From: Actinomycetes bacterium
GTDB taxonomy: Bacteria; Actinomycetota; Acidimicrobiia; Acidimicrobiales; Acidimicrobiaceae
NCBI GenBank assembly: GCA_021810525.1
Contig: JAJZIP010000006.1
Span: forward strand, 1-47,288
Reading direction: 5' to 3'
DNA: 47,288 bases
Part shown: one piece after another, positions 1 through 47,288 of the stretch
How positions within the stretch are numbered: the first letter of the stretch is position 1
How the letters are laid out: each line of letters opens with the position of its first letter
Made by a program: the position numbers and the translations under genes
Notes under the pieces: generated by a model
The model's database searches: none
Told to the model about the DNA's origin: nothing
Seen by the model: only the letters and a program-made list of their open reading frames with translations

Positions 1-272
1 CAGACCCCCTGAACGCGCTGTGCCATTGCTGCTGGATATCTGTGAAGGGCAGGCTTTTGAGAAAACAGATTTTCCAGCTGAGCCGGGTCCAACGCGGCGA
101 TCTTCCCGGCGTCCAGAGCCTCTCCAAGCCTTTGGCTCAGAACAAGGGGAGCGGTGAACGCCTTTTCAAGAGTGATCTGCTGATCAAGGACGAGTCCGAT
201 CAGTAGGGCCAGCGGAGAGTCCGAAAGCAGTGAATCGGCCTCAGGTTCTTGTGCAATTGTCAATTTCGTCAT
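1..272 (-). CDS. HhH-GPD-type base excision DNA repair protein (partial)
   Basis: I translated this by eye from an ATG at 272. The frame stays open to the window edge, giving about 90 N-terminal residues. The text around 'EADSLLSDSPLALLIGLVLDQQ' and 'ALHRYPAAMAQRVQ' resembles the small actinobacterial HhH-GPD family proteins, which are related to base-excision glycosylases and are usually about 190 residues. The catalytic helix-hairpin-helix part lies outside the window. The SD-like AGGA lies in the 4-base loop of a perfect 6-bp inverted repeat just before the start codon. The gene follows aceE in the same direction after about 160 bp, so it may share its transcript. Family call from memory; fairly sure. 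Confidence 0.7.
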   Translation of the reverse strand, partial: MTKLTIAQEPEADSLLSDSPLALLIGLVLDQQITLEKAFTAPLVLSQRLGEALDAGKIAALDPAQLENLFSQKPALHRYPAAMAQRVQGV

Positions 273-277
273 ATATG

Positions 278-293
278 GTTGACTCCTGTCAAC
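278..293 (-). promoter_or_regulatory. Inverted repeat enclosing the SD of the HhH-GPD gene
   Basis: GTTGAC and GTCAAC form a perfect 6-bp inverted repeat around a 4-base spacer. Read on the minus strand the spacer is AGGA, part of the likely SD, and the ATG at 272 follows five bases later. The mRNA could fold into a small hairpin displaying or masking the SD. It could equally be a protein operator, or chance. Confidence 0.35.
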
Positions 294-434
294 TCTTTGA
301 TGTCGGTGCCATCCGAAGGGCGCCGTTCGCTCCATGATTTATTAGAGGAGATAGCAAAGGTCTTCCAGTTGAACCCGCCTCTCTGGTGTGGCCGATTCAC
401 CTCCGAGGAGCTGCAACGGCCAGCTGTTCGTGAG

Positions 435-3161
435 CTAGAGATTGGCTCTTCTTGGGTCCACCGAGTCAGGGTTGATGCCGAATGTTGCTATAGCATCTTG
501 GACCTCTTCTATCTTCGCAGCTCCGCTTGATAATAGCCCGTAAAGCACTGAAACGACGATATGGGCGGAATCGATTTCGAAATGGCGTCTGAGAGCCTCT
601 CTGGTGTCGGATCTTCCAAAGCCGTCGGTGCCAAGTGGGATGAAGGCATCTGTCGGGACAAATCGGGCTATCTGATCGGGAACGATCTTCATGTAGTCGG
701 TCACTGCGACGACGGGGCCACCTTCTCGTGAGAGCACCTGGGCTACGTATGGAGTCTTGGGAAGCGCTGCCGGGTTCAATCGGTTCCACCTCTCTGTTTC
801 GAGGCCGTCCTCTCTCAGGTTCTTGTAAGATGTCACAGAATAAAGGGTGGCTGCTACACCGTACTTTTCGGCCAGGATCTGCTGGGCTTGCTGAGCCAAC
901 TGCCATGTCGGTCCAGAGAAGAGGATTGTTGCCCTTCGTGGTGTTTCTGCACCAGCTACCGAGGGCGGGTTCATCCACTTGTAGATCCCCTTAATAACCC
1001 CATCTTGGATGTCTTCGAGCTTCGATCCCTCTGGCAAGGGCGGCTGGATGTAATTTTCGTTGTAGAGGGTTATGTAGTAGATGCAATCCCTGGCGTTGGC
1101 CCCATACATATCTTCGAAACCGTGGCGAATCAGGATGCCTAGTTCATAGGCGAAGGCCGGGTCGTAGGCGCAGATGCTGGGAACCGTGGAGCTGAGAACA
1201 TGCGAGTGGCCATCGGTGTGCTGGAGACCTTCTCCCAGAAGTGTCGTCCTTCCAGCCGTAGCTCCCAGAAGGAAGCCTTTTGCCCTTGCATCGCTCGCCG
1301 CCCAGATCAGGTCGCCCGTTCTCTGGAATCCGAACATGGAGTAGAAGATGTACATCGGTACCATTGGTTGACCGAAGTTCGCATACGAGGTTCCGGCGGC
1401 GGTGAAAGACGCCATAGAGCCTGACTCGGTAATTCCTTCCTCAAGTATCTGGCCGTCTTTGGACTCCGAGTAAGAAAGCAGGAGTCCAGCGTCAACGGGG
1501 GTGTAGGTCTGGCCTTGCGAGGAGTAGATCTTCACCTCTTTGAACAGGGCGTCAAGTCCGAAGGTTCTGGCCTCATCTGGTACGATCGGCACAATTCGTC
1601 TTCCGACGGACGGATCCCTAACAAGGTTCCGGAGCATCTTGGCAAAGACCATGGTGGTCGATACGGGCAGTTTGGCAGAGCCTTGGAGAAACTCTGAGAT
1701 CGTCTCCAAGGCAGGTGGGTCAAGTGGCTTGGATTTTACCACTCTCGAAGGGAGCGAGCCGCCAAGCGAAGTCCTGCGGGAGACCAAGTACTCATACTCG
1801 GGCGAACCCTCTTTTGGCCGGTAGTAAGGGGGAAGCTTGTTTTCAAGAGACTCTTCGGGGATCTCTTCATGGAGCCTGAGGCGGTCTCGCAGTCTCAAGA
1901 GTTGTGCCTTGTTCATCTTCTTGATCTGATGGGTGGCGTTGCGGGCTTCTATCTCCGGTCCCAACGTCCACCCCTTGATTGTCTTTGCAAGAATGACCGT
2001 CGGTGTGCCCACGTTCTCGATTGCGGCCTTGTAGGCCGCATAAAGCTTTCGGTAGTCATGACCGCCTCGGGGCAGATCCTGGAGATCCTTGTCACTGAGG
2101 TGCTCGACCATCTTGCGCAGCCGCGGATCCGGCCCAAAAAAGTGCTCCCGAATGTATTCGCCGCTCTCGGTTGCGTACTTTTGGAAGTCGCCGTCAGGGG
2201 TCGTGTTCATCTTGTTGAGGAGCACTCCGTCAACGTCTAGGGCCAGAAGCTTGTCCCATGCACTGCCCCAAATCACTTTGATGACGTTCCAACCTGCGCC
2301 TCGAAACACGGCCTCAAGTTCCTGGATTATCTTTCCATTGCCTCTTACAGGGCCATCAAGTCTTTGCAGGTTGCAGTTGACCACGAAGATGAGATTGTCG
2401 AGCTTCTCCCGTGCGGCAAGAGAGAGTGCGCCAAGCGTCTCGGGTTCGTCAACCTCGCCATCGCCGACGAAGCACCAGACGTTGCAGGCAGAGGTGTCAG
2501 CTATGTGTCTGTGGTCGATGTATCTGTTGAATCTCGCCTGGTAAATGGCTGTAATTGGACCTAGACCCATGGATACGGTGGGGAATTGCCAGAAGTTCGG
2601 CATGAGGCGGGGATGTGGGTAAGATGAGAGTCCAACTCCGCCGACCTCCTGTCGGAAGTTGTCCAGCTGTTTTTCGCTGAGCCGGCCTTCCAGGTAGGCC
2701 CTCGCGTATATGCCCGGAGAGGCGTGCCCTTGGATGAAGACCTGGTCGCCGAAGTTACCGTCCGCCTTGCCTCTGAAGAAGTGGTTGAAACCGACTTCGT
2801 AGAGCGAAGCAGATGAGGCATATGTCGCCAGGTGACCTCCGATTCCGTCGGAAAGGACGTTGGCCCTGGTGACCATTACAGCGGCATTCCAGCGGATGAA
2901 TGCCCTGATGCGCCGCTCCATGTACTCGTCCCCGGGGAACCACGGCTCCTCTTCCGGAGGAATTGTGTTGATGTAGGGAGTTGAAACCGAGGCGGGAAAT
3001 CCCACTTGGGTCTCTCTGGCCTTTTCCAAGAGTCTCATGAGGAGGTACGTAGCTCTTGGCCGGCCTTTTGATTCAATTATTGCCGCCAAAGAATCGATCC
3101 ATTCCTGTGTTTCTTCGGGATCAATGTCTGGCAATTGATGAGAAAATCCGTCGAATATCAC
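435..3161 (-). CDS. aceE: Pyruvate dehydrogenase E1 component, homodimeric type
   Basis: This 908-residue protein is the thiamine-diphosphate-dependent E1 that decarboxylates pyruvate and passes the acetyl group to the lipoyl E2 of the pyruvate dehydrogenase complex. The length fits the single-chain AceE family. The N-terminal signature around EETQEWIDSL, the NTIPPEEEPWFPGDE segment and the cofactor motif beginning GDGEVDEPE and ending NCNLQRLDGPVRGN are all present, followed by the transketolase-like middle and C-terminal domains. The start is GTG at 3161, with only a weak upstream GAG/GGAAG. E2 and E3 genes are not in the window. It is transcribed away from rnhA, so 3162-3331 should hold both promoters. 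Very sure of the identity. Confidence 0.96.
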   Translation of the reverse strand: MIFDGFSHQLPDIDPEETQEWIDSLAAIIESKGRPRATYLLMRLLEKARETQVGFPASVSTPYINTIPPEEEPWFPGDEYMERRIRAFIRWNAAVMVTRANVLSDGIGGHLATYASSASLYEVGFNHFFRGKADGNFGDQVFIQGHASPGIYARAYLEGRLSEKQLDNFRQEVGGVGLSSYPHPRLMPNFWQFPTVSMGLGPITAIYQARFNRYIDHRHIADTSACNVWCFVGDGEVDEPETLGALSLAAREKLDNLIFVVNCNLQRLDGPVRGNGKIIQELEAVFRGAGWNVIKVIWGSAWDKLLALDVDGVLLNKMNTTPDGDFQKYATESGEYIREHFFGPDPRLRKMVEHLSDKDLQDLPRGGHDYRKLYAAYKAAIENVGTPTVILAKTIKGWTLGPEIEARNATHQIKKMNKAQLLRLRDRLRLHEEIPEESLENKLPPYYRPKEGSPEYEYLVSRRTSLGGSLPSRVVKSKPLDPPALETISEFLQGSAKLPVSTTMVFAKMLRNLVRDPSVGRRIVPIVPDEARTFGLDALFKEVKIYSSQGQTYTPVDAGLLLSYSESKDGQILEEGITESGSMASFTAAGTSYANFGQPMVPMYIFYSMFGFQRTGDLIWAASDARAKGFLLGATAGRTTLLGEGLQHTDGHSHVLSSTVPSICAYDPAFAYELGILIRHGFEDMYGANARDCIYYITLYNENYIQPPLPEGSKLEDIQDGVIKGIYKWMNPPSVAGAETPRRATILFSGPTWQLAQQAQQILAEKYGVAATLYSVTSYKNLREDGLETERWNRLNPAALPKTPYVAQVLSREGGPVVAVTDYMKIVPDQIARFVPTDAFIPLGTDGFGRSDTREALRRHFEIDSAHIVVSVLYGLLSSGAAKIEEVQDAIATFGINPDSVDPRRANL

Positions 3162-3331
3162 GTGCTCAATACTTCCATTTTTTGAGGGCTATATAAAGTG
3201 GTTCATGCTGTTTATAAGCTACTCTATTCACCCTGGTGCAGTATGGATGGCCAGGTTCTAGATTTGTATCGAGTTTTTAATATTTTTGGCAAGATGCCGG
3301 ATTTTGTGACGCTGAATTGAGGGGCCGACAA

Positions 3332-3799
3332 ATGACCTTAGTGATCTATACCGACGGTGCTTGTTACGGCAATCCTGGTCCCGGAGGTTGGGCTTGGGTG
3401 CGTGAGGACGGCATCTTTGCTGGCGGCTACGAGGTTCACACCACGAATCAACGAATGGAGGCCTTGGCCGTGCTCGAGGCGCTCAAGGCGCATGAAGGCG
3501 AATTGGCAATCTACTCAGACTCCGCGTACGTGGTCAACTGCTTTCAGAGCCATTGGTGGAAGGGCTGGGAGGCGAGAGGGTGGAAGAATGCCAAAGGAGC
3601 CGCCGTAGCGAATCAAGATATTTGGCGTCCATTGATTCAGCTCTACAAGGAGAGGGGAAAGGTCACCTTCCATAAGGTGAAAGGCCACTCGGGAATCGAG
3701 CTGAACGAGAAAGCTGATCGTCTGGCCAACGAACAGGCAACTTACGCGGCAAGTCTGGAGCGCGTCAGGCCTAGACCGAAGAAGGGGGGGCTTTTCTAG
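3332..3799 (+). CDS. rnhA: Ribonuclease HI
   Basis: This 155-residue enzyme cleaves the RNA strand of RNA-DNA hybrids, for example primers and R-loops. The four metal-binding acidic residues are all visible: D8 (YTDGAC), E43 (NQRMEAL), D63 (YSDSAYV) and D129 (NEKADRLAN). The loop histidine is in KGHS near residue 119. I chose the ATG at 3332 because GAGGGG lies seven bases upstream; a TTG at 3317 in the same frame would add five residues but lacks such a site. The length matches bacterial RNase HI. It appears monocistronic, divergent from aceE. Confidence 0.95.
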   Translation: MTLVIYTDGACYGNPGPGGWAWVREDGIFAGGYEVHTTNQRMEALAVLEALKAHEGELAIYSDSAYVVNCFQSHWWKGWEARGWKNAKGAAVANQDIWRPLIQLYKERGKVTFHKVKGHSGIELNEKADRLANEQATYAASLERVRPRPKKGGLF

Positions 3800-4076
3800 A
3801 TAGTGTGCTTGCGCCGGTCGGCTATCCGGCGTCGGCCTCGCAGCACTTTAATAGGAGGCGGCGCAAGCGATCAGGTGTTGAGGTGTGGTTGATGCGCAGA
3901 AGCGAGTATGTCATGCTTGATCTGCGGCAGGTCCAAGACATAGCAGACCTCACGCTCGTCTGCCCGCCACGACAATGAGATGGGCGGCTCTAAAGATGGT
4001 GAGAGCCGAATTGAAAATGGGGTCAATGCACTCAGCGAGTCTGGATGGCGCTCATTCTTTGGTCTAAGTTGGTGCA

Positions 4077-4844
4077 ATGGATATTTCTAGACTTTCCGCG
4101 TTTATAACCGGCGGGGCGTCGGGCCTGGGTGCCGCCACCGCACAGCACCTTATAAAGCTGGGAGCTCTCGTGACACTTTTCGATCGGGATGAGCAGCGTG
4201 TCAAAGCACTGGCAAATCAGTTGGGAGACTCTGCGTCTTGGGCGGTGGGGGACGTGACAACTGAAGCTGACGTGTCGAAAGCTTTAGAAACGGCGGTTTT
4301 ACGTCGGCCCATGCGCGTGGTGGTGAACTGCGCCGGGATCGGTCACGTGGAGCGGGTGGTCAGCAGGGATGGAGCCCCCCATGATCTTGCAGCCTTCGAA
4401 CGAGTGGTTCGAACGAATTTGATCGGCACATTTAATGTCCTCCGGTTGGCGGCGGCGATGATGGCCTCAAATGAGCCACTCGGCGACAACGAACGCGGCG
4501 TCATAGTGAACACTGCTTCGGTTGCAGCTTTTGACGGTCAGATCGGGCAGATCGCCTACGCCGCATCGAAAGGTGGCATCGTGGGCCTTACCTTGCCCGC
4601 AGCGCGCGATCTCTCGAGCGTTGGCATCCGGGTAATGACGATTGCACCAGGGATAATCGATACGCCATTGCTTGGCCAGCTTCCAGAGGAGGTGCGCGTG
4701 GCTCTGGCAGCCAGTGTGCCGTTTCCGAAAAGGTTGGGTGTTCCCCAAGACTATGCCCAAGTAGTCGAGATGATAATACAGAGCGGGTATCTAAACGGCG
4801 AGGTCATTCGGCTTGACGGGGCCCTGCGAATGGCACCCAAATAG
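4077..4844 (+). CDS. SDR family dehydrogenase, type II 3-hydroxyacyl-CoA dehydrogenase-like
   Basis: A 255-residue classical short-chain dehydrogenase. Visible features are the NAD(P)-binding TGGASGLG (residues 11-18), NCAG (84-87), catalytic S148, and Y161 with K165 (YAASK). The C-terminal stretch with APGIIDTPLL, VPFPKRLG and NGEVIRLDGALRM is characteristic of the 17beta-HSD10/type II 3-hydroxyacyl-CoA dehydrogenase branch, which oxidises (S)-3-hydroxyacyl-CoA with NAD. The preceding 277 bp (3800-4076) show no convincing gene. An aldo/keto reductase follows after 37 bp in the same direction. Family sure, substrate inferred. Confidence 0.85.
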   Translation: MDISRLSAFITGGASGLGAATAQHLIKLGALVTLFDRDEQRVKALANQLGDSASWAVGDVTTEADVSKALETAVLRRPMRVVVNCAGIGHVERVVSRDGAPHDLAAFERVVRTNLIGTFNVLRLAAAMMASNEPLGDNERGVIVNTASVAAFDGQIGQIAYAASKGGIVGLTLPAARDLSSVGIRVMTIAPGIIDTPLLGQLPEEVRVALAASVPFPKRLGVPQDYAQVVEMIIQSGYLNGEVIRLDGALRMAPK

Positions 4845-4881
4845 CGCTCATGTATACTTTCTCGAGGTCTAAACTTGCAGA

Positions 4882-5844
4882 ATGAAGTACGTAGAGATTT
4901 CCGGTTCAAAGATATCCTCCATCGGCCTCGGTACCTGGCAGTTCGGTTCCAGGGAGTGGGGCTATGGAGCCGAGTACGCCGAAAAGACTGCCGTAGAGCT
5001 TGTCCATCGCGCGCTGGAACTGGGCGTGAATCTGGTCGATACCGCCGAGTTCTACGGCTTTGGAAAATCTGAGTCGGTGATTGGACATGCAATAGCTGGT
5101 TTGCGCGATCAGGTGTACATTGCGACCAAGCTTTTCCCGGTCTTCCCGGTGCGCTCGCTAGTTTCCTCGAGAGCTAGGGCAAGCGCCGCCAGGCTGCAGG
5201 TCGATTCGCTCGACCTCTACCAGCTGCATTGGCCAAATCCTGTCATGCCAATCGTTGAGACGGCCAAGGGGTTCAAGAACTTGCTTGACGAGGGATTGGT
5301 CAAAGATGTTGGGGTCTCGAATTTCTCGCTGAAACAGTGGCGAAGTGCAGAGATTGCCCTCGGCAAGCCGATAATTTCAAATCAGGTTCACTTCTCTTTG
5401 CTGACTAGAGGGCCAGAGATCGAGCTTGTGCCGTTTGCCCAGGCAAATAACCGCCTGATCATTGCCTACTCCCCGCTTGAACAGGGGGTACTGAGTGGTA
5501 AGTACGACTCTCGCCATCGGCCCAAGGGTATGCGGTCGGCCCGCAAATTCTTCTATCCGGTGAATCTTGACCGTCTCAGGCCGCTTCTCGACAAGTTGGC
5601 GCAGATTGCAGCAAGCCATGGTGCTTCCAGCTCTCAAATAGCTCTGGCATGGTTGATCTCAAAGCCAAACGTCTCAGCTATTCCAGGTGCGGCAAGTGTT
5701 GCCCAGCTGGAATCAAACGTGGCAGCTGCAGATATCGAACTTTCTAGGGATGAGGTAGAGACCCTAGACGAGATGTCAAGGCAATTTGAACCAGCGGGTC
5801 CCAAGGCCCTGCTTACGGACCTCAAGACTATGCTACGACGCTAA
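4882..5844 (+). CDS. Aldo/keto reductase
   Basis: A 320-residue NADPH-dependent oxidoreductase of the TIM-barrel aldo/keto reductase superfamily. The catalytic tetrad is visible: D53 and Y58 in DTAEFYG, K83 in ATKLF, and H116 in YQLHWPNP. The GVSNFSLKQW segment and the C-terminal SAIPGAASVAQLESN cofactor-binding motif are also typical. The start is ATG at 4882. It lies 37 bp after the SDR gene and may be co-transcribed. The substrate cannot be read from the sequence. Confidence 0.92.
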   Translation: MKYVEISGSKISSIGLGTWQFGSREWGYGAEYAEKTAVELVHRALELGVNLVDTAEFYGFGKSESVIGHAIAGLRDQVYIATKLFPVFPVRSLVSSRARASAARLQVDSLDLYQLHWPNPVMPIVETAKGFKNLLDEGLVKDVGVSNFSLKQWRSAEIALGKPIISNQVHFSLLTRGPEIELVPFAQANNRLIIAYSPLEQGVLSGKYDSRHRPKGMRSARKFFYPVNLDRLRPLLDKLAQIAASHGASSSQIALAWLISKPNVSAIPGAASVAQLESNVAAADIELSRDEVETLDEMSRQFEPAGPKALLTDLKTMLRR

Positions 5845-5994
5845 TTGCTAGTGTGACTGTGCTTCTCAACGCCTTGTGCATAAGGCTGATCCTAGTGTCA
5901 AGAGCGGAGCCAGTCTTGGCAAGTTATTCCTTTGGAGCAGCGGATCAGGATTGCTTGCTTGGCAGTTGGCGTCGTCGGTGGTAGGGTAAGCCAG

Positions 5995-6621
5995 ATGGGC
6001 AACATCGGTTCAGAGGTACCTGCCTACTCAGTACGGGAGGTGGAAGACGATCCGACATGCATCGTCTATTTGGTCCGGCATGGCCGAACCGTCCTGAATG
6101 CTAATGGCATGTTGAGAGGGCATCTTGACCCGCCTCTGGACGGCGTGGGCTTGGAAGAGGCTGAGGCGCTTGGTAGTGAGATAGCAGGGTTTCGCCCAGA
6201 GCTCATTTTGACGTCTCCACTTGTAAGGGCTATGGAGACTGCACGGGCCATCGGGAATCGCTGCGGAGTGACTCCGCGCGTCAAAGAGGAGCTGATCGAT
6301 CGAGACTTCGACCGCTGGGCGGGGAGAATTATCGAGGAAGTTGTTGCCGAGTGGGGCTCTGTTGATGATGCACCAGGGGTGGAGCCATCAAGGTCCGTTG
6401 TCAATCGTGCCAGGAGCGTACTCGATGGCCTTGTCGGCAAGGAGAAGCGCATAGTACTCGTTACACACCAAGCGGTCAATCTCGGACTGCTATCCTCCCT
6501 GGATCCGCAGTCTTGGCCGAATTCTGAGCAGATTCCCCAACCGACTGGCTGCTACAACGTCATTCGTTACCGTGAAGGAATGTGGGAGATAGCCGAAGTG
6601 GCGATAATGCCGCATGTCTGA
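5995..6621 (+). CDS. Histidine phosphatase (phosphoglycerate mutase-like)
   Basis: A 208-residue member of the histidine phosphatase superfamily. The phosphorylated histidine is H29 in VRHGRT, the branch motif LTSPLVRAMETA follows, and the second catalytic histidine is in VTHQAVN. Broad-specificity phosphatases, cobalamin-pathway phosphatases and cofactor-dependent mutases share these motifs, so the substrate is open. I prefer the ATG at 5995 because the conserved domain starts about 20 residues later. An in-frame TTG at 5932 would add 21 residues with no family support. It converges on the universal stress gene, with 25 bp between stops. Confidence 0.85.
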   Translation: MGNIGSEVPAYSVREVEDDPTCIVYLVRHGRTVLNANGMLRGHLDPPLDGVGLEEAEALGSEIAGFRPELILTSPLVRAMETARAIGNRCGVTPRVKEELIDRDFDRWAGRIIEEVVAEWGSVDDAPGVEPSRSVVNRARSVLDGLVGKEKRIVLVTHQAVNLGLLSSLDPQSWPNSEQIPQPTGCYNVIRYREGMWEIAEVAIMPHV

Positions 6622-6646
6622 TCATTTGCTGAGTCCACGCCTGCGT

Positions 6647-7120
6647 TCATAGCCGATGAGAGTGCTCAGGTGTTACGAGAACCGGGCATCGGCAGTTTTT
6701 CAAAAGCCTTTCAATGGATCTGCCCAGACCCGAGTGAAATATCTGCTCCTCCCCATGGCTGCCCACTACTACAAGGTCAAAGCCGTGATCTTGCGCATAC
6801 TTGCAGATGATATCGGCAGGCGACTCTTCGCTCGATAGCGTATGGCTTGAGATGCCCACGGAGAGTTGTGCCGCCCTTCGACGCAGTGGCGCGGTCATCT
6901 TGTCGAAAGCCGTCCTCGCATCCTCTTCAGAGAACGTCTGATCCTCCTCGGTTTCCAAGAACTTCCTACTCCGCGATACTCCTAGCAAGGTGACCTCCGC
7001 TCCCATTTGGGAGGCCAGGTCGATTCCCCACCTTGCCGCTTCTTCCGCCTCATCAGATCCGTCAATGCCGACGAGGATCCTGTGGACCTTGCGCGTGGCT
7101 GTGGAGGCTTGAGTGTTCAT
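6647..7120 (-). CDS. Universal stress protein, UspA family
   Basis: A 157-residue single-domain UspA protein. It begins with the usual RILVGIDGSDEAEEAARW strand-turn-helix and ends with GSHGEEQIFHSGLGRSIERLL and CPVLV, the region that binds ATP in many family members. It starts 12 bp after the stop of the hyfB-like gene and is the last gene of the seven-gene minus-strand operon. Linkage to a membrane respiratory-type complex suggests a role in the energy or starvation response, which is inference. The next gene, the histidine phosphatase, is convergent. Confidence 0.88.
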   Translation of the reverse strand: MNTQASTATRKVHRILVGIDGSDEAEEAARWGIDLASQMGAEVTLLGVSRSRKFLETEEDQTFSEEDARTAFDKMTAPLRRRAAQLSVGISSHTLSSEESPADIICKYAQDHGFDLVVVGSHGEEQIFHSGLGRSIERLLKNCRCPVLVTPEHSHRL

Positions 7121-7132
7121 GGTTGGATCTCC

Positions 7133-9160
7133 TCACCGAAGGCTTGCAACGAGTAGAAGCGCCACAAGGAGTGTCAGCAACATGTAGGTAAGATATGACT
7201 GAAGCTTCCCGGACTGAAACCGCTTTACAAGCACGACTGTAGCAAGGACAGCGGCTGCCATCGGACGATATAAAAAAGTTTGAACAGGTTCGGTCACTCG
7301 CGTCTCGTAGCGTAGTTCGGACACGGTCTCTCTCTCCTCCGAAGCTCCGTTGGAGTAGATGCGCCGTCTCTCCCTGACGGTGCCCAAAATATTTGACAGG
7401 AGATGTCTCAAAAGGTTTGCATAGCCGAAAGCGGTGTAGCTCGATCTTCCCACCACTCCGGCAGTGGCACTGTGCCAGGGAGGCACTTTCCTGACCTTGA
7501 AATAGCTTCGTCTTGACACAAGCCAGGACAGAAGAAGAACCCCAAGGAACGCTGCGGGCATTTCAATGAAGAGCCAAGAGGGGGATAGAATGGAGAAGTT
7601 GGGAAACACCGGCTGAATGACCCACGGGGAATGCAGTGACCCGTTCATTACGCGCCTCGGTACCAACGAAGACAGTCCGCGTGACACCAGGCGAACCTCC
7701 AATGGGGTGATGGCCGAGATCGCGAGACAGGAACCAGCGAGAAATAGCGTTGGGAGGTTCCAGATTACGCTATTCCCACTCTGGTTGAGCCCGGACTTTG
7801 CCTTGCCGAGCAGGGAGATACCGATAACCCTGATAAACGCCAGAGCCGCGAGTCCCGATGTCAGGGCTACCAGAGCTCCGGCCAACAGCAGAGCCAGCCT
7901 GATCGCAAGGCTTGATATGCGAAACTCCTGCATGAGGGACTCGAGGACAAGCCACTCGGAGACGAATCCGATTGTCGGCGGGAGCCCCGCAAGGGTCAAT
8001 GCGCCTAATGTGAACGAGATGCCCGATCCTGGCAGGGCTCTTGCGATACCGGAAATCTCCTCCAAGTCATCGGATCTCGCCGTTGTTTCTATCTCAGACA
8101 GGGAAGAGAACAATGTTGACTTGGCGACGGAGTGGGCAATTGAATGCATCATAGCCGCTAGAAGTCCCGCGGCTATGAGCATCGTGTTTCCGGCGGCTGC
8201 CCCGGCCAGAGCCACTCCGAAAGCGGTGAAGATGATTCCAGCGTTTTCAACGCTCGAATAGGCAACCAACTTGCTGAGTCGTCTTTCTACTCCGGCAAAT
8301 GTTATTCCCAGCAGCGCGGTGATCCCGCCCAAAAGCAAGACCGCCACTACCAGCCAAATCGGTGGCCGTCCAAGGATCGAGAAAAACCTCAGCAATCCGT
8401 ATACCGCCGTGTTTGCTGCGACACCCGCCATGACCGCCCGAGTCGGGCCGCTGGCGATCGAATAACCAGACGGCATCCAAGCCTGCAAGGGCACTATTCC
8501 AAGCTTTGCTCCAAAGCCGAATACTATCAATCCATAGGCAGCGCCATGCAGTCCGCCACCGTGTGACGTGCTCCAACTCGAAAAAAACAGGCTCTGCGAG
8601 CTTCCAGCCAGAAGAAGAAATCCAAGCAGTATCGATGCGCCTCCTATCTTCTGGATTCCAAGTGTTAGCCATGAATCTTCCGCCTGGCTCCTGGACTGGC
8701 GGGTGATGGAGGTAAGGATGAAGAAGGCCAGTGTCAGAGACTCCCATGCAAAGATGAAGGTGAACGCGTCATCTGCAACGATTATGACCGAGGTAGAAGC
8801 CATCAGGAGGAGATAGCCACTTGCAAGGCCCTTCCTTCGGGGACTTGAATCCTTTTGAATCCAATTTGCGGTGATTATCGAGATGACGAAAGCCAATCCA
8901 AATAGCCAGATCATGAAAAATGCTGCAAGGTTGTCGATTCGAAATATCGTTTCCCCTAGGCCAAGCAGAGGTCCGAGATCGATGGCGATCGGTCCGTGCA
9001 CCAAGACTTTGATGCCCACAACGACCTCCAAAGCCGAACCAAGTATCCCCAGAACATATGGGATTATCCTGCAAGAGGAGCGGGAGGGATTGAGCAGAAG
9101 ATCCACCACGATCCCGAGTAGAAAGGCGAGAAGCGCTATCTCAAATGCCACACTATTCAT
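7133..9160 (-). CDS. hyfB: Hydrogenase-4 subunit B-like, antiporter-type membrane subunit
   Basis: A 675-residue, highly hydrophobic protein of the NuoL/MrpA/HyfB proton-translocating family. The antiporter core is recognisable: lysine-containing helices, GFGAKLGIVPLQAWMPSGY, a histidine-bearing MHSIAHSVAKSTLF segment, and the FVSEWLVLESL motif after GLPPTIG. The hydrophilic C-terminal portion ending in a last membrane helix is as in HyfB/HycC. Its start overlaps the end of the small-subunit gene by 4 bp (ATGA), implying translational coupling. It should be one of two proton- or sodium-pumping subunits of the complex encoded here; ion and direction are unknown. Confidence 0.9.
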   Translation of the reverse strand: MNSVAFEIALLAFLLGIVVDLLLNPSRSSCRIIPYVLGILGSALEVVVGIKVLVHGPIAIDLGPLLGLGETIFRIDNLAAFFMIWLFGLAFVISIITANWIQKDSSPRRKGLASGYLLLMASTSVIIVADDAFTFIFAWESLTLAFFILTSITRQSRSQAEDSWLTLGIQKIGGASILLGFLLLAGSSQSLFFSSWSTSHGGGLHGAAYGLIVFGFGAKLGIVPLQAWMPSGYSIASGPTRAVMAGVAANTAVYGLLRFFSILGRPPIWLVVAVLLLGGITALLGITFAGVERRLSKLVAYSSVENAGIIFTAFGVALAGAAAGNTMLIAAGLLAAMMHSIAHSVAKSTLFSSLSEIETTARSDDLEEISGIARALPGSGISFTLGALTLAGLPPTIGFVSEWLVLESLMQEFRISSLAIRLALLLAGALVALTSGLAALAFIRVIGISLLGKAKSGLNQSGNSVIWNLPTLFLAGSCLAISAITPLEVRLVSRGLSSLVPRRVMNGSLHSPWVIQPVFPNFSILSPSWLFIEMPAAFLGVLLLSWLVSRRSYFKVRKVPPWHSATAGVVGRSSYTAFGYANLLRHLLSNILGTVRERRRIYSNGASEERETVSELRYETRVTEPVQTFLYRPMAAAVLATVVLVKRFQSGKLQSYLTYMLLTLLVALLLVASLR

Positions 9161-9942
9161 CGCGGCTCATTACGATCGGACACGACTCTTAGCGCCAATA
9201 GAATTCCGTAGAGAATTCCAAACGGGCTTGGCGGCGAGCCGGGCACATAGATATCCACTGGGAGAACCTCGTTAATACCGTTTTTGACTGTCTGCGGGCT
9301 GCTACTGTAGACCCCACCGCTTATGGCGTCTGTTCCCACGGCAATCACGGCCTTCGGGTTGGGCATCTGCAGGTACGTCTCCTTGAGGGAGTCGACCATC
9401 CCCAGCGATCCTGCTCCGGTCACTATCAAGATGTCGGCGTGTCTAGGGGACGCGGTGAAAGTAATTCCAAGCCGCTGCACGTCATAGATCGGATTGGTTA
9501 GCGCGGCTATCTCCCATTCCTCGCTCCCATCGGAGCCACAGTCGACGTGACGCAGCACGACCGAGTTGCCAAAAGCCTTCATCCGAATCGCCAAAGCTGC
9601 TTTGACAGAGGCCAAGTCGGTTTCATCCTCAGATAGCTCCGGCACCACGAGGAGCTCTCTTGTCAGCCTGGCGGTTTCGAACTCTGGGGTGAAAGAAAAG
9701 GTATCGCCGTATTTTTCGACACAGCGTCCACAGAATATGCACATACCTATGTCGATACGGGCTTGACCGCTCTCGAATCCAATTGCATGAGTTGGGCAGT
9801 CTTGTTCGATCCGGTCCTGATTGGCGGTTGCGCCCCGGGAAACCATCAGGGATCCCTGCCATTTGTGACCATATCCGTCTGCCTTTTTTGGGTACTTGGA
9901 GGTCACTACACCGTTTGACAGTCCCTTGAAAATCCACGTCAT
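9157..9942 (-). CDS. NuoB/HycG-like small subunit lacking proximal-cluster cysteines, with a ferredoxin domain
   Basis: A 261-residue protein with an N-terminal ferredoxin-like domain and a C-terminal NuoB/HycG domain. The ferredoxin part keeps C49 (DCPTHAI) and C68, C71, C74 (CIFCGRC), enough for one [4Fe-4S] cluster; the second cluster is absent. In the NuoB domain (about 125-255) the fold motifs remain (DCGS, ASPRHADILIVTG, VDIYVPG), but all four expected cluster ligands are changed. Judged by eye against E. coli HycG, these are D138 and E141 (for CNGC), D205 (in VGTDAISGG) and S236 (in VPGSPP). The proximal cluster therefore cannot form in the usual way. Its ATG at 9942 overlaps the large-subunit stop by one base. 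This is the oddest protein in the operon. Confidence 0.88.
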   Translation of the reverse strand: MTWIFKGLSNGVVTSKYPKKADGYGHKWQGSLMVSRGATANQDRIEQDCPTHAIGFESGQARIDIGMCIFCGRCVEKYGDTFSFTPEFETARLTRELLVVPELSEDETDLASVKAALAIRMKAFGNSVVLRHVDCGSDGSEEWEIAALTNPIYDVQRLGITFTASPRHADILIVTGAGSLGMVDSLKETYLQMPNPKAVIAVGTDAISGGVYSSSPQTVKNGINEVLPVDIYVPGSPPSPFGILYGILLALRVVSDRNEPR

Positions 9943-11429
9943 CAGCTGGAGACTCCTGCAACTGAGAGGCCGAAGCTTGCTTCAATGAAGGCGAAGTCGG
10001 TTGCAATGTCTTTTGGAAACGCAGTGGAGAACAGGGCCATGTTGTGAAACGAGGCGGAGCGTAGGTCTACCGACCTCAGTTTGCCGTCCTCCACCGCGAC
10101 AAGGTAGAGCACCTCTCCTTGTGCGGCCTCCGCCCAGCCCAGGGATTCTCCGTCTGTCACTACTTTCTGCTCAGTGAGCCAGCCTTTCGCTGGCGGCGCC
10201 ATCTGTGAAAGCTCATCCAGTGCTTGTTTCAAGAGGTGGAACGAGCCTTCGATCTCGTCGACCCTTACAAGCTGGCGTGCCAAAGCATCGCCATCCGAGA
10301 TTTGCCTAACGGGAAGGAATCCCAGCCGCCTGTAGGCGCCGTAGCTGTGGGAGGCTCTGACGTCGTCGGTCAGTCCCGACCCTCGCCCGACAGGTCCCAA
10401 GGCTCCAAAGAGTCGGGCCTGGTCGTAGGTGACTACACCCGTTCCGCGAAGCCTGTCGACAAACGACGGCGTCTTCAAAAGTAGAGTGAGATCTCGGTCT
10501 ATCTCACGTTCGAGGTTGCTGATTCGATCTGACGTCACTGCGGTATCTAAAAGAAGTGGTACCCTGACGCCACCGGGTGAAACCACGCCCCTTGAGAACC
10601 TGTGTCCACACAGATCGGCCCGCAGCCGCATCACCTGTTCCTTATGAAGGCCGAGTCTCGAAAGGGCGACCGCCTGCGCGGCGGCTTCGCAGTGGCGCAT
10701 AGTTGACTCCAGGTGGTTCGCCACCCGCTCCAGTTCGGCGTGAATCACTCGAACAAGCTGGGCTTGAACAGGAACCTCAGGCTCTGACAAAGCCTCAATT
10801 GCCTGGCAATAGGCAATGGCATGCGCAACACCGGAGACCCCCTCGGCACGTTCAGCCAGGAGGGCCCCGTCTTCGACGGACCTTTCGGCAAAGCCGAGAA
10901 CCACACCTCGGTGCTTATAAAAAGGACGTGGCTCGACATTGAGTATCTCTTCGCCTGGTGTCTCCACTACATATTCAATGGATTCGAACACGCCCGATCT
11001 AACCGGCCCAAGCGGAATCTTAAAGATCCCTTCTCCTGTTACCGAAGGGTTCGAGCCGTTTCTTCGTTGATTGGTGGGTTTTCCCGTATACTTCGAGCGA
11101 GCCGATCTTTTAACATCTCTCTGGAGGATTAGGGGATCTTTGGAATTACCCGTGGACGAGAGACCGAAAAGATCGAAGATCCTTCGTTCGTACCAATCGG
11201 CCACAGGTGTTACCGAACCTAATGACGGATAGGGGGTCTCGCCGTGGCCCAGTTCGCACTTTGCGATATTGTATCGGCCTGCGGAACTCAAGATTCCAAA
11301 GAGGGGCGTTTCGTGGCCACTTCGAAGGGCAAGAAGGCTGGCAAATCTCGCCCCCTCCCTTGCCTGTGCTTCGATCCAGATCGCGAAAGAATCTGGTGTA
11401 AGCACAGTTGCGGTGAATGAATCTGCCAC
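9942..11429 (-). CDS. HycE/NuoCD-like large subunit lacking NiFe ligands
   Basis: A 495-residue fusion of a NuoC-like N-terminal domain (about 1-120, with VADWYERRIFDLFG) and a NuoD/HycE-like domain. The latter shows PLGPVRSGVFESIEY, RPFYKHRG and AYCQAIEAL in family order. Where hydrogenases carry the first NiFe motif CGICG, this protein has EGVSG (E196, S199). Where they end with DPCxxC, it ends SFGLSVAG (S489, G492). So no NiFe site can form, and it is a hydrogenase-related, not hydrogenase, subunit. It begins 2 bp after the stop of the hyfF-like gene. Catalytic partner and substrate are unknown. Confidence 0.9.
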   Translation of the reverse strand: MADSFTATVLTPDSFAIWIEAQAREGARFASLLALRSGHETPLFGILSSAGRYNIAKCELGHGETPYPSLGSVTPVADWYERRIFDLFGLSSTGNSKDPLILQRDVKRSARSKYTGKPTNQRRNGSNPSVTGEGIFKIPLGPVRSGVFESIEYVVETPGEEILNVEPRPFYKHRGVVLGFAERSVEDGALLAERAEGVSGVAHAIAYCQAIEALSEPEVPVQAQLVRVIHAELERVANHLESTMRHCEAAAQAVALSRLGLHKEQVMRLRADLCGHRFSRGVVSPGGVRVPLLLDTAVTSDRISNLEREIDRDLTLLLKTPSFVDRLRGTGVVTYDQARLFGALGPVGRGSGLTDDVRASHSYGAYRRLGFLPVRQISDGDALARQLVRVDEIEGSFHLLKQALDELSQMAPPAKGWLTEQKVVTDGESLGWAEAAQGEVLYLVAVEDGKLRSVDLRSASFHNMALFSTAFPKDIATDFAFIEASFGLSVAGVSS

Positions 11430-11431
11430 GT

Positions 11432-12901
11432 CTAAACCTCCAGTTCCATCGCAGCGTGATTAATCAGGGTGACCAACTCTCCTGGCGGATGTGTCCCCAG
11501 TACTATCAGCCCTAATAGGCACAGAGCTGCTGCGGCGGCGATGAAGTAACTCGGCTCTCCAACGGTCAGGTTGCGAGCGGTCCCGGTTGTAGGACCTATC
11601 AGTGTGTAGGTGGCGAGGTAGGTGATTCCTAAAAACGCGAGAGTGACAAGAACTACCAATGTCACAGCCGCGATGTCGCTTTGGCTCTGCAATCCTCCCA
11701 TGACTATGAGGAATTCGCTACGGAAAATTCCAAAAGGAGGCATCGCCGAAAGGGCCAAGACTGAAAGCATGAACATCGGGCCGGTCAAGGGCAATAGTCC
11801 TATGCCCCCTCTGATTCTCGCCATGTCTTTCGTTTGGAACTTTCGTACCAGCGATCCGGCGCCAAAAAACGCTCCACCTTTGGCCAGGGCATGGGACATG
11901 ACGTGCAAGAGAACTCCGAAAATGGCAATTGGGGCGGCAAAGCTCATCCCAATAGCGAGAATTCCCATGTGTTCGATGCTTGAGTAGGCAAGAAGTCGCT
12001 TTATGTCACGTTGACTGATGAGATAGAGGGCAGCAATGAAAAGACTTGCCAACCCAAAGGCCAAGAGGACGTCTCTTGGGAAAGCTTTGCCGACACTTTG
12101 CTCAGCTACCTGAAAGAAACGCAATATTGCATAGAAGCTTACTGAAAGAAGCGAGCCCGACAGTAGCGCCGACACAGGGGTGGGAGCCTCCGAATGCGCA
12201 TCGGGAAGCCAGGTGTGCACTGGGAAGAATCCAACCTTTGTGCCGTACCCGATCACGGAGAGAACAAACGACAATCTCACGACCTGTCGGGGAAACTTGC
12301 TCGAGCCTGCCAGCAGGTTGGTGAATGAGAAGCTGTAGGACGATCCAAATACGTGAGAGCCGGCATAGTAGATGAAGATCGTTGCAATTAGTGCAATGCC
12401 CAGGCCCAGCGATGCAAGCAGGAGGTATTTCCAAGCCGCTTCGGTAGCTCCATCAGTGCCGTCGATCGCTACCAGAAGGGCAGACACAACCGTCGTGACC
12501 TCAACGGCAACCCAGACCAGGGCCAGGCCGTTCACCATTAGTGCAACGATCATTGCCCAGCAGAAGAGGTTGATCCCGGCGTAGAAGTGTTTGTTGTATT
12601 CTGCACCAACGTTGCTCGAAGGCCGGTGAAGATAGCCGGCAGTAAATATTGAAGTTGCTGCGTATAAGAACGAGATTGGGATCAGGAACACCATCGAGAG
12701 CGAGTCGACGAAGAGGAAGGCGCCGGCAGATGCACTGCCATCTTTTGAAACGGCTGGTATCAAGATCACTGCCAGGACAAACGACAAGACACCAGCGGCG
12801 ATTGTGATGAACTTGGCGAACCGGTCAACCGAGAACCATGACACAACTGACACGATCAGTGGAATGACTGCAAGAATTACCATCGTTGTTGCTATTGCCA
12901 T
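11432..12901 (-). CDS. hyfF: Hydrogenase-4 subunit F-like, antiporter-type membrane subunit
   Basis: A 489-residue NuoM/NuoN-type membrane protein and the second antiporter-like subunit of this operon. Motifs seen are WVAVEVTTVVSALLVA, the helix with GYGTKVGFFPVHTWLPDAHSEAPTPVSALLSG, SSIEHMGILAIG and the LHVMSHALAKGGAFF lysine helix, all standard for proton-channel subunits. It starts 2 bp after the hyfE stop and ends 2 bp before the large-subunit start. E. coli HyfF is of similar size. Expected to sit in the cytoplasmic membrane and move ions when the peripheral arm turns over. Confidence 0.92.
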   Translation of the reverse strand: MAIATTMVILAVIPLIVSVVSWFSVDRFAKFITIAAGVLSFVLAVILIPAVSKDGSASAGAFLFVDSLSMVFLIPISFLYAATSIFTAGYLHRPSSNVGAEYNKHFYAGINLFCWAMIVALMVNGLALVWVAVEVTTVVSALLVAIDGTDGATEAAWKYLLLASLGLGIALIATIFIYYAGSHVFGSSYSFSFTNLLAGSSKFPRQVVRLSFVLSVIGYGTKVGFFPVHTWLPDAHSEAPTPVSALLSGSLLSVSFYAILRFFQVAEQSVGKAFPRDVLLAFGLASLFIAALYLISQRDIKRLLAYSSIEHMGILAIGMSFAAPIAIFGVLLHVMSHALAKGGAFFGAGSLVRKFQTKDMARIRGGIGLLPLTGPMFMLSVLALSAMPPFGIFRSEFLIVMGGLQSQSDIAAVTLVVLVTLAFLGITYLATYTLIGPTTGTARNLTVGEPSYFIAAAAALCLLGLIVLGTHPPGELVTLINHAAMELEV

Positions 12902-12903
12902 CG

Positions 12904-13572
12904 TTATCCTTTTAGCCTGTCGAGATTCGCGGTAGAGAGTGTCTTCGCGCGGACGTGGTGGGCTTTCATCAGAAGCCCGAAGACTACGGCTGCCACTAGG
13001 AGATCGAAGAGGAAAGCAACATCGATTATGAGTGGAAGTCCGGAGGCGACGACAAGGCTCGCGATCGAGACGCCGTTCTCCAGTGAGAGAAAACCGATTG
13101 CCTGCGAAACGACATCGGACCTCATTATGGCGAGGAGGAACGCAACTAAGACTATTGCAATCGAAATTGCCAGAGCTGTGGTGGGAAGCACTGTCGAGCC
13201 GACTTTAGTCGCATCCATGGTGAAGAATCCGAAAGCCGAGGTGGCTATGGCAATCAGTGTCATCGATGCAGCGCCAAGTGAAGGGCCGGTTACAAGGCTC
13301 ATTTCAGTTCGCTCCAAGAACCTGGTAAGCACGTAGGGAACGGCCAAGACCTTGAGGAGAAAAGAGGCGGCACCAAGCAGGTAAAGTTCGGAGATGTGAT
13401 GACTTGTCGCCAGAAAGCCGGCCAATACCGTCACAAGCAGAGATTGCACCGCGTATAGCTTGAGCTGGGAACGAAGCAATGGTGCTCGAAACATAGCGAA
13501 TTCCGTCAGCAGGACGAAGATTGCGATCACGTCGGAGATGTCGGCAAAGGAAGATGGAGCAGGAGCTTGCAT
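12904..13572 (-). CDS. hyfE: Hydrogenase-4 subunit E-like membrane protein
   Basis: I place the start at the ATG of 13572, which overlaps the preceding TGA by one base, giving 222 residues starting MQAPAPSSFAD. A longer reading to 13842 would run through the upstream gene in another frame. The protein is almost entirely hydrophobic, with about six to seven helices. It has the conserved LSLENGVSIASLVVASGLP and FLFDLLVAAVVFGLLM segments of HyfE, which combines NuoK-like helices with extra ones. Length is close to E. coli HyfE. The M. tuberculosis Rv0085 (HycP) type is its nearest relative as I recall. Confidence 0.88.
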   Translation of the reverse strand: MQAPAPSSFADISDVIAIFVLLTEFAMFRAPLLRSQLKLYAVQSLLVTVLAGFLATSHHISELYLLGAASFLLKVLAVPYVLTRFLERTEMSLVTGPSLGAASMTLIAIATSAFGFFTMDATKVGSTVLPTTALAISIAIVLVAFLLAIMRSDVVSQAIGFLSLENGVSIASLVVASGLPLIIDVAFLFDLLVAAVVFGLLMKAHHVRAKTLSTANLDRLKG

Positions 13573-14549
13573 CAACCACCTCCAAGATAGAAGATGAGCA
13601 CAGAGAGGGTGCCAAGGAGAAAGGCCGCGGCCAGAAACTCTGTGATTTTGAAAAGGCGAAGCTTGGAGAAAGAGTTGTCTATGACTGCGAAGATCACTCC
13701 CAGTACAATTGCCTTGGCTAGTAGAGCAAGGACGGCGAGCATCACCGACGAGAGCAGAGTGTTGCTGGCGAGTCCCCATGGAGCGACGAACACGTCGATA
13801 AGAATTGTGTACAGTATTAGCTGTTTCATTGCCGAGCCCCACTTGAGCAAAGCAAACGGAGGGCCTGAGTGCTCGAGGGTTCTGCCTTCATCGATCATGC
13901 CGAATTCAAGGGTTCCGGAATGACTTTCGACCGGTATGCGGCCAGTGTCGGTAAGCACAACCATGAAAAAGGCCAGAGCGGCTAGGACATGAGCGGGCCG
14001 CAGTATCTCGCTGGCAGATGAACGAACCGTTGCGGCCATGGCGTATGGGAGGTCCGTGGAGGTGATGATGCCGGCGGCAAACACCACCATAAGTACCGTG
14101 GGTTCGATGAGCGCTCCGAAAGTCATAGCCCTGCTGCTGCCGAGTTGTGCGTAAGGAGCCCCTGTCTCGGTTCCAGCCAGCGCTACGGAAAATCCAGCAA
14201 GTGCCAAGATGAATCCTCCTCCAAGGATGTCGCCCATATAGCCCAGCGGAAGGCCGAAAGTTGTCAATACAGGGATCAAAAGCGGGACCGTCAGATAGCA
14301 CACGAACGCGACCATGGGAGCCAGCAGAAAGACAAAGCTTGAGTCCTCAGGTGCGAGTGTCTCCTTTTGAAAAAGCTTGATGAGGTCGTAGTAAGGCTGA
14401 AGGACCCTGGGGCCCCTACGGCCTTGGAGCCGGGCACTGATATTAGATATGGTGCCGCTCACCAGAGGAGCGCCGAGGAGTATCGTGAGAACTTGAATGA
14501 TTTGGACCACGACCGGCGACAAGTTTAGGTTACCCAAAGCTACCTCCAC
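13572..14549 (-). CDS. hycD: HycD/NuoH-like membrane subunit
   Basis: Up to 325 residues. It is the NuoH-type subunit that connects the peripheral arm to the membrane arm in complex I, formate hydrogenlyase and related complexes. Visible motifs are RLQGRRGPRVLQPYYDLIKLFQKE near residue 45, the VVLTDTGRIPVESHSGTLEFGMIDEGRTLEHSGPPFALLKWGSAMK loop carrying conserved acidic residues, and C-terminal helices. First gene of the operon. The farthest start is GTG at 14549, but GGAGG lies inside that start region, five bases before an in-frame TTG at 14537. Translation may therefore begin at 14537, removing four residues. Confidence 0.9.
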   Translation of the reverse strand: MEVALGNLNLSPVVVQIIQVLTILLGAPLVSGTISNISARLQGRRGPRVLQPYYDLIKLFQKETLAPEDSSFVFLLAPMVAFVCYLTVPLLIPVLTTFGLPLGYMGDILGGGFILALAGFSVALAGTETGAPYAQLGSSRAMTFGALIEPTVLMVVFAAGIITSTDLPYAMAATVRSSASEILRPAHVLAALAFFMVVLTDTGRIPVESHSGTLEFGMIDEGRTLEHSGPPFALLKWGSAMKQLILYTILIDVFVAPWGLASNTLLSSVMLAVLALLAKAIVLGVIFAVIDNSFSKLRLFKITEFLAAAFLLGTLSVLIFYLGGG

Positions 14550-15143
14550 GTAGTTCCAAGAACTCTGTAGAGGCCATTAGCTCGCTAGGAGCGGTTCAGG
14601 GTAAGACCAGCCGGAACCTCATCCGACGATTTGCACCATCAGCTAGGGCGGTCCTTGTGATCTGCAAATCGTCCCTAATTTACATGATGTGACACCTTCT
14701 GTCCAGCACTCAGTCGGTCTTTATAACATTCGGCCATGAGAAGCTCCGACCCACTGAGCTGGCCTTTGTATTAATCAGGCTGTTCTCGTGAACGGGTTGA
14801 CCTCTCTGGTCTTGACAATTTCCTTAGCATTGTGGCTTGGGTTGTCGCCTTCTATATCCAGCCTTTCATTTGTGCAGCGTTCTCGCGTCACTTTGAAACA
14901 GGGCTCAAGCGCGACAGGTGCGCTCCTGGGTGGGTCGGCACTGGCAACGCTGATTGGCATGAACCCTTGTTCTGGCCTTTTCCATCAATGGCGGAGTTAC
15001 GAGGTAGCTGCGAGGCTCACCAGTCGAGGGTCTTATGTCCTTCGGCACTGAGCTGGATTGCGGCCTGGCAGGTTCAAAGTGGAATGAAGTGCCTATTTAT
15101 GCAGGTAATCCATGATAGTAATAAGTTGTATGAAGTTTTGAAG
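14550..15143. other. Divergent intergenic region between operon and lipoprotein gene
   Basis: About 590 bp between the GTG of the HycD-like gene and the lipoprotein start. Apart from the 11-bp inverted repeat I see no RNA gene. The lipoprotein frame is open leftwards to 14832, but that stretch encodes no signal peptide or recognisable domain. I treat it as untranslated. Confidence 0.5.
14625..14673. promoter_or_regulatory. Perfect 11-bp inverted repeat upstream of the hydrogenase-like operon
   Basis: GACGATTTGCA (14625-14635) and TGCAAATCGTC (14663-14673) are exact reverse complements separated by 27 bases. They lie 76-124 bp before the first operon gene, in the region shared with the divergent lipoprotein gene. 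It may be a regulator operator with two half-sites or a hairpin in the 5' leader. No U-run follows, so a terminator is unlikely. Confidence 0.5.
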
Positions 15144-16991
15144 ATGAAGTTAAATCGCAAAGAAAGAGTATTGATGCACAGATGGCCGATAGCCGTAGGT
15201 TTGGCTTTATCAACTCTGATGATGTCTGGATGCGGAGTCGGCGCTGATGCCAGTCAGGTAGCAAGTTCCACTATCATCGTTACGAAATTCAATGGTCAAA
15301 TGAACCTCACGGCCACGAGACAGTCCTCTCTTGTTGACAGCTCAGGAATCCTGCAGCACGTCGACTCGGTTTCTTATATCTCAGAGACACAAGTGATCGC
15401 CACCCAGGATTCGGGCAACGAGACGGATGTCTTCAAAAGTTTTGACGAAGGAAGTAGTTGGCACCAGATTGCGATCATACCTGGGTCAGTTAGCACAACG
15501 GATTTCGTCGACTCTCAAGCCGGCTTTGCGTTGTCAGATAACCCTGGTAATTCATCGGCTTCATCGTTGTTCTCAACATCGAACGGTGGACAGACTTGGA
15601 TGAAAGTACATACCGCACCGTTCATCTCTTTCGGATTTGTCTCCGCGGAAGTTGGATTTGCCGTTATGAAGGGTGTCAATTCAGGTGGCACGGTTCAGAG
15701 TTCTTCGCTCTATAAAACGGCAGATGGCGGGAGGACATGGTCTTTAGTGCCGTCGCCTTTGAACGCCTCCGTCGTCTCGGCAACGTTCAGCTTTGTGAGT
15801 CCCCTCGAAGGCTGGGTACTAGCAGGCTCCTCTCATGCAGCTGGCGGTCAAGTGAAATATCTCTACCGGACGGTTGACGCCGGCAACACATGGTCTCAGG
15901 TAACCCAGACCTTTTCAGGCTCTGGAGGGTTGCCTGCCTTAGGCCAGATTCCGTCTGTCGGATACGTCGGCCAGCTGGATTTCATTAGCCCTACTCTTGG
16001 CTTCATCGACCTGGTTCAAGGAGGCTTTTTCGAGTCCCAGGATGGCGGAAAGTCCTGGACGCAGCGGCGCCTCACAGGATTGCCGGTTCAGTCTGAAAGA
16101 GGAATTCTGAGATTTGCCGCATGGAATTCGACGACTTTTTCGGTCGTGACGGACAGACCCTCTTTCTGGCTCACGAAGTCTCAGAACCAGTGGGTGCGTG
16201 TATATCCTGCCCATCGTGAGACGGGAATCTACAGCGGGATCGGTGGTCTTTATGCACTTTCCCAGGCCGGGGAGTTGAGTGCCGTCCAGACTTCAAGCTC
16301 CCAACAGGTTTTGTCAAGGGTTCCTAGTGGAACAATCCAAGTGGATCCTTTCCCAACAGGGATAGCGGCGTATACTCCCGCAACGATATACATAACCACT
16401 GACGGTGCTCACTGGGAGCAGGTACCTTTCCCTCACGGGTGGTCTTTAGCACAAGGCCGTTTCATCTCGGAGGACTTCGGGATTGTCGTGGCCAATGACA
16501 ACGGGCCGCCGGGCTCCGCCGTGTTGGAGCTCACTAAGAATGGTGGAAGCAACTGGGAGACCGTGCAAACCAAGTTCCACCCATTTGCGATCGACCCAAT
16601 CACTCCTACGAGCTGGTGGGCTATCGGAGGCACTGATGTCACCTTGACTCGCAACACCGTGAAGCTAGGCTCGAGGCAGATGTTGTGGAACCTTTACTTC
16701 ACCGCTGACGGGGGTAAATCCTGGGATGAATTCATAGCCAACTGGCATGCGGTAGGCGGACTCGATTTTGTGAGTACCTCGGAGGGCTACGTCTGGGTCC
16801 CGGGCATTCTCTACAGAACCGTGGATCGAGGCAGTTCGTTCGTCCGCAACTACCTTCCTCCTCAGATTGGCCTGGAAGGGATCTCTTCCATGACTTTTGA
16901 GCCCGGAGGTGTGGGTTGGTCGCTTGGGAATGCGGGCTATCCGATATACCATACCATAGACGCAGGTGCTCACTGGGGACCGAATCCATAG
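15144..16991 (+). CDS. BNR/Asp-box repeat lipoprotein, beta-propeller (YCF48-like)
   Basis: About 615 residues. It begins with a lipoprotein signal: basic MKLNRKERVLMHR, a hydrophobic stretch, and C30 in MMSGC. About ten Asp-box repeats follow, such as TSNGGQTW, TADGGRTW, TVDAGNTW, SQDGGKSW, TADGGKSW and TIDAGAHW, spaced through the whole chain. This is typical of six- to ten-bladed beta-propellers seen in sialidases and photosystem II assembly factor HCF136/YCF48. No sialidase active-site set is recognisable. The start could be ATG 15144 or ATG 15174; both keep the signal peptide. The protein would be anchored outside the membrane. It is divergent from the hydrogenase-like operon, which hints at, but does not show, a link. 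Confidence 0.8.
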   Translation: MKLNRKERVLMHRWPIAVGLALSTLMMSGCGVGADASQVASSTIIVTKFNGQMNLTATRQSSLVDSSGILQHVDSVSYISETQVIATQDSGNETDVFKSFDEGSSWHQIAIIPGSVSTTDFVDSQAGFALSDNPGNSSASSLFSTSNGGQTWMKVHTAPFISFGFVSAEVGFAVMKGVNSGGTVQSSSLYKTADGGRTWSLVPSPLNASVVSATFSFVSPLEGWVLAGSSHAAGGQVKYLYRTVDAGNTWSQVTQTFSGSGGLPALGQIPSVGYVGQLDFISPTLGFIDLVQGGFFESQDGGKSWTQRRLTGLPVQSERGILRFAAWNSTTFSVVTDRPSFWLTKSQNQWVRVYPAHRETGIYSGIGGLYALSQAGELSAVQTSSSQQVLSRVPSGTIQVDPFPTGIAAYTPATIYITTDGAHWEQVPFPHGWSLAQGRFISEDFGIVVANDNGPPGSAVLELTKNGGSNWETVQTKFHPFAIDPITPTSWWAIGGTDVTLTRNTVKLGSRQMLWNLYFTADGGKSWDEFIANWHAVGGLDFVSTSEGYVWVPGILYRTVDRGSSFVRNYLPPQIGLEGISSMTFEPGGVGWSLGNAGYPIYHTIDAGAHWGPNP

Positions 16992-17126
16992 CGAAGTAGG
17001 AGCTGGACTGGAGCCATTACAATGTAATATACTGTCTTGTCCCTCGATCCTTGTAAGACTCTTGCTGTCGCACACCTCCGGTCCAGGAGATGCTCTGTTT
17101 TGGTGTGGCAGGACTAAGTTTGAATC

Positions 17127-17348
17127 ATGAGCAAAAAGCACATTTGGATTCTTAGGGTTGCGTCATTGTGGACTTTTTATGTGTGGGCTGTACTAGTGCG
17201 AAACATGATTGTTGATCGCACCAACACCGCCGGATTTCGCGCGGTTCACATCGGGTTGGCGGTAGTTTCATTTGTGTTTGCCGCTGCGACATGGAGAATT
17301 TCGAATTTGATCGATCTGCGCGACAAACCCTGTCGGTCAGGGCGGTGA
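17127..17348 (+). CDS. SCO4848-like small membrane protein with a transposon-derived C-terminus
   Basis: A 73-residue protein with two predicted membrane helices (around VASLWTFYVWAVLVRN and VHIGLAVVSFVFAAATW). The pattern W..F.VW...VRNM and VHIGLAVVSFV resembles the SCO4848 family of small actinobacterial membrane proteins of unknown function. The last 13 residues (LIDLRDKPCRSGR) are read from the left end of TnpB element copy A, because the homologous element end at 45903 has the same DNA outside any such gene. The native C-terminus has therefore been replaced after about residue 60. Little of the family's length is lost, so it may still work. Confidence 0.65.
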   Translation: MSKKHIWILRVASLWTFYVWAVLVRNMIVDRTNTAGFRAVHIGLAVVSFVFAAATWRISNLIDLRDKPCRSGR

Positions 17349-17413
17349 ACGATAGCGCTATCGGCGTAGCCGTTACAGGGTTCAGAGTCGAACTCCTAAG
17401 ATATGCTGACGCC

Positions 17414-18649
17414 GTGAGCATCAGCCAACGCCTGTACCCCGACAGCAATGTCACGCCGGCGCTTCTGAAGCTCTGCTTTGATGCTCGCTTTGTATACAAC
17501 CTCGGTCTCGAAGAGAGAAACCTCTGGCATGAAGCGAGGTCACAGAAGATCACCTGCCCCATCCAAGCCAAAGAGCTAGCCGAAGCCCGAAAGGCATTTC
17601 TCCCGCTCGAAGAAGGATCTTCTTCGGTCCAACAACAAGCTCTCAGAGAGCTGGACCGAGCTTTTAGGAACTGGTGGAGAAATCCACAGCACTTCTCACC
17701 TCCCACCTGGCGCAAGGCCGATGTGAACGAGTGCTTCTACATCAGAGTCCTCGAAGAGAGAAAACTGAACCGCAACACCGGAGAGGTACTAGTGCCTAAA
17801 GCCGGATGGGTCAGGTTCCGCCTCAGCCGTAGCTGGCCAGAGATCGAAGCCTCTAGCTCAGCCAGAGTAACCCTGGACCGTTCGGGTAGGTGGCACGTAA
17901 GTTTTACCCAAGCCGCCCCATCCCTTGAACTTCAAGGTACCGCAGCCCCAGTCGGCTTGGACATGGGAATAGCCGCTACCGTCACTACTTCAGATGGCAT
18001 CCACCTCTGTATGGCAAAGCTGGCAAGCCCTGGAGAGGCCCAGAGAAAACGCAGGCTGCAGAGAAAGAAAGCCAGGCAGAAGAAATGCTCCAACCGCAGG
18101 AGCAGAACCAAGCTTTCAGCCAGAGAGAGTGACAGGTGCAGGGACTGGACCGAAAAGACCACCACTGCGCTTGTGCGAGACTACGACTTCATCGCCATAG
18201 AGGACTTGCCGGTTCGAAACATGGTCCGAAGTGCCACCCGAACTTTGGACAATCCTGGCCGAAACGTAGCCCGGAAGCGCGGTCTTAACGGATCTATTCA
18301 ATCTCAAGCCTGGTCACTGTTCCGCCAAAGACTCAAGGACAAGAGAGCAAATGCTACTCACCCTGTACTTGTCATAGCAGTAAACTCAAAGTTCACATCC
18401 CAGGCCTGCCCACAGTGTGGAAATACTACAGCCGAGAACCCCAAGAGCCAAGCGCTCTTTAGCTGTGCCACATGTGGCCATAGGGCTAACGCGGGCATAA
18501 ATGCAGCACGCAACATTCTTGCCGCAGGACTGGGTCCCCTTTGGGGGGTCGCAGGACGCAGAGGGACACCGCACGCGAAATCAGCAATGACCGACCACAG
18601 CGGCCCAATGAAGCGTCAACTCCTCAAAGGATCAGCGCCACGAGCATGA
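17414..18649 (+). CDS. tnpB: TnpB, RNA-guided nuclease family, with substituted RuvC-III aspartate
   Basis: 411 residues from the GTG at 17414, which lines up with the ATG start of copy C; the frame is open further left only through the element end. RuvC-I (GLDMGIA) and RuvC-II (FIAIEDLPVRNM) acidic residues are intact, and the zinc ribbon has CPQC...CATC. The RuvC-III motif, normally D-x-N-A-A, reads AGINAARNI: the codon at 18494-18496 is GGC where copies B and C have GAC. A single A-to-G change therefore removes a catalytic aspartate in the only full-length copy. It could be inactive, or a binding-only protein. Confidence 0.9.
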   Translation: MSISQRLYPDSNVTPALLKLCFDARFVYNLGLEERNLWHEARSQKITCPIQAKELAEARKAFLPLEEGSSSVQQQALRELDRAFRNWWRNPQHFSPPTWRKADVNECFYIRVLEERKLNRNTGEVLVPKAGWVRFRLSRSWPEIEASSSARVTLDRSGRWHVSFTQAAPSLELQGTAAPVGLDMGIAATVTTSDGIHLCMAKLASPGEAQRKRRLQRKKARQKKCSNRRSRTKLSARESDRCRDWTEKTTTALVRDYDFIAIEDLPVRNMVRSATRTLDNPGRNVARKRGLNGSIQSQAWSLFRQRLKDKRANATHPVLVIAVNSKFTSQACPQCGNTTAENPKSQALFSCATCGHRANAGINAARNILAAGLGPLWGVAGRRGTPHAKSAMTDHSGPMKRQLLKGSAPRA

Positions 18650-18668
18650 ACCGCTGGTTTTCGGAAAT

Positions 18669-18692
18669 CCCCTTCTGTAAGGGAGGGGGATG
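18669..18692 (+). repeat. Right-end hairpin of TnpB element copy A
   Basis: CCCCTTC-TGTA-AGGGAGGGGG forms an imperfect hairpin shared with copies B (28756-28775), C (46857-46876) and the relic next to paaX. It is followed by the shared GATGT end. Such subterminal hairpins are recognised by TnpA in IS200/IS605 elements and form part of the guide RNA scaffold. Confidence 0.6.
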
Positions 18693-18783
18693 TTAATTAC
18701 TATCGTGCGTTGGTACCAAATGCTTTCGTGTCTGCTTTTATGCTGTAGATTGTGGGGGCAAATTGAACTCTGGGGGGAATGGT

Positions 18784-19494
18784 ATGGATTTAATGCGGAG
18801 AGATATCGCCGTATGTACCAGACTGCTGGTTGACGTCGATATTTTGGAATACAGCGGACATATCAGTTCGAGGCTTCCGAGCGGGGATGAGATTCTTATC
18901 CAGCCTGTAGACGACGTACGTTCCAACCTGGAGCCCTCCCGCCTTCTCGTGGTTGGTCTGGATGGTAATGTCGTCCAGGGAGAGGGAAAGCCGCCGTCCG
19001 AGACCGCCATTCACGTTGAAATTTACAAGGCTCGTCCAGACGTGAAGGCTGTGGCACATTTCCATCATGATCCGACCACGATGTTCTCCATGGTGGTGGA
19101 TCGGCCACTCGTTCCCATGAAGAATCACGCAGTTCGCTGGCCTGATGGCGTTCCGATCCACCCTGACGCCTCCCATATCTCATCTGCCGAGCAAGGCCAA
19201 GAACTGGCAAGGACGATGGGTGACTGCAACGCAGTTCTTCTGAGGGGGCATGGTGAAGTCATAGTGGCGGAGAACATCATGGCGTTGTTTGCGGACATAG
19301 TTCATTTCGTAGAGAATGCCAAGGCTTTGGCCGATGCCCGGCTCCTTGGAGAGATCGTGCCATTGACAAGAGAGGATCTTGACAGGTTTGAGGCCACCTT
19401 CGATCGTGACAAGCACGCTCGCAAGCTCTGGTCCTACTACACGGTAACTGCGGCGAACAAGGGAGTGATTCCGCTCGAATGGCTGGATGACTAA
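18784..19494 (+). CDS. Class II aldolase/adducin family protein
   Basis: A 236-residue zinc-dependent class II aldolase/adducin-fold protein, related to L-fuculose-phosphate and ribulose-phosphate 4-epimerase/aldolases. The metal-site histidines are seen in HFHHDP (near residue 95) and LRGHGEV. ISSRLPSGDEILIQP and SETAIHVEIYKARPDV are typical of the family. The start is ATG 18784 behind GGGGGGA; a TTG at 18763 would add seven residues. An ABC transporter follows after about 430 bp. The reaction cannot be assigned from sequence. Confidence 0.85.
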   Translation: MDLMRRDIAVCTRLLVDVDILEYSGHISSRLPSGDEILIQPVDDVRSNLEPSRLLVVGLDGNVVQGEGKPPSETAIHVEIYKARPDVKAVAHFHHDPTTMFSMVVDRPLVPMKNHAVRWPDGVPIHPDASHISSAEQGQELARTMGDCNAVLLRGHGEVIVAENIMALFADIVHFVENAKALADARLLGEIVPLTREDLDRFEATFDRDKHARKLWSYYTVTAANKGVIPLEWLDD

Positions 19495-19923
19495 CACTAC
19501 TTGCAAGCTACCCCAAAGCCAGTTTCTCTTACTTCCTGGGATTGTACGTCATGCTTTGCAATAGTGAAGTCTTATTAGCGGCAGATCGGATTAGAGGCTG
19601 CTGAGAGAAAGCGGTTTTCAGCAGCCTTTGTGGCTGCACTTCCTAAGTCTATAATTGAAAACTCCCTGCTAGGCGGCTTCTGCATGGATTAGTAAGTATG
19701 CGTATTAAATAATGATATTACCGGCTAATAAGCTTGACTTGGATTAGGTAACCTGCTAGAAACTTGGAAAGCAATTCGACGGTTTTGGGCGTTCCTTCAC
19801 TGGGGGGTGCAAGGATGCGAAGATCATCTGGGGGACTTCACTTAAGGAACTGAAGCTTGACCTGTCGGTTGTTTGTTATCAAGTTGTTTTATGCAATTAA
19901 TTGCTTAGATACATGGGGGGAAG
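19495..19923. other. Leader region of the ABC transporter operon
   Basis: About 430 bp without a gene. It holds the stem-loop above and AT-rich promoter-like sequence around 19700-19740. Just before the TTG start of the binding protein is a GGGGGGAAG ribosome site. I looked for TPP, guanidine and cobalamin riboswitch cores and did not recognise any. Confidence 0.4.
19594..19630 (+). terminator. 10-bp stem-loop after the aldolase gene
   Basis: AGGCTGCTGA (19595-19604) pairs perfectly with TCAGCAGCCT (19618-19627) around a 13-base loop, followed only by TTG. It lies 100 bp after the aldolase stop and 300 bp before the transporter. The stem is strong and the U-run poor, so it may be a terminator or a structured leader element. 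Confidence 0.45.
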
Positions 19924-21021
19924 TTGAAGAAGAAATTTATAGGGCTTACTTTGATCTCGGCACTTTTGATCAGTGCCTGTGGATCTAGCTCATCGGTCAG
20001 CAACACTGCGACGACTGCGGCGTCGGGTTCGTCTGCTACTGCAAGCGCGGCGGGTCAGCCCTCTACGGCTACGCAGCTTAATTTCAATGCAGATGGGACA
20101 CCTAACCTCAAGGGTCTGTCGTTTGCCATTGGAAATGCTGCCGGCAGTGCTCACATCGGTGATACCAACGTCTATGACATGGTTCAGTACTTGAAGAAAT
20201 GGGGAGCCAGTGCGACCCAGACAAACGCATCCAAGAATGCACCTGAACTGGCTGTTGCCAGCGGCTCACTTGATTCAGCCTCTGGCCCGCTACCGACCGA
20301 AGTCGACGCTGGCCTGGTGGTCTTCGGCCCAAACCAGGCTCGTCTTGACGATGTGCTTCTGGCCAAGAACAGCGTTTCGACGCTCTCTGGTTTGAAGGGC
20401 AAGAAGGTTGCAATATGCTGTGACGCATCTCCAGACGGCGTGCTGTTGACAGCAGTTCTAACCAAGGCTGGTCTGCAGCAGTCTCAGATCACGGTGCTGA
20501 AGACCGGAGCCAGCAGTGCCTCGCTCCACGCACTGATTGCCGGCCAGGTCGACGCTGCCTTCGTTCACTCTAACGCTGTCCCAACCGCTGGCAAGAACTT
20601 TCACGTGCTAGGTGTTGGCGCAACGATCCTGCCTCAGTATGCCGACAGTTTCATGGCGGCTGAAGCTTCCTGGATCAAGTCTCATCCAGCCATGGCGGAG
20701 GCAATCGACCTGGCTTGGCTTGCTTCGGCGAAGCTGTTCAATTCCGACGAGGCGGCATGGGTGAAGAACGCTGCGGCATACACCAACAATGCTGACAAGA
20801 CTGCTCAGTACCAGGCGGCCTGGCAGGAGCTGCAAGGCATTCAAGGATGGCCGGCTCAGCAGTCGACGGTTACCTCGTCAGTGGTGTCGTTCAACCTCAA
20901 CATTGCCAAGCAGCAAAATGCTCTCAAGGGGCCGGGTCTGAATCCAGTATCACAACTAATGGATCTGACGCCTTGGAACAGTGCTTGGGCACAGTTCAGC
21001 GCTCACGAAAGTGCATACTAA
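19924..21021 (+). CDS. ABC transporter substrate-binding lipoprotein, NitT/TauT type
   Basis: 365 residues, TTG start behind GGGGGGAAG. The N-terminus MKKKFIGLTLISALLISACG is a clear lipoprotein signal with the modified cysteine at 19, then a Ser/Thr/Ala-rich linker. The mature part resembles periplasmic binding proteins of the nitrate/sulfonate/taurine group: a LSGLKGKKVAI strand, a LHALIAGQVDAAFVHS segment, and a helical C-terminal lobe. It heads a four-gene operon with two permeases and one ATPase. The ligand is unknown; this family carries small organic anions, sulfonates, pyrimidine precursors and similar molecules. Confidence 0.85.
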   Translation: MKKKFIGLTLISALLISACGSSSSVSNTATTAASGSSATASAAGQPSTATQLNFNADGTPNLKGLSFAIGNAAGSAHIGDTNVYDMVQYLKKWGASATQTNASKNAPELAVASGSLDSASGPLPTEVDAGLVVFGPNQARLDDVLLAKNSVSTLSGLKGKKVAICCDASPDGVLLTAVLTKAGLQQSQITVLKTGASSASLHALIAGQVDAAFVHSNAVPTAGKNFHVLGVGATILPQYADSFMAAEASWIKSHPAMAEAIDLAWLASAKLFNSDEAAWVKNAAAYTNNADKTAQYQAAWQELQGIQGWPAQQSTVTSSVVSFNLNIAKQQNALKGPGLNPVSQLMDLTPWNSAWAQFSAHESAY

Positions 21022-21960
21022 GTGGCGCAAGAGTTAGGCAAAGAACTTGCCTCCAGCGACTCTACAGGCACGGGCCTTCTGGGAAATTCCCAGGAGGCCT
21101 CGGCCAAGGTCATCGATAGCGCAAAGAGTGGATCGATGGAATCAGCAGGTAGTTTGGTAGTAGAAGGGCAAAAAGAACGGGTATTGTCGCAAAGCTCGAA
21201 GGAGCGGATCGCTCGATGGGTTGCGGTAATAGTTGTAATCGCTCTTTGGCAGTTATCTGGGCTTTATCTCAAGCCTATATTCATTTCAACACCCACGGCA
21301 ATTGTGAGTTCGTTCTTCCACCTGATCGCGGATGGGCGCCTACCAAAGGCGTTCCTCGAAAGCCTGTATGAGATGATCTTGGGTCTCGTGATCGCTGGAA
21401 TCGTGGGCGTGGGCGTAGGTTTGGCGATGGGCCGGGTTCGAATTGTCGAGCGCGCCCTTGAGCCGCTAGTTGCCTTTGGAAACGCCACCCCTTCCATAGC
21501 ACTCCTCCCTGTTATGGAGGTTTGGTTTGGACTCGGGACCGAAGCAAGGGTTGCCTTTATTATGGTCATTTGCATGTGGCCGTTGCTGGTGAACACCTAT
21601 GCGGGAGTAAAGGCTGTCAGGGCAAGCTACACCGATGTTGGAAAAGCGTTCGGTTTGAGCGGGTGGACGCAGACCTGGAAGATATATCTTCCAGGAACCG
21701 TTCCTTTCATTTTTATCGGAGTTCGAATTGCTCTAGCCGTGGGTGCTGTTGGAATGATTCTTGGTGGATCAGAAATCGGTGACTCGGGACTTGGCGGCTT
21801 GAGTGAGACATTCGGCAGTTATAGCCAGACCGCAGACCTGATCGCGACAATCGTGACAACCACCGGTTTGGCGCTAGTTCTCTTTGCGGTTGCCCGGAAA
21901 ATCCAGAGTTTGCGTTTTCCGTGGATAGCCGACACATCAGCAGGAAGGCGTGCAGCATAA
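21022..21960 (+). CDS. ABC transporter permease, NitT/TauT (SsuC) type, first copy
   Basis: 312 residues, GTG start directly after the binding-protein stop. About 65 hydrophilic residues precede the first membrane helix, an unusually long lead; an internal start cannot be excluded. Six helices follow, with the EAA-type cytoplasmic loop around GLSGWTQTWKIYLPGTVPFIFIGVRIAL that contacts the ATPase. The stop TAA overlaps the ATPase ATG by one base (TAATG). With the second permease it likely forms a heterodimeric channel. Confidence 0.88.
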   Translation: MAQELGKELASSDSTGTGLLGNSQEASAKVIDSAKSGSMESAGSLVVEGQKERVLSQSSKERIARWVAVIVVIALWQLSGLYLKPIFISTPTAIVSSFFHLIADGRLPKAFLESLYEMILGLVIAGIVGVGVGLAMGRVRIVERALEPLVAFGNATPSIALLPVMEVWFGLGTEARVAFIMVICMWPLLVNTYAGVKAVRASYTDVGKAFGLSGWTQTWKIYLPGTVPFIFIGVRIALAVGAVGMILGGSEIGDSGLGGLSETFGSYSQTADLIATIVTTTGLALVLFAVARKIQSLRFPWIADTSAGRRAA

Positions 21961-22811
21961 TGAGTTACCAAGTACAGCCCGAGGGGCGGGCAGGGGGATC
22001 GACCACCATGCAGCATGGGGCTTCCTCGCACACCGATCGTCCAATCCTGGAAGTGAAAGGCATGTGCAAGTCTTTCTTCACGAAGGAGCGGACAGTCATT
22101 GCTCTTGATCATGTGGACTTGGCGGTCAAGCAAGGAGAGTTCATATCGTTGGTGGGTCCGAGCGGCTGCGGGAAGACCACGTTACTGCGAATAATCGATG
22201 GCCTAGAGCAGGGTGATGCTGGAGAGAGAACTCTAGAGGGAGTTGCTCTGGAAGGGATCTCTCAAGACATGGCCTACGTTTTCCAGGACATCAACTTACT
22301 TCCTTGGCGTTCTGTCCTAGACAATGCGGCTCTGGGTCTCGAGGCACGTGGGATGAGCAAGCAGGAGCGCACGCAAAGGGCCATGGAGGTTCTGGAGATG
22401 GTGGGCTTGGGGTCGTTTGCAGGCTCGCCTCCCTATACCCTGTCAGGAGGCATGCAGCAGAGAGTCGGCGTCGCCAGAGCCCTAGCGGTACGTCCGAAGG
22501 TCCTTCTCATGGACGAGCCGTTTGGCCAGCTTGACAACTTCACTAGAGAGGCACTTCAAGTTGAGATCGCCGCTCTGTGGGCACGGTTGGGCATGACCAT
22601 TGTGTTTGTCACTCACGACGTCGACGAGGCAATTTTCCTCTCAGATAGAATTGCTCTCTTCCAGCCGGCTCCTGGACGAATAACGGAGATTGTTGATGTG
22701 GATCTTCCGCGCCCGAGGACTGACTACGACGTAAGGGCGCACCCACGCGCGTTGGAACTTCGAAGCCACATAATGGCTCATCTGCGTGCTGGCAAGGGGA
22801 TGCCCGAATGA
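21960..22811 (+). CDS. ABC transporter ATP-binding protein, NitT/TauT (SsuB) type
   Basis: 283 residues from the ATG at 21960, chosen because it forms a TAATG junction with the permease; the frame is open 39 bp further left inside that gene. Walker A GPSGCGKTT, the Q-loop FQDINLLPWR, signature LSGGMQQR, Walker B VLLMDEPFGQLD and the switch histidine in FVTHDVDEAIFLSDRI are complete. It energises the two adjacent permeases. The last four bases overlap the second permease start (ATGA). Confidence 0.94.
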   Translation: MSYQVQPEGRAGGSTTMQHGASSHTDRPILEVKGMCKSFFTKERTVIALDHVDLAVKQGEFISLVGPSGCGKTTLLRIIDGLEQGDAGERTLEGVALEGISQDMAYVFQDINLLPWRSVLDNAALGLEARGMSKQERTQRAMEVLEMVGLGSFAGSPPYTLSGGMQQRVGVARALAVRPKVLLMDEPFGQLDNFTREALQVEIAALWARLGMTIVFVTHDVDEAIFLSDRIALFQPAPGRITEIVDVDLPRPRTDYDVRAHPRALELRSHIMAHLRAGKGMPE

Positions 22812-23644
22812 GCGTGAAGGTCGCTGATATAGAAGTAGATGAAGAGCTTGCGAAACGGATGCCGAAGCCTCCCAAGCCTGGTTTGGCCCAGCGCGGTTGG
22901 ATGATAGTTGTTGCACCACTTGTTGCTGTGGGAATAATTGCCGGATCTTGGGAGCTAGCGGCGAGCTTTGTGAGTCCGGTGCTGGTACCTCCGCCTCAGA
23001 GAGTCGTGCACGATTTTCTGGTCCTTTTTAGCAGGGGGACCGCGCAAGGGGCACTGGCGATTTCAATTCGTGAACTTTACATTGGTCTTTTCATCGGGCT
23101 TGTAGCCGGCATCCTGCTTGGAATGCTCATCGGCCGCTACTCCATGGCGGAAGGGCTGCTTGGTCCATTCATCAATGCCGCAAATGCGACTCCATTGAAC
23201 ATTTTGATACCGCTTCTCATAGTCTGGGTTGGAATATCCTCCAAGGCTCGGATTCTCTTTGTGATCTTGATAACGTTTTTCCCCGTCTTATTGAATACGG
23301 CGGGTGGACTCAGAAATGTGAGCCGAGGATATGTGGAGGTCGGCCAGACGATGGGTCTCAACGAACGCCAGTTGCTTCGCAAAGTAATTCTTCCGGCGTC
23401 TGTGCCCTACATTCTCGCCGGAGTACGCATCGGTGTGGCACTGGCGGTGATCGGGATGATAGTCGGTGAGATGGAGGTGAGCAATGTCGGTCTTGGGTAT
23501 ATGCTCAACTTCTACGGACAGGGGTTTCAGACCGGCAAGTTGCTTGCTTTGGTGTTCCTCGCATCGTTGATCGGGGTTTTCAATGTCACGATGGTCAGGG
23601 TCATCCAGCGTAGCTTCTTCAAGTGGACCATGGTCGGTCGATAG
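22808..23644 (+). CDS. ABC transporter permease, NitT/TauT (SsuC) type, second copy
   Basis: 278 residues with six predicted helices and the EAA loop around GLNERQLLRKVILPASVPYILAGVRIGV. It differs clearly from the permease at 21022, so this is an old divergence and not a recent duplication. The start overlaps the ATPase stop by 4 bp. It is the last gene of the operon, followed by a rho-independent terminator at 23684. Confidence 0.9.
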   Translation: MSVKVADIEVDEELAKRMPKPPKPGLAQRGWMIVVAPLVAVGIIAGSWELAASFVSPVLVPPPQRVVHDFLVLFSRGTAQGALAISIRELYIGLFIGLVAGILLGMLIGRYSMAEGLLGPFINAANATPLNILIPLLIVWVGISSKARILFVILITFFPVLLNTAGGLRNVSRGYVEVGQTMGLNERQLLRKVILPASVPYILAGVRIGVALAVIGMIVGEMEVSNVGLGYMLNFYGQGFQTGKLLALVFLASLIGVFNVTMVRVIQRSFFKWTMVGR

Positions 23645-23683
23645 CTCTATGTTCTTGCACTGACCAAATCTTAAGGTAATTAG

Positions 23684-23726
23684 GACAGGGGTGATTTCCG
23701 GTTTGGGCGCCCCTGTCTTGCTTTAA
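23684..23726 (+). terminator. Rho-independent terminator of the ABC operon
   Basis: GACAGGGG (23684-23691) pairs with CCCCTGTC (23710-23717), followed by TTGCTTTAATTCTT. It sits 40 bp after the last permease stop. Confidence 0.7.
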
Positions 23727-24197
23727 TTCTTCCTATCCTCACCAAAACCGTCGCAGTTTGCAACGATCAGGATGCTAAGGTTTAGTCGTTGGGTGAAGGC
23801 CTGGTTTGAGATCAGCCGTGATCCTGGGCCGGAAGGCAAGCATTGTTTAAGCTGCATGGCAGATCGAGCTTTGATTTGCCGTGGACTGAGGTTGTGGCTT
23901 ATTGTTATTGCGTCTTCTTTGACTTTGAAGCTTTGCGGTAGGTGCTTACTGTTAGGCCAATTTTGCCGGAGAGCCATAAGTTTATTGAGGGTTTGAATGA
24001 ACGTATAATTTGGGACTTCTAAAAGAGTTGGGTGCTGTTGCTTGAGCTTTTCAATTGGTTCTCCAGAGTCGCATGACGGGGGCTGTTCGAATGTGAGATG
24101 ACATTGGGGAGATGGCTGGCCACTGAGGCAAGCCGAAGGCTACAGAGACCTAATTGTTTCGTTACTGCATGTGCTTTGATCATAACTGGAGGAACGC
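23727..24197 (+). promoter_or_regulatory. Leader and promoter region of the sdh operon
   Basis: About 470 bp before sdhC without a convincing gene; the short open frames here have no RBS or recognisable protein features. TATAAT at 24004-24009 is a perfect -10 hexamer with only a poor -35 (TTTATT, 17 bp upstream). If it is used, the transcript has a leader of roughly 180 bases. The sdhC start is preceded by GGAGG. Confidence 0.4.
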
Positions 24198-25025
24198 TTG
24201 AGTACGCAAGAGGGAATCAGACCGGCACCCGTGCCGCTGGTATTGGGGGGAGCACGAGGTGGCCCTAAAGTTCGCACGTTGCGCAAGGACAGCTGGAAGA
24301 GGTCGCCGCTTATAACTCAGGGCTACCTGCTCCTTTTCGTTGTTTACGCGACTTGGGCGGCTTTCCAAAACAGCAATTATTACGTGGGAGCCAGCTCACA
24401 TCGTGACTTAATCTCACCTTTTTACTCTCCTTGCGTCGGCGCCAGCTGCGTGGCAGGCAGTCGCGGGAGCTTCTATTTGCACTGGTGGACCTACTCGCCG
24501 GCGCTTGTGATACTGATCATTCCCTTAGGTTTCCGGGTGACTTGTTATTACTACCGAAAGGCCTATTACCGTTCTTTTTGGCATTCACCACAGGCATGTG
24601 GGGTCGCTGACGGGCACAAGAGATACACCGGCGAAACCAGATTTCCGCTGATAATTCAGAATATCCACCGCTACTTCTTTGTACTCGGTGTCCTGCTGAA
24701 CATCATGCTGACAATCGATGCAGTGATGGCATTTCGGATGCCCGGCGAAGGTATCGGATTCAGCGTCGGAACTCTTGTGTTGTGCGTGAATGCAATCCTG
24801 CTCTGGTTCTACTCGATCTCATGCCATGCGTGCAGGCATCTTTGTGGTGGTCATGTGAACGAGTTTTCAAAGCACCCGGTGCGTCACGGATTGTGGAAGA
24901 TAATCACGCCGCTCAACGCAAAGCACATGCAACTGGCCTGGGTAAGTCTGACCTTTGTGGCGCTGACCGACTTGTATGTCCGATTAGTGGCCAGTGGTGT
25001 TATCACTGACCCGAAGATCTTCTAA
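24198..25025 (+). CDS. sdhC: Succinate dehydrogenase membrane anchor, Sdh1-type cytochrome b subunit
   Basis: 275 residues, TTG start six bases after GGAGG. It has about five to six membrane helices and is the only anchor gene, as in the mycobacterial Sdh1 type (273-residue SdhC). A CHACRHLCGGH motif around residue 215 and CGVADGHKRYTGETRFP around residue 135 provide clustered Cys/His residues. In mycobacterial Sdh1 comparable residues hold a membrane-embedded Rieske-type [2Fe-2S] cluster, as I recall. Histidines in the helices (e.g. NIHRYFF) may bind heme b. sdhA follows after 9 bp. Confidence 0.85.
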   Translation: MSTQEGIRPAPVPLVLGGARGGPKVRTLRKDSWKRSPLITQGYLLLFVVYATWAAFQNSNYYVGASSHRDLISPFYSPCVGASCVAGSRGSFYLHWWTYSPALVILIIPLGFRVTCYYYRKAYYRSFWHSPQACGVADGHKRYTGETRFPLIIQNIHRYFFVLGVLLNIMLTIDAVMAFRMPGEGIGFSVGTLVLCVNAILLWFYSISCHACRHLCGGHVNEFSKHPVRHGLWKIITPLNAKHMQLAWVSLTFVALTDLYVRLVASGVITDPKIF

Positions 25026-25034
25026 AGGGTGACC

Positions 25035-26840
25035 ATGGCTGAATATGAACAGATTGATTTTGACGTCATCGTCATCGGTGCAGGTGGAGCTGGACTTCGC
25101 GCGGCGATTGAAGCCAAGCAGCGGGGATTGCGCGCAGCAATAGTCTGCAAGTCCCTTCTGGGCAAGGCCCACACTGTCATGGCCGAAGGTGGAGCTGCGG
25201 CGGCAATGGGAAATGTCTGGTCCGAAGACAACTGGATGGTCCACTTCAGGGACACTATTAGAGGCGGCAAGATGCTCGGCAATTGGCGAATGGCCCAATT
25301 GCACGCCCAGGAGTCACCGGACAGGATTTACGAACTGGAAGCCTGGGGCGCACTGTTTGACCGCACGAATGATGGTCGCATACACCAGAGGGACTTCGGT
25401 GGACATCGATACGCGAGGTTGGCCCACGTTGGAGACAGAACAGGCCTGGAGCTGATACGGACGCTCCAGCAGAGAGCCGTCGCTCTGGACATAGATGTTT
25501 TCATGGAGACAAAGATCCTGCGACTTTTGAAGAACTCTTCCGGGGAGATAAGTGGAGCCATCGGGTACCAGAGGCCGACTGGGAAGATCCTCGTGTTTAC
25601 CGGCAAGGCATTTGTGATGGCTACTGGCGGTATTGGGCGATCATGGAAGTACTCAACAAATTCGTGGGAGTCGACCGGTGATGGTCATGCTCTGGCATTG
25701 TGGGCTGGTGCCGACCTCATCGACATGGAGTGCATGCAGTTCCACCCGACTGGAATGGTATGGCCGCTTTCGGTCCGCGGACTTTTGGTCACTGAGGGCG
25801 TACGTGGTGACGGAGGCGTGCTTCGCAATTCCGAGGGAAAGCGCTTTATGTTCGATTACATCCCTCAGGTATTCGCAGCCGAGACGGCTGACAACGAGGC
25901 AGAAGCGGATCGTTGGTATGACGACCATATCAATAATAGGAGACCGCCGGAGCTGCTTCCTCGGGATGAGGTCGCTCGCTCGATCAATGCCGAGGTCAAG
26001 GCCGGTCGTGGAGGACCGCACGGTGGGGTATATCTAGATATCGCGACAAGGCGATCCGCTGATTTCATCAAACGTCAACTTCCCTCTATGTATCACCAAT
26101 TCAAGGAGCTGGCCGGAGTGGACATCACAGCGGAACCAATGGAAGTTGGTCCGACCTGCCACTATATCATGGGCGGTATTAGAGTTGATCCCGACACGGC
26201 CGCTTCGACGATTCCGGGGCTCTTTGCCGCCGGGGAGGTTGCAGGCGGTCTCCACGGGGCAAATCGTCTTGGCGGCAACTCGCTTTCAGACCTGCTGGTG
26301 TTTGGGCGTCGTGCGGGCATGGGAGCATCGGACTATGCAGAAGGGCGAACGAGCAGCACGGCTGTGGATAGAGCGGAGATTGACTCCATTGTTGCGGAGG
26401 CCACAGCTCCTCTGACGAGAGAGGTGGGAGAGAATCCCTACGATCTGCAACGGGATCTCCAGGACACGATGCAGTCTCTCGTGGGCATCATAAGGACGGA
26501 GTCCGAATTGGTCCAAGCTCAAGCCGTTATAGATTCTCTAAAGGAGCGCGTGAAGAACGTTGCGGTGAATGGGGGTCCCAATTACAACCCGGGTTGGAAC
26601 CTTGCAACCGACCTTCCCGCGATGCTGTCAGTATGCACAATGGTCACAAAGGGTGCTATCGAGCGCAAGGAGAGCCGTGGAGGGCACACTCGCGATGATT
26701 TTCCAGCAGCAGATGCGGCTCTGGGAAAGATAAACTTCGTGCAACGCGTCAACGACGCTGGAGAGGTTGTGGTAGCTCCGGAGCCACTGCCTGAGATGCC
26801 AGACGAGCTTAAGGCCTTACTTGAGGAAGGGGCGCACTAA
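25035..26840 (+). CDS. sdhA: Succinate dehydrogenase flavoprotein subunit
   Basis: 601 residues from the ATG at 25035 behind AAAGGG; a GTG at 25029 would add two. The FAD-binding VIGAGGAGLRAAIEA lies near the N-terminus. The covalent flavin histidine is in QRDFGGHRYARL, active-site segments include MECMQFHPTGM and a conserved arginine region NEAEADRWYDD, and GGLHGANRLGGNSL is near residue 400. It oxidises succinate to fumarate, or the reverse. The stop overlaps the sdhB ATG by one base (TAATG). Confidence 0.95.
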   Translation: MAEYEQIDFDVIVIGAGGAGLRAAIEAKQRGLRAAIVCKSLLGKAHTVMAEGGAAAAMGNVWSEDNWMVHFRDTIRGGKMLGNWRMAQLHAQESPDRIYELEAWGALFDRTNDGRIHQRDFGGHRYARLAHVGDRTGLELIRTLQQRAVALDIDVFMETKILRLLKNSSGEISGAIGYQRPTGKILVFTGKAFVMATGGIGRSWKYSTNSWESTGDGHALALWAGADLIDMECMQFHPTGMVWPLSVRGLLVTEGVRGDGGVLRNSEGKRFMFDYIPQVFAAETADNEAEADRWYDDHINNRRPPELLPRDEVARSINAEVKAGRGGPHGGVYLDIATRRSADFIKRQLPSMYHQFKELAGVDITAEPMEVGPTCHYIMGGIRVDPDTAASTIPGLFAAGEVAGGLHGANRLGGNSLSDLLVFGRRAGMGASDYAEGRTSSTAVDRAEIDSIVAEATAPLTREVGENPYDLQRDLQDTMQSLVGIIRTESELVQAQAVIDSLKERVKNVAVNGGPNYNPGWNLATDLPAMLSVCTMVTKGAIERKESRGGHTRDDFPAADAALGKINFVQRVNDAGEVVVAPEPLPEMPDELKALLEEGAH

Positions 26841-27649
26841 TGGCCAAAGTTGTAATGCGGATATGGCGCGGAGATTCCGAAGGCGGTGAGTTCCAGGACT
26901 TCCCCACCGAGGTTTCAGAAGGCGAGGTTGTTCTGGATGTGGTCCATCGTATCCAGGCCGAGGCAGCCCCTGATCTGGCTTGCAGATGGAACTGCAAAGC
27001 GGGAAAGTGTGGCTCATGCTCTGCAGAGATAAATGGGCTTCCGCACTTGATGTGCATGACAAGGATGGATACTCTGCCGACTGAGGAGCCGGTGGTGATC
27101 GCACCGATGAAAACTTTTCCAATCATCCGTGACCTGGTAACCGATGTCTCCTTCAACTATGAGATGGCGCGCCGGCTACCGCCATTTGCTCCTAAGGCGC
27201 CCGGCCCTGATGGCACCTATCGGATGCAGCAGGTTGACGTAGAGAGAGGCCAAGAGTTTCGCAAGTGCATTGAGTGCTTTATGTGCCAGGATATCTGTCA
27301 TGTAATAAGGGACCATGAAGAGAACAAAGAGCACTATGCGGGACCTCGTCTATTCATCAGGTACATGGAGCTGGAATCGCATCCTCTTGACACAAATGAC
27401 AGACGTGAATTGCTGCGTCAGGAAATGGGCCTCGGATACTGCAATATCACCAAGTGCTGTACCGAGGTATGTCCTGAGCACATCAAGATTACCGATAACG
27501 CCATCATTCCTCTGAAAGAACGCGTGGTGGACGCCTCTTACGATCCGATCGCCTGGTTGGGGAGGAAGATCCTGCGCCGTACAAAGAAGAGCCCCGAAGA
27601 GGCGGCGAACTATCGTAGCGATCCTCAGGTAGCTAGATCCGCTAAGTAG
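26840..27649 (+). CDS. sdhB: Succinate dehydrogenase iron-sulfur subunit
   Basis: 269 residues. The N-terminal plant-ferredoxin-like domain has CRWNCKAGKCGSC...C for the [2Fe-2S] cluster. The C-terminal half has CIECFMCQDIC and CNITKCCTEVCP for the [4Fe-4S] and [3Fe-4S] clusters. It passes electrons from SdhA to the membrane anchor. Last gene of sdhCAB, with a terminator 60 bp downstream. Confidence 0.95.
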   Translation: MAKVVMRIWRGDSEGGEFQDFPTEVSEGEVVLDVVHRIQAEAAPDLACRWNCKAGKCGSCSAEINGLPHLMCMTRMDTLPTEEPVVIAPMKTFPIIRDLVTDVSFNYEMARRLPPFAPKAPGPDGTYRMQQVDVERGQEFRKCIECFMCQDICHVIRDHEENKEHYAGPRLFIRYMELESHPLDTNDRRELLRQEMGLGYCNITKCCTEVCPEHIKITDNAIIPLKERVVDASYDPIAWLGRKILRRTKKSPEEAANYRSDPQVARSAK

Positions 27650-27711
27650 CACTTGTGTTGACATCGCGTTCGTGAACGAGGTTACCGCGGTGTCTACACG
27701 CCGAGAGTCAT

Positions 27712-27758
27712 TCGAGGTCTTTGCTTGAAAAGGGCATGGACCTCGAAGTTTTCTTTTC
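27712..27758 (+). terminator. Rho-independent terminator of the sdh operon
   Basis: TCGAGGTC (27712-27719) pairs exactly with GACCTCGA (27739-27746), followed by AGTTTTCTTTTC. A second weaker inverted pair (GACATCGCG/CGCGGTGTC) lies just before it, around 27660-27694. Confidence 0.7.
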
Positions 27759-27764
27759 AGACTT

Positions 27765-28787
27765 GGTTGATCGACAGAGGAGCGCAAACCACTCCCTTGC
27801 GGAAGGGGTCAAGCTGGCCAAAATTGTAGCACCCGGGAATTATGCTAATATCATGGTCCGTTTGCCAGAGACTCTACCCAGACCTAAAACAGCAAGAGAT
27901 TCTCTCCCGGCACTGCAGTGATGCCCGTTTCGTTTACAACCTCGGTCTCGAAGAGAGGAACCTTTGGCACAAAGACAGAACTGCCAAGATCACTTATCTC
28001 ACCCAAGCCAGAGCTAGCAGAAGCCCGACAGGCATTTCACTGGCTTAAATAAGGCTCGTCTGTAGTCCAACAAGCTGCCGTAAGAGATCTAGACAAAGCC
28101 TTTCAGAGCTGGTGGAAAGGTTCTCATCGCAAACCCACGTGCTGAAAAGCAGGAATGTGGGATTTTACATACGAGACCTCTCAGCTGGGAAACTCAACCG
28201 CAAGTGGGGAGAAGCCCAGTCGCCAAGTCTGGATGGGTCCGGTGTTCAGACTTACTCGTAGCTGGGCAGAGATAGATGCCTCTAGCTCAGCCAGAGTAAC
28301 CCTCGACCGCTCGAATAGGCAGGTGAGTTTCACTTCTCTTGCTAACTCTATAGAGAGAACTCCAACCGGAGCTCTAATAGGTAGCGACATGGGAATAGCT
28401 TTGAGCATCACGACTTCCGATGGTACAGGGCTCCACATGCCAAAGCTTCTTAGCCCCGGAGAGGCGCAGAGAAAGCGGAGGTTGCGGTAGGCAAAGCCAG
28501 CCTTCGTGTCGTTGCCGTAGCAGTAAACCCCCGTTTTACATCACAGACCTGCATACAGTTGTGGAAACACTTCAGCCAAAAACCGCGAGGGTCAAGCGGT
28601 ATTCGTCTGTACCTGTGGCTACTGAGCTAATGCCGACGTAAATGCAGTACAGAACATACTCGCCGCAGGACTTGCGGGCACAGCGTGTGGTGGAATACCC
28701 GATTGCGGGCCCAGTTAAGCGCGAACCATCCGAGTGGCTTAGGTTACTCGGGAATCCCCTTACGTAAGGGAAGGGAGGATGTCAACG
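27765..28787 (+). mobile_element. Decayed TnpB-only element, copy B
   Basis: The left end GGTTGATC (TTGATC 27767-27772) and an AAACC-hairpin block correspond to copies A and C. The right end has the palindromic CCCTTACGTAAGGG hairpin and GGATGTCAA (to about 28785). It sits between sdhB and the RibD-like gene and runs into the last codons of the latter, which is on the opposite strand. Confidence 0.7.
27870..28720 (+). pseudogene. tnpB: tnpB remnant with frameshifts and a deletion (copy B)
   Basis: Pieces of TnpB are recognisable in several frames. These are the N-terminus (RLYPDLKQQEILSRHCSDARF), a middle part ending in RuvC-I (GSDMGIALSITTSDG, about 28390) and KLLSPGEAQRKRRLR, then a jump to the zinc-ribbon region and ADVNA near 28630. 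Compared with copy A, the segment holding RuvC-II is missing, and there are at least three frameshifts or stops. It is not functional. Its RuvC-III aspartate codon is intact (GAC), which is informative for copy A. Confidence 0.8.
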
Positions 28788-29481
28788 AGTATCTGCAGAA
28801 GAGATAGCTCTGGATTTCGAAGTGGGAGGAGAGCGTCATCTCAATGGGAGAGGCGTCTGCGATGTTGGCAAAGCCAGTGGGAGTGCCATTGCCTATACGC
28901 GGCGAGATAGTGAGACAGAGCTCGTCGATGAGCCCTTGTCGCAGAAGCTGTGAGAATGTAGCCGGTCCCCCCTCAAAAAGCAGCGTCCGGACACCTTCTG
29001 AGCGGAGGTGGGCGAAAAGCCCGGGAAAGTCTACCGAGTCCTTCCCGAAGGCCACTACGGTTGCCCGGGGGGAAAGCCTCGCGATTTTTGACCGCTTTGC
29101 TTCAGCAGTATTCGAGTTTGTGACAATGAGCGGAGACGTCGCCTCGTCCAAAAATGAGGAATTGTCAGAAATGTCGAAGGAGTTGGTAACGATTATGAGC
29201 AAGGGAGCCGTGGCTCTGGTCGAGCTTGGTTTTGGCATTGAGTAGGCCTCAACACGGGCTGTGGAGGCCCCGACCAGGATCGCGTCACAATTCGCCCTCA
29301 GGAAGTTGAAGACCTCTCGATCGGGTGGGCCCGAGACACCGCCGCTTTTACCGGCAATCTTTATTACTCCGTTCGGAGTCGTGGCAAAGTTTGCCCGTGT
29401 CCAGGGCCTTTGGTCAGGAACTTGAGAGGGAATGGGATACGCCTCTGCGAGTCTGGCAACGTCCAATAATGGCTCAGTCAT
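28744..29481 (-). CDS. RibD C-terminal/pyrimidine reductase family protein
   Basis: 245 residues with the dihydrofolate-reductase-like fold of the RibD C-terminal domain. Visible are RPWTRANFATTPNG near residue 25, CDAILVGASTAR, and VRTLLFEGGPATFSQLLRQGLIDELCLTISP. Without the deaminase domain, such actinobacterial proteins are annotated as pyrimidine reductase family members; the substrate is uncertain. The final 13 residues (LTSSLPLRKGIPE) and the stop come from the right end of TnpB element copy B, so the native C-terminus has been replaced. No rib genes lie nearby. Confidence 0.8.
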   Translation of the reverse strand: MTEPLLDVARLAEAYPIPSQVPDQRPWTRANFATTPNGVIKIAGKSGGVSGPPDREVFNFLRANCDAILVGASTARVEAYSMPKPSSTRATAPLLIIVTNSFDISDNSSFLDEATSPLIVTNSNTAEAKRSKIARLSPRATVVAFGKDSVDFPGLFAHLRSEGVRTLLFEGGPATFSQLLRQGLIDELCLTISPRIGNGTPTGFANIADASPIEMTLSSHFEIQSYLFCRYSLTSSLPLRKGIPE

Positions 29482-29692
29482 GCGTAGAGTCTATGCCCCA
29501 AGGCTGGTTGGCGTGGCGTGCGTGTGAGGGTAGCCAAGATCTAAATGCGCGTGGATCTCCGATCGGAAGCAGATGCCCGGACGACTCATGATTTTTGGGA
29601 TTTCCAAGCGTATTTGCACTATTGTCAAGTCGTCGCGTCAAGACAGCTGACGTTCATCGCGGCAAAGCTGGAGCTTGAGGAGGAGGCAGCAG

Positions 29693-30718
29693 ATGATTGA
29701 GTTCAGTGAGATCAACCTTGAGGCCAAGGCGCCTGATGTCACAGACGGTGGGAGATGGAAAAGCATTCCTCTGGTGCAAAGGATCGACCCGCTCACGCAG
29801 AAAACTTGCCGGATTCTCACCGGTGTCAAACTCCAGCCGGAAAATCCACCCGATCTTGCTGAGATAACCAACGCTAATGGATTTTGTCCATTCTGCGACG
29901 AAGTGTTTGAAAGAGTCACGTTTGAGTTTGAACGGGAAATAGTCCCCTCTGGTCGAATAAGGAGGAACAAGGCCGCGATAGTGCCAAACATAATGGCTTA
30001 TTCTGGCTACTCTTCGGTGGGAATATACGACACCTCAAGGCATTTCATCAAACTTTCCGAGTTCACTGCCGACCTGTTGGTCGATGCATTTTGGGTCATG
30101 GTTGACCACGCTAAGGCTGTCCGACGTGCACGGCCTGAGCTGACCTGGTCGTCTATAAGCGCGAACTATCTCCCGTCATCAGGATCTTCAGTGGTTCATC
30201 CTCACCTGCAGTCGTCTCACGATTTTCAACCGATGCTCGGTCAGAAAGAATTAGTAGGGGCGGCAAAGAGGTACTTCTTGGAGACATCTAGATCATACTT
30301 TGATGACCTTGTCGCTCAAGAAAAGAATAGTTCACGATACATCGGTAGGACTGGTTCTGTCACTTGGCTGACTCCTTTTGCCCCCCGAGGCTTCCAGGAG
30401 ATCTGGGGTGTAGTCGGCACGGCTGGCGATCTCGTGGAGCTCGGGGAGGAGCATCTAGAAGACCTTGCTGATGGATTGGTTCGAGTCTTTAGGTACTACG
30501 ATGCGCACAACTTTTCCGCTTTCAACTACTCCATGGCCGGTGGTGGCCCGGACTCTTCAAGCATTGGATTCAGGCTGGTGTTCCGAATCTTGGTCAGGTC
30601 GAATCCTGACAGGTATTATCGTAGCGATGTAACCTATTTCGAACGCCTGCTCGATGAGCCGCTGCTTGACATATCCCCAGAACAGGTGGCTAGCGACGCG
30701 CGTGAGTTCTTCAGCTGA
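29693..30718 (+). CDS. Galactose-1-phosphate uridylyltransferase-like nucleotidyltransferase
   Basis: 341 residues from the ATG at 29693 behind GGAGGAGG; the frame is open six codons further. It belongs to the HIT-superfamily GalT branch. A zinc-type CPFC is present near residue 67, and the catalytic HPHLQ in SSVVHPHLQ is near residue 170, with the histidine accepting the nucleotide. GalT normally exchanges UMP between UDP-glucose and galactose-1-phosphate. With no Leloir genes nearby, a different hexose-phosphate or adenylyl substrate is possible. Its end overlaps the convergent ferric-reductase-like gene by 8 bp. Confidence 0.8.
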   Translation: MIEFSEINLEAKAPDVTDGGRWKSIPLVQRIDPLTQKTCRILTGVKLQPENPPDLAEITNANGFCPFCDEVFERVTFEFEREIVPSGRIRRNKAAIVPNIMAYSGYSSVGIYDTSRHFIKLSEFTADLLVDAFWVMVDHAKAVRRARPELTWSSISANYLPSSGSSVVHPHLQSSHDFQPMLGQKELVGAAKRYFLETSRSYFDDLVAQEKNSSRYIGRTGSVTWLTPFAPRGFQEIWGVVGTAGDLVELGEEHLEDLADGLVRVFRYYDAHNFSAFNYSMAGGGPDSSSIGFRLVFRILVRSNPDRYYRSDVTYFERLLDEPLLDISPEQVASDAREFFS

Positions 30719-31430
30719 TTTTCTGGACCCTGGGTTCCCGATTTCTTTGTTTGGCCGTGTACCTTGAGTAGCCGAGGACGATCAACGCCAGCGCAGTGAC
30801 GAGATACATGTAGGCGAGAGCAGAGCTGTCTGTGCCTGCAAAGACAGCGTGTATCCAGATCAGGGCCAGTGAGATCACGCTGAATCGATGGACGGTCAGC
30901 CAGCCGCGTCTCCCGAAACCAATCCTCAAGCGTGCCGAAAGGCCTGTCAAAAGTCCCGCATAGAGTCCTATGGTCCCAAGAGCTACTGCGAGCGGCCTGT
31001 ACCCGGAACGGAACGGTACAAAGGCTCCAGCCACGCCTACATTCGCGTAGTTGTCGAGAATTATCGACATGATGTGTAGAGCCGAAAAGCTCAACGTGAA
31101 AACAGTCAGAAGGGTGTGAAATCGCATCCTGGTAATTGGATGGAACAGTTTGAGCCGATGCTTCCAAGGGTGCGAGAGCAGGAGTCCTGTCATTGCCAGC
31201 AGCCAAAACAAGAGATAGGCGGTTATACCGCTTGCTCTGGCTAGAAGCCACGGTGCCATCTTTGGCTCGTCAAGAGTGTGCGATTCAAAGATGGTGAGCA
31301 GATATCCAATTCCGATTGCATTTGCCGTTACTATCAGAACCGTGAAGAAGTCGCTCAGAAGTGAGCGCGGACTATCCGCATCGGTGTACTCGTCGACAAA
31401 GTCATCCCTCATAGCACGGGGCTTAGTCAC
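30711..31430 (-). CDS. Ferric-reductase-like transmembrane protein
   Basis: 239 residues, GTG start, with about six helices of the ferric reductase/YedZ (MsrQ) type. Heme-binding histidine pairs are visible in two helices: HTLLTVFTLSFSALH and HRFSVISLALIWIH, each with two histidines 13-14 apart. There is no FAD/NAD domain, so electrons must come from another protein or the quinone pool. It lies 42 bp downstream of apbE in the same direction, and the pair suggests electron transfer to covalently flavinylated extracytoplasmic proteins. Confidence 0.85.
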   Translation of the reverse strand: MTKPRAMRDDFVDEYTDADSPRSLLSDFFTVLIVTANAIGIGYLLTIFESHTLDEPKMAPWLLARASGITAYLLFWLLAMTGLLLSHPWKHRLKLFHPITRMRFHTLLTVFTLSFSALHIMSIILDNYANVGVAGAFVPFRSGYRPLAVALGTIGLYAGLLTGLSARLRIGFGRRGWLTVHRFSVISLALIWIHAVFAGTDSSALAYMYLVTALALIVLGYSRYTAKQRNREPRVQKIS

Positions 31431-31472
31431 GAGCTGCCCGCTTTCTGGTGTCTGTTCTTTGAGGGTAACTCA

Positions 31473-32459
31473 TTAGTGGCTGTTCCAGATTATGTAGGGG
31501 TCAGCTAAGGAGTTCCTTAAAATTTCGCCGCGGTCGGTGATCCATGCTGCTGCGACTCCGCGAAATTCCGAGAACTCCTTGATACTTTCCTCGCCGACAA
31601 GGAAGAGTGATTTTGACCAGATTTCGGCCAAAGCAGGATCCTTGGCTATAACCGTTACGGCCGTCAATCCATTTCCACCCGGCTCTCCCGTTCTGGGATC
31701 GATTATGTGGTGTCTTAGAACTCCATGCTGCCACCAGCTGCGTACTGCGGTGGATGAGGTGCAAACAGCGATGTCGGACAGTCGCAGTACCATGAGCGGG
31801 TCACCTTCCGGCTGAAATGGATTCTGGACCCCTATGTTCCAGCCGGTCCCTGTCGGGCCACTCCCGGAACAGATGCAGTCTCCGCCAGCTTCAATCAAGA
31901 AATTTGGCGTCTCTGACTCGATGGCTTTTGCCGACCACCTAAGGGCAAGCCCTTTGCCTATGCCGCCTAGATCTATCGGGAACTCTCCAATGCGCACCTT
32001 GCCATCTGATTCGAACCCGGGCTGCCAGTCGTTCAATGCCTGGCGAGTTCGGCCACTGGGGATGGACCGTGAATCCGGCAGACCGGCAGTCCAGGAATTT
32101 ACATATCCAAGTGACGTCAGGTCCCTGAGGATCCGTGGATCGAACAGCCCCTCAGTCAACTTGTAGGCATCGTATGCTTCGGAGATCGCCGAGAAGCACA
32201 GCTGAGCCACTGAGTGCCAGTCGGAGGGAGATTGATTTAGTTTTGACAGGTCAGTGCTTTGGAGAAATCTCGAGCAGGATGCTTCAGTCTCAGAGAAGAC
32301 CTCCCTGACCCTCTCCAGAGCTTTCTGGAGATGACCCGCTGCTAAGGGAGGGGCGGGGCATACCGAAAGGATTACCGAAGTGGCCATGGCACTAAATGAG
32401 CCAGATATTTGGGGGACCCCGGCATTATCCGAGTGCACGAGACGCCCCAGTAGAGCCAT
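31473..32459 (-). CDS. apbE: FAD:protein FMN transferase
   Basis: Up to 328 residues. ApbE attaches FMN covalently to Ser/Thr in target motifs of exported or membrane proteins, using FAD. The signatures are DLGGIGKGLAL, EAGGDCICSG and HHIIDPRTGEPG. No signal peptide is evident in the ORF as called. The farthest start overlaps the upstream small gene by 35 bp; an in-frame ATG at 32387 (MATSVILSV) is an alternative. It is flanked by two exported Ser/Thr-rich proteins and a ferric-reductase-like protein. Confidence 0.93.
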   Translation of the reverse strand: MALLGRLVHSDNAGVPQISGSFSAMATSVILSVCPAPPLAAGHLQKALERVREVFSETEASCSRFLQSTDLSKLNQSPSDWHSVAQLCFSAISEAYDAYKLTEGLFDPRILRDLTSLGYVNSWTAGLPDSRSIPSGRTRQALNDWQPGFESDGKVRIGEFPIDLGGIGKGLALRWSAKAIESETPNFLIEAGGDCICSGSGPTGTGWNIGVQNPFQPEGDPLMVLRLSDIAVCTSSTAVRSWWQHGVLRHHIIDPRTGEPGGNGLTAVTVIAKDPALAEIWSKSLFLVGEESIKEFSEFRGVAAAWITDRGEILRNSLADPYIIWNSH

Positions 32460-32883
32460 GAGTGGGTGGCGGAGCGGTCACCACCCGTCTGGGAGCACTG
32501 GGCGGGCTCTGAGCCGGGGTCGAGGGAGCTTGTGTCCGTGCAGTACTAGGCGAATTGATGTTCGGTGCACCTGACCCGGCAAAAGCTGTCGCACCAACAA
32601 GCTCCTGTATTTGGGCTCTCAGCTCAGCGATCTGCGATTTGAGATCGCTGACCCTTTGTTGCTCCTGTTGCTGCAATGGACTGAAGGTGGTAGGTGTCTG
32701 ATTTGTCGTTGTCGTAGCGCCAGCAGGGTTTGTAGCTGTTGTATTTGATATAGGGTAGCTGTGGTTTATCACTCTGGACACGTAGATCGTCGCTACAACG
32801 CCGACCCCCGTCGATAGCGGGTACAGCACGACCAGTGGGACGAGCTTTCTCAGTCTTGTCTGCTGCTCCTTAGAGAGATTCAT
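32425..32883 (-). CDS. Small membrane-anchored protein with coiled coil and Ser/Thr/Pro-rich tail
   Basis: 152 residues, not recognised as a known family. A short basic cytoplasmic N-terminus is followed by one membrane helix (about 14-36). Then come a Thr-rich linker, a heptad-like segment (LQQQEQQRVSDLKSQIAELRAQIQEL, about 80-105) and a Pro/Ser/Thr-rich tail ending THGSTGASRALG. The tail carries TGAS, which resembles the ApbE target motif. It precedes apbE, overlapping its ORF, and starts 14 bp after the next upstream gene. Function unknown; a redox carrier or scaffold is inference. Confidence 0.6.
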   Translation of the reverse strand: MNLSKEQQTRLRKLVPLVVLYPLSTGVGVVATIYVSRVINHSYPISNTTATNPAGATTTTNQTPTTFSPLQQQEQQRVSDLKSQIAELRAQIQELVGATAFAGSGAPNINSPSTARTQAPSTPAQSPPSAPRRVVTAPPPTHGSTGASRALG

Positions 32884-32897
32884 CCCGGGGCTAGCTG

Positions 32898-33380
32898 TCA
32901 GTTGTCGTTCTTGCTGGGAACCAAGACCGCTGAAGAAGTTGTTCCAGCGTTGCCCGAGACGGAGGTGGTGCCGTGTTCGCCAGAGTCGTCAGACGAGCCG
33001 TCATCAGACTTCGCTGAGCTTGCGCCAGTGGTTGCGTTGGTCGGCGGAATAGAGCTTGTTGTCGTGGGATTTCCGGAAAGGAAGGCTGCGTTGTTGTTTG
33101 CGTTTGCAACCGCAGCTGGTGAAACCCTGCTCGCTAGGGTGGACTTGGCCGAATTCAGCTCCTGCTGCAACTTCGCCGCCTCGTTCGAGAGCTGATTGAT
33201 CTCGGCAGAAGTTGGATTTGAAGTCGTTGTTGTGGAAGAGGTGGTAGTCGGCGCAACCTGGCTTGTCGGAAGCGACGGGGGTGCGGTCACGGTTACCGCG
33301 TGTATGGCCGTCGCTGATCCTGCACCAATGCCTATTGCTGCTGCCAACTTGATAAAGCTTGCTCTCGATATCAATTTCAT
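32898..33380 (-). CDS. Exported Ser/Thr-rich protein with coiled coil
   Basis: 160 residues from the ATG at 33380. A signal-like N-terminus (MKLISRASFIKLAAAIGIGAGSATA) is followed by a Thr/Ser-rich linker, a heptad region (INQLSNEAAKLQQELNSAKSTLASR) and a low-complexity acidic and Ser/Thr tail. It contains NATTGAS, a match to the loose ApbE pattern D/N-x-x-T-G-A-S/T. AGGAGG directly touches the ATG, so translation may instead begin at the TTG of codon 3 (33374), which has a normal six-base spacing. First gene of the apbE group. Unrecognised family. Confidence 0.6.
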   Translation of the reverse strand: MKLISRASFIKLAAAIGIGAGSATAIHAVTVTAPPSLPTSQVAPTTTSSTTTTSNPTSAEINQLSNEAAKLQQELNSAKSTLASRVSPAAVANANNNAAFLSGNPTTTSSIPPTNATTGASSAKSDDGSSDDSGEHGTTSVSGNAGTTSSAVLVPSKNDN

Positions 33381-33389
33381 CCTCCTCAA

Positions 33390-33702
33390 TCGCTATGTAC
33401 AGTATCCAAGGCCAGGGTAGCTATTGCATTATGCGCAAATGAGAATTTTCTTAGCGAGAGCTGCTAATTCACCATCGTCTCTGGTTTTTTGGATCTTATC
33501 TGAGTTCTAGGATTCTTGCAGGGCTGGCGAGCTGTTGTGAAGCTATCAGTTGACAGAAACGTGCAAGGACGTAGCCTCGCAGCCCAGCCGTTTCAGCGTG
33601 AGAAGCTAGGGGCTGTTGCAGCCTGCGGCTGCGTGAAATAATCAGTAGTTCAGTCGGCATCGCTTGGGACGGTGTGTGCTTTGTGGCCTTGAGAGCGAGA
33701 GG
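33390..33702. other. Intergenic region before the apbE group
   Basis: About 310 bp with no recognisable gene. A 6-bp hairpin GCAGCC-tgc-GGCTGC lies at 33618-33632, without a U-run on either side. No tRNA-like fold seen. Confidence 0.35.
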
Positions 33703-34308
33703 CTAATTGGTTATCTTGGTGTGCTTGATCTCATTGATTTCGGAGTGGTTGGCTATCTGGTCCACAATCTTCTCGATATAGTCGACTGAGTTCTGCGGAT
33801 TTCCGTCAGCGCGTTTCATCAGGCGAACGAAGGCCGCCTTGTCATCGACAAATATTGTCGGCACTCCGAAGACTGAGTACTTTGCTACGGATGCTTCATG
33901 CTCCTCCCGATACTGCCTGAGGGGCCAACCCGAAGCGATTTCGGAAAAGATCGCGTTCGACTCCAAGCCTGCCTGGGAGATTGCCTCTTCGAGCACCTCT
34001 CTCTTACGCAGGTCCTTGCCCTGATCATGTCTCATGGAGAAGAGAAGCACGTGGAAATTCAAAAAAGAGTCAGGAAATTTGTCCCTGATGACGATACCGA
34101 CCTGGCCAGCCAGCAATTCATCGGCTTTGGATGGATCTTCCCAGGAGGAAGGGTCGCCTTCCTCGGTGTGTACATCCGTCAGGGAAAATGGCGTGAACGT
34201 TACCTCCCAGTTTGCCCCGTTTTGAAGTCCGGTTACTATGTGCTCATTGATGATTCTGGCGAACGGGCAGCGGTAATCCCAGTTAACGTTGAACTTTAGA
34301 GTATCCAT
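33703..34308 (-). CDS. DsbA-like thioredoxin-fold protein
   Basis: 201 residues from the ATG at 34308 (the frame is open five codons further). It opens with FNVNWDYRCPFARIINEHI: a thioredoxin-fold active site reduced to CPFA, with only the first cysteine. The cis-proline region is VFGVPTIFVDD. This arrangement resembles the DsbA/FrnE group, including actinobacterial mycothiol-dependent reductases with a CPWA motif. No signal peptide, so likely cytoplasmic. It lies downstream of the Nudix gene in the same direction. Confidence 0.78.
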   Translation of the reverse strand: MDTLKFNVNWDYRCPFARIINEHIVTGLQNGANWEVTFTPFSLTDVHTEEGDPSSWEDPSKADELLAGQVGIVIRDKFPDSFLNFHVLLFSMRHDQGKDLRKREVLEEAISQAGLESNAIFSEIASGWPLRQYREEHEASVAKYSVFGVPTIFVDDKAAFVRLMKRADGNPQNSVDYIEKIVDQIANHSEINEIKHTKITN

Positions 34309-34376
34309 GCAAATTACAACCACAAGGACTAGGCGGTAATTCCTTGAATTTGAATCGATGATGAGAATTGAGCAGA

Positions 34377-34808
34377 TTAGTCAAGCTGTAGTTCGCTGAG
34401 CGCGTTTTGGGCAGATTCAAGAACCTCACGGTCCCGGTCGTATGTTAGCGCGTTCGTTGCCAGGTGAAATGGTATCCAAGCCAGAGAGTCAACCTCTTCG
34501 TTTGGTGTGAATTCCCCCTCGGCTACTAGCATCAGCCAGTATCGAACCCGCTTCGACCGTCCAGAGCTGTCCCGGTAGATGGTGGAGCGGATCTCCTGCA
34601 CCGGGCGACACTTGTAGCCGGTTTCCTCCAAGACCTCCCTTAAAGCACATTCAAGGGGATCTTCACCGTCATCCTGTTTGCCTTTAGGAAAGCTCCAGTC
34701 ATCGTAGCGAGGTCTATGAACCAGGGAGTAGAAGTATTCTTCCTTCTCATGATCGCCTTTTCGAACAACAACGCCCCCGTTTGCGAGGATCTCTTGACTT
34801 GATATCAT
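34377..34808 (-). CDS. Nudix hydrolase
   Basis: 143 residues with a complete Nudix box: G-E-D-P-L-E-C-A-L-REVLEETGY (about 49-66). It is preceded by WSFPKGKQDDGE, typical of the Ap4A hydrolase/MutT-like group that cleaves nucleoside diphosphate-linked compounds. It starts 9 bp after the stop of the PAP2 gene, so the two are likely co-transcribed. The specific substrate is not readable. Confidence 0.88.
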   Translation of the reverse strand: MISSQEILANGGVVVRKGDHEKEEYFYSLVHRPRYDDWSFPKGKQDDGEDPLECALREVLEETGYKCRPVQEIRSTIYRDSSGRSKRVRYWLMLVAEGEFTPNEEVDSLAWIPFHLATNALTYDRDREVLESAQNALSELQLD

Positions 34809-34817
34809 TTCGCCAGT

Positions 34818-35402
34818 CTAGTTGCGGAAAATACCGCGAAATAGCTTTGCGAAGACCCATCCGAAGAGGAGGCCGCCAATAACGTCGGAAGCATGGTGAA
34901 TCTTGACATGAATTCTGCTTGGCGCGACTATCAGGGCGATCAGCAAATAGAGCGGTGCCAGCGAGTCATTTTCAGATAGGAAGATATAGGCGCATACGGC
35001 TGCACTGGAGTGCCCGCTGGGAAAGGACGACGTGAGTGGTTGGCGAAGCGGCAACGGTCTATCACCAGAGTATGAGGGACGCTCTCTTCTGAATATGCTT
35101 TTGACTCCCAAGTTCACCACGATTGACTCGGCAGCAAGTGCGATTGCGGCGCGCTTGGCTAGTTTTGCCTGGTCCTGTGATCTAAGGGCTTTTATGGCTG
35201 CCAGCAGGAACCAGAGAATCGAGTGGTCAGCCATGGCTGAGGCGGAGTAGAAGAGCCGGTTGAACCATATGTTCTTCCTGAGGGGCTCAAAGAGGCCGTC
35301 GACCGTCTCGTCGAATCGGGCAACTGCCTTTCGCATCGATTCCGGGTCTCTAAGAAAATCAGCCAATGCCTTTGCCGATAGCTGGTTCATGTCCCGATCC
35401 AT
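34818..35402 (-). CDS. PAP2 family phosphatase
   Basis: 194 residues, a membrane phosphatase of the type-2 phosphatidic acid phosphatase family. The three motifs are present in order: K-x6-RP (KSIFRRERP), PSGH (SSFPSGHSS) and SR-x5-H-x3-D (SRIHVKIHHASD). Several hydrophobic helices surround them. Substrates in the family include undecaprenyl pyrophosphate and phosphatidylglycerol phosphate. Confidence 0.9.
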   Translation of the reverse strand: MDRDMNQLSAKALADFLRDPESMRKAVARFDETVDGLFEPLRKNIWFNRLFYSASAMADHSILWFLLAAIKALRSQDQAKLAKRAAIALAAESIVVNLGVKSIFRRERPSYSGDRPLPLRQPLTSSFPSGHSSAAVCAYIFLSENDSLAPLYLLIALIVAPSRIHVKIHHASDVIGGLLFGWVFAKLFRGIFRN

Positions 35403-35507
35403 TCACTCAACCTCTATGTACTGCTCGACTGTGGCTTATCGTGGGAAAAGACTACCAGGAATCGATTTGACCCATCGTTGGTTGAGCTTCAGGGAGCGCT
35501 TATATCT

Positions 35508-36290
35508 TCAGTCAAGGCTCCGTGTAGGGCAGAGGATCTTGAAGTTGCAGAAGCTGCAGAGTCTAGATGGCTTCGGTCTGAAGTCGTCCCTCTCGCAGGC
35601 CGTTCGGACCGCCTTCCAAATGGCGCCTGCTTTGTTCAGTAGGGCCGAGAGTGACTGTTTACTTGGTTTTGAGATAATCCGCGTCGCATCTCTAAGGTAG
35701 ACAAGTTGGACGGTGTCGGGAATGACGTGCAGCACCTGTTCGCAAAGAAGCGCGTAGAAATAGACGCCGGCAAGCCTATCGTGCTCCTGCATCACTCCGG
35801 GCATCCTGCCGGTCTTGTAGTCGGTTACGGTAATAGTGCCATCTGGGTTGAGATCCAAGCGGTCAATGATCCCCCTGAGCGTCATGTCACCGACGCGTGC
35901 CTCGAGCTGTAGTTCGGTTCCAAGCGCCTTTACCTTCTGCGGATTTTCTGCGATAAAGTCCTGTTCAATAAGGAACATCGTGTCATTTGCCAACTCGTCG
36001 AAATCAATGGAGGTGCCCTCGCATTGTTCGAGGTAGTCAAGTTCGCCACCGATCTTTGCATCGTTCCAAACTCCATCGAAGATCGCTCTGGCCACTTCGA
36101 TAGTACGGCTCTCTGGAGGAAAGTCGAAGTAGAGCCTGTCGAGGCATTTGTGCGCCAGGGTTCCCTTGAGTGTGTGCGAATTGATCGGTTGTGGTACGTG
36201 GTCAATCACAGAAAGGCGAAATGCATACGCGCATTCTTTGAATGACGAAACCTTCGAAGGGGTCAACGAACTCGGTACTTGCAAACTCAT
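35508..36290 (-). CDS. RecB-family PD-(D/E)XK nuclease with Fe-S cluster
   Basis: 260 residues. The nuclease core shows RGIIDRLDLNPDG and VTDYKTG (the D...D-x-K pattern, about 140-160). It also shows a leading cysteine in SFKECAYAFRLS and a C-terminal CSFCNFKILC, the four-cysteine set that binds a [4Fe-4S] cluster in AddB/Cas4-type nucleases. Actinobacteria often carry this short stand-alone RecB-like exonuclease. No CRISPR array is nearby, so a Cas4 role is not supported. Confidence 0.85.
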   Translation of the reverse strand: MSLQVPSSLTPSKVSSFKECAYAFRLSVIDHVPQPINSHTLKGTLAHKCLDRLYFDFPPESRTIEVARAIFDGVWNDAKIGGELDYLEQCEGTSIDFDELANDTMFLIEQDFIAENPQKVKALGTELQLEARVGDMTLRGIIDRLDLNPDGTITVTDYKTGRMPGVMQEHDRLAGVYFYALLCEQVLHVIPDTVQLVYLRDATRIISKPSKQSLSALLNKAGAIWKAVRTACERDDFRPKPSRLCSFCNFKILCPTRSLD

Positions 36291-36667
36291 CTGTCCATCT
36301 GCATTCCGCTCTGGTTTCCGAACTAATTTCTATCGGTAACTTTATTAACATTCAGTAGTCTACTAAACATTCTTCAATTTTCGAAATCATAACTCAAGAG
36401 AAAAATATTGGTACAGTTAATAGTTGCCGGTGACCCTGGTTCCGTGGAAGACAACTGAGTTACTATTAGGGTTCATAGTGCACCTTGCGGACGCAGTTGA
36501 CCGCACTTTGTGCCCGTGTCCCTGTGAATGTTTACCAGTTTTGCATAGCCGTGTAATTGGCAATGAGACCTTGCGCACTGAAACAAAGCGTGACAGTTGG
36601 GTGTAAGACTTTGGTAGCGTCTGTCCAATGAGCGCGTCTATATGTTCTGGTACCAACCTTGGCTGAA
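36291..36667. other. Intergenic region between paaX and the RecB-like gene
   Basis: About 380 bp. An AT-rich part (36330-36420) probably holds the promoter of the RecB-like gene and includes the palindrome AGTAG-T-CTACT at 36354-36364. No gene recognised; the open frame on the minus strand here runs antiparallel to nothing conserved and overlaps paaX. Confidence 0.4.
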
Positions 36668-37540
36668 TCAGTTTTCCGACGTGATCTCGTGCCACCATCT
36701 GGTTGCGTTTGGTTTCAGCTGGTCCCGAAGCTCCAGGAAGAGCTGTGCTGCTTTGTTGCCTATCCAGTCGATCGGCAGCAGTTCTTTTGGCAGGTCGGGG
36801 TCGAGGAGCGGAAGCCTGCGCCAATCATTCACAAGTCGTGTGAGTTGCACAAAAGCGTCTTCGTCGCTCTGGGGAAGGTTGCCGAGGTGGTTGATCTCGA
36901 AGTGCTCGTATGCTGCTTCAACAGTTGGGATGTCCCAAGCCTCTGCGGCAAGATCCGACTGCTCATCAATATCTGTGAGGCTGCCGATGAATATGTGAGC
37001 AACCTCTGTTAGCGAGAGTTCTTCGAGGACATTCTCTGCTTCGGCGAGGCGATCCGTCCAGGGGCAGACCCATACTCCCGCGTTCAACAGCGCAAAGCCC
37101 GCCCAGCCAAGCTTCACTCGCAGGCTGTATCTGGCATCCCGTCTTGCCTCGGGTATGGCGATCAGAATGATGATCCATTTCTGGTCCCATTCCCGTTCCC
37201 TTGTGTGAAAAGAGTAGATTCTTTGGCTACCTTCGCGAAGCAGGTTTCTAGCCCTTGGAGTGAGGTGCCAACGCGTTCTCCGACCCACCTTTTCGGGATC
37301 AAGAAGTCCTTTTGCTGAAGATCTGGCCAGAGTCTGCCGCACGGTCTTCTCGTCTACGTCGAGCGTACCAAGAGCGTTGATGAAGGCGTTCGTCCAGATC
37401 GGCGAATCTCTTTGAATTGCGAATTCACCGAGAACCGTCAAAAGATAGCTTCTGGCGCTCGGCACGCCCAGCCCCTGGTCCCTTTGGATCTCCACCTTTG
37501 GGTTCGGCTCGACGTGAGTTCGCGAAGATTTCTCAGGCAT
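36668..37540 (-). CDS. paaX: PaaX-family transcriptional regulator
   Basis: 290 residues. An N-terminal winged helix (SARSYLLTVLGEFAIQRD, VRQTLARSSAKGLL, about 25-95) is followed by the central PaaX domain (REREWDQKWIIILIAIPEARRDARYSLRVKLGWAGFALLNAGVWVCP) and the PaaX-like C-terminal domain. PaaX proteins repress aromatic acid genes and are released by the aryl-CoA. Divergent from boxC, it most likely senses benzoyl-CoA and controls the box operon (inference). The ATG at 37540 directly follows a GGGAGGGGAGGAGGTC sequence that matches TnpB element right ends. Confidence 0.9.
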   Translation of the reverse strand: MPEKSSRTHVEPNPKVEIQRDQGLGVPSARSYLLTVLGEFAIQRDSPIWTNAFINALGTLDVDEKTVRQTLARSSAKGLLDPEKVGRRTRWHLTPRARNLLREGSQRIYSFHTREREWDQKWIIILIAIPEARRDARYSLRVKLGWAGFALLNAGVWVCPWTDRLAEAENVLEELSLTEVAHIFIGSLTDIDEQSDLAAEAWDIPTVEAAYEHFEINHLGNLPQSDEDAFVQLTRLVNDWRRLPLLDPDLPKELLPIDWIGNKAAQLFLELRDQLKPNATRWWHEITSEN

Positions 37541-37930
37541 TTTGACCTCCTCCCCTCCCTAAGGGAAGAGAATTTTCGAGGCGGCAGCTTATGCCGCTGT
37601 CGCTACGACGCTTGATCTGATCGATGTAGCAAGTTCGGAAACGCTTGGTGTGCAGCGTTTCTGCGTGCCTTGAGAAGGCAAGTCCTAAGGTTATCTCTCC
37701 TAAGGTATTTCGGTCCGCATCTTGGCTGTCGCTGCAGCTGACCAAAGTAAAAGCTGTCTGGCGTCGCCAGCTCTTTGCAACTACGTTTCCGTACATAACA
37801 GGTGCATGAGAGGTGGAGAAGGGATCGAGAGCTGGCCCAAAATTCCTGGCGAGCCTCGGGCTGAAGGAGTGGCTTGCGGGTTTAGGCATATGGTCCAGTT
37901 TCGGACTTAGCCTCTGGCGGACGGTCATGA
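37533..37930 (-). pseudogene. tnpB: Relic of a TnpB element (copy D) abutting paaX
   Basis: On the minus strand, ATCATGACCGTCCGCCAGAG (about 37912-37931) matches the tnpB start region of copies B and C (MSIRQRLYP-like). The translation continues with a SPRLARNFGPALD stretch that parallels SDARFVYNLGLE of intact TnpB, then an AAAGAGCTGGC segment parallel to KELAEARKAF. Near 37541-37575 it ends in CTCTTCCCTTAGGGAGGGGAGGAGGTC, which lines up with the element right end. The middle is deleted and drifted. Alignment by eye only. Confidence 0.55.
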
Positions 37931-38109
37931 TCTAAAGTGTACCTCCTGCGTGCGACCCACCTTTTGTAGACATCTCTAACGACCAGAACTGGTATTTCCT
38001 GACCCTTAACGAACAACTAGCGGGTCTAATACGTTGGATGGCCAATTATCTCCGATGCCGCATAACAATTCAGACATCTTATCATTAATAGAAAAAGCTC
38101 TACGATCTG

Positions 38110-38137
38110 TTGACAAATATCACAAACATTGTAGAAT
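38110..38137 (+). promoter_or_regulatory. Sigma-70-like promoter of the box operon
   Basis: TTGACA (38110-38115), a 16-bp spacer and TAGAAT (38132-38137, one mismatch to TATAAT) lie 40 bp before the boxC start. This would give a leader of about 35 bases. The AT-rich surroundings would suit PaaX binding, but I see no certain operator. Confidence 0.65.
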
Positions 38138-38177
38138 TATCTCTGTTAAGGATCCCAATGAGTGAGTAGGAGATCGC

Positions 38178-39842
38178 GTGAAATCCAAGCATGTCAATTT
38201 TGATACTGACCCTAAGTCCTATAAACACTGGCAGCTCGAATTTGACGACTCCATAGCCACGCTGAAGATGAAAGTCAGTCCGACCGATGGTCTCAGGGAT
38301 GACTACGAGCTGAAGCTTAATTCATACGATCTTGGCGTAGATATCGAGCTTTATGATGCAGTTCAACGAATTCGCTTCGAGCACCCTGAAGTGAAGTCGG
38401 TAATCATCACCAGTGCAGATGAAAAGGTCTTTTGTGCGGGTGCCAACATTCAGATGCTGGCTGGCTCCACGCACCATCACAAAGTGAATTTTTGCAAGTT
38501 CACTAACGAGACGAGAAACAGCATCGAGGATGCTACCGAGTTCACTGGGACAACCTGGATTGCCGCGGTGAATGGAACCGCAGCAGGTGGTGGCTACGAG
38601 CTGGCCCTTGCCTGCGACGAGATCATTCTCGTTGATGACAAGTCCTCGACGGTTTCCTTTCCCGAAGTCCCGTTGTTGGCAGTTTTGCCTGGTACCGGCG
38701 GCTTGACGAGAGTAGTGGACAAGCGTCACGTGAGGAGGGACCTCGCCGACGTTTTTGCAGTCAGGGCCGAGGGAATAAAGGGTGCTCAGGCTGTCAAATG
38801 GGGTCTCGTCGATGAAGTGGTGCCAAAGAGCCGCTTCAATGAGCACGTCAAAGAACATGCGCTAAAGCGCGCAATGGCATCAACTAGGCCATCGAATGCG
38901 AGTGGAATCGCATTGACTCCATTGCAGAGGCAGGAGAGCGAGGACGGGCTGTCCTATCCGCATCTGGATGTTCGCTACGATCGCGAGCTGTCGAGCGCAT
39001 TTTTTAGTATCAAAGGGCCAACCTCACGAACGGTCAAAGATCTCAGCGAGCTGAAGCAGCAAGGCTCCTCGTTTTGGCTTTTTGCACTGTGTCGGGAGCT
39101 CGACGATGCCGCACTGAGGCTTCGTTTCAACGAGCCCGAGATTTGCAGCTGGGTTTTCGAATCTAGCGGAGATCCAGATGCCGTGCTTGCGACTGACGAT
39201 CTCTTGCGTGATAACGCGAGCGACTGGTTGGTGCAGGAGATCCGCCACTACCTCAAGAGAACCTTCAACAGGCTGGAGCTTTCCTCTCGCACGTTAGTGA
39301 CATTAGTCAAGCCAGGAAGCTGTTTTGTGGGTACGTTGGCTGAGCTTGTGCTGTTGGCGGACCGGTCGCTGATGCTCGAAGGCACCTTCTCTGATGAAGA
39401 TTCGTTACCCGCTCCCTATGTCGTTCTTTCTGAAATCAACGACGAATGGTACCAGATGGTCAATCGCATCAGCCGTCTGCAGAGCCGCTTCTGGGGAAGA
39501 CCGGATGAGCTTCAAGATGTGCGAAGAGCCTTTGGTAAACAGCTTTCTGCAGTGGATGCTGACGAGCTGGGAATCGTCACCTTCATCTTTGACGAGATCG
39601 ACTGGGAGGAAGAGGTGAGGATTCTTTTGGAAGAGCAGGCAAGCTTTTCTCCCGACGCGCTCACCGGTCTTGAGGCCAACTGTCGATTCGTCGGCCCAGA
39701 GACAATGGAATCGAAGATTTTTGCACGGCTATCGGCTTGGCAGAACTGGATATTCCAGAGGCCGAACGCGGTTGGAACGCAGGGCGCTTTGCAAAGTTAT
39801 GGAACGGGATCTAGACCTAATTACAATCGAGAGAGGATATAG
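38178..39842 (+). CDS. boxC: Benzoyl-CoA-dihydrodiol lyase (2,3-epoxybenzoyl-CoA dihydrolase)
   Basis: 554 residues, GTG start behind GGAG. It is a crotonase-superfamily enzyme that hydrolytically opens 2,3-epoxybenzoyl-CoA to 3,4-dehydroadipyl-CoA semialdehyde and formate. The first crotonase half shows VFCAGANIQMLAGSTHHHKVNFCKFTNETRN and NGTAAGGGYELALACD, the oxyanion-hole segments, with FPEVPLLAVLPGTGGLTRV after them. The long C-terminal half is the BoxC-specific part. Length and THHHKVNFCKFTNETR text are characteristic of BoxC. First gene of the operon; boxB follows after 7 bp. Confidence 0.93.
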   Translation: MKSKHVNFDTDPKSYKHWQLEFDDSIATLKMKVSPTDGLRDDYELKLNSYDLGVDIELYDAVQRIRFEHPEVKSVIITSADEKVFCAGANIQMLAGSTHHHKVNFCKFTNETRNSIEDATEFTGTTWIAAVNGTAAGGGYELALACDEIILVDDKSSTVSFPEVPLLAVLPGTGGLTRVVDKRHVRRDLADVFAVRAEGIKGAQAVKWGLVDEVVPKSRFNEHVKEHALKRAMASTRPSNASGIALTPLQRQESEDGLSYPHLDVRYDRELSSAFFSIKGPTSRTVKDLSELKQQGSSFWLFALCRELDDAALRLRFNEPEICSWVFESSGDPDAVLATDDLLRDNASDWLVQEIRHYLKRTFNRLELSSRTLVTLVKPGSCFVGTLAELVLLADRSLMLEGTFSDEDSLPAPYVVLSEINDEWYQMVNRISRLQSRFWGRPDELQDVRRAFGKQLSAVDADELGIVTFIFDEIDWEEEVRILLEEQASFSPDALTGLEANCRFVGPETMESKIFARLSAWQNWIFQRPNAVGTQGALQSYGTGSRPNYNRERI

Positions 39843-39849
39843 CAAGAAG

Positions 39850-41262
39850 ATGACTCAAGTAGATTACGACTCGTTGATTCCGAACAACGTGAATCTGAAG
39901 GAAGACCGTCGTCTCCAGCGCGCACTGGAGTCATGGCAGCCCAAGTTCATTCAGTGGTGGAAGAATCTTGGACCAGTTGCCTTCCAGGACAATGATGTCT
40001 ATCTTCGCACTGCTATTTCGGTTTCACAGGAAGGCTGGGCCAACTTTGGATACGTCAAGATGCCGGAGTACAGGTGGGGGATCTTCCTTGCAGATCCGCA
40101 GCCAGATAAGAAGATAGGTTTTGGAGACCACAAAGGCCAAGATGCTTGGCAGGAAGTGCCAGGAGAGTATAGAGCTGACCTGAGGCGCCTGATCGTTGTG
40201 CAAGGTGACACTGAGCCTGCATCAGTGGAGCAGCAAAGGCAACTCTGCAAGACCGCTCCGAGCCTGTATGACTTGAGGAATTTGTTCCAGGTGAACGTTG
40301 AAGAGGGCCGCCACCTTTGGGCAATGATCTATCTGCTTCACGGCTACTTTGGTCGAGATGGCCGCGAGGAGGCCGATGAGCTTTTGGAGCGTCACTCAGG
40401 TGCTCAAGACAATCCCAGGATTCTTGGTGCGTTCAATGAGCCAGTTGTGGATTGGCTTTCCTTTTACTTCTTTACCTACTTCACAGATCGTGACGGAAAA
40501 TTTCAGCTGGCGTCGCTCAAGGAGAGTGCATTCGATCCGCTTGCGCGCACATGTGAGTTCATGCTCAAAGAAGAGGCACACCACATGTTCGTCGGGGCCA
40601 CTGGGATCGGGCGTGTTGTGCAGCGTACTATCGAACTCATGAAGCAGCACGACACTGACGATATTGCCGAATACGGTGGAATCAATATCGGTACCATCCA
40701 AAGGTATTTGAACCTTCACTTTACCCTTTCGCTCGACCTTTTTGGGGCAGAGACTTCGACCAACGCAGCAAACTACTTTGCGGCAGGCCTTAAAGGGCGG
40801 TTCCACGAGGATCAGCGAAGCGATGACCACAGGCTGAAGGATTCAATGCGGTTGGTTCCCACGATCTCTGGAGGCGAGGTCGGCTGGAGAGAGGCTCCCG
40901 CACTTACGGCTTTGAACGAGACTCTTCGTGAAGACTACATGGCCGACTGCGCCAAGGGCGTTGAGAGGTGGAACCGGCTTTTGTCGGAGACGGGTCAGGA
41001 GTTGAAGCTCCCGCATGTCGGCTTCAACCGTCACGTGGGTGTGTTTACAGGTCAGCCTGTGACTCCGGATGGGCGTTTGGTTTCCCAGGAGGATTTCGAA
41101 TACGGGATCGCAAACGAATGGCTCCCAAGCGATGCCGATCGCAAGCACGTGAGTTCGCTCATGAGTCCGGTTCTTGAGCCTGGCAAGATGGCCAACTGGA
41201 TCGCGGCGCCGGCGACTGGGATACACTCGAAGCCGTTGGACTTTACCTATGTTCGCGCGTAA
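39850..41262 (+). CDS. boxB: Benzoyl-CoA 2,3-epoxidase, oxygenase subunit B
   Basis: 470 residues from the ATG at 39850. The frame is open back to 39670 within boxC, but the family begins near YDSLIPNNVNL and has about 475 residues. It is a di-iron oxygenase that epoxidises the benzoyl-CoA ring with O2. Iron ligands are visible as ExxH pairs: E152/H155 in EEGRHLWAM and E241 or E242/H245 in KEEAHHMFVG. Its reductase partner BoxA is not in the window, so electrons must come from a gene elsewhere. Confidence 0.94.
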   Translation: MTQVDYDSLIPNNVNLKEDRRLQRALESWQPKFIQWWKNLGPVAFQDNDVYLRTAISVSQEGWANFGYVKMPEYRWGIFLADPQPDKKIGFGDHKGQDAWQEVPGEYRADLRRLIVVQGDTEPASVEQQRQLCKTAPSLYDLRNLFQVNVEEGRHLWAMIYLLHGYFGRDGREEADELLERHSGAQDNPRILGAFNEPVVDWLSFYFFTYFTDRDGKFQLASLKESAFDPLARTCEFMLKEEAHHMFVGATGIGRVVQRTIELMKQHDTDDIAEYGGINIGTIQRYLNLHFTLSLDLFGAETSTNAANYFAAGLKGRFHEDQRSDDHRLKDSMRLVPTISGGEVGWREAPALTALNETLREDYMADCAKGVERWNRLLSETGQELKLPHVGFNRHVGVFTGQPVTPDGRLVSQEDFEYGIANEWLPSDADRKHVSSLMSPVLEPGKMANWIAAPATGIHSKPLDFTYVRA

Positions 41263-41296
41263 GATCTATCGTTAGGTTCGCGTGACGGGGGTCGAT

Positions 41297-42841
41297 ATGA
41301 AGGACGTTTATAACGCCAGTGCATGGCTGGTGGACCGTAACATAAGCCTTGGCAACGGCGCCAGAAATGCGATCGTGACCAATGACGAGGTTGTGAGTTA
41401 CGCAGCTTTGGAGAAGAGCGTATACCGGGTCCAGAACGCGCTTCGAGAGCTTGATGTGAGAAGAGAGGAGCGGGTGGCGCTGGTCTTGAACGATGAGCCG
41501 GCGTTTTTCGCATGGTTTCTCGGCTGTATGAGGTCCGGGGTAGTCCCTATCCCACTATCGACCATGCTGACAGGCAACGATCTAGGGGAGATCATCAATG
41601 ACTCTCTGGCGAGGGTGGTGGTGGTATCGGCTCAGTATGCTCACCACCTGTCGTCTATCCAGCGTGCTGCTTCACATCTCAAGTTCGGAGTGATCATTGG
41701 CAGCGAGTCCTCGGATGCTGAGCTCAAGGTCTTCAATTGGCACGAGTTCCAAGACGTCAGCGAGGCGCCCGTTGCCGATACCAACGTGGATTCTCCCGCG
41801 TTCTGGCTCTACAGCTCCGGAACCACGGGTTTTCCGAAGGGCACTATTCACCGGCACTTCAACTTGGAGGCGACGGCTGATACATACGCGAAGAGCGTGC
41901 TTGCGGTCAACCAGGACGATGTATTCTTCTCGGCTGCAAAGCTCTTCTTCGCATTTGGTCTCGGCAACTCGCTCACCTTTCCATTCTCGGTGGGAGGTTC
42001 GGTTGTTTTAGACTCCGCCTGGGCGACTCCGCGTGGCGTAGCTGAGACAGCCGCAAAGTTCAAACCGACTCTATTTTTTGGAAGCCCGGGACTTCTGGCA
42101 TCGATCCTGGATGCTGGGGTCCCTTCGGACTCCTTTTCTTCGGTCCGATTGGCGGTGACGGCAGGCGAGGCGCTGCCGGGGGAGATAAACAAGCATTTTT
42201 CTGAGACCTTTGGTTTCCCAGTTCTAGATGGCATAGGTTCAACTGAGGCCTTGCACATCTTTTTGTCAAATCGTCCAAATGATATCCGATTTGGCACCTC
42301 GGGACGTCCGGTAGAAGGTTACAAACTGATGCTATTGGATGATGAGAATCGGGAGATCTCTGAGCCTGATTTGCCGGGGTATCTTCACGTCAGTGGTGAA
42401 TCGACGGCAGTTGGGTATTGGTGTAGAACCGAAGCGACGAAGAACGCCTTCAGGGGTGAGTGGCTGAGGACCGGCGACGTGTACGTAAGGTCGGAGGATG
42501 GTTACTACCAGTTCTTGGGCCGGAACAACGACATGATAAAATTAGGAGGGATTTGGGTTTCTCCAGCCGAGGTCGAGGGTGTCCTCGTGGAGCACCCTGA
42601 CGTTCTCGAGGCGGCGGTCGTAGGCGGCTACAACGACGACGGTCTTGAGACCTCGGTCGCGTTTATTGTTCCTAAATCCGGGAAGGTAGTCGACGAGGCC
42701 TCGATAGAGGCTCACTGCCGTTCAAGGATGGCCTCCTTCAAGCGTCCACGAACCATTGTTTTCGTGACCGAACTTCCGAAGACCGCCACCGGAAAGATCC
42801 AGAGGTATCAACTGCGTGATCAGATAGCCAAAAAAAGGTAG
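41297..42841 (+). CDS. Benzoate-CoA ligase
   Basis: 514 residues of the AMP-forming acyl/aryl-CoA synthetase family. The P-loop-like LYSSGTTGFPKGTIHRH (about 173-190), AKLFFAFGLGNSLTFPF, GIGSTEALHIFLSN, the GRNNDMIKLGGIWVSP hinge and the final catalytic lysine in PKTATGKIQRY are all present. The HRH and LFFAFGLGN text is typical of benzoate-CoA ligases (BclA/BadA). I chose ATG 41297, preceded by GGGGG; GTG 41282 in frame is possible. It activates benzoate to benzoyl-CoA, the substrate of BoxB. Confidence 0.9.
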   Translation: MKDVYNASAWLVDRNISLGNGARNAIVTNDEVVSYAALEKSVYRVQNALRELDVRREERVALVLNDEPAFFAWFLGCMRSGVVPIPLSTMLTGNDLGEIINDSLARVVVVSAQYAHHLSSIQRAASHLKFGVIIGSESSDAELKVFNWHEFQDVSEAPVADTNVDSPAFWLYSSGTTGFPKGTIHRHFNLEATADTYAKSVLAVNQDDVFFSAAKLFFAFGLGNSLTFPFSVGGSVVLDSAWATPRGVAETAAKFKPTLFFGSPGLLASILDAGVPSDSFSSVRLAVTAGEALPGEINKHFSETFGFPVLDGIGSTEALHIFLSNRPNDIRFGTSGRPVEGYKLMLLDDENREISEPDLPGYLHVSGESTAVGYWCRTEATKNAFRGEWLRTGDVYVRSEDGYYQFLGRNNDMIKLGGIWVSPAEVEGVLVEHPDVLEAAVVGGYNDDGLETSVAFIVPKSGKVVDEASIEAHCRSRMASFKRPRTIVFVTELPKTATGKIQRYQLRDQIAKKR

Positions 42842-42844
42842 TTG

Positions 42845-43726
42845 ATGCAGAAGAATTTTGAAAGTGCGGTAATAATCGGCGGCGGAACAATGGGTTCAGG
42901 CATTGCCCAGATATTTCTTGAGTCCGGCCTTGAGATCGTGCTCGTGGAGATGGATGAGCGTCGCGCCCAGTCGGCCTATGACCAGGTAAAGGCCGGCGTC
43001 ACCTCCAGGCTGATCTATGAGAACAACCGTCAGCAAAGTCCGGAGGTGCAAAAGGCAGCGGGGGAGATTCTCTCACGTCTTACGACTAGGGTGGGAATTC
43101 CTTCCCCAAATGGCCCTTGGAGGCCTGACATCGTTGTCGAAACGGTGTATGAGGACGCGGATGTGAAGTCCAGAGTCTTGAAGGAAGTGGAAAGCACCTA
43201 TCCGGACTGCTCATTATTGGCGACGAACACGAGTTCATTGTCGATCGACCTTCTTGCCTCGAGATTGGCTCGCCCGCAGAACTTCATTGGAATGCATTTT
43301 TTCAACCCGGTTCCGAGGTCATCCCTAATAGAGCTTGTTGCGGGGCGAGAGACCTCCGATGAATCGGTGGAATCTGCTCAGGCGCTGGTTGAAGTTCTTG
43401 GTAAGGAGTCGATACTCGTTCATGATTCTCCCGGGTTTGCAACGAGTCGACTTGGAATCATCCTAGGAATTGAAGCGATCCGTATGGTGGAAGAGGGTGT
43501 TGCCTCTGCCGAGGATATCGACCGCGGAATGGTTCTTGGGTACAAGCACCCTATCGGTCCGCTGAAGCTTACCGATCTGGTAGGGCTTGATATTCGCCTC
43601 GCCATCTCCGAGTATCTTGAAAGCAAGCTGGGGCCCAGATTCGCTCCGCCCGAGCTTCTCAAGGAAATGGTTGCCAGAGGCGACCTTGGTAAGAAGTCCG
43701 GTAAGGGTTTCTATGAATGGAAGTAG
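42845..43726 (+). CDS. 3-hydroxyacyl-CoA dehydrogenase (HBDH type)
   Basis: 293 residues. An N-terminal Rossmann fold (IIGGGTMGSGIAQ, residues 10-22) and NTSSLSIDLLA, GMHFFNPVP with the catalytic histidine precede the C-terminal helical domain (GFATSRLGIILGIEAIRMVEEGVAS, DLVGLDIRLAISEYLE, GKKSGKGFYEW). It oxidises an L-3-hydroxyacyl-CoA with NAD. In this operon it probably acts on 3-hydroxyadipyl-CoA formed downstream of the box ring opening (inference). It starts 3 bp after the ligase stop. Confidence 0.9.
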   Translation: MQKNFESAVIIGGGTMGSGIAQIFLESGLEIVLVEMDERRAQSAYDQVKAGVTSRLIYENNRQQSPEVQKAAGEILSRLTTRVGIPSPNGPWRPDIVVETVYEDADVKSRVLKEVESTYPDCSLLATNTSSLSIDLLASRLARPQNFIGMHFFNPVPRSSLIELVAGRETSDESVESAQALVEVLGKESILVHDSPGFATSRLGIILGIEAIRMVEEGVASAEDIDRGMVLGYKHPIGPLKLTDLVGLDIRLAISEYLESKLGPRFAPPELLKEMVARGDLGKKSGKGFYEWK

Positions 43727-43817
43727 TGGCACCTGATCCTCCAATCGAAATTTCCGCGGAAAGGCTCCGCGTGTTCGTCCCATTGGATTTTTTCTTCTAT
43801 CAAGATAGGTTTTGCTA

Positions 43818-44606
43818 GTGGATACTAAGGTCCAGTTTTTGTCCATCGACGAGCTGCAGTTAGAGTACTATCTCTACCCCGCCTCTCCCGATCGAAAAGA
43901 CTCTCCGACGTTAGTCTTTTTGCACGAAGGTCTAGGCTGCTCCGCCCTTTGGCGAGGCGTTCCTGAGATGATCAGGGACCAGCTTGGCAAGCCCTCAGTG
44001 CTCGTCTTCTCGCGTGCAGGATATGGCAAGTCTACGCCGCTCGAAGGTGATCGGCCGGTTACGTATATGCATCAGGAGGCACTGGAGCTGCTTCCCAGGG
44101 TCCTCAAAGCCCTCGAGATTGAGAAGCCGATTCTAGTCGGGCACAGTGACGGTGGTTCTATTGCCCTGATCCATGCGGGTGCCGGGTTCCCTGTTGCAGC
44201 GCTGGTGCTGATAGCTCCCCACGTAATCGTGGAGGATCAATCGATCAATGGAATCGCCGCCGCAAGAGATATCTTTCTGACCACGAATCTCTCGGAGAAA
44301 ATGAGCAAATATCACTTGGACGCGGAGTCCACATTCTGGGGGTGGAACAGGGTCTGGCTTTCACCGGAGTTCAAACAGTGGAACATAGAGGAGTACCTGC
44401 CCTCGATCGACGTTCCCATCCTGGCAATTCAAGGTGACATGGACGAGTATGGCACTTTAGCTCAGCTTGACCTCATCGATCGGGGTGTTGCTGGAGAAAT
44501 CAAGAGAAAGATAGTGCCTGGTGCTAAACACTCTCCCCATCTCCAGTTCACGGAAGAAGTGGTCGAGGCGGTGGTAGAGTTTTTGAACCCATTACTTGGT
44601 GCATAA
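43818..44606 (+). CDS. Alpha/beta hydrolase
   Basis: 262 residues, start GTG 43818 (a TTG at 43812 is also possible) about 90 bp after the dehydrogenase. The nucleophile elbow is GHSDGGS (Ser near residue 112), the oxyanion HEGLGCS lies near residue 37, and the catalytic histidine is in PGAKHSPHLQ. Similar hydrolases occur with aromatic-degradation genes and could act as a thioesterase or lactonase, possibly relieving CoA trapping. The role here is inference. Confidence 0.83.
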   Translation: MDTKVQFLSIDELQLEYYLYPASPDRKDSPTLVFLHEGLGCSALWRGVPEMIRDQLGKPSVLVFSRAGYGKSTPLEGDRPVTYMHQEALELLPRVLKALEIEKPILVGHSDGGSIALIHAGAGFPVAALVLIAPHVIVEDQSINGIAAARDIFLTTNLSEKMSKYHLDAESTFWGWNRVWLSPEFKQWNIEEYLPSIDVPILAIQGDMDEYGTLAQLDLIDRGVAGEIKRKIVPGAKHSPHLQFTEEVVEAVVEFLNPLLGA

Positions 44607-44625
44607 ATCTTTGAGGAGCAAATAG

Positions 44626-45375
44626 GTGTCAACCGTCAAGACGCAAATTCGCGACAATGCCATCCTTGTGGGCTTAGATAAGCCTGAGAAGCGCAATGCG
44701 ATGGACGAGCAGATGACAGATGAACTGCACGAAGTTCTTGACATGGCGATTCGCGGTGAGCCGAAGATCCTCGTGCTTTATTCGATGGTCGACAATGTGT
44801 TCGTGTCTGGTGCAGACATCAGCGAACTTCTCAATCGTGATGCTGACAGCGCCATGCGGTCGATAAATGCAGGATTGTTCGAGAAGCTGGAGCGGTACCG
44901 CTGGCCGACAATTGCGGTCATTGATGGCTACGCGCTTGGTGGTGGTTGCGAGCTGGCCATGGCATGTGACCTGAGGATAGCGTCGACAAGGGCCCGCTTT
45001 GGTCAGCCGGAGCTTGATCTCGGAATTCTGGCTGGTGCCGGAGGAAACTGGCGGCTTCCGCAGCTTGTCGGGATTTCCATGGCAAGGCGACTTCTTTATA
45101 CCGGAGAGATTATCGATGCAGATAAGGCTCTATCCATCGGACTAATTGATGCCGTGCATCAAGCCGGCGAGCTGATGGATGAGGCTATGAAGCTTGTTGA
45201 GACTATTAGCAAGAGATCATGGCGGGCACTTGAGCTGACCAAGCTCTCGCTTGGCATGAACAGGCAGCCGACCACAACCCTGGACATAGTCGCGCAAGCG
45301 CTTCTCTTTGAAAGCAGTGACAAGAAGGCCCGGATGCAGGCCTTCTTGGATCGAAAGAAAAAGAAGAGCGGGTAG
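44626..45375 (+). CDS. Enoyl-CoA hydratase/isomerase family protein
   Basis: 249 residues, GTG start behind GAGGAG. Crotonase motifs are complete: oxyanion segments VFVSGADISEL and GYALGGGCELAMACD, then FGQPELDLGILAGAGGNWRLPQLVG with the catalytic-type Glu in GQPEL. It probably hydrates or isomerises 3,4-dehydroadipyl-CoA or 2,3-dehydroadipyl-CoA for the following dehydrogenase step. Last gene of the box operon in this window. A lysine-rich C-terminus (DRKKKKSG) is seen. Confidence 0.88.
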   Translation: MSTVKTQIRDNAILVGLDKPEKRNAMDEQMTDELHEVLDMAIRGEPKILVLYSMVDNVFVSGADISELLNRDADSAMRSINAGLFEKLERYRWPTIAVIDGYALGGGCELAMACDLRIASTRARFGQPELDLGILAGAGGNWRLPQLVGISMARRLLYTGEIIDADKALSIGLIDAVHQAGELMDEAMKLVETISKRSWRALELTKLSLGMNRQPTTTLDIVAQALLFESSDKKARMQAFLDRKKKKSG

Positions 45376-45525
45376 ATCACCCTTTGGCGCATTTTAGAGT
45401 GCCATGTCCGTAGACGGTAAAGGCTGCTGTCGCGTTGTCATTTCTGAAACGCGGGGTCCATAACTCGGTGCCAAGAAAAGGTCTGGTTAGAATCAGTAGG
45501 CATCGAAACGATAGACGAAGTACTC

Positions 45526-45891
45526 ATGGCAAATGCAGAGTTCTACTCCTGCTTCGAGGTCCAAAGCCTCGATCGCATGAGTGAGGTGTGGGAGCACTCG
45601 GACGACGTCAGGTGTACTCATCCTGGCTGGCCGACCCTGAAAGGCTGGGGAGCTGTTTCAGGTTCATTTTTCAACCTCTTTCAGCAGGAGTCCGGTCTAC
45701 AGTTTCTTCTTACGGACACCGCCGTACGCATAGAAGGCAATGTCGCCCTGGTATTTTGCACAGAGAACATTATTGGCCAGGGGCTTGGTCCATCGGTGTC
45801 GAGCCTGAACGTCTTCAGGCGCGATCCAAGCAACAATGTTTGGAGATTGATCGCGCATCAAGCTTCTCTGGTCAGCGCATCCTTTGGATGA
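45526..45891 (+). CDS. NTF2-like (SnoaL/DUF4440-type) protein
   Basis: 121 residues with the cone-shaped NTF2-like fold pattern: ANAEFYSCFEVQSLDRMSEVWEHSDDVRCTHPGWPTLKGWGAVSGSF, then alternating strands and a final VFRRDPSNNVWRLIAHQAS. Such proteins are often annotated as DUF4440/nuclear transport factor 2 family, with unknown or varied functions. Its stop lies 11 bp before the left end of TnpB element copy C. Confidence 0.8.
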   Translation: MANAEFYSCFEVQSLDRMSEVWEHSDDVRCTHPGWPTLKGWGAVSGSFFNLFQQESGLQFLLTDTAVRIEGNVALVFCTENIIGQGLGPSVSSLNVFRRDPSNNVWRLIAHQASLVSASFG

Positions 45892-45900
45892 CCTTCACCA

Positions 45901-46888
45901 AATTGATCAATCTACGCGACAAACCCCTCCCGTAAGGAAGGGGAAGAATAGCGCTGACGGCGAAGCCGTTACACGGTTTCGAGAGAAAGTGAAGGTAACA
46001 CCCAGGGATTAAACCAAACCAATGAGCATCCGCCAGAGGTTGTACCCAGGACCAGAGCACGAAGGGATCGTCTTGCGCCACTGCGGTGATGCCCGCTTTG
46101 TCTACAACTTGGGTCTCGAACAGAGGAATCTCTGGCGCAAGGACAGGACGGCCAAGATCAATTACCTCACCCAAGCTAGGGAGTTGGCTGAACTTAGGGG
46201 CGCCTTCTCCTGGCTAAAAGAGGGATCATCTTCAGTTCAACAACAGGCGTTGCGTGATTTGGACAAAACCTTTAAGAACTGGTGGAATAACGCAGCGTGA
46301 ACCAAGGGCTCCATTGCCAAACTCTCTGCCAGAGTGGCGGACTCTCGCCGGGACTGGATGGAGAAGGCCACGACCAATCCGGTACGAGACTGCGACGTGG
46401 TTGCCATAGAGGACTTGCGAGTCAAGAACATGACTAAAGCCGCCAAAGGGACTATAGAAGATCCTGGCAAGAACGTAGCTCATAAAAGAGGGCTCAGAAG
46501 AGAGATCCTGAACCAGTCCTGGTCCCTATTTAGAAAGAGACTCGAGGACAAGGCAAACTCGTCCGGAGTCGTAACAATTCCGGTAAACCCCAAGCACACA
46601 TCACAGACCTGTTCCAACTGTAGACACCGTGCACCTGAGAACCGCAAGAGCCAAGCGGCATTCAGCTGTATCGCTTGAGGGCACACCGAACATGCGGACG
46701 TAAATGCCGCTAAGAACATACTTGCCGCAGGACTTGCGGTCACAGGACGTAGAGCGACACCGCACGCATAGCCTATCCGGGCTAAGCACAGCGGCCCAGT
46801 GAAGCGTCAACTCCCGGAAGAAGAAGTGGCATGAGCCACTATCTACACTAGGGAATCCCCTTCCGTTGCTGAGGGGAGGATGTCAAAT
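45901..46888 (+). mobile_element. Decayed TnpB-only element, copy C
   Basis: The left end is TTGATC (45903-45908) with CGCGACAAACCC and a CCCCTCC-CGTAA-GGAAGGGG hairpin. The right end is a CCCCTTCC...GAGGGG hairpin (46857-46876) with GGATGTCAA. It is shorter than copy A because of an internal deletion. Confidence 0.7.
46022..46770 (+). pseudogene. tnpB: tnpB remnant with internal deletion and stop codons (copy C)
   Basis: It starts MSIRQRLYPGPEHEG at an ATG and matches copy A for about 90 residues up to NWWNNAA, then a stop. The next segment (46334 onward) resumes at KLSARVADSRRDW in copy A numbering. About 180 residues including RuvC-I are therefore missing. RuvC-II (VAIEDLRVKNM) and the zinc ribbon follow; a TGA interrupts the ribbon at about 46676. 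The RuvC-III motif ADVNAAKNI is intact. Non-functional. Confidence 0.85.
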
Positions 46889-47288
46889 CGGCGCTAACAT
46901 TTGTGGGACGTGCGCGCTCAAGGAAAAGCCTGCTCGGCTGATCTAGGGCCCTCAGGGCTTCGACACTGCGGACAAATTTCGAAACCATAAGGGATCTGGA
47001 ACGAGGATTCGAATTAGCCTTGCTGGGCTTGTGCCACTAGAGGCTTTATCCCCAAGCGTTTTCTGAACCGAGACCTTCATGGATCACCGTACAGCGGTGC
47101 GGACCCACGGAGTTCGGCTTGAGAACAGACACTTGCAGATAATTCCTCTCATAGTGGGACGTATCTAGTGCGTAACGCGTTAGAAAAAGCATCGGCAGAT
47201 CGGTGTATTTTCATTTTTCGGAGTTGGATGCATTTCGCGGCATTGCCACGACTGCCTTCGCCCTCACAAACTGAGCCGAATCACGCGT
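46889..47288. other. Terminal region without recognised genes
   Basis: 400 bp after element copy C. A GGATTCGAATTA stretch near 47007 recalls a tRNA T-loop, but no acceptor or anticodon stem can be built around it. No coding frame or repeat recognised. Confidence 0.3.

Follow-up and report, generated by a model that had tools for sequence, protein, structure and literature searches.

A fluoride-riboswitch-controlled Ehr-type complex of Actinobacteria with conserved carboxylates in place of proximal-cluster cysteines

Ehr complexes join hydrogenase-like NuoB and NuoD subunits to antiporter-like membrane subunits, lack the [NiFe] motifs, and have no function assigned to them in the literature (PMC4378227, PMC10284858, PMC6349859). 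In 2010 the crcB motif was described upstream of genes labeled "formate hydrogen lyase" (Weinberg 2010, PMC2864571), and a 2024 review counts FHL among the commonest fluoride-riboswitch enzymes, an association that it explains by fermentation (PMC11139923). The DNA analyzed here, a stretch of 47,288 nucleotides from an Acidimicrobiaceae genome (GCA_021810525.1, contig JAJZIP010000006.1; hereafter the window), carries a minus-strand operon in which these two observations meet. Its product has the composition of an Ehr complex, with NuoB- and NuoD-like and antiporter-like subunits and no [NiFe] ligands, and its small subunit has lost the ligands of a further metal center. Among openly accessible papers, no prior report of this complex was found.

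The operon begins with a HyfC/HycD/NuoH-like membrane subunit (13572..14537, minus; PF00146 4.9e-35; HycD 7z0s_D E 4.8e-42), which likely starts at the TTG at 14537, the mechanical ORF beginning at GTG 14549. Its stop is overlapped by the start of a HyfE-like membrane subunit (12904..13572, minus; NF008556, hydrogenase 4 membrane subunit, 1.7e-21), again with a longer mechanical ORF. There follow a HyfF-like antiporter-type subunit (11432..12901, minus; PF00361 2.7e-50; NdhD/NuoM alignments), the large and small subunits described below, a HyfB/HycC-like antiporter-type subunit (7133..9160, minus; NF005086 1.5e-115; HycC 7z0s_C 7e-35) and, as the last gene, a universal stress protein (Usp; 6647..7120, minus; PF00582 1.2e-26), a conserved neighbor whose cluster covers 18 of the 50 loci compared. 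Convergent with the operon is another conserved neighbor, a phosphoglycerate-mutase-like histidine phosphatase (5932..6621, plus) that groups with His_Phos_1 ORFs of 8 other loci. In the alignments inspected (NuoM/NdhD, HycC and HycD), the HyfB-, HyfF- and HyfC-like subunits retain the Glu/Lys and loop residues of the structural templates, and no operon subunit matches PF02537 (Fluc/CrcB) or PF00654 (CLC-F). Elsewhere in the window, at 17291-18649 (plus), ORF inspection identifies an OrfB/TnpB-like IS605-family gene with the zinc finger CPQCGN...CATCG.

The small subunit (9157-9942, minus; 261 aa) fuses a one-cluster ferredoxin domain to a NuoB/HycG domain, an assignment that holds in sequence (PF01058, 2.3e-23) and in fold, the AlphaFold2 model (pLDDT 87.2) superposing most closely on HycG (7z0t_G; Z 22.0, rmsd 2.0 over 144 residues). 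A preliminary description of this DNA had claimed that all four proximal-cluster cysteines are replaced, three of them by acidic residues, and had proposed an alignment with HycG as a check. The claim stands. Alignments to HycG (7z0s_G, E 6.5e-27) and MbhJ (6cfw_J, E 3.4e-28) both set D138, E141, D205 and S236 on the cluster cysteines, with HycG DCGGCNGCEIE reading DCGSDGSEEWE, GACGNSGG reading GTDAISGG and PGCPP reading PGSPP, and the minus-strand codons confirm the residues (D138, 9531-9529, GAT; E141, 9522-9520, GAG; D205, 9330-9328; S236, 9237-9235). Moreover, neither the sequence nor the model offers an extra cysteine at the proximal-cluster site, the only cysteines of the protein being C49, C68, C71, C74 and C135, the last of which belongs to the DCG motif and is V, M, A, S or L in orthologs. 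The other four, also correctly described before as a ferredoxin-type cluster that is kept, are invariant among 66 aligned homologs; we take them to ligate the N6b-type cluster, the one nearer to N2 in NuoI-type ferredoxins. The cysteines of the other, N6a-type ferredoxin cluster are gone from this subunit and kept in sister paralogs. From the alignments, D138, E141, D205 and S236 would be expected to converge on one site.

Sequencing error, a pseudogene or chance can be rejected as the source of these substitutions, since 60 homologs in one clade carry the pattern. In a homolog set drawn from GTDB genomes and named actinobacteria, the carriers are Acidimicrobiia MAGs, Aciditerrimonas, Streptomyces, Actinocatenispora, Mycobacterium sp. 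141, Gordonia, Jongsikchunia, Nostocoides and Leifsonia. Their 60 acidic-type small subunits form a single actinobacterial clade (SH-aLRT 96, with the ligand columns left out of the tree), and its neighbor in the tree is another actinobacterial clade, whose members have all four cysteines; the acidic substitutions are old. Within the acidic clade, position 138 is D in 60/60 sequences and position 205 is D in 57, E in 2 and S in 1 (D/E in 59/60), while nearly all have E or D at position 141 (rarely A or V), and position 236 is S in 53/60, with rare A, D, N and M. The question whether the acidic residues vary freely among relatives thus has a divided answer: 138 and 205 do not, 236 partly does, and 141 varies rarely. 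Two Chloroflexi MAGs (L090:8090-8995 and L100:9773-10873) form a separate clade in which the small-subunit ligands read D/C/E/D, with Cys kept at 141. Their large subunits retain the RxCGxC and CxxC NiFe motifs (ERICGAC...ELCYSC), HypD was not found in either genome, and a convergent loss of the proximal cluster is possible for this pair.

The large subunit (9942..11429, minus), a fused NuoC-NuoD/HycE-like protein (PF00346/PF00329; MbhL 2e-35, HycE 3e-34), lacks both the RxCGxCxxxH and the C-terminal (D)PCxxC Ni-Fe ligand motifs and has ERAEGVSGVAH and FIEASFGLSVAG instead; EGVS stands where CGxC would be, and no C-terminal CxxC is left. The first Ni-cysteine position is taken by E196, a glutamate found in 70/70 acid-type large subunits. 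This set was picked by the E-G that all 70 have at the CG of the first motif, and it coincides with the small-subunit clade except for the deep branch L080 (Ser); the sister clade has Ser here and true NiFe proteins have Cys. Nor does the complex qualify as complex I, given that the N2 ligands are absent and that Nqo4 MDYLHSFAH aligns with AEGVSGVAH, so that the DYLH of the NuoD quinone Tyr region reads EGVS. HypD is absent from the source genome (90.7% complete) and from eight sampled genus-mates (G000-G008), and is present in some other carriers (e.g., G016, G017 and G089). None of the operon ORFs encodes a formate dehydrogenase (FdhF), a HycB-like ferredoxin or another electron-input subunit. 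Six subunits do resemble those of FHL/Hyf, and it is as formate hydrogenlyase that both Weinberg 2010 (PMC2864571) and the 2024 review (PMC11139923) name such genes as riboswitch targets. However, with the RxCGxC and C-terminal CxxC motifs, the proximal cluster, the HypD of source genome and genus, and the FdhF and HycB of an FHL operon all missing, the label is almost certainly wrong here, and we reject both formate hydrogenlyase and hydrogenase.

The relay steps of FHL are each <14 Å (PMC9474812), so the loss of one link should stop transfer, and here the relay is interrupted at two of three clusters (N6a-type and proximal N2-type), in addition to the missing [NiFe] ligands. Judged from sequence, electron flow from the input side to the NiFe/quinone site has probably been lost, leaving one isolated N6b-type [4Fe-4S]. 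It could be argued that this is still a redox enzyme, whose N6b-type cluster takes electrons and in which the tasks of the proximal cluster and of the acceptor site fall to some unseen cofactor or partner, with pumping as in Mbx or complex I. The invariance of C49, C68, C71 and C74, the retention of the membrane arm and the NuoC/D/B core, and the redox-driven character of the characterized relatives (PMC6349859) all fit such an enzyme, but the gaps in the relay and at the NiFe site, the EGVS in the quinone Tyr region and an operon devoid of an electron-input subunit make it unlikely.

Directly 5′ of the operon, ahead of hyfC, is a fluoride riboswitch aptamer (crcB motif, Rfam RF01734; 14561..14633, minus). 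Against RF01734 it scores 26.5 bits (E 6e-4 for 11 kb), under the gathering score of 34, and against R1, a clade-specific model made from 19 clade members (alignment A4), it scores 69.1 bits, this aptamer being itself a training member. R1 matches a riboswitch on the same strand ahead of hyfC in 48/49 genes tabulated and before 45/46 clade operons, 43 of them within 150 nt; the latter count omits three additional hyfC copies for which no small subunit was seen, and 19 of the positives come from the training set, the remainder from outside it. At outgroup operons R1 finds none (0/21), and RF01734 at its gathering threshold finds none in eight outgroup loci. Riboswitches also precede the operons of other carriers, and score higher ahead of four-cysteine paralog operons. 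In the 19 relatives, P1, P3 and the pseudoknot are paired in 95.1% of cells, with covariation above all 500 shuffles. The pseudoknot taken separately is 91.6% paired, and its pair 3 (A4 columns 14/84) is mismatched in 7/19 acidic-clade riboswitches, with a GACGC or GATGC loop, possibly marking a lower-affinity variant. Upstream of the aptamer, window positions 14634-14680 (minus) hold an inverted repeat, ACGATTTGCA/TGCAAATCGT, and a GACCGCCCTAGCTGATGG stretch that resembles a partial second aptamer. In the expression platform (14543..14574, minus), the aptamer 3′ strand GCCUCUAC pairs with the Shine-Dalgarno-containing GUGGAGGU (-20.8 kcal/mol, z -2.72), and a helix of at least 7 bp occurs at the same place in 28/33 operons tested. 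Since the strand that pairs with the Shine-Dalgarno is the pseudoknot 3′ strand, and the two pairings are mutually exclusive, fluoride should turn translation of the operon on.

The neighborhood tells a similar story. Conserved neighbors across loci are Usp, two CrcB genes, DUF190, enolase, MutS domain V proteins, a dynamin-like GTPase, DegV and the phosphoglycerate-mutase-like protein; several of them belong to the known fluoride-response set, and together with the riboswitch this gene neighborhood is the strongest functional clue. The source genome also has a four-cysteine paralog operon (G000:C2:2537-10005, L144) with a fluoride riboswitch of its own (49.8 bits). The paralog has the same gene order, the same ferredoxin-NuoB fusion and the same absence of [NiFe] ligands, but it keeps both ferredoxin-type clusters and the four proximal cysteines and has Ser, not Glu, at large-subunit position 196. 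Because the sister keeps its clusters and is also under fluoride control, the fluoride function appears to be independent of cluster loss. The order of events would then be that [NiFe] ligand loss and fluoride control predate the split from the four-cysteine sister, and that after the split the proximal and the outer ferredoxin cluster disappeared from the acidic clade, where the carboxylates, E196 included, became fixed; this clade may thus have moved from operation driven by ferredoxin to operation without redox chemistry. Several further observations concern these loci. An OrfB/Cas12f-like gene lies close to the paralog operon (L144:7-777). A third fluoride riboswitch of the source genome (G000:C179:22366-22426; L145:8367-8427) has a phosphoglycerate-mutase-like gene and two MutS-domain-V genes downstream. 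At two other loci (L057:15333-19158 and L082:7290-10122), a second complex adjoins the acidic-type operon on the opposite strand, with a four-cysteine small subunit that is without ferredoxin cysteines and a large subunit with an EG...IEASF signature. CrcB is missing from 12/25 acid-type carriers and from 23/122 of the order's remaining genomes (Fisher p 0.004, for related taxa), and every CrcB-less carrier has some CLC protein, so that the case for the complex as a substitute for the missing exporter is only suggestive. Phylum-wide sampling turned up too few carriers to add to this comparison.

The preliminary description had taken the loss of the cluster as a sign of a different job, and this is supported by the conservation of the carboxylates, the absence of the [NiFe] ligands and the interrupted relay. 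Sequence does not discriminate among the options that it offered (a divalent metal site, a structural role, or ion pumping with another input), but ion transport is favored because the membrane arm is intact. The effect of HF, which lowers pH and PMF, and the rank of Na+/H+ antiporters as the second commonest fluoride-riboswitch class (PMC11139923) also support ion transport, and a complex with no [NiFe] site or key cluster that is under a fluoride switch probably transports ions in fluoride stress and is probably not an enzyme of hydrogen or formate metabolism. Our main reading is that the operon encodes an Ehr-type complex with a cut relay that would transport ions without redox chemistry when fluoride is a stress, for which we would give odds slightly better than even (roughly 55%). 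In such a scheme, fluoride enters, the riboswitch binds it, the Shine-Dalgarno is freed and the complex would be made on demand; the peripheral arm could not conduct electrons to the NiFe/quinone site, and the membrane arm would retain its ion channels. Transport might take the form of H+ export or cation exchange, restoring the pH and PMF collapsed by HF, or the complex might move F- itself. The carboxylates where the cluster used to be, together with E196 in the former [NiFe] cavity, could make up a hard-metal or a proton/charge site that couples or gates transport. Against this reading count the strict conservation of the N6b cluster, a hint that it still has a redox or sensing function, and the fluoride control of a sister paralog in which every cluster is intact. 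The score of the window aptamer under the Rfam threshold and the pair-3 mismatches of some relatives also weigh against it.

What the carboxylates themselves do can be read in more than one way. They may be structural, forming salt bridges to conserved large-subunit Arg/His that replace the charge of the cluster without any metal, an arrangement compatible with the transporter and one to which we assign a substantial chance, though short of even. Large-subunit residues R245, R258, R328, H230 and H462 are basic and specific to the acid clade, and S236 and E141 are replaceable, both as expected for salt bridging; on the other hand, the conservation of D138 (60/60) and of D/E at 205 (59/60) speaks against it, and the Chloroflexi pair independently gained D, E and D at 138, 205 and 236, which suggests selection for carboxylates at those positions. 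A hard-metal site would be chemically attractive (hard ligands, hard anion), and salt bridging is at least as likely; the tolerance of A, N, D or M at 236, and sometimes of A or V at 141, is weaker conservation than a strict four-ligand metal site would lead one to expect. The boldest version is a complex-I-derived fluoride-extruding machine, with the former N2 pocket turned into a carboxylate/hard-metal (Mg2+- or Al3+-like) site whose binding of fluoride or metal-fluoride would drive or gate the passage of ions across the antiporter subunits; this we regard as a long shot.

In any case, the unassigned function of Ehr and the odd 2010 "formate hydrogenlyase" entry among fluoride-riboswitch genes are now tied together: the fluoride-controlled "FHL," at least in Actinobacteria, is an Ehr complex predicted to be unable to produce H2, and in one clade the electron relay has been taken apart, with conserved carboxylates in its place. 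If ion transport without redox input is true, this would be a natural cut-relay complex I, with pumping separated from electron transfer, the two sides of a long-debated coupling question, and it would have a directly testable fluoride-tolerance phenotype.

Among known systems, the Ehr complexes are the closest, sharing the group-4-hydrogenase-like subunit set that lacks [NiFe] ligands; the window complex differs from them in having also lost the proximal and one ferredoxin cluster, in its conserved carboxylates and in its fluoride riboswitch. Escherichia coli FHL/hydrogenase-4 (Hyc/Hyf) has counterparts of the HyfB, C, E, F, G (fused NuoCD) and I-like subunits, with the HycG fold matching at Z 22, but the window complex is without the [NiFe] site, the proximal cluster, the formate dehydrogenase and a genomic HypD. 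DAB2, in which a complex-I-type membrane subunit is coupled to non-redox chemistry (PMC13144422), and the Mrp antiporters likewise have complex-I-type antiporter subunits that work without redox input. They are systems that the window complex would work like and not ones to which it belongs, since DabA has a carbonic-anhydrase fold and Mrp is without the NuoB/NuoD arm that the window complex retains.

Follow-up and report, generated by a model that had tools for sequence, protein, structure and literature searches.

Four co-directional genes are located on the minus strand between positions 33380 and 30711 of the window, the 47,288-nt stretch of DNA from an Actinomycetes bacterium (Acidimicrobiaceae) that was analysed. 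Their order is P1-P2-apbE-heme protein; P1 and P2 are separated by a 14-nt gap, P2 overlaps apbE, and a 42-nt gap lies between apbE and the heme protein gene. An initial annotation had recognised here an ApbE, a ferric-reductase-like protein and two exported Ser/Thr-rich proteins with TGAS motifs. All four genes were confirmed, on stronger grounds than originally claimed. The features are as follows.

32898..33380 (-): P1, exported/anchored Ser/Thr-rich protein, 160 amino acid residues from the ATG at 33380, kept in 7 same-genus loci
33135..33200 (-): short heptad repeat of P1, I64-L85 (163-aa numbering), coiled-coil candidate with invariant L67, L74, L78 and L85
33018..33038 (-): NATTGAS of P1, candidate FMN acceptor site (last Ser), with TGAS invariant in 7/7 loci and synonymous codon variation
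32425..32883 (-): P2, 152 amino acid residues, with one N-terminal transmembrane segment (~residues 14-36), a heptad run and a Pro/Thr/Ser/Ala-rich tail, overlapping the apbE start
32440..32460 (-): HGSTGAS near the C-terminus of P2, candidate FMN acceptor site (last Ser), with TGAS invariant in 7/7 loci and a C-terminal [ST]x[AG][ST] at the order level
31473..32459 (-): ApbE-family flavin transferase, assigned from PF02424, comparison with PDB ApbEs, a structure model and a residue census
30711..31430 (-): MsrQ/ferric-reductase-like membrane protein with six hydrophobic segments and four invariant His, for which two b-hemes are expected

The open reading frame list starts P1 at the TTG at 33389, hence the 163-aa numbering beside the 160 residues from the ATG. 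A GTG at 32438 is a possible alternative to 32459 as the start of apbE. Near the operon, positions 28744-29481 (-) encode a RibD_C-domain protein (PF01872, E=7e-29), which is a possible flavin-biosynthesis neighbour.

Proteins of the gene cluster

P1 and P2 each possess a hydrophobic N-terminal stretch, heptads spanning some three turns and a Ser/Thr/Pro/Ala-rich tail, and they show no evident similarity to each other. The coiled coils proposed for both proteins were traced to short heptad runs (I64-L85 in P1 and V78-L95 in P2) and are candidates. No family scored above the cut-off for P1 or P2 in Pfam/NCBIfam searches, which included PF04205 (FMN_bind). FlxA, TraB, CpoB and Mito_fiss_reg were rejected, as their matches were below the cut-off and fell on coiled-coil or low-complexity parts. 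The N-terminus of P1 (33290-33380) looks like those of clade C FMN_bind proteins (L110, L113 and L114), with a hydrophobic stretch followed by IH/LH; P1 may be a descendant of an FMN_bind protein after domain loss.

The window ApbE matches PF02424 with E=5.9e-47. Its structure model has a pLDDT of 78, and the closest fold is that of Listeria FmnB (7esb, TM 0.78). Similar to the FmnB/ApbE flavin transferases 7esa, 6nxi, 4xgv and 4ifu, it has the same fold (TM ~0.74-0.78) and keeps the catalytic Ser and His (S235 and H251). Different from them, it contains Glu and Lys (E279 and K283) in place of the metal-site Asp and Thr of other ApbEs and lacks a lipoprotein signal.

The heme protein has no Pfam match of its own. 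Related heme proteins match PF01794 (Ferric_reduct), with E=4e-9 for L039 and E=0.001, which is below the cut-off, for L050. H105, H119, H181 and H194 are invariant in the 11 aligned homologues. The structure model of the window heme protein has a pLDDT of 45 and is too poor for use. Of the features of an MsrQ-like system, the gene cluster contains a PF01794-type heme protein beside apbE, but no FMN_bind protein.

The initial statement that an FMN-binding-domain protein is missing here holds for P1 and P2 as well as for the genome assembly, which is 90.7% complete and in which searches for FMN_bind, NqrB/RnfD and DUF2271 found nothing. A hidden substrate of these types is accordingly unlikely in the assembled part, though one may be encoded in the remainder of the genome. 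FMN_bind was present in 24/60 relatives and in 0/9 genomes of the genus, and 27/51 apbE-bearing relatives were without it.

Conservation of TGAS and a second apbE locus

Both motifs had been likened to the ApbE target pattern D/N-x-x-T-G-A-T/S. The likeness stands for NATTGAS of P1 and for the T-G-A-S part of P2, but P2 starts with His. Among the same-genus loci, the D/N position of the canonical motif varied in P1 (N, S, Y or H) and was H in every P2. Thus, the upstream D/N is not conserved, and only the T-G-A-S part of P2, whose first position is not D/N, agrees with the strict seven-residue pattern.

Chance matches had been regarded as plausible. In this case, low-complexity tails rich in Ser, Thr, Ala and Gly would contain TGAS by composition and keep it by common descent. 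The evidence from a single genome is indeed weak, as shuffled tails gave [ST]GA[ST] in 12% (P1) and 7% (P2). Likewise, a degenerate DNA pattern for TGAS/T had ~450 matches genome-wide, no more than in the reversed control. As the initial annotation had proposed, conservation of TGAS was then checked in homologues next to apbE, and the motif was kept at the same place in 7/7 same-genus loci. In their alignments, T-G-A-S is invariant in P1 and P2, the flanking tail columns vary in length and sequence, and the TGAS codons differ synonymously by third-position changes. Conservation amid such variable tails removes chance as an explanation.

Besides the window copy, the genome contains one other apbE. 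Directly upstream of it is the gene of P3, an unrelated-looking protein of 118 amino acid residues with one transmembrane segment that ends in AVSATGAS; downstream are genes for a PF01794 protein and a NuoF-like protein. The P3 ending was kept across the genus, with SGAS once instead of TGAS. The heme protein of this locus (L039:6830-8035) carries a Ser/Thr-rich C-terminal extension of ~170 residues. Three TGAS proteins in one genome adjoin both apbE genes. This arrangement, the invariance of TGAS in divergent tails with synonymous change, and the comparisons of 129 loci with shuffled tails and other ORFs given below all contradict chance and make it extremely improbable.

A constraint at the DNA level, imposed by the overlap with the apbE start, was also considered and rejected. 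P1 has no such overlap, and all six Ser codons occur at the terminal Ser, so the stop/start overlap does not explain this residue.

ApbE clades and slot proteins across the order

The ApbEs of the order comprise an FMN_bind-associated set C and tail-associated sets A, B and B2. In a quick tree, set C was one side of a branch with a support of 85, and the four labels needed 4 changes versus 62 when shuffled. Coordinates showed that the FMN_bind matches adjoin set C ApbEs. Profile searches found one heme-protein family near 129/143 tail-type and 16/17 FMN_bind-type apbEs. Given that the heme partner is the same and that the same slot upstream of apbE is used, the tails seem to have taken the place of the FMN_bind protein. 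No signal peptide was visible by eye in any of the three ApbE sets, the window ApbE included; its lack therefore does not separate the tail from the FMN_bind systems.

A residue census (Vc ApbE numbering for residues 241, 257 and 285) showed that in tail-type ApbEs the catalytic His257 was kept in 143/143 and Ser241 in 138/143, with Thr in the remaining 5; the GGD Asp and the GK Lys were also kept. The catalytic/metal Asp285 was E in 88/92 of clade A, with Asp retained in the other 4/92, N in 51/51 of B and B2, and D in 17/17 of the FMN_bind-type ApbEs. Thr289, kept in the FMN_bind-type ApbEs, was often Lys in the tail-type clades. In E. coli ApbE, the equivalent D280 binds metal site 1, and the authors of that study argued that Mg2+ is needed only at metal site 2 for FMN transfer (PMC4767422). 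On that argument, the replacement of Asp by Glu or Asn may alter rather than abolish activity, and the frequent Lys in place of Thr may contribute to such an alteration. These substitutions, together with the loss of the motif Gly with distance, would also fit an ApbE of changed chemistry that recognises the tails and loads their C-terminal Ser/Thr with a nucleotide or flavin moiety other than FMN. The retained His, Ser, GGD Asp and GK Lys, the Asp kept in a few clade A enzymes and a heme partner shared with flavin systems speak against this possibility, which we consider unlikely.

A slot protein could be identified at 129 loci of sets A and B; there, apbE is directly preceded by a gene for a short, anchored, Ser/Thr/Pro/Ala-rich protein. 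Slot proteins were picked by position, hydrophobic stretch and tail composition, rules that are blind to the motif but favour Ser/Thr-rich tails. With counts that cover the loci where an ORF passed these rules, with approximate ORF starts, and that are not independent events since the sequences are related, [ST]-x-[AG]-[ST] was found <=1 residue from the C-terminus in 82/129 slot proteins versus 31/3444 other ORFs; among other similarly rich tails it was found in 11/589. In clade A outside the family, the pattern was <=1 residue from the end in 47/69 versus 3.3 expected by shuffling (maximum 10 in 2000), and within the last 12 residues in 62/69 versus 13 expected. Strict [ST]GA[ST] decays with distance and was found in 17/69 distant clade A loci; the Gly is often R, S, T, K, H or N in distant homologues. 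Typical endings are HATTGASGAP, TSSHGS, TNGSR, SGGS and TTKAS. The conserved order-wide signature is thus broader than TGAS, namely [ST]-x-[AG]-[ST] located at the C-terminus or close to it. Moreover, the window locus is not an isolated case: the genome's second apbE and loci throughout the order show the same phenomenon, and similar endings (TGGSHP, SSGAS and SSRGS; inspected, no count) accompany related ApbEs from other classes of this phylum.

P1 and P2 of one genome share a local ATTxAS signature in other genera too, for example PAATTKAS/PAATTRAS in L049 and SATTGAS/HATTGAS in L050, which would be the expectation for tails read by a single enzyme. P1 homologues from distant genera lack the motif and keep an acidic tail. 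Alternatively, P1 and P2 could be scaffolds or docking partners whose unmodified motif binds ApbE or the heme protein, the flavin being soluble or on another protein. With a short chain, a membrane anchor, a coiled coil and a conserved peptide at the C-terminus, such proteins resemble docking proteins, and both the degenerate motif and its loss from the acidic-tailed P1 homologues agree with such a role. However, the conserved peptide, which nearly always finishes with Ser/Thr, is similar to an ApbE acceptor, and the known ApbE substrate domains were not found in the genome, which leaves docking a rather doubtful explanation.

Other variations were also observed. Proteins at the P1 position of L094, L122, L156, L169 and others end in long Asp/Glu runs without the motif, and these runs are possibly metal-binding. 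A few slot tails have Cys-flanked ends in place of [ST]x[AG]S (CQTSKC in L081, CGSKPC in L129 and CSGSKC in L164). In L093, L080 and L090, response-regulator or histidine-kinase-like genes adjoin the distant apbE loci.

Proposed function and comparison with known systems

Actinobacteria are known to have MsrQ-like clusters that combine apbE with FMN_bind, the usual carrier, and in some cases with NuoF-like genes (PMC8238504). Similar to these flavinylation clusters (Meheust et al. 2021, PMC8238504), the loci described here have apbE beside a six-helix bis-heme ferric-reductase-like protein and, at the second locus, a NuoF-like protein. Different from them, the FMN_bind slot is filled by short disordered tails, and the ApbE lacks a signal peptide and has an altered metal site. 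The loci are probably an Actinomycetota variant of MsrQ-like flavinylation, a transmembrane electron-transfer unit in which anchored disordered tails replace the FMN_bind domain.

Flavinylation sites in unstructured parts have been described for the C-terminal extension of FMN_red and the insert of Flavodoxin_4 (Huang et al. 2024, PMC11334425). Like those substrates, the tails carry a flavinylation-motif-like sequence in an unstructured region and are encoded beside apbE; unlike them, no folded flavin-binding domain beside the site was found in P1, P2 or P3. ApbE needs no more than a terminal peptide of seven residues; removal of the peptide's Asp has a minor effect, and Gly-to-Ala or Ala-to-Val changes leave about half of the labelling (PMC12052999). 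The tails resemble this synthetic tag, in which a short terminal D-x-x-[ST]-G-A-[ST] is enough for labelling, but they are natural, lack the Asp and in many homologues have a relaxed Gly (PMC12052999). No report on fold-free natural flavin carriers, flavinylated disordered proteins or Acidimicrobiia ApbE was found in the open-access literature searched.

The suggestion of a new kind of flavin carrier is upheld insofar as the motif is kept beside apbE; it needs widening, given the broader and non-local signature, and FMN attachment itself we infer. In its broadest form, towards which the balance leans slightly, this reading holds that such tails are phylum-wide natural flavin carriers without a flavin-binding fold. 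FMN would be on a C-terminal Ser/Thr of anchored disordered tails, placed there by ApbE clades with an active site (E/K or N for D/T) that has shifted toward loose [ST]-x-[AG]-[ST] peptides. Against the proposal that the tails replace the FMN_bind domain stand the missing canonical Asp of the motif, the Glu or Asn at the metal-site/triad Asp of ApbE, the few slot proteins without the [ST]x[AG][ST] ending, and the predicted location of the tails outside, given an ApbE that lacks a signal peptide. Moreover, the sites with a replaced Gly (R/S/T/K/H/N) are only putative ApbE substrates.

If the tails are flavin carriers, ApbE would use FAD to form a phosphoester bond between FMN and the Ser that closes T-G-A-S in each of the P1 and P2 tails. 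As no signal peptide is visible in ApbE, attachment would take place in the cytosol, before or during export, an assumption that is also needed for the FMN_bind-associated ApbEs of the order. The N-terminal helices would anchor P1 and P2 in the membrane, leaving the tails outside, and the short coiled coils would perhaps pair the two proteins and so bring two FMN close together. The heme protein would pass electrons through two bis-His hemes across the membrane to the tethered flavins. By swinging, these flavins would reach an acceptor on the outside, for example Fe(III) or a different oxidant. The NuoF-like protein suggests NADH as the donor at the second locus; given that this protein is absent from the window locus, quinol is the likelier donor there.

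If this reading is correct, an extracytosolic electron carrier would be possible without a folded cofactor domain, with the flavin tethered on a flexible string. The tails would also provide a large natural sequence set for flavin-tag technology, and comparison of their ApbEs would be a test, in a natural setting, of how the specificity and the metal site of the enzyme change along with its substrate. Finally, surveys based on FMN_bind and on ApbEs with signal peptides would have missed part of the flavin-based electron transfer of Actinomycetota.
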